DNA from: a virus | IMG/VR virus record: IMGVR_UViG_3300011116_000533 | Span: 1 to 34,092 of that record | Length of the DNA stretch: 34,092 bases | Direction: 5' to 3' (one strand) | Part shown: in pieces, positions 1 through 34,092 of the stretch | Layout of the letters: each line of letters starts with the position of its first letter | Position numbering within the stretch: the stretch's first letter is position 1 | Program-made: the position numbers and the translations under genes | The notes under the pieces: model-generated | Database searches by the model: none | Told to the model about the DNA's origin: nothing | Seen by the model: the letters and a program-made list of their open reading frames with translations, nothing else

Positions 1-428
1 CGCGTTCACATTCGCGGCGAATAAGGTTCTCGAATCGACTTATCCGGGAGTGAGGTTCACATGAATACGGCGGTTATCGCGCGCGCTGTGCTTACCAGAC
101 TGAAGGCGGATTCGACGCTGTGGGATACCGTCGGCGGAGCGTGGAAAACTCCGCTCGCCGGCGGCGCGAGTTTTTCGAAGGGGAATCCCTCGACCCTGGT
201 CTTCCCATTTCTGGTTTACGGCGTCACATGGAACGCGGATCAAAACGCATTCGACGGGACCGAAGGTCGATCCGAAATAACATTCTCGATCTACGACGAA
301 GATACGCCGGGAACCTCGAGACTCGAGGTCATCATCGATCGTCTGATCGGCGACGCGATGCTCTCATCGGGAACGCGATCGGTTCCGACGTATGGATTTC
401 ATAATCATCTGCTCGATCTTCCGGCGCT
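1..428. repeat. Left copy of imperfect terminal repeat
   Basis: This stretch aligns without gaps to 33665-34092. By hand count there are about 30 mismatches in 428 positions (about 93% identity). In the part that codes for the tail terminator, 19 of 21 differences are synonymous, so these look like two natural variants of the same locus rather than sequencing errors. The spacing gives a unit length of 33,664 bases. The simplest reading is a circular or circularly permuted genome whose contig ends come from slightly different strains. Confidence 0.9.
2..64 (+). CDS. Neck protein (HK97 gp10-like), 3' end only
   Basis: This is the last 20 codons of the gene seen in full at 33072-33728, cut by the window start. 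The reading frame begins at position 2 and ends with TGA at 62-64, overlapping the next ATG (ATGA). Compared with the right-hand copy it has four amino-acid changes (N to T, I to V, V to T, S to T) in 20 residues, so the two copies are alleles and not identical repeats. Confidence 0.8.
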   Translation, partial: AFTFAANKVLESTYPGVRFT

Positions 429-570
429 TGGCGCGACGAATATCCAGGGAGCGAACTCGGAGCGGTGGACCCTGATCTCGAGCGAGATCACCCCGTCGGA
501 GTCATTACAGGCGAACACGGCGGTTATGGTATTCTCGGGACGCGTCGGCAACCTCGCCGCGAACATCTGA
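61..570 (+). CDS. Tail terminator (DUF3168/gpU-like)
   Basis: The 169-residue protein lies exactly where tail terminators sit, after the gp10-like neck protein and before the tail tube protein. Proteins of this group cap the tail tube after assembly and join it to the head. The N-terminus looks helical, followed by mixed alpha/beta sequence with a run resembling the group (residues about 70-100, ITFSIYDED to VIIDRLIGDAM). The start follows a GAGTGAGG purine stretch and overlaps the previous stop as ATGA. The assignment rests on gene order and length more than on a decisive motif. A second, truncated allele is at 33725. Confidence 0.65.
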   Translation: MNTAVIARAVLTRLKADSTLWDTVGGAWKTPLAGGASFSKGNPSTLVFPFLVYGVTWNADQNAFDGTEGRSEITFSIYDEDTPGTSRLEVIIDRLIGDAMLSSGTRSVPTYGFHNHLLDLPALGATNIQGANSERWTLISSEITPSESLQANTAVMVFSGRVGNLAANI

Positions 571-583
571 CAGGAGTTAGGAC

Positions 584-1459
584 ATGGGTTATCCGATTAC
601 AGGCTCGACGGCGACAGTCGTAAGCGTCTCCGCGTCGACGGACGTGAAGTATCTCTTCGACGTTCTCAAGATCTCGGAGGTCGGCGTAAACCTCGAAGCC
701 GATGAGTTCGACATCTCGGAACTCTCAGGAAGCGGAAGCGCAGTCGAAAGACTCAGCGGTCTTCGCTCCGGAACGATGTCGTTCTCCGGGTTCTACCCGA
801 AGTCGGCTCCGAAGATGGGAAACACCGGACTCGTCACCTATGGCGGCGGCGCGCTCGCGTGGGTTCAAGACTGGTCGATGGATGTCGATTTCGGCGAAAT
901 CGAAATCACGTCGTTCGCGGCGACAGGTCCGACGGTGAAGCAATACATCCCGAACGGAATCTTCACCTGGGGAGGATCGTTCAACGCTCACGCGCAAAAC
1001 GACACGGCGGTTACGCTTCCGACGACGGTAGGCTCGACGGGAAGCGAAGCGATCTTCCAACTGTTCAAGGGTTCAACGAATAACCATACGCTGAAGGGTA
1101 ATGTTCTCCTGAAGTCTCTCGGACATTCGGTTCGCAAAGCGGATAAACAGGTTCTCGCGTATTCCTATTCGGGATCCGGCGCTCTGACGGAGACGCAGGG
1201 AGATACTTACGATCCGCTCCGCGTCGATCCGGCGTCGTCGTCTCCAGGAACGGAGACCGCATGGGGGATCCCTTCCTATGACCTCAGCGCTTCCCCGATG
1301 ACTCCGTCGATCGTAGTAAAGACCTACGAAGCCGGCGGAACGGATCGTTCATACACATTCTCGGCGTTTCTGAAGTCGCTCAGTATCAGCGTCTCACCCG
1401 GAAACCCGATCGCGATAAACGGAACTCTCCGCATTTTCAACGCGGTCTCGAATACCTAA
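584..1459 (+). CDS. Major tail tube protein
   Basis: This 291-residue protein is rich in Ser, Gly and Thr with little charge, typical of beta-rich tail tube subunits. The segment around residues 43-70 (DISELSGSGS, then SGTMSFSGFYP) resembles the central beta-sandwich of lambda gpV-type tube proteins, and a similar strand pattern recurs near the C-terminus (SLSISVSPGNP). It has its own strong ribosome site, AGGAG eight bases before the ATG. It follows the tail terminator and precedes a coiled-coil tape-measure-like gene, the standard siphovirus order. It should be one of the most abundant virion proteins. Confidence 0.75.
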   Translation: MGYPITGSTATVVSVSASTDVKYLFDVLKISEVGVNLEADEFDISELSGSGSAVERLSGLRSGTMSFSGFYPKSAPKMGNTGLVTYGGGALAWVQDWSMDVDFGEIEITSFAATGPTVKQYIPNGIFTWGGSFNAHAQNDTAVTLPTTVGSTGSEAIFQLFKGSTNNHTLKGNVLLKSLGHSVRKADKQVLAYSYSGSGALTETQGDTYDPLRVDPASSSPGTETAWGIPSYDLSASPMTPSIVVKTYEAGGTDRSYTFSAFLKSLSISVSPGNPIAINGTLRIFNAVSNT

Positions 1460-1477
1460 TAAACGGAAGGGTCGCGC

Positions 1478-2656
1478 GTGGCGGATCCGATCGCGAAAAC
1501 TATCGTCGAAATCGACGCGAATATCGCTCCCCTTCAGGCGAAACTAGGGGAAGCGAAAGCGCAAGTCGCGTCAGCGTCTCAACAGATGCAAGCGTCGGCG
1601 ACGGTATCGACTCGCGGCGGCTCCGCCGGCGGCGCGGCGGTCGCGGCTTCCGCCGGCGGAACTGGTCCGTTCGCGAACTCAGGATCGGAGATCCTTCGAA
1701 ACGCGAAGTCATACGCGGAGGTCATGGCGAACGCGGAAGCGTTCATCCAGAAAAACTCGACCGCGGCGAGCGGTCTCGCCGGCGGAATGAAAGGCGCGGC
1801 GGAACAGAGTAAGTTCCTGAACATCGGCGTCGCGGCTACTGCCGGCGCAGTCGCGGCGGTCGCTCGCGCGGCGGATCAACTCTGGAAGGGAATAAAGGGA
1901 TTCGGCGACGGCGCGCGCGCGATCGCGAGCGACCTTCGCGCGATCGAATCTCAGTTCAGATCCGACATTACCGCGAGTCTCGATCCGATCACGGCGCGCC
2001 GAGAGGAGATCGAGAAGACGAAGAAAGCCGCGCTCGAGCAACTCGAGACGGAGAAAGTGTCGCGCGGGATCATCGGCGACATCGTCGGACTTGTGACGGA
2101 TGAAGCCGAACAGCGGATCAAGATCCAAAAGATCGAGACTGAAGCGGCGGCGGCTCAGGCAAGACTGCAACAAAAGGCGAAGGAAGACGCGAAGAAAGCA
2201 GAAGAAGACGCCGCGAAGAAGAAGCAGGAAGAGGAGACGCGCGCAACGGAGGAGGCTTCGAAGGTCGCGCGCGATCTCTACATCCAGTCGCTCGATGAAC
2301 GCGGACAACTCGAAGCGCGATTCGCAGATGAGATCGAGGAGCTCGAGAAGAAACGGGACGCGGCGAAGACGGACGCGGAGCGCGAGTTGTACGAACAGGC
2401 GATTCAGTCGCGCGAGTCGATCTTCCTCAACGATCTAAAGACGCTCAATGAACGGAAGGAACAGGAGAAGAAAGATAACAAAGAGGTCGCGGACGATCGA
2501 GAGAAGAAACAGCGCGAGATGATGAAAGCGCAGATGGAGCAGTTCGCGTCCATTCGACAACAGATAAACAGTCTCTTCAACACGGGGAACATGGAATCGA
2601 GCATCAACAGAGTCGGCGATCTGATTCAGGTTCTCATCGATAAGACGGAGCGATAA
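1478..2656 (+). CDS. Short tape-measure-like coiled-coil tail protein
   Basis: The 392-residue protein starts with GTG after a GGAAGG ribosome site. It has an Ala/Gly-rich N-terminus, one hydrophobic segment at about residues 111-135, and a long, highly charged Lys/Glu coiled coil from about 205 to 365. Position after the tail tube and the hydrophobic-plus-coiled-coil layout fit a tape measure, which sets tail length and is injected with DNA. It is short for that role: at the usual ratio of about 1.5 angstrom per residue it would specify a tail of roughly 60 nm. No frameshifted chaperone gene pair precedes it. It could instead be another internal tail protein. Confidence 0.5.
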   Translation: MADPIAKTIVEIDANIAPLQAKLGEAKAQVASASQQMQASATVSTRGGSAGGAAVAASAGGTGPFANSGSEILRNAKSYAEVMANAEAFIQKNSTAASGLAGGMKGAAEQSKFLNIGVAATAGAVAAVARAADQLWKGIKGFGDGARAIASDLRAIESQFRSDITASLDPITARREEIEKTKKAALEQLETEKVSRGIIGDIVGLVTDEAEQRIKIQKIETEAAAAQARLQQKAKEDAKKAEEDAAKKKQEEETRATEEASKVARDLYIQSLDERGQLEARFADEIEELEKKRDAAKTDAERELYEQAIQSRESIFLNDLKTLNERKEQEKKDNKEVADDREKKQREMMKAQMEQFASIRQQINSLFNTGNMESSINRVGDLIQVLIDKTER

Positions 2657-3630
2657 TGGCGGACATTCAAGAACTTATCGACTCGAGACAGTACACGATC
2701 GATCGAACCGGCAAGGAAGCCGGAACGCGCGTCTTTCGTGTATTGCAGGTGTCGAACGAAGTCGGCGCGAAGGATGAGTTCCGCAGACTCGCGGGGTTCG
2801 ATCAGTTTCCCGGCGCGTCGAGTGGATGCATCCTCGATAATGTCAGCGTCGAGGCGAAGAACGGAAACACCGTCTTTATCGTTACCGCGAACTATTCGAG
2901 TTTCGGCGGATTCCTGGGACCGCGAAACGATACGTCTTTCCGTCCGTTCATGGGATGGGGATATCGAAAGGTCACGGTAAAACTTCCGTTTCTGTATCAG
3001 GGAACGATTACGACCTCATCCGGCGAAACGGAGGGGGTTACTAATCTGGTCTGGTTCGCGAAGACGGTCGACATCGTCGAGACGCGTCTGATTCGAACTT
3101 ATAAGGTTCGATATAAAACCAGAAGCATAAACGACCTCGATGTCATCGCTGAACAGGATCGGAAACTTCACTTCATAAACGGGAATCAGTATCTCTTCAA
3201 CGGCGCAGACGTTCAGCAGGATTCGAAAGATCCGATGGTCTTTTTCATTACCTACACATGGGAACTCGATAAGGGAACATTCGCGCGCGCTTCTCCGAAA
3301 ATGAAACTCTACATCGCGGGAGATTCCGCGATCAACTTCCCGACGATCCCCAGTCTTCGACAGGATGTTGGGATCCTTTGCGGTTTTAGATCTGGAACTT
3401 CATCGAATCAGTTCATCTCCGAAACATCGGAACATCCTATTCTGATTCGATCCCCATATACGGCGGTCGATCTCGCCGGCGCGGAAGCCGCTCTCACGAT
3501 TCCGAAGCCGACAGGCTATCTCCTGTATGATTACGAAGACGACGGCTGGAAGCGTCTTCCCGGAATCAACCTCATCCCCGCTCCTCCGAATGTGTGGGGA
3601 GATCCGTTCGCTGTGACGCGCGAGGAATAA
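2656..3630 (+). CDS. Tail-tip structural protein, unknown
   Basis: The 324-residue protein starts at an ATG that overlaps the previous stop (TAATG). It looks globular and beta-rich with many aromatic residues, such as SSFGGFLGPRND and FITYTWELDKG, and has no signal peptide or membrane segment. I do not recognise the family. Its place directly after the tape-measure-like gene is where siphoviruses carry the distal tail protein or the baseplate hub, so a tail-tip role is inferred from position only. Confidence 0.45.
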   Translation: MADIQELIDSRQYTIDRTGKEAGTRVFRVLQVSNEVGAKDEFRRLAGFDQFPGASSGCILDNVSVEAKNGNTVFIVTANYSSFGGFLGPRNDTSFRPFMGWGYRKVTVKLPFLYQGTITTSSGETEGVTNLVWFAKTVDIVETRLIRTYKVRYKTRSINDLDVIAEQDRKLHFINGNQYLFNGADVQQDSKDPMVFFITYTWELDKGTFARASPKMKLYIAGDSAINFPTIPSLRQDVGILCGFRSGTSSNQFISETSEHPILIRSPYTAVDLAGAEAALTIPKPTGYLLYDYEDDGWKRLPGINLIPAPPNVWGDPFAVTREE

Positions 3631-4047
3631 ATGAACATACTCACGGGAAAGATCATGGGATATACGGGACAGGTCGACCTCCCCGACGGCTCGCGCGGAT
3701 ACACGACCGCGAGCATCCGATACAACATCCTCGCGATGATCCCCGGCGCATCTGTTCCTGTGACTTTCACAGGACAGCGTCCGGAAATCCGACTCTGGCC
3801 GGCGACTCAGATCATCGACGCGGACGCGCTGAACGAAAAGACATGTATCGGGATTATGGTCAATAACGATATCCGTTGGCATTTCTTCGAACCTCCGATG
3901 CTCGCGGGATGCGAGGATTCAGGCGGTCGACCTGGAGCGATCCCGGAGTTCATCCGCGAAGAGGAGCGACGCACGCGCGCGGAAGCCGTCGGAGGCGCGC
4001 CGGCGAGCGGCGGAACGCAGACAGGCGGACCGGGAGGAGTCGAATAA
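3631..4047 (+). CDS. Small tail-region protein, unknown
   Basis: This 138-residue protein begins immediately after the preceding stop codon and ends immediately before the next ATG, so it is part of a tightly packed tail operon. The N-terminal half has alternating beta-strand pattern (residues 4-50, GKIMGYTGQVDLPDG and ASVPVTFTG). The C-terminus, from about residue 112, is Gly/Ala/Pro-rich and looks disordered. No catalytic motif is visible. A role as a small virion or tail-tip protein is inference from context. Confidence 0.5.
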   Translation: MNILTGKIMGYTGQVDLPDGSRGYTTASIRYNILAMIPGASVPVTFTGQRPEIRLWPATQIIDADALNEKTCIGIMVNNDIRWHFFEPPMLAGCEDSGGRPGAIPEFIREEERRTRAEAVGGAPASGGTQTGGPGGVE

Positions 4048-4416
4048 ATGGCGCAGTACACTTTTCGTCGATGCAACACGAATAAAGTCGGATGGTTGAA
4101 AGATCATAACGAGGCTCCCGTTTATATCGACTTGAACGGAGACGACGTCTGGACCTGTCAAGTCTTCGAATCGGCGGGGACCGCGATCACGTCGGCGATC
4201 CTTCATCTCCATTATTCGAACGACATCGGCGGTCCCTGGTCGGACTTCCAGGATCTCCAGTTACGCATCGACAAGAACACGAAGACGGCGGGTCTCGTCG
4301 GACAGGTCGGACGATATGTTCGTCTCGAGGTCGTCACCGGAGAGGGATCCGATAGTTTCCTGGATGTGTTTTTCTATACGCGGCGATCAGAGATCGCATC
4401 GAGCGTCATCGTATGA
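4048..4416 (+). CDS. Small beta-rich tail-region protein, unknown
   Basis: The 122-residue protein has strongly alternating hydrophobic residues and several Trp/Tyr/Phe positions (for example YSNDIGGPWSDFQDL), which suggests a beta-sandwich such as a carbohydrate-binding or fibre-adaptor module. It starts directly after the upstream stop and its own stop overlaps the next start by four bases (ATGA), implying translational coupling. I do not recognise a family. Likely a tail-tip or fibre accessory protein by position. Confidence 0.45.
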   Translation: MAQYTFRRCNTNKVGWLKDHNEAPVYIDLNGDDVWTCQVFESAGTAITSAILHLHYSNDIGGPWSDFQDLQLRIDKNTKTAGLVGQVGRYVRLEVVTGEGSDSFLDVFFYTRRSEIASSVIV

Positions 4417-5117
4417 GTTTCATCCGATACGTCCCCCAGGTTTTGATCCCGTTCAATGAGCGCGCTTATACCTACGTCTTCGAAGATTACTTCTCGACGA
4501 CTGTTCCTCCGTGGGCGATTCAATCCGGATCAGGCGGTTCGATCCTTCAATCCGGCGCAGTTACCAACGATACGAACATCGGGATGATCGGTCTTTACAC
4601 CGGAACGACGACGACCGGACGAATGGCGCTGATAAGTCACGTCGACGGAATCCAGTTCGGAAACAACGAATGGACATTCGAAACCAGAGCAAACATCCAG
4701 ACGCTCAGTAATGCGACTGATACATATACGGTCCGCTTCGGTTTCATGGATGCATCGACCGGCGATCCGACGGACGGACATTTCTTCCGATACACGCATG
4801 GAACGAACTCGGGAAAATGGCAAGCGGTTACGCGCGTGAACGGCGTCGAGACCGCGAGCGATACGGGGGAGACTGCTACGGCGATGACGAACGGTTCTCC
4901 GATGCCGCGATGGTCGATCATCGTCGATAACTCGGGAACCTCGGTCACGTTCAAGATAAACGATCGAATCGTCGTCACGCGATCCGTCTCCGGCTTTACC
5001 GGATCTTCGCGACTTACCGGAATCGGATACTCGATGATAAAGAGCGCCGGCACGACGACGCGCGCGTTTTTCATCGATTACACGCTCATAGCCTGTAAAC
5101 TGGGGACGCATCGATGA
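4413..5117 (+). CDS. Tail fibre or receptor-binding protein with lectin-like fold
   Basis: The 234-residue protein reads like a concanavalin A-like beta-sandwich. Residues about 85-225 contain strands in the order typical of that fold: a WTFETRANIQ strand, a VRFGFMD strand, an FFRYTHG segment, a W-containing strand (WSIIVDNSG), a VTFKINDRIVV strand and a final FFIDYTLIACKL strand. Such modules in phage tails usually bind host surface sugars. It is coupled by ATGA overlaps to both neighbours. Fold-level assignment is by eye, so the receptor-binding role is inference. Confidence 0.5.
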   Translation: MSFIRYVPQVLIPFNERAYTYVFEDYFSTTVPPWAIQSGSGGSILQSGAVTNDTNIGMIGLYTGTTTTGRMALISHVDGIQFGNNEWTFETRANIQTLSNATDTYTVRFGFMDASTGDPTDGHFFRYTHGTNSGKWQAVTRVNGVETASDTGETATAMTNGSPMPRWSIIVDNSGTSVTFKINDRIVVTRSVSGFTGSSRLTGIGYSMIKSAGTTTRAFFIDYTLIACKLGTHR

Positions 5118-5293
5118 ACGATTTCGCCTGGATTCTTCATGTCATACGGAATCCGTCGCTCGCGGATTCGGCGACTCAGCAGTATGTCGATGAGTTCGAG
5201 GCTGATCCAACGGCGTTCGATGCGAAGTATCGCGTCCTTTATCCTCAGGAACAGGGAGCGATCGACCTTCTTTTTGCTGATTTAGGTTCGTGA
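5114..5293 (+). CDS. 59-residue tail-region protein, unknown
   Basis: A small complete frame starts with ATG overlapping the previous stop as ATGA, the coupling used throughout this operon, and ends at TGA 5291-5293. The product begins MNDFAWILHVIRNPSLAD and contains DSATQQYVDEFEADPTAF, with hydrophobic and acidic residues in helical spacing. Its length, coupling and codon use match its neighbours, so I consider it real. Function unknown. Confidence 0.55.
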   Translation: MNDFAWILHVIRNPSLADSATQQYVDEFEADPTAFDAKYRVLYPQEQGAIDLLFADLGS

Positions 5294-5299
5294 TATAGT
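5291..5299 (+). promoter_or_regulatory. Extended -10 promoter candidate before the spike gene
   Basis: TGATATAGT fits an extended -10 element (TGn plus TATAGT) 24 bases before the spike ATG, with the ribosome site AGGAG between. There is no good -35 box at 17 bases. It overlaps the stop codon of the preceding small gene. Moderately plausible. Confidence 0.35.
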
Positions 5300-5322
5300 G
5301 GGACGAACTCAGGAGATACGAA

Positions 5323-6201
5323 ATGTCTGTCGAATATTTACAGGAAGGCGCGACCGATTTCTCTTCCGGTTTCTGGAAACTCGTCGACGGATCCGCGGGA
5401 TCCGGCGTCGTCGATAACGCGGAACTCGTCTGTTCTACCGGCGGCGCTTCCGTCACCGCGGGTCTCACCTACGCGACTCTCGGAGCTCCGAACGAAGGAA
5501 TTTCATATCTCAAGATCGCGGAGCGGTTCTCCGGCAATATCGGAACCGCGACGGTTCCATTCCTTGTGGACGTCGACAAGGTCGATACGGAGTATTCTTC
5601 GTCCGCGTCGACCTCGAGTCGAATCGAGCATTACGGACCCGGCACGCTGTACATGAACGCCGGCGGACCTTCGACGAAATGCTCGAACCTGTTTCAGTTC
5701 GGAGTGGGTCGAACGGTTCTCGTGAACGGAACCTTCGCTTATGTCTCCGTGAAAAACGGTACGCTCCAGGTCGAGGAACTTGCAACGCTCACGAAGGCGG
5801 ATCTCTTCGGCGGCACCGCGACGATCGCGAAGAAATCGTCAGCAAGTACGACGATCAATGTTCACGGCGGAAACCATACACTTCAGCGTCCTTGCACCAC
5901 GATCAACGTATACGGCGGTACGCTCACGATCAACACCTTTTACGCTCAACAGGCGTCGAACTTGAACATATACGGCGGAACCGTGAACCTGGTCGCTCAC
6001 GTCGATCTCAGCGGAACGGGAGTCATTACGGCGTGTGTTCAGTACGGCGGATTCCTCGATGTCTCAAGTCTCCGCGTCGATACAACGATCACGACTTACA
6101 CGCGATACGCAAACGCTCGAGTCAGCGCGAAGCCGATGGGAGCGAAACTCACGATTACGAATGATGTTCGCAAAGATCCGACACTCCAGTCGTATTCATG
6201 A
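5323..6201 (+). CDS. Beta-helix tail spike or fibre protein
   Basis: The 292-residue protein contains short imperfect repeats typical of right-handed beta-helices. Three rungs are visible at about residues 177-220: TINVHGGNHTLQ, TINVYGGTLTIN and LNIYGGTVNL, each with the pattern (T/L)-N-(I/V)-x-G-G-x-x-x-L/I. Such folds build trimeric tail spikes that bind or degrade surface polysaccharide. No catalytic residues can be assigned. A strong ribosome site (AGGAG) and a possible promoter lie upstream. Its stop overlaps the next ATG by four bases, linking it to the cysteine-rich protein. Confidence 0.6.
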   Translation: MSVEYLQEGATDFSSGFWKLVDGSAGSGVVDNAELVCSTGGASVTAGLTYATLGAPNEGISYLKIAERFSGNIGTATVPFLVDVDKVDTEYSSSASTSSRIEHYGPGTLYMNAGGPSTKCSNLFQFGVGRTVLVNGTFAYVSVKNGTLQVEELATLTKADLFGGTATIAKKSSASTTINVHGGNHTLQRPCTTINVYGGTLTINTFYAQQASNLNIYGGTVNLVAHVDLSGTGVITACVQYGGFLDVSSLRVDTTITTYTRYANARVSAKPMGAKLTITNDVRKDPTLQSYS

Positions 6202-7598
6202 ACAAGATTCTGTCGAAGGAAGGAAAGATCAGGATTCGCGGCGCGAAGGTTCTCGACACGAGCGCGCGCGCGTGTTGCTGTCAGACGACAACTCCTTCGA
6301 ACTACGCGTTCTCGATGTTCGAGTGTTGTTCCGGTAATGAGATGATCTGGGTTTCCGCCGATCTCCAAGAACCGTGTTTATATCGAAACGGAACCGTTCC
6401 CGATTACAACTCCTGTACGGTCGTTCGATACGCGGGACAATGTTTCTCCCTTCGCGCCGGCGAGACAGAATGGGTCGAAAAGGCGGAACTCGACGAACGC
6501 GGGATTCCGTATATAACTCGATTCGATGACGGAGAAGGATTCACGAATCGCGAAGGCGGATGTTCCGCGGCGCGATTCTACGGCGAATGTCCGATCTGTC
6601 CCGATGCGTGTTGTAATGAAATAACGATTCCGAACTGTGACGGATCGAGGACGTTCGATACTTGCGTCCTTGGAAGCAAGTATCGAATATCGTATCGACT
6701 GCGAAGAACCGAACGGCGCTTCGGGATGATGTATCGACAATCGCGATGGATTTATGACATCCCGAATCCCAGTCCTGATCCGCTCGCTCCTCCGCTTACG
6801 AAATGCTTCGGGATCTACCAGGATAACGCGTTTTACAGATCCGAAGAGTTCGAGGGAAGTTTCATCGTCGAGAAGAAACCGGATGATCCGTTTACGCAAT
6901 GTCTCCGGTTTACGAAAGTCGAACGCGCGACTCTGAAGCGAAGACTTTCGTTTCGATATGCGGCGGAAATCCGATTCCGAAATACGCTCATCGATGACGG
7001 CGTCGACACGGGACTTCTCACAAGTACGTCGATTCCGTATGAGGTAAACCCTGATTCATACTTACAGGAGGAGGAGTTCGTTTATCGCGAAGGAGAGATC
7101 GACGGCGTACCATGGTTCGATTACTTTCCGATTCGCGGGAGTCCTCTCTGGTTGTGTCAGAATCAGACGAACACTTATCCACCGGGAACGCCGGGGAGAG
7201 ATACGCTCGATCCTTGCTGTTATTACACATTTCGCGATATCTCTCAGGATGACTTTCGCATCCGAGATATTCAGGAAGCGACGCGAAACTACATCGGATG
7301 TCTCGAGGGTCAGTCGTACAACATCTTCAGCGAAACACTCCGCGAATGTACGAGCGATCTCGACACGGAACCGACGCTCCCGCATACATACGAACGCGAG
7401 TTCGCGTCCTCGTGGAATATTCAGATCCTCGATGACGAATACTGCGAAGTCCCCCTGGATCAGGGAGGTCGAATCCCTCGAGGCGGCGCGATGCCGGCGA
7501 GCGCGGGACGAATAACTTCCGAAGCCTCGATCCCCCGAAGCGCTCAGACCGCGATCTCCCGCGGATGTCATAAATGTCAGAGTTCGATCGGAATATGA
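6198..7598 (+). CDS. Cysteine-rich tail-region protein (25 Cys in 466 residues)
   Basis: The protein carries about 25 cysteines, some clustered: ACCCQ at about residue 25, ECC near 43, ECPICPDACC near 130-139, DPCCYY near 339, and a terminal GCHKCQ. This density is very unusual for a phage virion protein and points to many metal sites or disulfides. Between the clusters the sequence is rich in Tyr, Arg and Asp and looks globular. It follows the beta-helix spike in a coupled operon, suggesting a fibre, adhesin or tail-tip part. I do not recognise the family. The next gene is also a Cys-motif protein. Confidence 0.5.
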   Translation: MNKILSKEGKIRIRGAKVLDTSARACCCQTTTPSNYAFSMFECCSGNEMIWVSADLQEPCLYRNGTVPDYNSCTVVRYAGQCFSLRAGETEWVEKAELDERGIPYITRFDDGEGFTNREGGCSAARFYGECPICPDACCNEITIPNCDGSRTFDTCVLGSKYRISYRLRRTERRFGMMYRQSRWIYDIPNPSPDPLAPPLTKCFGIYQDNAFYRSEEFEGSFIVEKKPDDPFTQCLRFTKVERATLKRRLSFRYAAEIRFRNTLIDDGVDTGLLTSTSIPYEVNPDSYLQEEEFVYREGEIDGVPWFDYFPIRGSPLWLCQNQTNTYPPGTPGRDTLDPCCYYTFRDISQDDFRIRDIQEATRNYIGCLEGQSYNIFSETLRECTSDLDTEPTLPHTYEREFASSWNIQILDDEYCEVPLDQGGRIPRGGAMPASAGRITSEASIPRSAQTAISRGCHKCQSSIGI

Positions 7599-7609
7599 AA
7601 GGAAAGACA

Positions 7610-8011
7610 ATGAGTCTCGCGCGGCTTCTCGAAGGCGGTATCGAACGGATCGTCGATCTCGCGAAGGCGGATCAACTCGAACGGCGCTTCCTATGGGTCG
7701 CGCTCAAAGGCGCATGGAAATACGCGCGCGCGGCGGCGACTGGAGACGTCGCGCATCCCGACGAACAACTCCGGCGCGTCATGACTTGCGCGGGGTGCGA
7801 CGCGCTCGATCGCGTCCAGACGTCAAAATCCGACATTGTTTCTGGTTACTGTGGTAAAACAGAGACGACAGGACCGAATCCGACTTGTGGTTGTCTGGTC
7901 ATGATGACGGTCGGAATCACGATTTCAGCGGCGGGAAAGACGAAAGTCGCTTCGGAACATTGTCCGCGTGATAGATGGAACGCGGCTCCCCGGAGCATCG
8001 AAAGCGAATAG
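7610..8011 (+). CDS. Small zinc-binding-like protein (CxxC/CGC/CPxxxW)
   Basis: From the ATG at 7610 the product is 133 residues. It holds cysteine motifs in order: CAGC, YCGK, TCGCLV and a C-terminal HCPRDRW. This arrangement resembles small phage proteins ending in a CP-x2-W motif near tail genes, which are thought to bind a metal. In-frame ATGs also exist at 7574 and 7595; the latter overlaps the preceding stop as ATGA. I chose 7610 because AAAGGA lies at the best distance before it. It may work with the cysteine-rich protein upstream. Confidence 0.5.
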   Translation: MSLARLLEGGIERIVDLAKADQLERRFLWVALKGAWKYARAAATGDVAHPDEQLRRVMTCAGCDALDRVQTSKSDIVSGYCGKTETTGPNPTCGCLVMMTVGITISAAGKTKVASEHCPRDRWNAAPRSIESE

Positions 8012-8013
8012 AC

Positions 8014-8811
8014 ATGAAACAGGATGAAGCGCTCCTCCTCGCGATCTCCGATCTTCACGTCGGATCTACCGTCGCGCTCATCCCTCCGAACTGTCCGCTC
8101 CTTGACGACGGATACTGGAAACACAATGTCGTCCAGGAATGGATATGGTCTCGGTGGGTCGAGTTCGCGAAATGGGTCAAGGAATATCGACGCGGGAGGA
8201 AGATGGTTCTCCTCCTAAACGGAGATCTCATCGAAGGCGTTCACCATGGGTCGAAGGAGATCGTTCACGCGGATCCCGGTATTCATGCGCGGATCGCGAC
8301 GGACATTCTGAAACCGTTCGCAGCGATGTCTTCGCGCGTCTATGTGACTCGCGGAACAGGCGCTCACGTTGGACATTCATCGGAGAACGCGATCGGACGC
8401 GCGCTCGATGCCGTCGACGAAGACGGGATCTTCGCAAAGCACCATCAACTTTTCAGGATCCGCGACTCCGTCATCTCCGCGAAGCACCATATCTCGACGT
8501 CAAGCCGGCGCGCGCTTCGGGGAACGGCGCTCTCGATCAATCTCGAGGAGGAGCGCGCGGAATGCTCCGCGGCGGAAAGCGTCATCCCTGATCTCGTCAT
8601 CCGATCGCATCGACATACCTTCGGACACTACGCGACGGAAGACGCTCAGATCGTCGTTACCCCCGCGTGGCAGTCGCTTACGTCCTACGGATGGAAAGTC
8701 GTTCCGAACGCGATCCCGCGCATCGGCGGAGTTATTTTCGATTGGTCGATGACGACGAAGCCTGTCGTCATCCCATGGGTTCGAACCATCGGAACACGGA
8801 GAACCATATGA
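8014..8811 (+). CDS. Calcineurin-like metallophosphoesterase
   Basis: The 265-residue enzyme has the metal-binding motifs of the calcineurin-like phosphoesterase superfamily in order: SDLHVGS (D13, H15), LLNGDLIEG (G70-D71), GTGAHVGHSSE (in place of the usual GNHD, His118) and the late histidine motif RSHRHTFG near residue 208. Such enzymes hydrolyse phosphodiesters or phosphomonoesters, including nucleic acids. The GNHD to GTGAH change suggests a substrate unlike that of classical Mre11 or SbcD. It lies at the end of the tail cluster, three bases after the previous stop, and its stop overlaps the next ATG. Its role in infection is unclear. Confidence 0.7.
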   Translation: MKQDEALLLAISDLHVGSTVALIPPNCPLLDDGYWKHNVVQEWIWSRWVEFAKWVKEYRRGRKMVLLLNGDLIEGVHHGSKEIVHADPGIHARIATDILKPFAAMSSRVYVTRGTGAHVGHSSENAIGRALDAVDEDGIFAKHHQLFRIRDSVISAKHHISTSSRRALRGTALSINLEEERAECSAAESVIPDLVIRSHRHTFGHYATEDAQIVVTPAWQSLTSYGWKVVPNAIPRIGGVIFDWSMTTKPVVIPWVRTIGTRRTI

Positions 8812-9068
8812 CTCAGGAAGCGATCCTCGATTTCATCAGAGCGCGTCTAGCATCGACGGATGGGTTTACCTCGACCCAGGTCGCGGAACGTCTCGAAACG
8901 ACTCCTCGAACGATCCTTCCCATTCTTACGGCGATGATGAAGCGCGGCGAGATCATGCCGGTTATGGTCATCATCGAAGACGCATGGGGTCGCCGGCGGA
9001 AGGTCCCCGGATATCGCGCGGTCGAAGTCACTCGATCCCGTCGAAGAGATCCCAATTCTCGGAAATGA
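8808..9068 (+). CDS. Small winged-helix DNA-binding protein
   Basis: The 86-residue protein has a clear winged-helix pattern: helix 1 (EAILDFIRARL), then TSTQVAERLETTPRTILPILTAM as the helix-turn-helix, then a wing with RGEIMPVMVI and a basic C-terminus (TRSRRRDPNSRK). It probably binds DNA and regulates transcription of late or neighbouring genes. It starts by ATGA overlap with the phosphoesterase. Its last 41 bases overlap the 3' end of the convergent minus-strand HTH gene, leaving no room for a terminator between the two operons. Confidence 0.6.
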   Translation: MTQEAILDFIRARLASTDGFTSTQVAERLETTPRTILPILTAMMKRGEIMPVMVIIEDAWGRRRKVPGYRAVEVTRSRRRDPNSRK

Positions 9069-9288
9069 CTTCGGGTTCGTGGGGTCTTTCGCCTATCAGA
9101 TCCCCGTATTCATCGCGGAGCGCCGGCGACTTCATGATCTCATCCCAGATTCCGACGGCGATTTTCTGAAGCGTCATGATCTCAAGCCGGCGCGCGTCGT
9201 CGGCGCTTTTGAGGTTGAGATGTTTCGCGATCTGCTGATATGTCCAGTAATTCCGGCGCGGCTTGTATCTTCCCCGTTTTTGTTTCAT
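9028..9288 (-). CDS. Small helix-turn-helix protein
   Basis: The 86-residue protein has a basic N-terminus (KQKRGRYKPRRNYWTY) followed by QQIAKHLNLKSADDARRLE, which reads as a helix-turn-helix of sigma region 4 type, and an acidic C-terminus. It is the last gene of the minus-strand operon, a place where many phages keep a late-gene activator, but that role is inference. The start is preceded by GAGGATGAG in the minus sense. It overlaps the C-terminus of the RusA gene by 107 bases. Confidence 0.5.
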   Translation of the reverse strand: MKQKRGRYKPRRNYWTYQQIAKHLNLKSADDARRLEIMTLQKIAVGIWDEIMKSPALRDEYGDLIGERPHEPEVISENWDLFDGIE

Positions 9289-9703
9289 CGCTCATCCTCT
9301 GGATCTCCCTTCGCTCGAGGTCTGATAAACGCATCGCATCGCGGATATGGTCGATAATCGCGGGATCTCCCGCGTCTTCGATCGCGAATAAAACCGAACC
9401 TCCTGTCCGGTCGATCGCTCCGCGAATCACGCAGAGGAAGTCGACCTGGGAATCGTCTTCCCAGACTCCCGACTTCGTCAGCGCGTCGAATAATCCTTTC
9501 TGGAAATTGTCGATGTCTCGCCGGCGTCGATCCGGCGGACACAAGACCAGGACGACCGCGAGTCTCCCCTTACGCGGGGTCATCGGTCCCAACGTCTCGA
9601 CGACTGATTTCCGATAGTCGCGACCGCGTTTCGATATTGAGACATGATTTCGGAATCTCTGGTAATAGTGATTTACACTCGGCGGAAAGGGAATCCGAAT
9701 CAT
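9182..9703 (-). CDS. rusA: RusA-family Holliday junction resolvase
   Basis: The 173-residue product has the RusA signature: an N-terminal IPFPPSVNHYYQ, then RRDIDNFQKGLFDAL with D63 and D65, and SGVWEDDSQV with acidic residues at 82-84. RusA enzymes are dimeric metal-dependent nucleases that resolve Holliday junctions and branched replication intermediates before packaging. The usual fold ends near residue 120; the basic tail (QPQKRRRRAPA) overlaps the downstream HTH gene in another frame. A good AGGAG ribosome site precedes the ATG, although the start lies inside the upstream gene, giving a 134-base overlap. Confidence 0.85.
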   Translation of the reverse strand: MIRIPFPPSVNHYYQRFRNHVSISKRGRDYRKSVVETLGPMTPRKGRLAVVLVLCPPDRRRRDIDNFQKGLFDALTKSGVWEDDSQVDFLCVIRGAIDRTGGSVLFAIEDAGDPAIIDHIRDAMRLSDLERREIQRMSDETKTGKIQAAPELLDISADRETSQPQKRRRRAPA

Positions 9704-10097
9704 TCGGTCTCCTGGATCTGATTATCGGGTTCGTCGTCGTCGCTTTACTTGATATGTCTCTTCCGTTCGTCTTCGCGATCGCTTCGCGGAGTTTCGAATC
9801 GGGAACGACCTCGAGCGTGTTATTACTTCGAATATACGCGGCGCGCCAACGGATGACCTCATTCGCGAGGAGCGCGCGATCGGCGCTCAGAGCCTCGATC
9901 GTTTTCTGAAGTTCCGCGACACGCTTCCGCTCGCGCTTCAGTTCCGTAATGCTTACATCGGTCGGATTCGCTTTTTTCTTCCTCGGTCTTCCGTTCGGCT
10001 TAGAACAGACGCAGAGTTTCGCTTTGTTCCGGTAGTAGTTCAGGAGGGAAAGCGCGCGTTGGTGCGTCGCGATGTGAATCATCTCGGGATTGCTCAT
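9570..10097 (-). CDS. Coiled-coil protein with EVxxWRA/AKTN motif
   Basis: The 175-residue protein has an N-terminal helical part, a basic GRPRKKK patch like an AT-hook near residue 36, a coiled coil (about 50-80), then EVIRWRAAYI and LREAIAKTN near residues 80-112. The same EV-x2-WRA and AKTN elements occur in the protein at 11715-11984, on the other side of the mom-dcm pair, so the two are probably paralogues. A strong ribosome site (AAGGAAG) precedes the ATG. The tail beyond residue 130 overlaps rusA out of frame and may be unimportant. Function unknown. Confidence 0.55.
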   Translation of the reverse strand: MSNPEMIHIATHQRALSLLNYYRNKAKLCVCSKPNGRPRKKKANPTDVSITELKRERKRVAELQKTIEALSADRALLANEVIRWRAAYIRSNNTLEVVPDSKLREAIAKTNGRDISSKATTTNPIIRSRRPNDSDSLSAECKSLLPEIPKSCLNIETRSRLSEISRRDVGTDDPA

Positions 10098-10695
10098 TAA
10101 CCCACTTCCTTTCTTCCCATCTCATATTCAGGAGCTTGTCGAAGATCATAACGAATCGATGCTTTCTGGTTCGTTCTCGCCATTCGCCGTCGATACCTCG
10201 AACAATTCCCCTTCGGTGCTTAATGAATGTGCCGTCGTCGTTGCGTATATAAAAGTCGTTTTTGGCGTCGTTAAGACCGTAGTATTTGAAGTTACAAGCC
10301 GCATACACGATGCCATTATGAAAGGCCGAGTCAGCGTAACTAAGAATAGCTCTGACTTCTTTCTCTCGTCTTAGTCGTTTGATACAGCGAGATAAAAACC
10401 ACGATGCTAGATTATGCTCGCTTCTCTGAGTCTCTGGCTCAAGACATAGCCGGCTCAGCTCGAACATTCCAAGTTGATCTTTTCTATCAAGTCCGAACAT
10501 GCTCGTGACAAGTTCAGGCACAGGCAAGTTAGTGAAGATCGCAACGCCGACAAGCTTTCCTTCCTTGAACAGTCCGAAGTTATCGCCGCTCTTGAATCCT
10601 CTCGATATGTTCGACAAGTAGTGGAAGCGTCGCAATATGGTCGCGGCTTCTCTCTTCGAGATCGTGAAAATCTCGAATGCTGACTTATCGCTCAT
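10000..10695 (-). CDS. mom: Mom-like adenine modification protein
   Basis: The 231-residue protein matches the Mom family of phage DNA-modification enzymes, GNAT-fold proteins that in phage Mu convert adenine to N6-carbamoylmethyladenine and block many restriction enzymes. Visible features: RRFHYLSN (H25, Y26), NFGLFKEGKLVGVAIF as the central strands, FELSRLCLEP, SWFLSRCIK, and the strongly conserved-looking SYADSAFHNGIVYAACNF at 119-136. The length is close to Mu Mom. It starts four bases after dcm with GGAG upstream and overlaps the next gene by 98 bases. Its base composition differs from the rest of the genome (see findings). Confidence 0.85.
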   Translation of the reverse strand: MSDKSAFEIFTISKREAATILRRFHYLSNISRGFKSGDNFGLFKEGKLVGVAIFTNLPVPELVTSMFGLDRKDQLGMFELSRLCLEPETQRSEHNLASWFLSRCIKRLRREKEVRAILSYADSAFHNGIVYAACNFKYYGLNDAKNDFYIRNDDGTFIKHRRGIVRGIDGEWRERTRKHRFVMIFDKLLNMRWEERKWVNEQSRDDSHRDAPTRAFPPELLPEQSETLRLF

Positions 10696-10698
10696 CAC

Positions 10699-11715
10699 TT
10701 ACTCTCCAATACAAGCAAGAAGAGTCGTGAACGCATACGCCGCGACCAAAGGGACAACGCCATTTCCACAGGCGCGAAGTCGGTCCACCCGATTGGCCAA
10801 CCCATCATCGATTCGGTGAATATCGGATTCAATCGACGGCGCGAGTTTTTCATCGTGTTCGAGGATTCTTCTCCATGCGTCGAAGTCTTTTGGTCCTGGT
10901 GGGAAATCTGGAAGTTCACTTCCGTCGCTTCGCTCAACTGTCCTCGTCGCTGTCCTAGTTTCGTCGATCCCTTGTGATCGGTTTGGCATGGCGTCGGCCA
11001 GTTCTCCGCAGTCGTTTCGAGATGACCATAGTCTTTCCCGTTCTTGGCTACCCATTTGCCATTCGCGCAACTGACTCGAGGCGTGGGCCAGTTTTGGACC
11101 GCATCCATGATCGTCGGATTCTTTCTCGATCCTCTCGGCTCTCCAGTTAGAACTCGAGCTTCTGGACATCCCGCTGTTACGGTTGGCCACGCCGAGAATA
11201 AAGAGTCGCTCGCGTCGATGCGGCGCGCCGACTTCCTCCGCTGTAAACAATCCCGCCGAATATCTGAAACCCATTTCTTGTAAATCTCGGAGAACGTCGG
11301 CAAGTCCCAATGTGAGATGACCTGCGACATTCTCGAAGAACACGAAGCGAGGTTCGATCTCCTTAGTGATTCGACGGATCTCGGGCCATAAATGTCGAGG
11401 ATCATGTTCACCAAGTCGCTTTCCTGCGCTTGAGAATGGCTGACACGGGTAGCCGCCAGTGATAAGATCCACGACTCCACGCCACGGCTTGCCGTCGAAG
11501 GTTCTAAGGTCGCTCCAGATAGGTGTTGGAGCCAACGCTTTCTCTTCCATGCGAGCCGCCAGGATTGCGGCGGGGAAAGCTTCCCGTTCGATGAAACAGA
11601 TTGGGCGAGCCGCTCCGCTTGTTGCGAGTTCAAGTCCAAGGTCGAGACCTCCGACTCCTGAACAGATGGATAAAGTGTTGATGGGAGATAAATCCACAAG
11701 ATACTTTCCTTTCAT
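10699..11715 (-). CDS. dcm: DNA C5-cytosine methyltransferase
   Basis: The 338-residue enzyme has all main motifs in order: motif I ICSGVGGLDLGL (about 17-28), motif IV GGYPCQPFS with catalytic Cys91, motif VI FFENVAGH with Glu128, motif VIII GAPHRRERLF (163-172) and motif X RACGNGVVP near residue 317. The target-recognition region lies at about 185-300, but the recognised site cannot be read from sequence. It transfers a methyl group from SAM to cytosine C5, presumably protecting phage DNA from restriction. Its ATG overlaps the upstream stop (TAATG). It forms a pair with the Mom-like gene. Confidence 0.92.
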   Translation of the reverse strand: MKGKYLVDLSPINTLSICSGVGGLDLGLELATSGAARPICFIEREAFPAAILAARMEEKALAPTPIWSDLRTFDGKPWRGVVDLITGGYPCQPFSSAGKRLGEHDPRHLWPEIRRITKEIEPRFVFFENVAGHLTLGLADVLRDLQEMGFRYSAGLFTAEEVGAPHRRERLFILGVANRNSGMSRSSSSNWRAERIEKESDDHGCGPKLAHASSQLREWQMGSQERERLWSSRNDCGELADAMPNRSQGIDETRTATRTVERSDGSELPDFPPGPKDFDAWRRILEHDEKLAPSIESDIHRIDDGLANRVDRLRACGNGVVPLVAAYAFTTLLACIGE

Positions 11716-11984
11716 TATCCGATGTTCGAACCCTGTATCCCAGGGACATCGCGAAGTATCCGCGACGCGTTCGTCTTCGCGACGGCTTCGGTTACGGGGT
11801 TCATACGCTCCATGTTCCCCGGCGTATACCAGAACGCGCGCCAGGCGCGGACCTCGTCGACCAGGATCCGGATCTGTTCCGATTGCGCTTTCATGATCTC
11901 GATCGCTTCATCGATGATCGCGGTATAACTCCGCGGCGGGTTATCCTCGAGAATCTTCGCGACGTCTATTTCTTTCTGTTCCAT
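11715..11984 (-). CDS. Small coiled-coil protein with EVxxWRA/AKTN motif
   Basis: The 89-residue protein is helical (YTAIIDEAIEIMKAQSEQIRIL) and then has DEVRAWRAFW and TEAVAKTNASRIL. These match elements of the protein at 9570-10097 in order and spacing, and the DNA shares an exact 15-base stretch (11768-11782 and 9764-9778). The two are likely paralogues now separated by mom and dcm. The start has a GGGAG ribosome site. Function unknown; the long helix suggests oligomerisation. Confidence 0.5.
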   Translation of the reverse strand: MEQKEIDVAKILEDNPPRSYTAIIDEAIEIMKAQSEQIRILVDEVRAWRAFWYTPGNMERMNPVTEAVAKTNASRILRDVPGIQGSNIG

Positions 11985-11986
11985 AT

Positions 11987-12247
11987 TTACTCCCAGAAAC
12001 CGAGTTCACGCGCGGATTTTACGCTCCGCGCTTCGATGATGAACACCATATAAATAGTCGCGATCCATCCCGCGACGCGCTTCTCCGGATCTTCCTTCGG
12101 ATCCTCGCTCCATTCCGCGAAGAGAAGCGCAAGTTTCGACAGCGTCTCGGGTGACATATTCTCAAAGGCTTCGCGCAACTCTTCGCGCGCTTGATCGTTC
12201 TCGGCGATCAGGCTCGCGAGGCGGCTCCGTCTTTTCTTGTCGTTCAT
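11987..12247 (-). CDS. Small helical protein, unknown
   Basis: The 86-residue protein starts MNDKKRRSRLASLIAEND. The ATG at 12247 is preferred over an upstream one because GAGG lies eight bases before it and it begins just after the lysozyme stop. The sequence is helical and acidic in the middle, with one moderately hydrophobic stretch (VAGWIATIYMVFIIEA, about residues 55-70) that could be a membrane helix or a buried helix. Coming directly after a secreted lysozyme, a holin or membrane-associated role is possible but unproven. Confidence 0.45.
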   Translation of the reverse strand: MNDKKRRSRLASLIAENDQAREELREAFENMSPETLSKLALLFAEWSEDPKEDPEKRVAGWIATIYMVFIIEARSVKSARELGFWE

Positions 12248-12249
12248 GT

Positions 12250-12660
12250 TCAATCCTCGAGCGCGGATTCGACCTTCGACCAATAAGCGAGCGTCGCGTA
12301 TTTCTTGTGTCCGCGCGGTCCTCCGTTGTGGATCCTCGCGAGATCCTTCGCGGTCTTCCCCTGTCCGTATCGCGACATATACGCGATGACGACGCGGCGC
12401 GCGTATTCAGGATCATAACAGGATTCGTATCCGCCGGCGCGGAGCGACGGATCGTATTCGACGGCATCGATCCAGTATGACTTCCATATTTGATACGGTC
12501 CGATCGCTCGACCGGAGTCTCCGACGGCGCGATCGTTTCCTCCGCTCTCTACCTGGCGGATCGCATCGAGGAGCGAATCCGTCAGCGCCGGCGGTCGAGG
12601 TCCGGCGTATGCGGAAGCGGCGATAACAGCGGCGGCGATAAGTGCGATGACGTTTTTCAT
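12250..12660 (-). CDS. Secreted i-type-like lysozyme (endolysin)
   Basis: The 136-residue protein has a Sec signal peptide (MKNVIALIAAAVIAASAYA, likely cut after residue 19). The mature part reads like an i-type (destabilase) lysozyme: VESGGNDRAVGDSG with probable catalytic Glu38 and Asp48, IGPYQIWKSYWIDA, AYMSRYG, and ARIHNGGPRGHKKYAT then LAYWSKV. It lacks most of the disulfide cysteines of animal i-type enzymes. It would cleave peptidoglycan after export, so lysis may not depend on a classical holin. It is coupled to the upstream acidic gene by ATGA overlap. A transglycosylase of the SLT type is the alternative. Confidence 0.7.
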   Translation of the reverse strand: MKNVIALIAAAVIAASAYAGPRPPALTDSLLDAIRQVESGGNDRAVGDSGRAIGPYQIWKSYWIDAVEYDPSLRAGGYESCYDPEYARRVVIAYMSRYGQGKTAKDLARIHNGGPRGHKKYATLAYWSKVESALED

Positions 12661-13013
12661 AGGTTCTCCGTGTCGTCATAATCCTCTTCGCGATCGTCTT
12701 CGTATTGCGACTGAAGTTCTTCCCAGTCGATCTCCGCTTCATTGGCGAGATCGAAGATCATGTCGACGATAAATCGTCTCCCCTTTACAGGGACTTCCGA
12801 AATCGAGTCGTATTCATCGAGGCTCTGCGAATCTCCCCACAAGCCAGGACGAACCTCGACGGCGTCGCCGGCGGCGATCATCGCGTCGAAGGCTCCCTCG
12901 GCGTCGATATTTGTGATGTCGTATCCGTCGGCGTCGATGTCGACCTCGATGTCGACTTCGATCTGGAGATCCTCGAACGGTTCGCGGAGTGTTATTCGGA
13001 CTGTCGTGTTCAT
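12657..13013 (-). CDS. Very acidic small protein, possible DNA mimic
   Basis: From the ATG at 13013 (ribosome site AAGGGAAG) the product is 118 residues with 36 Asp/Glu and only 7 Lys/Arg. Acidic runs include IEVDIEVDIDADGYD near the N-terminus and EDDREEDYDD at the C-terminus, around a more ordered middle (RPGLWGDSQS, RRFIVDMIFDL). Such charge is seen in DNA-mimic anti-restriction proteins. It stands first in the operon that also carries mom and dcm, which fits, but no family is recognised. Confidence 0.55.
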   Translation of the reverse strand: MNTTVRITLREPFEDLQIEVDIEVDIDADGYDITNIDAEGAFDAMIAAGDAVEVRPGLWGDSQSLDEYDSISEVPVKGRRFIVDMIFDLANEAEIDWEELQSQYEDDREEDYDDTENL

Positions 13014-13038
13014 CGTACTTCCCTTGTATTGACTATGT

Positions 13039-13075
13039 AAAAACCGACGCGCGCAATATTTCACGCGCGCGCCGG
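13039..13075 (-). terminator. Rho-independent terminator (minus strand)
   Basis: On the minus strand an 11-bp stem (CCGGCGCGCGC with GCGCGCGTCGG, one G-T pair) encloses a 10-base loop and is followed directly by TTTTT. It ends the single-gene unit starting at the promoter at 13346-13374. The acidic protein's start lies just downstream, so its operon needs readthrough or a promoter I could not identify. Confidence 0.75.
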
Positions 13076-13083
13076 CGGGGATA

Positions 13084-13293
13084 TCAGTCGATGATGTCGC
13101 TTGCGTTCAGCGCGAATCTCCCTCCACCGACATAGATGGGGAGTTTCTTGCTGATCTTGCAATCGCCGGTGAGCATTCCTTTAGACTTGAAACGCTCGAT
13201 TGCGGCGCGCGCTTCGTCGATCGATTCGTAAGCGATTCCGACGTTTGCCTTCCAACCGTTCTCGAACTTCGCGACGATGTAGAACTTTTCCAT
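13084..13293 (-). CDS. Small protein, unknown
   Basis: The product from the ATG at 13293 is 69 residues, beginning MEKFYIVAKFENGWKANVG. GGAG lies eight bases upstream and the ATG is the first after the promoter at 13346. It has an alpha/beta pattern: strands FYIVAKF and WKANVGIAY, a helix DEARAAIERFKSKG and a Gly-rich stretch (YVGGGRF). It is a monocistronic unit with its own promoter and terminator, which suggests dosage or timing matters. Function unknown. Confidence 0.55.
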   Translation of the reverse strand: MEKFYIVAKFENGWKANVGIAYESIDEARAAIERFKSKGMLTGDCKISKKLPIYVGGGRFALNASDIID

Positions 13294-13345
13294 TTCCGGA
13301 TCTCCTGGTTCGCGTCGCACAATCGCGAGCGCGTTTGATGTCCAA

Positions 13346-13374
13346 AGCATATATCGACGAAGCAGGCGCGTCAA
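13346..13374 (-). promoter_or_regulatory. Sigma70-type promoter TTGACG-N17-TATGCT (minus)
   Basis: In the minus sense TTGACG is followed after 17 bases by TATGCT. Both hexamers are identical to those of the plus-strand promoter at 22496-22524, and the leader sequences downstream are also similar (about 25 of 33 bases). The -35 box sits in ACTTGACGCG, shared with that promoter. It drives the small gene at 13084-13293. Confidence 0.75.
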
Positions 13375-13386
13375 GTCGAGTCAATC

Positions 13387-13433
13387 AAGAAAAAAGACAG
13401 TGGGGAAAGAGTGTGGATAACTCCTTCCCCACT
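13387..13433 (-). terminator. Rho-independent terminator (minus strand)
   Basis: In the minus sense AGTGGGGAA pairs with TTCCCCACT across a 17-base loop and is followed by GTCTTTTTT. It lies just after the gene at 13452-14129 and just before the promoter at 13346, separating the two units. Confidence 0.6.
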
Positions 13434-13451
13434 TCCGGAGGATGATCGCTT

Positions 13452-14129
13452 TCAGGATTTACGATCGAGGCGCGCGAGGATCTCATCGCATTTTTTCGCG
13501 ATGCTCCTCATCATCTCGACGGATTCCGAAACGTCCGTCTCAACAGGCTTCAGCGGCTTCAGGAGCGCCGGCTGAACCTGCTCCGACTTCCTATCCATCC
13601 GATGAAGATTCCAGGGATAGGGGAATCCCGTCGTAGGGATACAGAAATAATCCCCGTTCAGGTTCTTCGTCGACGTCTTCCGCTCGAAATGAATCGGGTT
13701 CGAGTCGTTCAGACAGTCGGCGTACCATATTTGCGAAGCCGAATCGACGGCGCGTTCGTAAATGAAGATCCCGGCGGGGACGTCGAATCCCTGTACTCTC
13801 AACTGATCCGACCGCTCGCGAATCATCTCGACCAGGCTCGCGTCGTGGAGCGTTCGCTTCGTCGCGGAAAACGCTCCTCCCAGATTATCTTGAATCTTGT
13901 AAGCGAAGACTCCGATCGGTGTTCCGCGCTCGTCTCGCATCTCCCAGACGACGCGCGCTTTCCTATCCATCTTCCGATGTTCAGGGATGATCGGTCGGTA
14001 GTATCCGATTTCGACGCGCTCGACGGCTCCGAAGACCATTCGAACGACCTTGTCGAGTTCCTCGATCTCCGGTCCGTGATTCTGGAGGATGTCATCCTCC
14101 GCGAGTTCATGTGTGTATCTGATTCTCAT
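13452..14129 (-). CDS. Hypothetical protein with C-terminal coiled coil
   Basis: The 225-residue protein has a mixed alpha/beta core (residues 1-175) with many charged residues, including EIGYYRPIIPEHRKMDRKARVV split over two strands, and GTPIGVFAYKIQDNLGG. A Pro-rich linker (PALLKPLKPVETD) leads to a C-terminal helix predicted to be a coiled coil (SVEMMRSIAKKCDEILARL). It lies 55 bases after the DnaA-C-like gene, sharing its leaderless promoter, so it is probably expressed early. An AGGA element lies before the start. I do not recognise the family. Confidence 0.55.
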   Translation of the reverse strand: MRIRYTHELAEDDILQNHGPEIEELDKVVRMVFGAVERVEIGYYRPIIPEHRKMDRKARVVWEMRDERGTPIGVFAYKIQDNLGGAFSATKRTLHDASLVEMIRERSDQLRVQGFDVPAGIFIYERAVDSASQIWYADCLNDSNPIHFERKTSTKNLNGDYFCIPTTGFPYPWNLHRMDRKSEQVQPALLKPLKPVETDVSESVEMMRSIAKKCDEILARLDRKS

Positions 14130-14184
14130 TCGTCTATGTCCTATGAAATATGCTTATGAAATGACACGGTTTCGACCAGGTTTC

Positions 14185-14496
14185 TTAGTGTTTCCCTCCT
14201 TCCATCGTCCAACTCGAGACCTCACCGTTCAACTCCTCGAACCGTTTCAACGGCCAATAAATCGAGGGTCGATTGTTCAATCCGCAGACGCGCGCGATCT
14301 CTCCCCAGGGAAGGCGCGCGCATTTCGGAGACGTGTGCGCTCTCATCAGCGCGTAAATCTTCCCGCGCGCTACCACGTTCTCATGGGTTCGCGGAGATGA
14401 CAGGATCTCGCGATCTAATCCGGCGCGTCTCAGCGCCGCGATGAGAACCAGTTCCGCGAAATCGACTCTCGGCGATCGGATGACTTTCGTTTTCAT
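14185..14496 (-). CDS. Small DNA-binding protein resembling DnaA C-terminal domain
   Basis: The 103-residue protein reads like the DnaA domain IV helix-turn-helix: NVVARGKIYALMRAHT as the first helix, then PWGEIARVCGLNNRPSIYWPLKRFE, matching the usual pattern of a helix-turn-helix ending in a helix that reads DNA. The ATG at 14496 lies six bases after a GATAAT -10 box, implying a leaderless mRNA. It shares an operator with the divergent plus-strand early operon, so it may be the early switch regulator or may bind the origin repeats. Both roles are inference. Confidence 0.6.
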   Translation of the reverse strand: MKTKVIRSPRVDFAELVLIAALRRAGLDREILSSPRTHENVVARGKIYALMRAHTSPKCARLPWGEIARVCGLNNRPSIYWPLKRFEELNGEVSSWTMEGGKH

Positions 14497-14502
14497 GTTC
14501 CG

Positions 14503-14531
14503 ATTATCCACAAGTCGATAAATCTTGTCAA
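14503..14531 (-). promoter_or_regulatory. Leaderless promoter TTGACA-N17-GATAAT (minus)
   Basis: In the minus sense TTGACA (14526-14531) and GATAAT (14503-14508) are 17 bases apart, a near-consensus sigma70 promoter. The ATG of the DnaA-C-like gene begins exactly six bases after the -10 box, so transcription should start at or next to the start codon. Confidence 0.75.
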
Positions 14532-14544
14532 GCGACTTGACACA
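14524..14544. promoter_or_regulatory. Shared operator with CTTGTCAAG palindrome
   Basis: TGTCAAG-CGA-CTTGACA is a perfect 7-bp inverted repeat, and within it CTTGTCAAG is itself near-palindromic. It covers the -35 boxes of both divergent promoters at once, so one protein bound here would control both directions. The same CTTGNCAAG element occurs twice in tandem at 20827-20845. Confidence 0.65.
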
Positions 14545-14565
14545 TATAAACATCGGCGGGATACT
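14537..14565 (+). promoter_or_regulatory. Leaderless early promoter TTGACA-N17-GATACT (plus)
   Basis: TTGACA (14537-14542) and GATACT (14560-14565) are 17 bases apart. The ATG at 14572 follows the -10 box by exactly six bases, again implying a leaderless mRNA. It drives the replication operon up to the terminator at 19951. Confidence 0.8.
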
Positions 14566-14571
14566 ACCGGC

Positions 14572-14952
14572 ATGGAAACACCGATAAACGTCCTCCTTCA
14601 ACAGTTCAGAGAAAAGCGCGACGCGCTCGATGTCGCGGAGCAAGCCGCGAAAGCGGCGCGCGCGGAGGTTCACGCGCTCGAGACGCAGATCCTCGACACG
14701 CTCGAGGCGCTCGACATCGAATCCGTCGCGGCGGAAGGCTTGAACGTCAAGCGCGTCGAGAAATGGCGCGCGAGATACGATCCGGAGCGCTGGTCTGAAA
14801 TCGTTTCGTGGGCGGTCGCGAACGGCTTCGATTACTTGGTTCAGCGTCGACTGAATGACGCAAAGATAATGGAACTCATCGACCAGGGGATCCGTCTTCC
14901 CGACGGTCTCAGCGTCGAATGTTATTCGGATCTCTCATTTCGCCGATCGTAA
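14572..14952 (+). CDS. Early coiled-coil protein, unknown
   Basis: The 126-residue protein has an N-terminal coiled coil (residues 5-45, EKRDALDVAEQAAKAARAEV) followed by a compact domain: LNVKRVEKWRARYDPERW, then FDYLVQRRLNDAKIMELID and LPDGLSVECYSDLSFRRS. This layout occurs in small early proteins of many phages next to recombination or SSB genes; some are called Gam-like or host-nuclease inhibitors, but I cannot confirm that here. It is the first gene of the early operon, probably translated from a leaderless mRNA. Confidence 0.5.
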   Translation: METPINVLLQQFREKRDALDVAEQAAKAARAEVHALETQILDTLEALDIESVAAEGLNVKRVEKWRARYDPERWSEIVSWAVANGFDYLVQRRLNDAKIMELIDQGIRLPDGLSVECYSDLSFRRS

Positions 14953-15024
14953 TCGGCGGAGATTCGACGGCGACAGGGTCCGAATCGCCGGCAAGTATGC
15001 GGACTAAACGTAAAGGGTCTGGAA

Positions 15025-15720
15025 ATGGCAAAGGAAAAGAGTCTCAGTTTCAGCAAGGAAGAAAGCGCGATCGCGCTTCCGTCCGACATCGTCGGATCGT
15101 TCACCGTCGAAGGCGACGATTCATCGACGAAACTCGGTCGGATCTCCCTCTATCAGGGAACCTCCCAGGAACAGGCGATGTACGGCGAGGGAGTCTTCCG
15201 TCGCGGCGATTTCGTCGACTGTCTCGAGCGTCGAAAGATCGCGTCGTCTTTCATCATCCCCATTCATGCGGAGATCAAGTATCAGCGTTGGGACGACGGC
15301 GCAAAACTCCCCGCGTACACCTACTCATCGAAGGAACGTCACCTCATCCCCGCGGAGGATCTCGCTTGGGATGGATCGAATCCTCCGGTCGCGGCGAAAC
15401 TTATCGACATGGTCGTCGTCGTTCGCGGCGAACCCTATCCCTATCTCTTCACGTTCAAGCGAACGGGACTCCGCGCCGGCGAACTCATCCTTCAGTATGA
15501 GAAGCGTCGCGCGATGAAGGGTCTTCGCTTCGGCATGTACGAACTCGGAAGCGAAGACGAGAAGAACACCGGCGGGAACGTGTTCCGTCGTCTCACCGTG
15601 AAGAACCCCGTCGACGCGACGGAGGACACGTTCGACGTCCTGGCGTCCGTCACTCAGGCGCTCGCGGCGGTCAAGGCTCAGGCGGCGAAAGCCGTCGCGA
15701 CAGATGACGCTCCGTTCTGA
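15025..15720 (+). CDS. Single-stranded DNA-binding-like protein
   Basis: The 231-residue protein ends in ATDDAPF, which resembles the acidic tip (DDDIPF) of bacterial single-stranded DNA-binding proteins that recruits partner proteins. The body (residues 20-190) is beta-rich with basic and aromatic positions (KYQRWDDG, YLFTFKRTG, QYEKRRAMKG), and an Ala/Lys-rich linker leads to the tip, as in SSB proteins. It lies in the replication operon directly before the helicase genes. No OB-fold signature is decisive, so the role is inferred from tip, composition and place. AAAGGG precedes the start. Confidence 0.5.
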   Translation: MAKEKSLSFSKEESAIALPSDIVGSFTVEGDDSSTKLGRISLYQGTSQEQAMYGEGVFRRGDFVDCLERRKIASSFIIPIHAEIKYQRWDDGAKLPAYTYSSKERHLIPAEDLAWDGSNPPVAAKLIDMVVVVRGEPYPYLFTFKRTGLRAGELILQYEKRRAMKGLRFGMYELGSEDEKNTGGNVFRRLTVKNPVDATEDTFDVLASVTQALAAVKAQAAKAVATDDAPF

Positions 15721-15767
15721 TCGACTTGCGCGTGCGGTCTCGCCGATGGAAGTCGGCGGGATCGTTT

Positions 15768-16001
15768 ATGAATAAAGAGAACCTCGCGTTTATCCGTCTC
15801 GAAGTTATGGCGATCCTCCCCGAAGAGATGACTCCCTTCGGGAAGGTCGGCGCGTCGATTCAATGTCGCGCGATCAATAAGCAGGGAAAGCCGATCGGCG
15901 ACACCGTTCATTTCTTCGACGCGAACGAACTGATCCTTCCCGGAGCCGGCGTCGAGGAACTGAAAGCGATTCACGCTTATCTTCAGGCAAAAAAGAAATG
16001 A
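15768..16001 (+). CDS. Small replication-operon protein, unknown
   Basis: The 77-residue product begins MNKENLAFIRLEVMAIL. The ATG at 15768 is preferred over an upstream in-frame ATG because it follows CGGCGGGA at a usable distance. It has strands (FIRLEVMAI, GASIQCRAINKQG) and a C-terminal helix ending in KKK. Its stop overlaps the helicase ATG by four bases, so the two are translationally coupled and may act together. No family recognised. Confidence 0.5.
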   Translation: MNKENLAFIRLEVMAILPEEMTPFGKVGASIQCRAINKQGKPIGDTVHFFDANELILPGAGVEELKAIHAYLQAKKK

Positions 16002-17371
16002 AACTTTTCGAACACCAGGCTCACGCGGTCGACGTCGCGCGCGATGAGGCGCGATATCTCTTCGCGTGGGATTGCGGATCGGGAAAGACGATCGCGCTCC
16101 TCGCGATCTGTCGCGATCGACCGATGAAGACGGTCGTCGTATGTCCGAAATCCATCATGTCGAGCGCATGGTTACGCGATGCGCGCAACTTCCCGGAGAT
16201 CCGCGTGAAGATTCTCGGCGGACTCTCGCCGGCGAAGCGCGATGCGGCGCTCGCGGAGGACTGGGATATCGGCGTTATCAACTTCGATCAGTTCAAGATC
16301 GTCTCGAGACGGCTCCTTGAGATCGGCGTTCAGCGTCTCATCGTCGACGAATCGTCGAAGATGAAGAACCCCGAATCCGACATCACGTCGAAACTGATCG
16401 CGTTCGCGGATCAGATGCGCTCCGTCTATCTCCTCTCGGGAACCCCCGCGCCGAATAATGTGACGGAATACTTCGGACAACTCCGCGCGATTCGTCCCGA
16501 CATCGTCGGGAAGATGTTCTGGAAATGGGTTTACACTGTCGCGACACCGACGCGCGCGAAGGTCTGGACTAAGGGACCGAACGGAAGACCGCTCGCGAAG
16601 GATGTCATCTCCGGATGGTCGCAGACGCAAGCGCAGAAAGACACGCTCGAGAAGCAACTTCGACTGTGTTCCTGGGCGATGAGGAAGGAAGACGCGCTCG
16701 ATCTTCCTGAACAGGTCGACGTCCTGATCCGATTCCAACTGGATGACGAATGGGAAGCGTATCTCGGAGCGGTCTCCGCGCTTCGCGTTCAACTCGCGGA
16801 CGACACCGTGAAGATCCCGCCGGATGCGGCGCTTATGAAACTCCGTCAGATCGCCGGCGGATACATCATCGACGACGGAAGACCTCGACAGATCGGGAAG
16901 TCGAAGGTCCGCGAACTCATCGAGGTTCTCGATTCGATCGGTCGCGAACCGGTCGTCATCTGGGCGGAGTTTCGTCATGAGATCGACGCGATCGCGGAGG
17001 TCTGTAAAGCGCGCGGCGAATCCGTCGAGATCATCGACGGGAGAACCTCGAGCGACGCCGGCGAAATCGCGGCGCGATTCCAGGAGGGGAAGACGCTCCG
17101 TCTCATCTGTCAACCTCAAGCGGCGGGACACGGAATCACGCTCACGGCGGCGCGATATGCGATTTATTACTCCATGGGTTTCAGTTACGAAACCTATAAA
17201 CAATCCCGCGACCGAATCCATCGCGCGGGACAGTCTCGGAAATGTACCTATTTCCTACTCATCGCGGAAGATACCGTCGATGAGGCTTGTCTTGGATGCG
17301 TCCGCGGAAAGGGTAAAGCGGCGGACGCGTTGATATCTATTCTCTCGGGTACGATGAACCCCGAAGAATAA
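15998..17371 (+). CDS. SNF2-type superfamily 2 helicase/ATPase
   Basis: The 457-residue protein has SF2 motifs of the SNF2 type: motif I WDCGSGKT (24-31), motif Ia VVCPKSIM, motif II LIVDESSK with DESS at 117-120, motif III LLSGTPAPN (145-153), motif V HGITLTAA and motif VI SRDRIHRAGQ near residue 402. It lacks the insertions of large chromatin remodellers and is the compact phage form. It probably translocates on DNA to support replication, recombination or fork restart, with the SSB-like and primase-helicase neighbours. The protein is complete, coupled by ATGA overlap to the gene before. Confidence 0.88.
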   Translation: MKLFEHQAHAVDVARDEARYLFAWDCGSGKTIALLAICRDRPMKTVVVCPKSIMSSAWLRDARNFPEIRVKILGGLSPAKRDAALAEDWDIGVINFDQFKIVSRRLLEIGVQRLIVDESSKMKNPESDITSKLIAFADQMRSVYLLSGTPAPNNVTEYFGQLRAIRPDIVGKMFWKWVYTVATPTRAKVWTKGPNGRPLAKDVISGWSQTQAQKDTLEKQLRLCSWAMRKEDALDLPEQVDVLIRFQLDDEWEAYLGAVSALRVQLADDTVKIPPDAALMKLRQIAGGYIIDDGRPRQIGKSKVRELIEVLDSIGREPVVIWAEFRHEIDAIAEVCKARGESVEIIDGRTSSDAGEIAARFQEGKTLRLICQPQAAGHGITLTAARYAIYYSMGFSYETYKQSRDRIHRAGQSRKCTYFLLIAEDTVDEACLGCVRGKGKAADALISILSGTMNPEE

Positions 17372-17382
17372 AGGGAGAACCA

Positions 17383-19923
17383 ATGGGAAACGCGGTTGAA
17401 CTGTTCGAGGCGCTCTTCGCGCCGACCGATCTCGTCGAAATCCGACTCCTCCGATCCGGTCGATCGGAGTTCATCCAGGCGCAGAATCTCCCGAAGGTTC
17501 TCGACGTCATCAAGCAAGCGAACAAAGACGGCCAGGACGTTTACTTCGGACCGAATCCGCGACGCTCCGTCGGCGGACGCAAGGCGACCGATGTTCTCCT
17601 CGCGCGCTGTCTATGGGTCGACGTCGACAACTGCGCGAACCTTCGGCGCGTCCTGGATGCCGTCGACGAAGCGCGACTCCCCGCGCCGACGGCGATCGTC
17701 TTCAGCGGCGGCGGATATCATGTTTACTGGCGGCTCGCGGAGCCGATCGCAGATTCGCGGGAGTGGTCTCAATATCAGCGCGGAGTCATCGCGGCGATCA
17801 GGGACGCCGGGTTGAACGAAGTAGATGAGGCTATCCACGACCCCCCGCGGATCATGCGACTTCCCGACACGCAGAACCATAAACGCGGCGTCATGTCCGG
17901 CGTCGTCCAGGTTCACCCGGGAAGGGAATACGATCTCATCGAGTTTCCGAAGGCGGAACTCCGCGCGTTCGAGGTCGTCGCTTCCGAAGCGATTCCGACG
18001 ATCGATCTCGAGGCGGCGAACCTCTCGCGGAAGACGCTCGCGGCGCTGAACGGCGATGTCCCCGAAGGATCGCGGAACTCTACCTTTATCGCGGCGGCTA
18101 TGGATCTCGCGGGATCCGGCGTCGATCGATCTCAGGCGGAATCGGCGCTCCTCGCCGGCGCGGATCGATGCGGTCTCCCCCGTCATGAAGTCTCAGGAAT
18201 CGTCGAACGCGCTTACGCGAAGCCGCGATCCCCGTCGAAGCCGCAGGAAATCACGGATAAAGACCTCGAGGAAATGTTTCTCGGCAAGGTCGAAGCCGTG
18301 GGAGGGTCGATCCCTCCCGTCGCTCCTGGAGGCGATAAACCCAAAGGGGAGGGGATCGCTCAGATCGTCGTCGAGGCGGCGTCGATCGGCGATTACGACA
18401 CGGCGAAGCCGATCAAGCAGGAGCGCGCCGCGATCGCGAACGTCCGCGTAGGAACCTACGTCGACGGCGAAGGGAATCGGAAGAAGGGTTATTACTACGT
18501 CTCGATTCGCGAGATCGCGGAGCGGCTCCGCGCGTCGACCGGCGGTTGGCCGCGAGTGTGCGGAACGTCGCTCTTCGTTCTCCACGAGCAAGGCGGGAAG
18601 ATCCGCGCGCGATACCTCGCGAACAAAGATGAACTCTTCGCCTGGATGGCGGAGTGTGTTCCGATCCGATGGTTCGAGGGAACCGTTCTCGCCGACGATA
18701 AATCCGAACTCACCCCGCCGACGAAGGCGGAGTTCTTCCGTCATCTGGTCGAATCGTCTCCGAACCGATATGTTTGGATCTCGGAACTCCCCCATTTCCC
18801 CTCGATCCCAGGTTATTTCTATCTCCCCGTTGAACTCCCGACGTCGACGGGAGAGCATCTCGAAACGCTTGTCTCTCGATTCAACGCGGCGACGCGCAAG
18901 GATCGCGACCTTATGGAAGCCGCTCTCCTCACCCTATTTCGCGGCGGCGCTCCTGGAACGCGACCGGGATTCCTCTTCGATGCCGATTCACCGGGAAGCG
19001 GTAAATCCGCGACGGTGGAGGTCATCACGAAGATCGCAGGCGGCGCGCATATGTGCAACGATCCGGAGCAGAAATGGACCGACACCACAAAAGAAATGAT
19101 GTCGTCGGAGAACATGAACGCGCGCGCGATCGTCTTCGATAATGTGCGGCGCATCGTCGAGGGTCAGGCGATCGAATCCGCGATTACGGCGACCAGGCTC
19201 TCCGGTTGGCGGATTTATCATGGTCTCCTGTCCAGGCCGAACGACGTCACCGTCTTTATCACGGCGAACGGCGCTCACGCGTCGAGCGATATGTCGTCGC
19301 GCGTCGTCACAATCAAGATCGGCGCGCCGATCAAGGGATTCGATTTCGTCTCCTGGGCGGGAGATTACGTCGAGCGATACCGGATGAACATCATCGCTGA
19401 TATCCTCGCGAAACTCCAGTCGGAATCCAAAGTCGAAGCGAAGGATCTCGCCGGCGATCGTTGGGCGTCCTGGCAGGTCGATGTCCTGTCCAAGTTCGAA
19501 GCCGCGAAGGATCTCTCCTCCCTGATCCTCGAGCGCAGGGAAGCGATCGATAATGACGCTACGCAAGGCGTCGAGATCGCGGAGATCCTGTTTCACCATG
19601 CGGAAAAGAACGGCGCGATCTCGGAATATGAAATCGATAACTTCGAACTGTGGCGGCTCCTGGTCGAAACCGGATTCTGGGATCCGAAGGGGAAACACGT
19701 TCCCGATCCGATCCAACTACGGAACATCGTTCGACATGTCCTCCGTCTCACGGGAAGACTCGGCGTCGCTTCCGTCGCGATGACCTCGAGCGGGAAGAAT
19801 CCTAAGCGCGTCGAGGTCGAGGTCGGAGACCGGACGATAAAGGTCGGCGTCCTCCGCTTCGATGTCGCGAAGATGCGCGGAAGCATCGCTCAGGATGCCG
19901 ATCTCGACGATATCCCGTACTGA
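17383..19923 (+). CDS. Primase-helicase fusion (AEP primase plus AAA+/SF3-like helicase)
   Basis: The 846-residue protein joins two replication activities. The N-terminal archaeo-eukaryotic primase-type domain has LWVDVDN (metal-binding Asp at 80 and 82), SGGGYHVYW (108-116) and PPRIMRLPDTQNHK (154-167), the three AEP motifs. The C-terminal half has Walker A SPGSGKSAT near residue 535 and Walker B ARAIVFDNVRRI near 585, resembling the helicases fused to phage primases. It should unwind and prime the phage origin. GGGAG precedes the start. A strong terminator and then the repeat cluster that looks like the origin follow directly downstream. Confidence 0.85.
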   Translation: MGNAVELFEALFAPTDLVEIRLLRSGRSEFIQAQNLPKVLDVIKQANKDGQDVYFGPNPRRSVGGRKATDVLLARCLWVDVDNCANLRRVLDAVDEARLPAPTAIVFSGGGYHVYWRLAEPIADSREWSQYQRGVIAAIRDAGLNEVDEAIHDPPRIMRLPDTQNHKRGVMSGVVQVHPGREYDLIEFPKAELRAFEVVASEAIPTIDLEAANLSRKTLAALNGDVPEGSRNSTFIAAAMDLAGSGVDRSQAESALLAGADRCGLPRHEVSGIVERAYAKPRSPSKPQEITDKDLEEMFLGKVEAVGGSIPPVAPGGDKPKGEGIAQIVVEAASIGDYDTAKPIKQERAAIANVRVGTYVDGEGNRKKGYYYVSIREIAERLRASTGGWPRVCGTSLFVLHEQGGKIRARYLANKDELFAWMAECVPIRWFEGTVLADDKSELTPPTKAEFFRHLVESSPNRYVWISELPHFPSIPGYFYLPVELPTSTGEHLETLVSRFNAATRKDRDLMEAALLTLFRGGAPGTRPGFLFDADSPGSGKSATVEVITKIAGGAHMCNDPEQKWTDTTKEMMSSENMNARAIVFDNVRRIVEGQAIESAITATRLSGWRIYHGLLSRPNDVTVFITANGAHASSDMSSRVVTIKIGAPIKGFDFVSWAGDYVERYRMNIIADILAKLQSESKVEAKDLAGDRWASWQVDVLSKFEAAKDLSSLILERREAIDNDATQGVEIAEILFHHAEKNGAISEYEIDNFELWRLLVETGFWDPKGKHVPDPIQLRNIVRHVLRLTGRLGVASVAMTSSGKNPKRVEVEVGDRTIKVGVLRFDVAKMRGSIAQDADLDDIPY

Positions 19924-19950
19924 TCCGACTCTGAAATCCGATGCATAAAG

Positions 19951-19980
19951 CGGAGCGCGCGAGCGCTCCGTTTCGTTTTT
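19951..19980 (+). terminator. Rho-independent terminator of the replication operon
   Basis: CGGAGCGC and GCGCTCCG form an 8-bp stem with a GCGA loop, followed by TTTCGTTTTT. The identical T-tract tail recurs in the terminator at 22894-22926. It ends the early plus-strand operon 27 bases after the primase-helicase stop. Confidence 0.85.
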
Positions 19981-20004
19981 GTACGGGTCGGATCGGCTCC
20001 GGCG

Positions 20005-20210
20005 ATGACGGATGACCCCAAAAATGACGGATATGACGGATAAACCAGGATTCTATATTTACCCTAAGGGTTATAGGGTTCCCCTTATAAGTGTTTTTTG
20101 TTTTTATCCGTCATATCCGTCATTGGAGAGTGTAAACCCTTTGTTTTCAGGGGTTTAGTTGATGACGGATGCGATGACGGATAGGGTTTTCCATCCGTCA
20201 TATCCGTCAT
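20005..20210. repeat. Nine-copy ATGACGGAT repeat cluster, candidate replication origin
   Basis: Five copies of ATGACGGAT lie on the plus strand (20005, 20024, 20033, 20162, 20174) and four of its complement ATCCGTCAT (20106, 20115, 20193, 20202). Adjacent copies form tandem pairs, and the pairs face each other, giving an 18-bp perfect inverted repeat (20024-20041 with 20106-20123) around an AT-rich spacer with runs such as TATATTT and TTTTTTG. The arrangement is that of initiator-binding iterons beside a DNA-unwinding element. It lies right after the primase-helicase gene. No protein-coding gene is credible from 19924 to 20442. Confidence 0.7.
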
Positions 20211-20260
20211 TTTCCGGTAAGAAACAGAGGAAAAACATACCTCTTCGGAAAAGCGATAAC

Positions 20261-20284
20261 AGCCGATTCGGAGATCGGCTTTTC
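20261..20284 (+). terminator. Hairpin with short T-tract
   Basis: AGCCGAT and ATCGGCT form a 7-bp stem with a 6-base loop, followed by TTTT. No gene precedes it closely, so it may terminate an RNA made across the repeat cluster or be part of the origin. The stretch 20285-20442 holds nothing else I can support beyond a short GC-rich inverted repeat near 20400-20416. Confidence 0.4.
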
Positions 20285-20442
20285 CATGAATATTCACTTC
20301 GGAAAGCCGTTCGACTCCGTGGGAAGTCGAGCGACCCTGGTCTCTCTGATTCATGCCGGCGACACTAGGCGCGTGGAGCGCGGAGAACCTACGCCGGATC
20401 GCGGGATCTCCCCGCGAAACACAATGAGACGCGTTCAGTATA

Positions 20443-20673
20443 TCAGATCTCTTCGTCGGGAACAATCGAACTCAGGATTACGCGCGCGGTTCGAACGAAA
20501 GTCTTTCGCGGCTCCCCTAGATAACTCGCGGCTTTCTCCAGTTCAAGGATCGCGAGACGGATCCGATCCCCTTCGGGATCCGACGATCCGTTTCGCGGAT
20601 CGATCATGTCTTCCGCGTTCTGGATGTCGCGGAGAACCCTCCCCGCGATGACGTTGTAAATGTCGTTATTCAT
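20443..20673 (-). CDS. Small acidic protein, unknown
   Basis: The 76-residue protein starts MNNDIYNVIAGRVLRDIQNAED and is helical, with RIRLAILELEKAASYLGEP as a second helix and VRTARVILSSIVPDEE at the end. It is three bases downstream of the previous minus-strand gene, sharing its promoter at 20806-20834. Codon use matches the genome. Function unknown; its position next to the origin-like repeats suggests an early role. Confidence 0.55.
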   Translation of the reverse strand: MNNDIYNVIAGRVLRDIQNAEDMIDPRNGSSDPEGDRIRLAILELEKAASYLGEPRKTFVRTARVILSSIVPDEEI

Positions 20674-20676
20674 GTT

Positions 20677-20799
20677 TCACCATGTATTGAGTTCGACGCC
20701 GGCTTCCTCGAGGGAGAGAAGGAACAGTTCCAACTCCTCCGGAGTTCGGCGGACGTCGAGGTTTCGGGTTTCGGACTTTGGTTCGGTGTTGTTTTCCAT
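20677..20799 (-). CDS. 40-residue protein from a leaderless mRNA
   Basis: A very small gene starts at an ATG six bases after a TATCTT -10 box, matching the other leaderless starts here. The product begins MENNTEPKSETRNLDVRR and continues as an amphipathic helix (ELELFLLSLEEAGVEL). Such short acidic helical proteins are often phage inhibitors or regulators of host proteins. That is inference; no family is recognised. The promoter quality and exact geometry support the gene more than its sequence does. Confidence 0.55.
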   Translation of the reverse strand: MENNTEPKSETRNLDVRRTPEELELFLLSLEEAGVELNTW

Positions 20800-20805
20800 G
20801 CGTGA

Positions 20806-20834
20806 AAGATACCCTCCCTGGCTAGGCTTGTCAA
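20806..20834 (-). promoter_or_regulatory. Leaderless promoter TTGACA-N17-TATCTT (minus)
   Basis: In the minus sense TTGACA (20829-20834) and TATCTT (20806-20811) are 17 bases apart, and the ATG at 20799 follows after six bases. The -35 box lies inside the first of two tandem CTTGNCAAG palindromes. Confidence 0.75.
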
Positions 20835-20845
20835 GTCTTGTCAAG
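20827..20845. promoter_or_regulatory. Tandem CTTGTCAAG operator
   Basis: Two copies of CTTGTCAAG (20827-20835 and 20837-20845) are separated by one base. Only one overlaps a -35 box, so the second copy is hard to explain as promoter sequence and suggests a protein-binding site. The same element is in the divergent operator at 14524. Confidence 0.6.
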
Positions 20846-20875
20846 CGGATACCGAAATAGGGTGTTTTTCTGGTC

Positions 20876-20884
20876 TGGTATTGT
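20876..20884 (+). promoter_or_regulatory. Extended -10 promoter, leaderless geometry (plus)
   Basis: TGGTATTGT fits an extended -10 box (TGn plus TATTGT). The lipoprotein ATG at 20891 follows the -10 box by six bases, as at the other leaderless starts. There is no -35 consensus, consistent with the extended -10 type. Confidence 0.55.
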
Positions 20885-20890
20885 GGAGCG

Positions 20891-21622
20891 ATGAATATGA
20901 AACTTCTCATCGGAATCAGTCTCGCGGCGCTCCTCCTCACGGGATGCGAGTTCACGACGAAATCCCCATTCAGCGGGAAGGAAGTCTCATCGGAAGACCT
21001 GGCGGTCGAGATCCAGACGAAAGACGCGGAGATCGCTTCCGAACAGGCGAAGATCAAGAAAGACGCGGAAGCCAAACTCGCCGACGTCGCGACTGCGAAC
21101 GCGCGCGCGAAGGCGATATTCGCGAAAGCCGTCGCGCGAGTCGAGTCGGACGCGAAATCGCAAATCGACGTCCTTACGGCGGAGTTCGATCAAAATGCGC
21201 TCGAGGTCGAAGCGATTCAGAAACGGATCGTAAATGAGACTCAGGCGGCGATCGCGGATCTCGACGCGCGCCGGCTATCGGCGGAAGCATCCGCGAAAGC
21301 CGCGATCGAACGTCTCGAGGCGAAGCAGGAACGATTTCAGGCGCTTCTCAGCGCGACCCAGGTTCTCTCGGAAGGTTTCGGCGGTCCGATCGGCGGAGTC
21401 GCTTCCGCGATTCTCGGCGCCGGCGGAATGCTCTTCGGAATCGCGAAGCGTCGCGACGCTGTCGCGGCTAAGGAAGCGGCGACTAGGATCGTCGACGCTA
21501 TCGACGTCCTCAAAACCAAGCGACCGGAAGTCGCTCAGGCTTTCAAGGATGAAGCGAAGACGGTCGCGGAGTGGTTGGGTCCGAAGGCGGTCGAGTTCGT
21601 TTCTAAGGTTCAGCAATCATGA
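20891..21622 (+). CDS. Coiled-coil lipoprotein with C-terminal membrane segment
   Basis: The 243-residue protein has a lipoprotein signal with lipobox LLTGC (Cys19). The residue after Cys is Glu, so under Lol rules it should reach the outer membrane. A long Ala/Glu/Lys coiled coil spans about 35-150, then a Gly-rich hydrophobic segment GGPIGGVASAILGAGGMLF at 164-182, followed by a charged helical tail. A lipid anchor plus a membrane helix joined by a coiled coil is the layout of u-spanins, though the tail after the helix is longer than usual. An alternative is a superinfection-exclusion lipoprotein. A second ATG at 20897 has GGAG at the right distance. Confidence 0.55.
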   Translation: MNMKLLIGISLAALLLTGCEFTTKSPFSGKEVSSEDLAVEIQTKDAEIASEQAKIKKDAEAKLADVATANARAKAIFAKAVARVESDAKSQIDVLTAEFDQNALEVEAIQKRIVNETQAAIADLDARRLSAEASAKAAIERLEAKQERFQALLSATQVLSEGFGGPIGGVASAILGAGGMLFGIAKRRDAVAAKEAATRIVDAIDVLKTKRPEVAQAFKDEAKTVAEWLGPKAVEFVSKVQQS

Positions 21623-21909
21623 ACGATCAAACGCTCTCCGAAATGCTGATCGAGGTTCGCGACAGTGTTCGCGAGATCAAGCATTCTCAGGAACTCATGA
21701 AGCAGTCGAACGACCAGACTCATTCTGAAGTCGTTCGTCTTCGTCGGCTCATTCTCGGCGAATCGGAGCCGGAGCATGGTCTGGTGCTTCGCGTCGATCG
21801 ATTGGAGCAGAAACAGGATCGCGCGAACTTCATCTCGCAGACTGCGATCGGCGTACTCATTACGGCGATAATCGGCGGTATCCTTACAGCGATAGGACTC
21901 AAGCAATGA
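21619..21909 (+). CDS. XhlA-like membrane protein, possible holin
   Basis: The 96-residue protein has an N-terminal soluble coiled coil (residues 5-70, including VEVRDSVREIKHSQ-like and VDRLEQKQDR segments) and one C-terminal membrane helix, FISQTAIGVLITAIIGGILTAIG (71-93, read in parts). This layout matches haemolysin XhlA-type proteins, which act as holin partners in several phages. It is coupled by ATGA overlap to the lipoprotein gene. The lysozyme is far away on the other strand, so the lysis genes are split. A membrane anchor for another phage protein is the alternative. Confidence 0.55.
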   Translation: MNDQTLSEMLIEVRDSVREIKHSQELMKQSNDQTHSEVVRLRRLILGESEPEHGLVLRVDRLEQKQDRANFISQTAIGVLITAIIGGILTAIGLKQ

Positions 21910-22355
21910 ACGAACTCACGCGCGCGACGGACGGACGGACCTCACCCCCCCCGACTGCGTCGGGAGGGGATCGGTCCGTCTCGAGCGGCGACCGCTTCGC
22001 GGCGATCGATCCCGCGGATCCGAAGGACCAGGCGCTCATCCGGCAAGCGGTGAAGCGTTGGCCGAAGCGTTGGCGCGGACTCGACGACGCGAAGAAAGAC
22101 TCCTTCGTCGCGGGACTGGTCGAGGCTCACGACACGGCGCGCGATCTCATGCGGAACGCGATCGATCCGAAGGATCAACTCGACGCGGCGAACCTGGTTC
22201 TCTCGGCGGTGAAGACCGCGGCGGTCATCGAGGGACAGAACCAGGCGGACGATCATCTCGAGGATAAGAACGCGCGACTCGACGCCGGCGCGGTGACGGA
22301 ACGCGTCGAGACGCCGGTAAAGTTCATTCGCGGCGTCGACGGAGACGCGCTCTAA
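21906..22355 (+). CDS. Candidate small terminase subunit, unconfirmed
   Basis: The 149-residue protein has a disordered N-terminus (SPPPTASGGDRS), then ALIRQAVKRWPKRWRGLDDAKKD and LMRNAIDPKDQLDAANLVLSAVKTAA as helices, a composition seen in DNA-binding small terminase subunits. It lies before the terminase region and directly before a repeat cluster that could be a packaging site. Two small genes separate it from the large subunit, so the assignment is weak. A run of eight C's (21955-21962) followed by a GC hairpin lies early in the gene and could allow slippage. It is coupled to the previous gene by ATGA. Confidence 0.35.
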   Translation: MNELTRATDGRTSPPPTASGGDRSVSSGDRFAAIDPADPKDQALIRQAVKRWPKRWRGLDDAKKDSFVAGLVEAHDTARDLMRNAIDPKDQLDAANLVLSAVKTAAVIEGQNQADDHLEDKNARLDAGAVTERVETPVKFIRGVDGDAL

Positions 22356-22469
22356 GTCGCGGCGTGTCAGCGACTTACGGCGATAACGTCCGATAAGAGT
22401 AGTTATGTAAAGCGGGACGCGCGGCGCGCCGCGATCGTAAGTCGAGGCGGATCAGCGACTTACGGCGAA
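22353..22469. repeat. Two direct repeats with inverted arms, candidate packaging or regulatory site
   Basis: TAAGTCG followed by CGACTTA 11 bases later forms a hairpin at 22353-22377 and again at 22438-22462, 85 bases apart. The shared unit also includes TCAGCGACTTACGGCGA in both copies. Between them lies a perfect 14-bp palindrome, CGCGGCGCGCCGCG (22420-22433). The position between the candidate small terminase gene and the terminase operon fits a pac or cos region or an operator. Confidence 0.5.
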
Positions 22470-22495
22470 TCCGTCGGAAATCTTTCCCTTTACAC

Positions 22496-22524
22496 TTGAC
22501 GCGACTTTACATATCCGATATGCT
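22496..22524 (+). promoter_or_regulatory. Promoter TTGACG-N17-TATGCT before the packaging genes
   Basis: TTGACG (22496-22501) and TATGCT (22519-22524) are 17 bases apart and identical to the hexamers of the minus-strand promoter at 13346-13374. A short ATG frame begins six bases after the -10 box. It likely drives the gene at 22575. Confidence 0.75.
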
Positions 22525-22530
22525 CCTGGT

Positions 22531-22578
22531 ATGAAACGCGACCGCAATACCGCGGCGCGAACCGGAGACTTCCGATGA
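22531..22578 (+). CDS. 15-codon leader peptide candidate
   Basis: An ATG six bases after the TATGCT box opens a 15-residue frame, MKRDRNTAARTGDFR, whose TGA overlaps the ATG of the next gene (ATGA), the coupling used throughout the genome. The homologous leader at the 13346 promoter has ATC instead of ATG, so the peptide is not conserved between the two copies. It could be a translated leader or simply leader DNA. Confidence 0.35.
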   Translation: MKRDRNTAARTGDFR

Positions 22579-22868
22579 CGACTGCTTCGATCTGCTTGTA
22601 TGGTGCTCCCCACTGCGGCTTCGGATTCATCGCCGATATCGACGGCGAACTGATCGGAGACGGATCGCTCCGATCTGATCTTCTTTCGCAAGCGATCCGC
22701 GACGCGGCGATCGCTTTGTCTTCCAAGGTCTCGCCTTCGACGATCGTCGCGATCTTCGCTCCTGGTGGCGAGGTCTTCGCGAAGATTGAACTCTCTAAAC
22801 TCTCCGGATACTTCATGCAGGATCTGGTCTGGTATTCGGCTCCGCAGATCAAAATCAGCATCGCCTAA
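22575..22868 (+). CDS. Small protein, unknown
   Basis: The 97-residue protein starts MTTASICLYGAPHCGFGF. It has beta-strand pattern with IADIDGELIGDG, a helix DLLSQAIRDAAIAL and strands TIVAIFAPGG and VFAKIELSK, giving an alpha/beta fold. GGAGA precedes the start, which overlaps a 15-codon leader frame. It stands alone between a promoter and a terminator, as the gene at 13084-13293 does under the matching promoter. Function unknown. Confidence 0.55.
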   Translation: MTTASICLYGAPHCGFGFIADIDGELIGDGSLRSDLLSQAIRDAAIALSSKVSPSTIVAIFAPGGEVFAKIELSKLSGYFMQDLVWYSAPQIKISIA

Positions 22869-22893
22869 TATTCACATCGGCGCGCGCGAACTC

Positions 22894-22926
22894 GAGACCC
22901 CGACCTTCGGGGTCTCTTTCGTTTTT
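22894..22926 (+). terminator. Rho-independent terminator
   Basis: GAGACCCCGA and TCGGGGTCTC form a perfect 10-bp stem with a CCT loop, followed by TTTCGTTTTT. It ends the unit of the small gene at 22575-22868, so the terminase operon must have its own promoter. Confidence 0.9.
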
Positions 22927-23004
22927 ACGGCGCGCAGGAAGCCGCGAGCGGCGTCGACCTCCCGACACTCGGCGCGCGGCGCGCGACGCGTCTCCGCGAA
23001 TCGT

Positions 23005-23022
23005 CGTCGATTACAATCGACG
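23005..23022. promoter_or_regulatory. Inverted repeat over a -10-like box before the terminase operon
   Basis: CGTCGATT-AC-AATCGACG is a perfect inverted repeat with 8-bp arms. It contains TACAAT (23012-23017), a good -10 box, but no -35 match is found upstream. It lies 12 bases before the first gene of the packaging and head operon, so it may be an operator controlling a late promoter that needs an activator. Confidence 0.45.
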
Positions 23023-23034
23023 CGGGAGGCCGCG

Positions 23035-23346
23035 ATGAAAGACCCCGAAGAACTGCGCGAGGTTCTCCGCGAACTGATCGACGACGGAACGATCGTCGAC
23101 ATCGACGGCGAACTGTACATCCAGGACACGCGCCGGCGGAAAGATCGCGGGGAGACCTCGAGCGCGGAGATGCTCGCGGGACCGCTCGACGGCGCGCGGA
23201 TCCGCGTCGAACTGGACTCGACGCATATCGTCGCGTTCATCGGCGCGTCGTGGTATGTGTACGCGCGAATCGGAAGTCTCGACCGGCTACGCTTCATCGG
23301 AGCCGCTCCGAATCGCGCCGGCGTCGATAGGATCCTCGAGGAATGA
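23035..23346 (+). CDS. Small protein preceding the large terminase
   Basis: The 103-residue protein has an acidic helical N-terminus (KDPEELREVLRELIDDG), then strands with a GPLDGARIRVEL turn and a SWYVYARIG strand, ending RFIGAAPNRAGVDRILEE. GGGAGG precedes the ATG by five bases. Its TGA overlaps the terminase ATG by four bases, so the two proteins are translationally coupled. Position would suit a small terminase subunit, but it shows no clear DNA-binding motif. Function unknown. Confidence 0.55.
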   Translation: MKDPEELREVLRELIDDGTIVDIDGELYIQDTRRRKDRGETSSAEMLAGPLDGARIRVELDSTHIVAFIGASWYVYARIGSLDRLRFIGAAPNRAGVDRILEE

Positions 23347-24635
23347 TCGAATATGAACCCGTCGGAAATCATCGCGCTTTATGGGGATGTCGCGAGCCGC
23401 GCGTCCTGGTCGAAGGTCCCGCGGGGACAGGGAAGACGCGCTCCGAACTCGAGCGTCTGAACGCGCTCGCGTGGAAGTATCCGGGGAGCCGGCATCTCAT
23501 CGCGAGGAAGACGCGCGCGTCGATGTCGGAATCGGTACTCGTGACATGGGAGCGAGATGTTCACGCGAAGACGATGCATCTCTTCGGATCGACGCGGCGC
23601 GCGAATCGCGAGTCATATACATACCCGAACGGATCGGTCGTCGTCGTCGGCGGACTCGACAAGCCGGAACGAACGTATTCAGCGGAGTACGACACGATCC
23701 ACGTCTTCGAAGCGATCGAGACGACGGAGAACGAAATCGAACAACTGCTTCGCGCGCTTCGCTCCGGACGAATGCCGTATCAGCAATTGGTCTGCGACAC
23801 GAATCCAGGATCGGAGCGACACTGGCTGAATCTCCGCGCATCGAGCGGATGGTTTCGGCGCATCGTTACCAGGCTCACGGATAATCCGCGTTTCTTCGCG
23901 GCGGACGGAACACCGACGTTCGAGGGATCCCAGTTCATGCAAAGTCTCGAGGCGCTCACGGGACACCGACGGATGAGGCTCCTCGAGGGGAAATGGTGTT
24001 CGGTCGAAGGCGTCGTATACGACGATTTCGACGCGGCGATTCACGTCGTCGACCGGATGCCGGAAGGTTGGGAACGTTGGCGGAAGTTCCGCGCGATCGA
24101 CTTCGGATACATCGATCCTTTCGTCTGCCAATGGTGGGCGGACTCCGGCGAGGCGCTTTACCTGTATCGCGAGATATACATGTCTCATCGCATCGTCGAG
24201 GATCACGCGCGACAGATCATCGAACTATCGCGCGGCGAGGAGTACGTCGCGACGGTCGCGGATCACGCGCGCGAGGATCGCGAAACTCTGCATCGATACG
24301 GGGTCATGACGACGCCGGCGGAGAAGGACATCGATCGCGGGACGGATCTGGTACGCTCGCGGCTACGGCTTCAACCGAACGGGAAGCCGCGACTCTACGT
24401 TCTGAACCATGCGCTCATCGAACACGATCGGATGCTCGCGGCGTCGAAGCGACCAACGTCAACCCGCGATGAGTTCGACGCGTATGTCTGGGAATCACGG
24501 CGCGACGGCGCGATCAAGGAGCGACCGCTCGACCGCGATAATCACGGTATGGACGCTATGCGTTATGTTATATGTGCGGCGGAAGGGATCGGCGTCTCGA
24601 CCCCCTATCTCGGAGTTATCGACACATGGGACTGA
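23343..24635 (+). CDS. terL: Terminase large subunit
   Basis: The 430-residue protein has the packaging ATPase motifs: Walker A EGPAGTGKT (24-32), Walker B-like TIHVFEAIE (116-124; the usual Asp is replaced by Glu/Phe context), and motif III CDTNPGSERHW (about 150-160). The nuclease domain has AIDFGYIDPF, VADHARED and DNHGMDAMRYVI near the C-terminus, supplying metal-binding acids. It cuts concatemeric DNA and pumps it into the procapsid through the portal. The start overlaps the previous stop as ATGA. It resembles the PBSX/T4-like headful groups more than lambda, but that cannot be settled by eye. Confidence 0.88.
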   Translation: MIEYEPVGNHRALWGCREPRVLVEGPAGTGKTRSELERLNALAWKYPGSRHLIARKTRASMSESVLVTWERDVHAKTMHLFGSTRRANRESYTYPNGSVVVVGGLDKPERTYSAEYDTIHVFEAIETTENEIEQLLRALRSGRMPYQQLVCDTNPGSERHWLNLRASSGWFRRIVTRLTDNPRFFAADGTPTFEGSQFMQSLEALTGHRRMRLLEGKWCSVEGVVYDDFDAAIHVVDRMPEGWERWRKFRAIDFGYIDPFVCQWWADSGEALYLYREIYMSHRIVEDHARQIIELSRGEEYVATVADHAREDRETLHRYGVMTTPAEKDIDRGTDLVRSRLRLQPNGKPRLYVLNHALIEHDRMLAASKRPTSTRDEFDAYVWESRRDGAIKERPLDRDNHGMDAMRYVICAAEGIGVSTPYLGVIDTWD

Positions 24636-27598
24636 TCGACATTTTCTCGAAGGCACTTCGTCGCGAACCGACGGAGGTCGACCGCGAATACACGGCGTCG
24701 ACGATCAGGACCTCCGACGAACTCGGCGGAGTTCATCGCGCGAACAATCCGAAAGACTTCACGCGCGTAGGTCGAGCGATTCAGGGATCGATCTACAACG
24801 CGGCGACCCTGGTCGCGAAGACCGCGGCGGCGGGAGAACTGCGGCTTTACAAGCGCGCCGGCGCGGGGAAGCGATCATCGAAGTCGCGGCGAATCGCGGC
24901 GCGCGATGCGGCGTTTCTTCGCGGACGCGTCGCGGGGATCGCTCCGTCGGCGAAGGCGGTTTCGTATGCGAACCAGGCGGACGACATCGAGCAAGTAACG
25001 GAGCATCCGATCCTCGATCTGCTTCGCGATCCCGATCCGATTACGACTTACTGCGACTTCATGACGATGCTCTTCTGGTATCGCGAAGTCGCGGGAAAGG
25101 CTTACGTCTGGACCGGCGGCGAGAAGCCGGTCGGCTTATTCCTGCTTCATCCGCAATACACGCGCGCGATTCTGTCGAAGACGAACGGCGTCGAAGGGTA
25201 CATGTACGGTCGAGATCAGACGGTCCCGATGTCGATCCCCGCGGCGGAAGTCATCGTCTCGCGATACATGCCGGATCCTTTCGCTCCGTGGGATGGTCTC
25301 TCCTGGGTCTCGAGCGTCGAGCAGTACGCGGACGTCGAGAACGCGGCGATCGTCGCGGAAGTCGCGCGATGGAAGAATTCCGGACAGTACGGAATCATCA
25401 TCAAAGCGCCGAAGGATTACAACGACACTCAGATGAAGCAACTCGAGACGAGTCTTCGCGGGAAGGGAGGACCGCTCGCGGCGGGACGCGCGCTGATCGT
25501 TCGCGACATGGAGGTCCTCGAGGCCGGCGCGAAGCCGCATGAAATGAACTATCTCGAGGGTCTCGAGCAAGCGGAGCGCGCGATCTATCGCGCGGCGGGG
25601 ATCCCTGAAGCGGTATGGAAACTGAACGACGCGAACCTCGCGAGCGCGGCGGTCGCGGAGCCGATCTGGCAAAAGAACGTTTATGAGAGACAGCGTCGCG
25701 TCGCGGAGGATCTCACGGAGTGGTTACTGCCGATGTTCGGCGAGACTCCCGGCGAGATGTGGTTCGCTTATGACAACCCGGTCCGCGACGACGTCGAACT
25801 CCAGACGAATCGGATGTCGGCGGCGTTCGTGAACGGCGCGGTTTACTTGAACGAATATCGCGCGGCTCTCGGTCTCGATCCGCTCGCGGATGAACTGAAC
25901 ACTCTCGGGAAGCCGATCATCCCCGGCGGCGTCGTCACGCCGGCGGAGACTCCCGAACCCGAAGCGCCGATCGAGGAAGCGACGATCGATGAGAAGCCGA
26001 CGGAGGAAGCGCCGATCGAGGAGCCAACCGACGACCAGGTCGAGGAGACCGCGAAGCGATATCTCCGCGCGATGCGCGTTCTCCGTCTGAAGGCGGAAGA
26101 CGGCGAGGAAGCGCAGGAGATGAAAGCGGAGGAGATGGATCGACGACCCCCGAAGGAAGCGCGCGAGGAAGCGGAGCGCGGATTAGCATGGCGCGAGGAG
26201 TTCAATCGGGGCGGGACGATGGTCGGAGTCGCTCGCGCTCGCGACATCGCGAACGGCGAGAATCTCAGCGAAGAGACGATACTTCGGATGGTTTCATATT
26301 TCGCGCGACACGAAGTCGATAAACAGGGTCAGGGATGGAACCCAGGCGAGGAGGGATATCCCTCAGCCGGTCGCATTGCGTGGGCTTTGTGGGGAGGCGA
26401 CGCGGGACGGACGTTCGCGGAATCGATCGCGGAGCGCATCGACGCGCGCGAAGACGATGACAAGATGTGCGGCGAGGATCATAAGTCGATCGATGTCGGC
26501 GCGAAGATCAAACCTCCGGCGGAACTCACGGACGCGGAACTGTCGCTCCTGGCGGATCGGTTGAAACCGTATCTCGCAGGCGATAAGGAACTGAACGAAG
26601 AGGAGTTCACCGATGCCGTCGAGGTCACGGAACCAGGCGCGGAGATCCCCGAATCGGAATCCCCCGAAGGAGGAAGCGTCGACGTCGCTCCTGAAGAGAT
26701 GCCGATCGCGGAATCCCCCGCCGGCGGAAGCGTCGACGTCGCTCCCGAAGAAATGGAAGACGAAGAGGAACAGGTCGTCATCGTCGTCGATCGGTTCGAC
26801 TGGAGCGGTTCGTCGAAATGTCATTGCGGGATCTCGCACAAGGCGGAAGACGAAGTCTCATCGGGTAAGCCGATGAAGAAGACGGAAGACAAGATCCGCG
26901 AGGCGGTCGAGAAGTGGGCGAAGGAAGCGCTGCTCGCGGGGATCGCGAGTCTTCGTCCCGACGGTACGTTCGACATCGCGGCGCTCGATCCCGCGGCTCT
27001 GTCGTCGCTCATGGGAGCATCGATGAACGCGGCGTTCGAGGAAGGCGCGCGCGCGTTCATTCGACACTCCGGCGCGACTGTGGAGAATCCGCTTTCGACG
27101 AACGTCGCTCGCGAATACATCCAGAAATATAACTTCGAACTCGTGAAGGGAGTTACGGAGACGATGACGAACCAACTCCGGACCGCGATCGACAAGGAAC
27201 TCGCGAAGGGTGAAGCGGGAGAAGGAACGTCGATCAATGAGATTCAGCAGAGACTCCGCGACAATGTCGACGAGGTCTCGATGAATCGCGCGGAGGTCAT
27301 CGCGAGAACGGAGACGGCGCGCGCTTACGCTCACGGCTCGATGAAACAGGCGGAGGAGATCGGGTACGAATACAAGTTCTGGAGTCTCGGCGGGAACCCT
27401 TGCGGCTTATGTCAAGCGGCGGCGGCGATGTACGGACCGAAGAACGCGATCCCGATCACGCAACCGTATTTTACTCCGGGATCCTCGATCGCGGGAACCG
27501 ACGGTAAGACCTACACGATCAAGCGACCGATCTTCGCGCCGTCGGACGTACATCCTAACTGTGTGTGTGTGAACGTTGAACAGATGACGAAGGACTGA
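24626..27598 (+). CDS. Portal protein fused to a MuF-like head protein
   Basis: The 990-residue protein begins at an ATG inside the end of terL with GGAG upstream. Residues 1-430 are an HK97-type portal (for example the AAGIPEAVWKLND segment near 325), the ring through which DNA enters. A Glu/Pro-rich linker follows, then a domain at about 510-600 with RGGTMVGVARARDI, SYFARHEVDK and PSAGRIAWALWGGD, a motif set I have seen in phage head-related proteins but cannot name. Two GGSVDVAPEEM repeats follow. The last 120 residues are MuF-like, with NPCGLCQ and HPNCVCVN, probably metal-binding. Such a triple fusion is unusual. Confidence 0.8.
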   Translation: MGLIDIFSKALRREPTEVDREYTASTIRTSDELGGVHRANNPKDFTRVGRAIQGSIYNAATLVAKTAAAGELRLYKRAGAGKRSSKSRRIAARDAAFLRGRVAGIAPSAKAVSYANQADDIEQVTEHPILDLLRDPDPITTYCDFMTMLFWYREVAGKAYVWTGGEKPVGLFLLHPQYTRAILSKTNGVEGYMYGRDQTVPMSIPAAEVIVSRYMPDPFAPWDGLSWVSSVEQYADVENAAIVAEVARWKNSGQYGIIIKAPKDYNDTQMKQLETSLRGKGGPLAAGRALIVRDMEVLEAGAKPHEMNYLEGLEQAERAIYRAAGIPEAVWKLNDANLASAAVAEPIWQKNVYERQRRVAEDLTEWLLPMFGETPGEMWFAYDNPVRDDVELQTNRMSAAFVNGAVYLNEYRAALGLDPLADELNTLGKPIIPGGVVTPAETPEPEAPIEEATIDEKPTEEAPIEEPTDDQVEETAKRYLRAMRVLRLKAEDGEEAQEMKAEEMDRRPPKEAREEAERGLAWREEFNRGGTMVGVARARDIANGENLSEETILRMVSYFARHEVDKQGQGWNPGEEGYPSAGRIAWALWGGDAGRTFAESIAERIDAREDDDKMCGEDHKSIDVGAKIKPPAELTDAELSLLADRLKPYLAGDKELNEEEFTDAVEVTEPGAEIPESESPEGGSVDVAPEEMPIAESPAGGSVDVAPEEMEDEEEQVVIVVDRFDWSGSSKCHCGISHKAEDEVSSGKPMKKTEDKIREAVEKWAKEALLAGIASLRPDGTFDIAALDPAALSSLMGASMNAAFEEGARAFIRHSGATVENPLSTNVAREYIQKYNFELVKGVTETMTNQLRTAIDKELAKGEAGEGTSINEIQQRLRDNVDEVSMNRAEVIARTETARAYAHGSMKQAEEIGYEYKFWSLGGNPCGLCQAAAAMYGPKNAIPITQPYFTPGSSIAGTDGKTYTIKRPIFAPSDVHPNCVCVNVEQMTKD

Positions 27599-27600
27599 AC

Positions 27601-28221
27601 ATGAACAGAATCGATTTCAATCGCGAAGCGGCGGAACGAATCACGAAGAGTCTTCGCGATCGCGGATACAAAGCGGAAGGGAAGATCGCTGTAAAGACGC
27701 TCGAACCGTCAGCGCCGGCGCAAGTCGGCGCGCCGGCGGAAGGTCAGCCGTTCGAAATCACGTCCTGGGCGACGCGAAACACGATCGACATGGAAGGCGA
27801 GGTCGTCATCCCGGAAGGCGGCGACGTCGCATCGTACTTCGCGAAGAATCGAAACCTCTTCGTCGATCACGAGTACGACATCATGAAGGCGGTCGCGAAA
27901 GCGCGATGGTTGAAGATGACTCCCGGCGGATGGTTGGTCCGCGGCGCGCTTATCAACAATCGCGAGAACCCATATCGGAACCAGGTTCAAGCGCTCGCGG
28001 AATCCGGCAATATCGGAATGAGTATCGGGTTCGAGATTATGGACTCATCCCCTCCGACGGGAGAGGAGCGCAAGTCGTACGCGGGAGCGTCGAACCTCAT
28101 CCGCGCGTGGAAACTCCTCGAGGTTTCCTACACGGCGCTTCCGATGAACGGCGACTGTCAGAGCGACATGGTCCCGGTCGTCGAGGAACCTAAGTCGATG
28201 CGGCGCGTGATTATTCTGTGA
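27601..28221 (+). CDS. Prohead protease (HK97 family, S78)
   Basis: The 206-residue protein matches the HK97 prohead protease: FVDHEYD with catalytic His90, the GNIGMSIGFEI segment with catalytic Ser141, and the downstream LLEVSYTALPMN stretch. It starts three bases after the portal stop. It cleaves the scaffold region of the capsid protein during maturation; the next gene indeed carries an N-terminal scaffold-like coiled coil. The protein is complete. Confidence 0.85.
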   Translation: MNRIDFNREAAERITKSLRDRGYKAEGKIAVKTLEPSAPAQVGAPAEGQPFEITSWATRNTIDMEGEVVIPEGGDVASYFAKNRNLFVDHEYDIMKAVAKARWLKMTPGGWLVRGALINNRENPYRNQVQALAESGNIGMSIGFEIMDSSPPTGEERKSYAGASNLIRAWKLLEVSYTALPMNGDCQSDMVPVVEEPKSMRRVIIL

Positions 28222-28234
28222 GTGTGGTACACTC
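28220..28234 (+). promoter_or_regulatory. Inverted repeat with extended -10 element before the capsid gene
   Basis: GAGTGT-GGT-ACACTC is a perfect 6-bp inverted repeat that includes TGGTACACT, a fair extended -10 box. The capsid ATG lies 91 bases downstream. A promoter or operator here would allow capsid expression above that of the portal and protease. Confidence 0.35.
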
Positions 28235-28324
28235 GCGACGTCTCTCGGAAATGCCTACGTCAGAGCGGTTCGGAAACCTCATCGACGACGCGAAACCCGG
28301 AGGAACCGAAAAGGAGTCGGTCTC

Positions 28325-29689
28325 ATGGACTGGACGAAGGTTCTCGGTTATGCAAAGAAGGTAGGTTTCACGGGAGCCGACAACGACGCCGGAGCCGTGA
28401 AGGAATATCTCGCGTCGAAGTCGATTGTTCTCGCGAACTCCGACGGGGTCGATCTCGATCTCGCGGCGATTCTCGATGAACACAATAAGAAAGCGGCGAC
28501 CGAAGTCGTCGCGGAGAAGTCAATCGAAACGCTCACGCAGGAAAACGAAACCCTGAAGGAGCAAGCGCGGAAGAACGCGGCGGCGATCGTAAACGCCGGC
28601 GCGATCCCCGCGGCGATCATTAAGGAGAAAACAATGAACTCGGATATCTCAAAGAAGATGTACGATCGGAAGCCGAAGAAGGCTTTCATCGATGCGGATC
28701 AGGCGGAAGTGTTCGCGGCGACGACTCGTCTCGCGCTCATGGGCGGTAAGAATTACGCTCAGAAAGCGAACGACGTCGAGATCGCGAAGAAGGGTCAGGT
28801 CGAATACGACAACACTCTCGGCGGCTATTTGGTCCCGGAAGAGTTCGTCTCTCAACTCGTCTACATGACGGAGCCGTACGGCGTCGCTCGCAAGATCTCG
28901 AACGTCGTTCGCATGGCTCGCGATCTTCAGCGCATCCCGCGTAAGACCGGCATCGCGACGATGACGTGGGTCGGCGAAGGTCAAGCCGGCACGGTCGCGA
29001 ACAACGGTTACGACCAGGTCGAACTCGCGGCGCGCAAACTGCAACTCGTCATGAACGCATCGAACGAACTCCTCGAGGACTCAGCGGTGAACGTCGCCGA
29101 CGATCTCGCGAACTCGATGCGCGAAGCCTACGACAAGGCGATCGACAATAGTTACTTCCTGGGCGACGGTTCGTCGACCTACGGCGGTTACTTGGGTCTC
29201 GCGAACGCGCTCCCCTCTGGCGCGTACATCGATGCATCCGGTGCGGCGTGGAGCAACATCACCAGCGCCGACTTCACCAAGGCGCTCGGATCGCTTGAGA
29301 ACGTGGACTCCTCGCGTATCGCGATGGTCTGCTCTCGACAGTTCTTCTTCCAGGTCATGATGCGTCTGGAGAAGGCGACCTCTCAGTTCAAGGAACTCGC
29401 CGGTCCGGCTCTCGCCGGCGCGGATGCGTCCTTCCTGGGATATCCGGTTTACTTCTCGCAGGTTCTCCCGACGGCTTCCGCCGGAACCACGAAGAGCGTG
29501 TATATCGGCGACTTCGTCGGCGGCTCGATCGTCGGCGAGCGTCGCGATCTCACGATCGCATCGAGCGAACACGCGGCTTTCACCTCTGATACCTGGACCT
29601 GGCGCGCGACGGCTCGCGCTTGTGTGAACATCCACGGCGATGGTCGCGCTTCGACTTATGGTCCGATCGTCGCTCTGAAGACGACCTAA
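28325..29689 (+). CDS. Major capsid protein with N-terminal scaffold domain
   Basis: The 454-residue protein has an HK97-type layout. Residues 1-103 form a helical, charged delta-domain (IETLTQENETLKEQARKN), the usual built-in scaffold removed by the protease. From about 130 the capsid fold follows, with GGYLVPEEFVSQ, EGQAGTVANNG, the spine-helix region ANSMREAYDKAIDNSYFLGDGS (read in parts) and ASFLGYPVYFSQVLP near the C-terminus. AAGGAG precedes the start. A second strong site, AAGGAG, precedes an in-frame ATG at 28634 (Met104), just at the end of the scaffold region, so a short capsid form may be made as well. Confidence 0.85.
   Translation: MDWTKVLGYAKKVGFTGADNDAGAVKEYLASKSIVLANSDGVDLDLAAILDEHNKKAATEVVAEKSIETLTQENETLKEQARKNAAAIVNAGAIPAAIIKEKTMNSDISKKMYDRKPKKAFIDADQAEVFAATTRLALMGGKNYAQKANDVEIAKKGQVEYDNTLGGYLVPEEFVSQLVYMTEPYGVARKISNVVRMARDLQRIPRKTGIATMTWVGEGQAGTVANNGYDQVELAARKLQLVMNASNELLEDSAVNVADDLANSMREAYDKAIDNSYFLGDGSSTYGGYLGLANALPSGAYIDASGAAWSNITSADFTKALGSLENVDSSRIAMVCSRQFFFQVMMRLEKATSQFKELAGPALAGADASFLGYPVYFSQVLPTASAGTTKSVYIGDFVGGSIVGERRDLTIASSEHAAFTSDTWTWRATARACVNIHGDGRASTYGPIVALKTT
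28621..28636 (+). promoter_or_regulatory. Internal ribosome site and in-frame start inside the capsid gene
   Basis: TAAGGAGAAAACAATG combines a consensus Shine-Dalgarno with ideal spacing and an ATG in the capsid frame at 28634. The site lies at the scaffold/capsid boundary. Its A-rich form resembles the ribosome site of the next gene (ACAGGAGAAAAAATATG), which is rare elsewhere in this GC-rich sequence. Confidence 0.65.
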
Positions 29690-29717
29690 CACGAACCCTT
29701 AGAACAGGAGAAAAAAT

Positions 29718-30200
29718 ATGGTTCTCGGAACTCTCTCAAAAACTCAGGTTTATATTCTGCCGACGGCGGGATACAACACGTCCAACTCGGCGACGACTCA
29801 GTTCGATATCTCCGGATACGATCAGGTCGTCGTCAAGGCGATCCATCCCGCAGTCGGAACGAACACGACCGCGAAATGGGCCGCGCTCGACATCCGTCTC
29901 GGCAACGATACGACCTTCGCGAACTCGACGACCGTCCCCGGTCTTCAGGGTACGTCGGGAACTCCGACCTCTACTCAGTTCGCATTGCCGGCTCCGGCTA
30001 CAGGTTCTGCGAACGTGATCGTCGCGACCATCGCGAACAATCACCACAAGAACCTGCATATCGGCTTCCAGGCTCCCGGCGCGACCGGATATAACAATCC
30101 GGTGTTTATCGTCGAGGGTTATCGCGGCAGTCAGGCTCCGAACACCACGACGGAACTCGGCGTCATCGCCTCCGTCGCGGCGGTGGACACGCTCGCCTAA
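29718..30200 (+). CDS. Head decoration-like protein
   Basis: The 160-residue protein is rich in Thr, Asn, Ala and Gly, with beta-strand pattern such as YDQVVVKAIHPAVG and NVIVATIAN, and no charged coiled coil. It follows the capsid gene and has one of the strongest ribosome sites in the window (AGGAGAAAAAATATG), expected for an abundant virion protein such as a decoration or head-stabilising protein. A terminator lies directly downstream, which would keep the capsid and this gene at a higher level than later head genes. Family not recognised. Confidence 0.5.
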   Translation: MVLGTLSKTQVYILPTAGYNTSNSATTQFDISGYDQVVVKAIHPAVGTNTTAKWAALDIRLGNDTTFANSTTVPGLQGTSGTPTSTQFALPAPATGSANVIVATIANNHHKNLHIGFQAPGATGYNNPVFIVEGYRGSQAPNTTTELGVIASVAAVDTLA

Positions 30201-30217
30201 TCGATGCTTTCCTTTCA

Positions 30218-30253
30218 CTCCGCGCGTATCGGGAAACCGACGCGCGGAGTTTT
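30218..30253 (+). terminator. Rho-independent terminator inside the head operon
   Basis: CTCCGCGCG pairs with CGCGCGGAG, with an inner TCGG-GAAA-CCGA hairpin, followed by TTTT. It separates the capsid and decoration genes from the modifying enzyme and connector genes, probably by partial termination. Confidence 0.75.
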
Positions 30254-30287
30254 GTCCGAAGAGTGATTCAGAGCGAAAGGGAAAGAA

Positions 30288-31439
30288 ATGTCAGAGAAGA
30301 TCCGTCTCAACTTAGGAGCGGGACCGATGAATCTCGAGGGATATATCGCGATCGATCGAAAGATCGGAAGCGAGGTTTATCCTCTGGAATACAAGGACGA
30401 AAGCGTCGACGAAGTTTATGCGTCGCATGTCCTGGAGCATTTCGGAGCCGGCGAGGTTCCGAATGTTCTCGCGGACTGGTTTCGTGTTTTGAAACCCGGC
30501 GGCGTGATTCGAATCGGCGTCCCCGATTTCAAGATCATCGCGGCGGCGTATGTCGAGAACCGCGATCTCGGTTATCCGATCGGTAGTCTCCTCATGGGTG
30601 GACAGATCGACGCGGATGATTTCCATAAGACGATCTTCGATGAATCCGGTCTTCGATTTATGCTCGAGCGCGCGGGGTTTATCGGCGTGAAGCGCTTCGC
30701 GGCGATGCATCCGGACACGACGACGAATCCCTGTTCGCTGAATCTGGAAGCGATCAAGCCGACGAAACAGGGAAACATCGGAGATCGATGCATCGTCTGT
30801 ATGACGATGCCGCGTCTGAACTGGACTTACAATCGCGAACTCTGTACGTCGGTTTGTGTTGAACTGAAGATTCCGTTCTTCAATACGACGGGAGCGTATT
30901 TCGATCAGGGGATGGAACGCGCGCTCGAACACGCGAAAGCGACGGGACGCGAATACATCATCACGATCGATTATGACACGGTGTTTACCTCAGCCGATGT
31001 CGTTCGTCTTATTACGCTTATGGATCTGTATCCGGAGGCGGACGCGATCGCCGCGAACCAGGCGAAGCGCGGATCCGAAGGACTGTCGCTCCTGGGAAGA
31101 TATAAGCCGATCACGAATCAGGAAGCGAACGCGGATCTCATCCATGTCGACTCCGCTCATTTCGGACTTACGGTTATCCGCGCGAGCGTACTCGACAAGA
31201 TGTCGAAACCCTGGCTTCATCATCGACCAGGTCCGAACGGATGGGATAAGGAAGCGATCGACGCGGACGTCGCTTTCTGGCTCAAGATGAACGAAGTCGG
31301 AAAGGTGTTCCTCGCGCCGGCGGTGAACATCGGTCATCTTCAGGTTATGGTATCGTGGGTAGACACGCGGTGGAATGTCATCCATCAGCACCAGGACGAC
31401 TATAAGAAACACGGAAGACCTAAGGAAGTTCGAGGGTAA
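30288..31439 (+). CDS. SAM methyltransferase fused to a GT-A glycosyltransferase
   Basis: The 383-residue protein has two enzyme halves. Residues 1-160 are a class I SAM-dependent methyltransferase: LNLGAGP at 7-13, ASHVLEHF near 45 and VLKPGGVIRIGVPDF near 67. Residues about 165-383 resemble a GT-A glycosyltransferase: IVCMTMPRLNWTYNRE, then TIDYDTVFTSADV with a DxD-like motif, HFGLTVIRASVLDKM, and DADVAFWLKMNEVGKV with VNIGHL near the end. It lies among head genes, after a terminator, with the ribosome site AAAGGGAAAG. It may modify virion proteins or surface sugars; the substrate is unknown. Confidence 0.7.
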   Translation: MSEKIRLNLGAGPMNLEGYIAIDRKIGSEVYPLEYKDESVDEVYASHVLEHFGAGEVPNVLADWFRVLKPGGVIRIGVPDFKIIAAAYVENRDLGYPIGSLLMGGQIDADDFHKTIFDESGLRFMLERAGFIGVKRFAAMHPDTTTNPCSLNLEAIKPTKQGNIGDRCIVCMTMPRLNWTYNRELCTSVCVELKIPFFNTTGAYFDQGMERALEHAKATGREYIITIDYDTVFTSADVVRLITLMDLYPEADAIAANQAKRGSEGLSLLGRYKPITNQEANADLIHVDSAHFGLTVIRASVLDKMSKPWLHHRPGPNGWDKEAIDADVAFWLKMNEVGKVFLAPAVNIGHLQVMVSWVDTRWNVIHQHQDDYKKHGRPKEVRG

Positions 31440-31441
31440 AC

Positions 31442-32059
31442 ATGGGCGCAGGAAAAAGAATCGGTCTCGACATCTCAGCGGGAAACATCGTTTATCCGGG
31501 ATTCGCTCAAACGGACTGGACTGTTATTCATGCCGACCTCCGCGCAACGGCTCCGGCTAGTACGGTCCTGGTTCAACCTGGAACGTATTCCGATTCGAAC
31601 GTGACTCCGCTTCGGGTTCCGCAAAACGCGAACCGCGTTCTCCTCCGCGTTCGATACGCAACGGCGATCTCGGCGGCGGCGACTTCTCCGTCATGCATCG
31701 TCTACGGCGCATACGGCGACGATTCCGCTTTCAACGAATCGACGGGAGTGTTCAACAACACCGGCTCGATTCGATGGGCGCGACTGGACTCATCGACAAG
31801 CGGCGGCACGACGGGAACGTCATTCACGATGACACCCGGTGCAAACGATGACATTCGAGATAGCGTGTACAAATATGGAACGATCGTCGGCGACCGAAGC
31901 GGAACATCGCTCTCGCTCGGATGTGGCTTCGATCTGCGCGGCTGTAAATGGGTAATGGCGCTCACGACGACTCCCGCATCTGTCACCGGAGCCGGCGCGA
32001 TTCAACTCGAAGCGGCTTTCCTGTCATATGTTCCGATGGCTTACGCTCCGTTCGCTTGA
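31442..32059 (+). CDS. Head-region structural protein, unknown
   Basis: The 205-residue protein begins two bases after the preceding stop. It is rich in Ser, Thr, Gly and Ala with beta-strand spacing (RVLLRVRYATAIS, SLSLGCGFDLRGCKWVMALTT) and has no motif for an enzyme. It lies between the methyltransferase-glycosyltransferase gene and the head-tail connector. It could be the target of that enzyme, given many Ser and Thr residues, or a decoration protein. Function not recognised. Confidence 0.45.
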   Translation: MGAGKRIGLDISAGNIVYPGFAQTDWTVIHADLRATAPASTVLVQPGTYSDSNVTPLRVPQNANRVLLRVRYATAISAAATSPSCIVYGAYGDDSAFNESTGVFNNTGSIRWARLDSSTSGGTTGTSFTMTPGANDDIRDSVYKYGTIVGDRSGTSLSLGCGFDLRGCKWVMALTTTPASVTGAGAIQLEAAFLSYVPMAYAPFA

Positions 32060-32072
32060 TAGGAGTTTCGAT

Positions 32073-32690
32073 ATGGCGGTCGTATCTGTCGCGGATTACA
32101 AAACCTGGGCGGGAATCACGGGATCCGGAGACGACACGCGTCTCGGGATTTTGGTCGACGGCGCTCACGCGGCGGCGCGTCGATACTGTGGTCGATCGCT
32201 TACGAACGGATTCGAAGCCGCGACGCGAACCGAAGATTACATCTCGGAATCAGGCGAAATCCAACTCGCGGAGTTTCCCGTCGCGTCGATCACGTCGATC
32301 ACCCCGATCGATGAGAACAACAATCTCGGAACGGCGTTCGACGCGACGTCGTATCGGCTCGACGGCGCTTCGGGAATCGTCACCCTGAACGCGTCGGACA
32401 ACGGTCGGACGTTCGTCGATGCGTTCGCGAACACGTCGGAACTTTCGGACTGGTCGTTTCGTCCGCGATTCCGTCGCGTTCGCGTCGTATATGTTTCCGA
32501 TGCGCCGGCGGTCGACGTCAAGATCGCGCTTTATCGAATGGTCGATGGTCTTTACGCATCGATTCGAAAGGATCCGTCGCTCGCGTCTCAGTCTCTCGGA
32601 TCCTGGTCTGTTTCCTACGCGTCTCCCGATGCGGCGGCGGCGGCTCAGGCTTCGCTCCTCGATCCGTTTTCGAGCGGGGGCGTTCTATAA
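32073..32690 (+). CDS. Head-tail connector (gp6-like adaptor)
   Basis: The 205-residue product from the ATG at 32073 (TAGGAG upstream) matches the connector group: an N-terminal helix DYKTWAGITGSGDDTRLGIL, then ARRYCGRSL, a beta domain with ITSITPIDENNN, and a helix with ALYRMVDGLYASIRKDP near the C-terminus. Such proteins form the ring directly below the portal. An upstream in-frame ATG at 32028 lies inside the preceding gene and lacks a ribosome site. Confidence 0.7.
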   Translation: MAVVSVADYKTWAGITGSGDDTRLGILVDGAHAAARRYCGRSLTNGFEAATRTEDYISESGEIQLAEFPVASITSITPIDENNNLGTAFDATSYRLDGASGIVTLNASDNGRTFVDAFANTSELSDWSFRPRFRRVRVVYVSDAPAVDVKIALYRMVDGLYASIRKDPSLASQSLGSWSVSYASPDAAAAAQASLLDPFSSGGVL

Positions 32691-33068
32691 ATGCCGTTCA
32701 TCCCGATTAGTTCGATGCCGACTCCGGTCTGGTTCATGCGTCAGACCGCGACGATCACCGTTCGCGCAGTCTCTCAGGAGACTTCCGGCGCATGGGATCA
32801 GACGACGTCGACGACGATCACGGCGCTTTGTTGCCTTCAGCCGAACTCATCATCGGAAGCGTCGATCTATAAACGCGAGACGGGTCGATCGCTTTACACT
32901 TTGTTTCTTCTCACGAAGACGACGGGAGATGTCGCGATAACTACTTCGCAACTGAATCACATCGCGAAGATCACGATCGACGGTATCGACTACCAGACCG
33001 ACGGCGAGTTTCTCAACCTCTGCTCGAACGACGTCGTTTATCAGATCGGCGTATTCCGGGAGGTCTGA
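32691..33068 (+). CDS. Head closure protein (head-tail joining)
   Basis: The 125-residue protein begins at an ATG immediately after the connector stop. It has a short N-terminal stretch and then a beta-barrel-like pattern (TITVRAVSQETSG, YTLFLLTKTTGDV, ITIDGIDYQTDGEF), typical of SPP1 gp16 or lambda gpFII-type closure proteins. The order connector, closure, gp10-like neck, terminator, tube is the standard one and supports this call. The sequence alone is not decisive. Confidence 0.6.
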   Translation: MPFIPISSMPTPVWFMRQTATITVRAVSQETSGAWDQTTSTTITALCCLQPNSSSEASIYKRETGRSLYTLFLLTKTTGDVAITTSQLNHIAKITIDGIDYQTDGEFLNLCSNDVVYQIGVFREV

Positions 33069-33071
33069 TCC

Positions 33072-33728
33072 GTGGCGAACGCGAAGATCACATTTAGGGG
33101 AATGGATAAGTTCCTGAACACGGTTCGACGTGCGGCGTATGCGGGAACTCTCAGCGTCGCGAAACTTGGCCAGAATGATCTCCGCGACAAGGGGTTCTCG
33201 CGAACAGGACGATATCAGTCTTCGCCGGCGGGAACTCCTCCGAACATCCGTCGCGGATTCTTGCGCCGATCGTTTCAGGTCAGAAGCGGAAACAATCTTT
33301 CCGCGTTCATCTGGACCGATTCGAAATACGCTCTCATTCATGAACGCGGCGGAACGATTCGACCCAAGAACGTGAAACATCTCACGGTCCCGAAGAATGA
33401 AGCCGCGGAACGATTCCTCGAGAGTAAGGGGACGAACAGTCTTCGAAGTTACGACTTCATGTTCTTCGTTTCGAAGGGAAAGAAGTTCCTGGTCGCTCAG
33501 TTCGGAGTTCAATCCGGCCAGTATTACACGAACGCAAAAGGAAAGCGCGTTCGCAAAATCTCGAACTACGCTCCTCTGATCGAACTGAAACGATCAGTTA
33601 CGATACCGCGGCGACCATATGTTCGACCGATGATAAAGCGGATCTCAGGAGATCCGGCGCGTAAGGCGTTCAACTTCGCGGCGAACAAGATTCTCGAATC
33701 GGTCTATCCGGGAGTGAGGTTCTCATGA
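33072..33728 (+). CDS. Neck protein (HK97 gp10-like)
   Basis: The 218-residue protein starts with GTG after GAGGTCTGATCC. It matches HK97 gp10-type proteins: FRGMDKFLNTVRRAAYAG at the N-terminus, SPAGTPPNIRRGFLRRSF with the usual P-P-x-x-R-G-x-L-R motif, KYALIHERGG near 95 and RPYVRPMIKR near the C-terminus. It forms part of the head-tail interface. Its stop overlaps the tail-terminator ATG. The other allele's end is seen at 2-64. Confidence 0.75.
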   Translation: MANAKITFRGMDKFLNTVRRAAYAGTLSVAKLGQNDLRDKGFSRTGRYQSSPAGTPPNIRRGFLRRSFQVRSGNNLSAFIWTDSKYALIHERGGTIRPKNVKHLTVPKNEAAERFLESKGTNSLRSYDFMFFVSKGKKFLVAQFGVQSGQYYTNAKGKRVRKISNYAPLIELKRSVTIPRRPYVRPMIKRISGDPARKAFNFAANKILESVYPGVRFS

Positions 33729-34092
33729 ATACGGCGGTTATCGCGCGCGCGGTGCTTACCAGACTGAAGGCGGATTCGACGCTATGGGATACCGTCGGCG
33801 GCGCGTGGAAGACTCCTCTCGCCGGCGGCGCGAGTTTCTCGAAGGGGAATCCCTCGACCCTTGTCTTCCCGTTTCTGGTTTACGGTGTGACGTGGAACGC
33901 GGATCAAAACGCTTTTGACGGGATCGAAGGTCGATCCGAAATCACGTTCTCGATCTATGACGAAGATACGCAGGGAACGTCGAGACTCGAGGTCATCATC
34001 GATCGTCTGATCGGCGACGCGATGCTCTCATCGGGAACGCGATCGGTTCCGACGTATGGGTTTCATAATCATCTCCTCGATCTTCCGGCGCT
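33665..34092. repeat. Right copy of imperfect terminal repeat
   Basis: This stretch corresponds to 1-428 without gaps and with about 30 mismatches. It includes the end of the neck gene and the first 122 codons of the tail terminator. The divergence from the left copy is the reason an exact circularisation check would fail. Confidence 0.9.
33725..34092 (+). CDS. Tail terminator, second allele, truncated by the window
   Basis: The first 122 codons of the gene at 61-570 appear again, starting by ATGA overlap with the neck gene. Of 21 differences from the first copy only two change the protein (Thr to Ile and Pro to Gln), showing purifying selection on both copies. The gene runs off the window edge. 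Confidence 0.8.
   Translation, partial: MNTAVIARAVLTRLKADSTLWDTVGGAWKTPLAGGASFSKGNPSTLVFPFLVYGVTWNADQNAFDGIEGRSEITFSIYDEDTQGTSRLEVIIDRLIGDAMLSSGTRSVPTYGFHNHLLDLPA

Follow-up and report, generated by a model that had tools for sequence, protein, structure and literature searches.

Back-to-back promoters with predicted leaderless starts at a divergent gene junction of a phage genome

Two divergent leaderless transcripts have already been proven in one lambdoid phage, PY54, in which cI and cro are divergently transcribed and both were mapped as leaderless by RACE (PMC4488713). In bacteria, leaderless genes carry a TANNNT motif about 12 bp upstream (Zheng 2011, PMC3160421), and the leaderless genes of Deinococcus have a -10 motif 6-7 bp from the open reading frame (PMC12340547). 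Leaderless genes of the TANNNT type are frequent among the Deinococcus-Thermus and the Actinobacteria (PMC3160421, PMC12340547). Overlapping divergent promoters to which polymerase binds exclusively have been described in EcoRV-type restriction-modification systems (PMC5333194). In lambda, the DnaA protein of the host binds the phage DNA close to a replication promoter (PMC3985674).

The window analyzed here is the full length of IMG/VR record IMGVR_UViG_3300011116_000533, a DNA of 34,092 bp from an uncultivated phage. The two ends of the record (1-428 and 33665-34092) share 93% identity across 427 bp, a pattern resembling that of a contig that makes one full turn of a circularly permuted genome of ~33.66 kb and ends on a variant strain. 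At 14.5 kb, two operons diverge from an intergenic gap of 75 bp (14497-14571). As read from the sequence, the rightward promoter has a -35 box TTGACA (14537-14542, + strand) and, 17 bp after it, a -10 box GATACT (14560-14565; 10/12 consensus positions), followed by the six nucleotides ACCGGC (14566-14571) and the ATG at 14572, giving TTGACA-17-GATACT-6-ATG over 14537-14574. On the minus strand, the leftward promoter has a -35 box TTGACA (14531-14526), a -10 box GATAAT 17 bp after it (14508-14503; 11/12), the six nucleotides CGGAAC (14502-14497) and the ATG at 14496, giving TTGACA-17-GATAAT-6-ATG over 14531-14494. The two -35 boxes are 5 bp apart. An earlier note on this DNA had described two divergent promoters with 17-bp spacers and with exactly 6 nt between each -10 box and its ATG, and both were found at the positions it had given.

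The first gene of the leftward operon (14185-14496, minus strand) encodes a 103-aa helix-turn-helix (HTH) protein resembling DnaA domain IV, with a predicted leaderless start at 14496. The first gene of the rightward operon (14572-14952, plus strand), also with a predicted leaderless start, encodes a 126-aa DUF7307 protein like gp33 of phage Pam3, which matched Pfam PF23984 in a profile search (E 6e-9).

We consider it likely that 14497-14571 is a bidirectional promoter region in which both first genes are leaderless, the back-to-back promoters compete for polymerase, and the HTH protein may tune the outcome. Host RNA polymerase would start at the A of either first gene's ATG from promoters of the sigma-70 type. 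The first genes would then be read from leaderless mRNA and the genes behind them via Shine-Dalgarno sites. Because the -35 boxes are so close together, and because the promoters overlap in relatives, two polymerases would not be there together; one would exclude the other, and the two operons would compete for one entry site, judging from footprint sizes only. It is our conjecture that the leftward product, with its DnaA-domain-IV-like fold, may adjust the balance between the two promoters, perhaps by sitting on its own -10 box.

The entire 34-kb record was scanned for sites matching the sigma-70 consensus at 10/12 positions or more with spacers of 16-18 bp. Only three such sites were found, and in all three an ATG lay exactly 6 nt past the -10 box; 100 dinucleotide shuffles of the record gave no strong site with an ATG at that distance. 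This arrangement of promoters and start codons greatly exceeds what chance would give. The third site, TTGACA-17-TATCTT-6-ATG (20797-20834, minus strand, with the ATG at 20799), opens a two-gene leftward block at a second divergent junction. On the plus strand of the same junction, an extended -10 element, TGG-TATTGT, is followed by 6 nt and an ATG (20876-20893). The gene that starts there, at 20891, encodes a putative lipoprotein and is the first of a rightward lysis, packaging, and structural block that includes the terminase. With the three strong sites and this extended -10 element, all four genes heading divergent blocks have a -10 box in the leaderless position.

In these four block-leading genes, the sequences at -12 to -7 (GATAAT/GATACT, TATCTT, and TATTGT) match TATAAT at 4-5 of six positions, compared to no more than 3 of six in 40 inner genes (p 0.0003, with the gene starts for the comparison chosen by hand). 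They agree with the TANNNT-like -10 box found about 12 bp upstream of leaderless bacterial genes. Most of the inner genes have Shine-Dalgarno (AGGAG-like) sites, and none of the 40 has a -10 box in the leaderless position. Anti-Shine-Dalgarno energy computed over a 21-nt window failed to tell the two gene classes apart (p 0.74), and discriminated between them only with the distance limited to normal Shine-Dalgarno spacings (p 0.011). In six whole genomes of 3.5-11 Mb, picked for having a match, a stricter pattern occurred in 1-11 copies per genome, compared to three copies of a looser pattern in the 34-kb record.

The 20.8-kb junction is spanned wholly or partly by four near relatives, L002, L003, L014, and L015, whose terminases are 93-100% identical to that of the record. 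The 17 + 6 spacing of the leftward promoter is kept in L002, L014, and L015. In L014 and L015, which are without the 40-aa first gene, the ATG of the next gene occupies the same 6-nt distance from the leftward -10 box. At the plus-strand gene, TGG-TATNNT, 6 nt, and the ATG are kept in all four relatives despite diverged bases. The -10 box there reads TATTGT, TATCTT, or TATGGT and is followed by differing six-base tails, invariably with 6 nt to the ATG. As a separate feature of this junction, tandem TTGACAAG copies, 10 bp apart, are present at the leftward -35 box (20829-20847) and are retained in L014 and L015 as TTGACG repeats.

For the 14.5-kb junction, searches found no close relatives of either first protein in viral contigs and none of the plus-strand first protein in the phage collection. 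The sole relatives found, L140 and L141, were reached via the neighbouring SNF2 helicase (58-59% identical), and a search with a DUF7307 alignment returned these two again and nothing further. Distant as they are, both keep the divergent DUF7307/HTH pair. Their DUF7307 homologues are 45-46% identical with the same start, and their HTH homologues (L140:4189-4479 and L141:1868-2158, both on the minus strand) are 36-39% identical and in the same place. These homologous neighbours with the same starts indicate that both genes are real. The plus promoter in L140 and L141 reads TTGACA-17-TATCTT-6-ATG, and the minus -10 box, TATCGT or TATTGT, lies 5 nt rather than 6 before the ATG. Since their intergenic region is only 55 bp, the two promoters overlap; what the junction conserves is a pair of promoters that either abut or overlap. 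The 6-nt geometry beyond chance and its retention in relatives make leaderless starts at both first genes well supported, in line with what the earlier note had proposed for both directions, while the mRNA starts themselves remain predicted.

A search by the exact geometry turned up L004, a phage that has the same divergent promoter pair in front of unrelated first genes. We estimate the chance expectation of such a match in the collection to be well below one. L004 also has a third leaderless-type promoter, at 3403, outside the search pattern. Another match of the geometry scan, L005, is an AT-rich divergent gene pair resembling an IS200/IS605 transposon and was not considered further. In genome contigs, the one-sided pattern gave mostly chance-like loci among the matches listed, and the only two-sided match to a relaxed pattern among those listed was L058, a Lachnospiraceae locus. 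L058 has TATACCGATTGGTATA repeats at both promoters.

The earlier note had described the minus-strand product as a DnaA-C-like HTH protein, a view that the predicted structure favors and the sequence profiles do not. The protein of 14185-14496 gave no credible match in sequence searches of Pfam, PHROGs, and the PDB, and the Bac_DnaA_C profile (PF08299) gave no match above the cut-off in the HTH proteins of the record, L140, and L141. An AlphaFold model was built from a three-sequence alignment (pLDDT 82, pTM 0.76). Its five best PDB structure matches were without exception DnaA or its domain IV (Z 6.0-7.2), including 3pvp (Z 7.2) and 1j1v (Z 6.7) over 84-85 residues; the next, unrelated match had a Z of 3.5. 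Foldseek E-values for the model were weak. The fold as modelled is that of domain IV. In addition, the protein could be aligned with Pam3 gp55, a stand-alone DnaA C-terminal protein and a true Bac_DnaA_C member, with an E of 8e-5 in a single pairwise comparison.

Several other explanations of the 14.5-kb region were weighed against competition between leaderless promoters. The promoters may be ordinary ones, with transcription starting upstream or leaving a leader of a few nucleotides, and the 6-nt spacing may be a by-product of tight packing; the genome is compact, and purine stretches that are weakly Shine-Dalgarno-like lie near some block-leading starts. However, packing alone would not be expected to give precisely 6 nt at each of the four block-leading genes or to preserve this distance through sequence divergence and gene replacement, and no other strong promoter was found upstream, which makes this explanation quite improbable. 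The earlier note had suggested that one operator serves both directions, so that a single repressor, the HTH protein, bound to a palindrome over both -35 boxes would form a genetic switch. The perfect inverted repeat with 7-bp arms on which it relied, TGTCAAG-CGA-CTTGACA (14526-14542), is indeed present, covers both -35 boxes, and is unique in the 34,092-bp record when up to 3 mismatches are allowed; the adjoining gene encodes the DnaA-domain-IV-like HTH protein. However, the repeat consists almost entirely of the -35 boxes, and any two TTGACA boxes placed back to back must look like this. The arm positions are those of the -35 hexamers in six of seven cases, so that one extra base pair is left to explain, with a chance of 1/4. 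Moreover, in L140 and L141 both promoters and the HTH gene are retained, yet the junction has no palindrome. For these two reasons the shared operator is unsupported. DnaA domain IV binds as a monomer to a non-palindromic 9-mer, and the palindrome is thus not its expected site. Regulation of both directions by one repressor on the repeat therefore appears to us very doubtful.

A perfect DnaA box that the earlier note did not include, TTATCCACA (14504-14512, plus strand), overlaps the leftward -10 box. Binding there of either the HTH protein of the phage or the DnaA of its host would block this -10 box, and leftward expression would drop as the HTH protein accumulates or host DnaA becomes free. 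The record has two TTATNCACA sites, compared to a shuffle mean of 0.17, and 1 of 100 shuffles reached two (p about 0.01). The domain-IV-like fold encoded by the neighbouring gene and the lambda example (PMC3985674) are consistent with such a role. However, the DHTT recognition segment of DnaA was not found in the HTH proteins, in which it is altered to NNRPS in the record and to GHTS in L140 and L141. The latter two keep HT and yet have no DnaA box with 0-1 mismatch in their intergenic region. The second perfect box of the record (13412-13420) sits in the loop region of a strong intrinsic-terminator-like hairpin (13399-13433, minus strand). We regard blocking at this box as unlikely, if less so than the two preceding explanations. 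Since a DnaA-domain-IV-like product is encoded beside a perfect DnaA box over its own -10 box, autoregulation of the HTH protein through this box is possible. A bolder version is that the stand-alone protein is a phage transcription regulator that covers the box on its own leaderless -10, and so ties early gene choice to the level of host DnaA in a phage whose blocks all open leaderless; this combination seems to us a long shot. The reading that we prefer remains that of two leaderless promoters competing for polymerase. In view of the HTH gene, one may ask if DnaA-like domains act as transcription regulators in phages.

Farther along the rightward operon are helicase and primase genes for replication, and the leftward operon leads to genes for a lysozyme-like protein, a C5 methylase, Mom, and RusA. 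The Mom-family protein (E 8e-26) and the C5 cytosine methylase (E 2e-34), encoded at 10000-10698 and 10699-11715, suggest that the phage DNA may be modified. Profile searches of the scanned genes, a subset of all genes, gave no integrase and no cI-type repressor. The divergent cI/cro-type repressors and the lysogeny functions (integrase or telomere resolvase) of a lambda- or PY54-type switch were not found in this subset, one of the first genes being DUF7307. The "early switch" of the earlier note is unproven, as both operons are of lytic type, and, judged by the genes that were scanned, the 14.5-kb layout does not appear to be of the cI/cro lysogeny kind.

A promoter-leader cassette is repeated at 22496-22580 (plus strand), 13374-13290 (minus strand), L002:3050, and L140:10270. 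It is made up of TTGACG/A-17-TATNCT, a leader beginning with ATG/ATC-AAACGCG, an 8-bp hairpin, and a gene with a Shine-Dalgarno site. The hairpin is common to all copies, with one compensatory change from U-A to C-G. In the 22496 and L140 cassettes, a 15-codon mini-ORF from the AUG at +1 overlaps the gene start as ATGA.

These observations suggest a rule for the whole phage group, in which the genes heading blocks would be leaderless and the inner genes would have ribosome sites. If this rule is true, the first proteins would be made by 70S leaderless initiation, and there would be a sequence signature by which to recognize real gene starts and the heads of operons in phages that have not been cultivated.

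Compared to the known systems, the 14.5-kb junction shares some features with each. Like PY54 immB, it has divergent phage genes, here predicted to be leaderless from the AUG, with a DNA-binding protein on one side. PY54 immB is a switch for lysogeny whose 16-bp Cro operator has been mapped (PMC4488713), whereas the record has no cI/cro homologue among the scanned genes, its flanking operons are of lytic type, and a shared operator finds no support. As in bacterial leaderless genes, the -10 box lies 6-7 nt before the open reading frame and, by prediction, the leader is absent; in contrast, the record is that of a phage, only block-heading genes are of this type, and they mostly have full TTGACA boxes. 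As in the EcoRV system, two divergent core promoters would not be occupied simultaneously, and a small HTH regulator is a candidate, but the C transcript of EcoRV is not leaderless and its regulator is the C protein rather than a DnaA-domain-IV-like one. In the Pseudanabaena phage Pam3 (ON014755), gp33 and gp34 give their names to Pfam families matching the first two rightward genes, the gp34 match being below the cut-off, and gp55, a stand-alone DnaA C-terminal domain, resembles the HTH protein. Unlike in the record, all genes in the inspected region of Pam3 (22-54.5 kb of its record) are on one strand, and the Pam3 genome has no promoter of the 14.5-kb design. Collectively, the record seems to combine known traits in a phage group in which a leaderless start would be the rule for block-leading genes.
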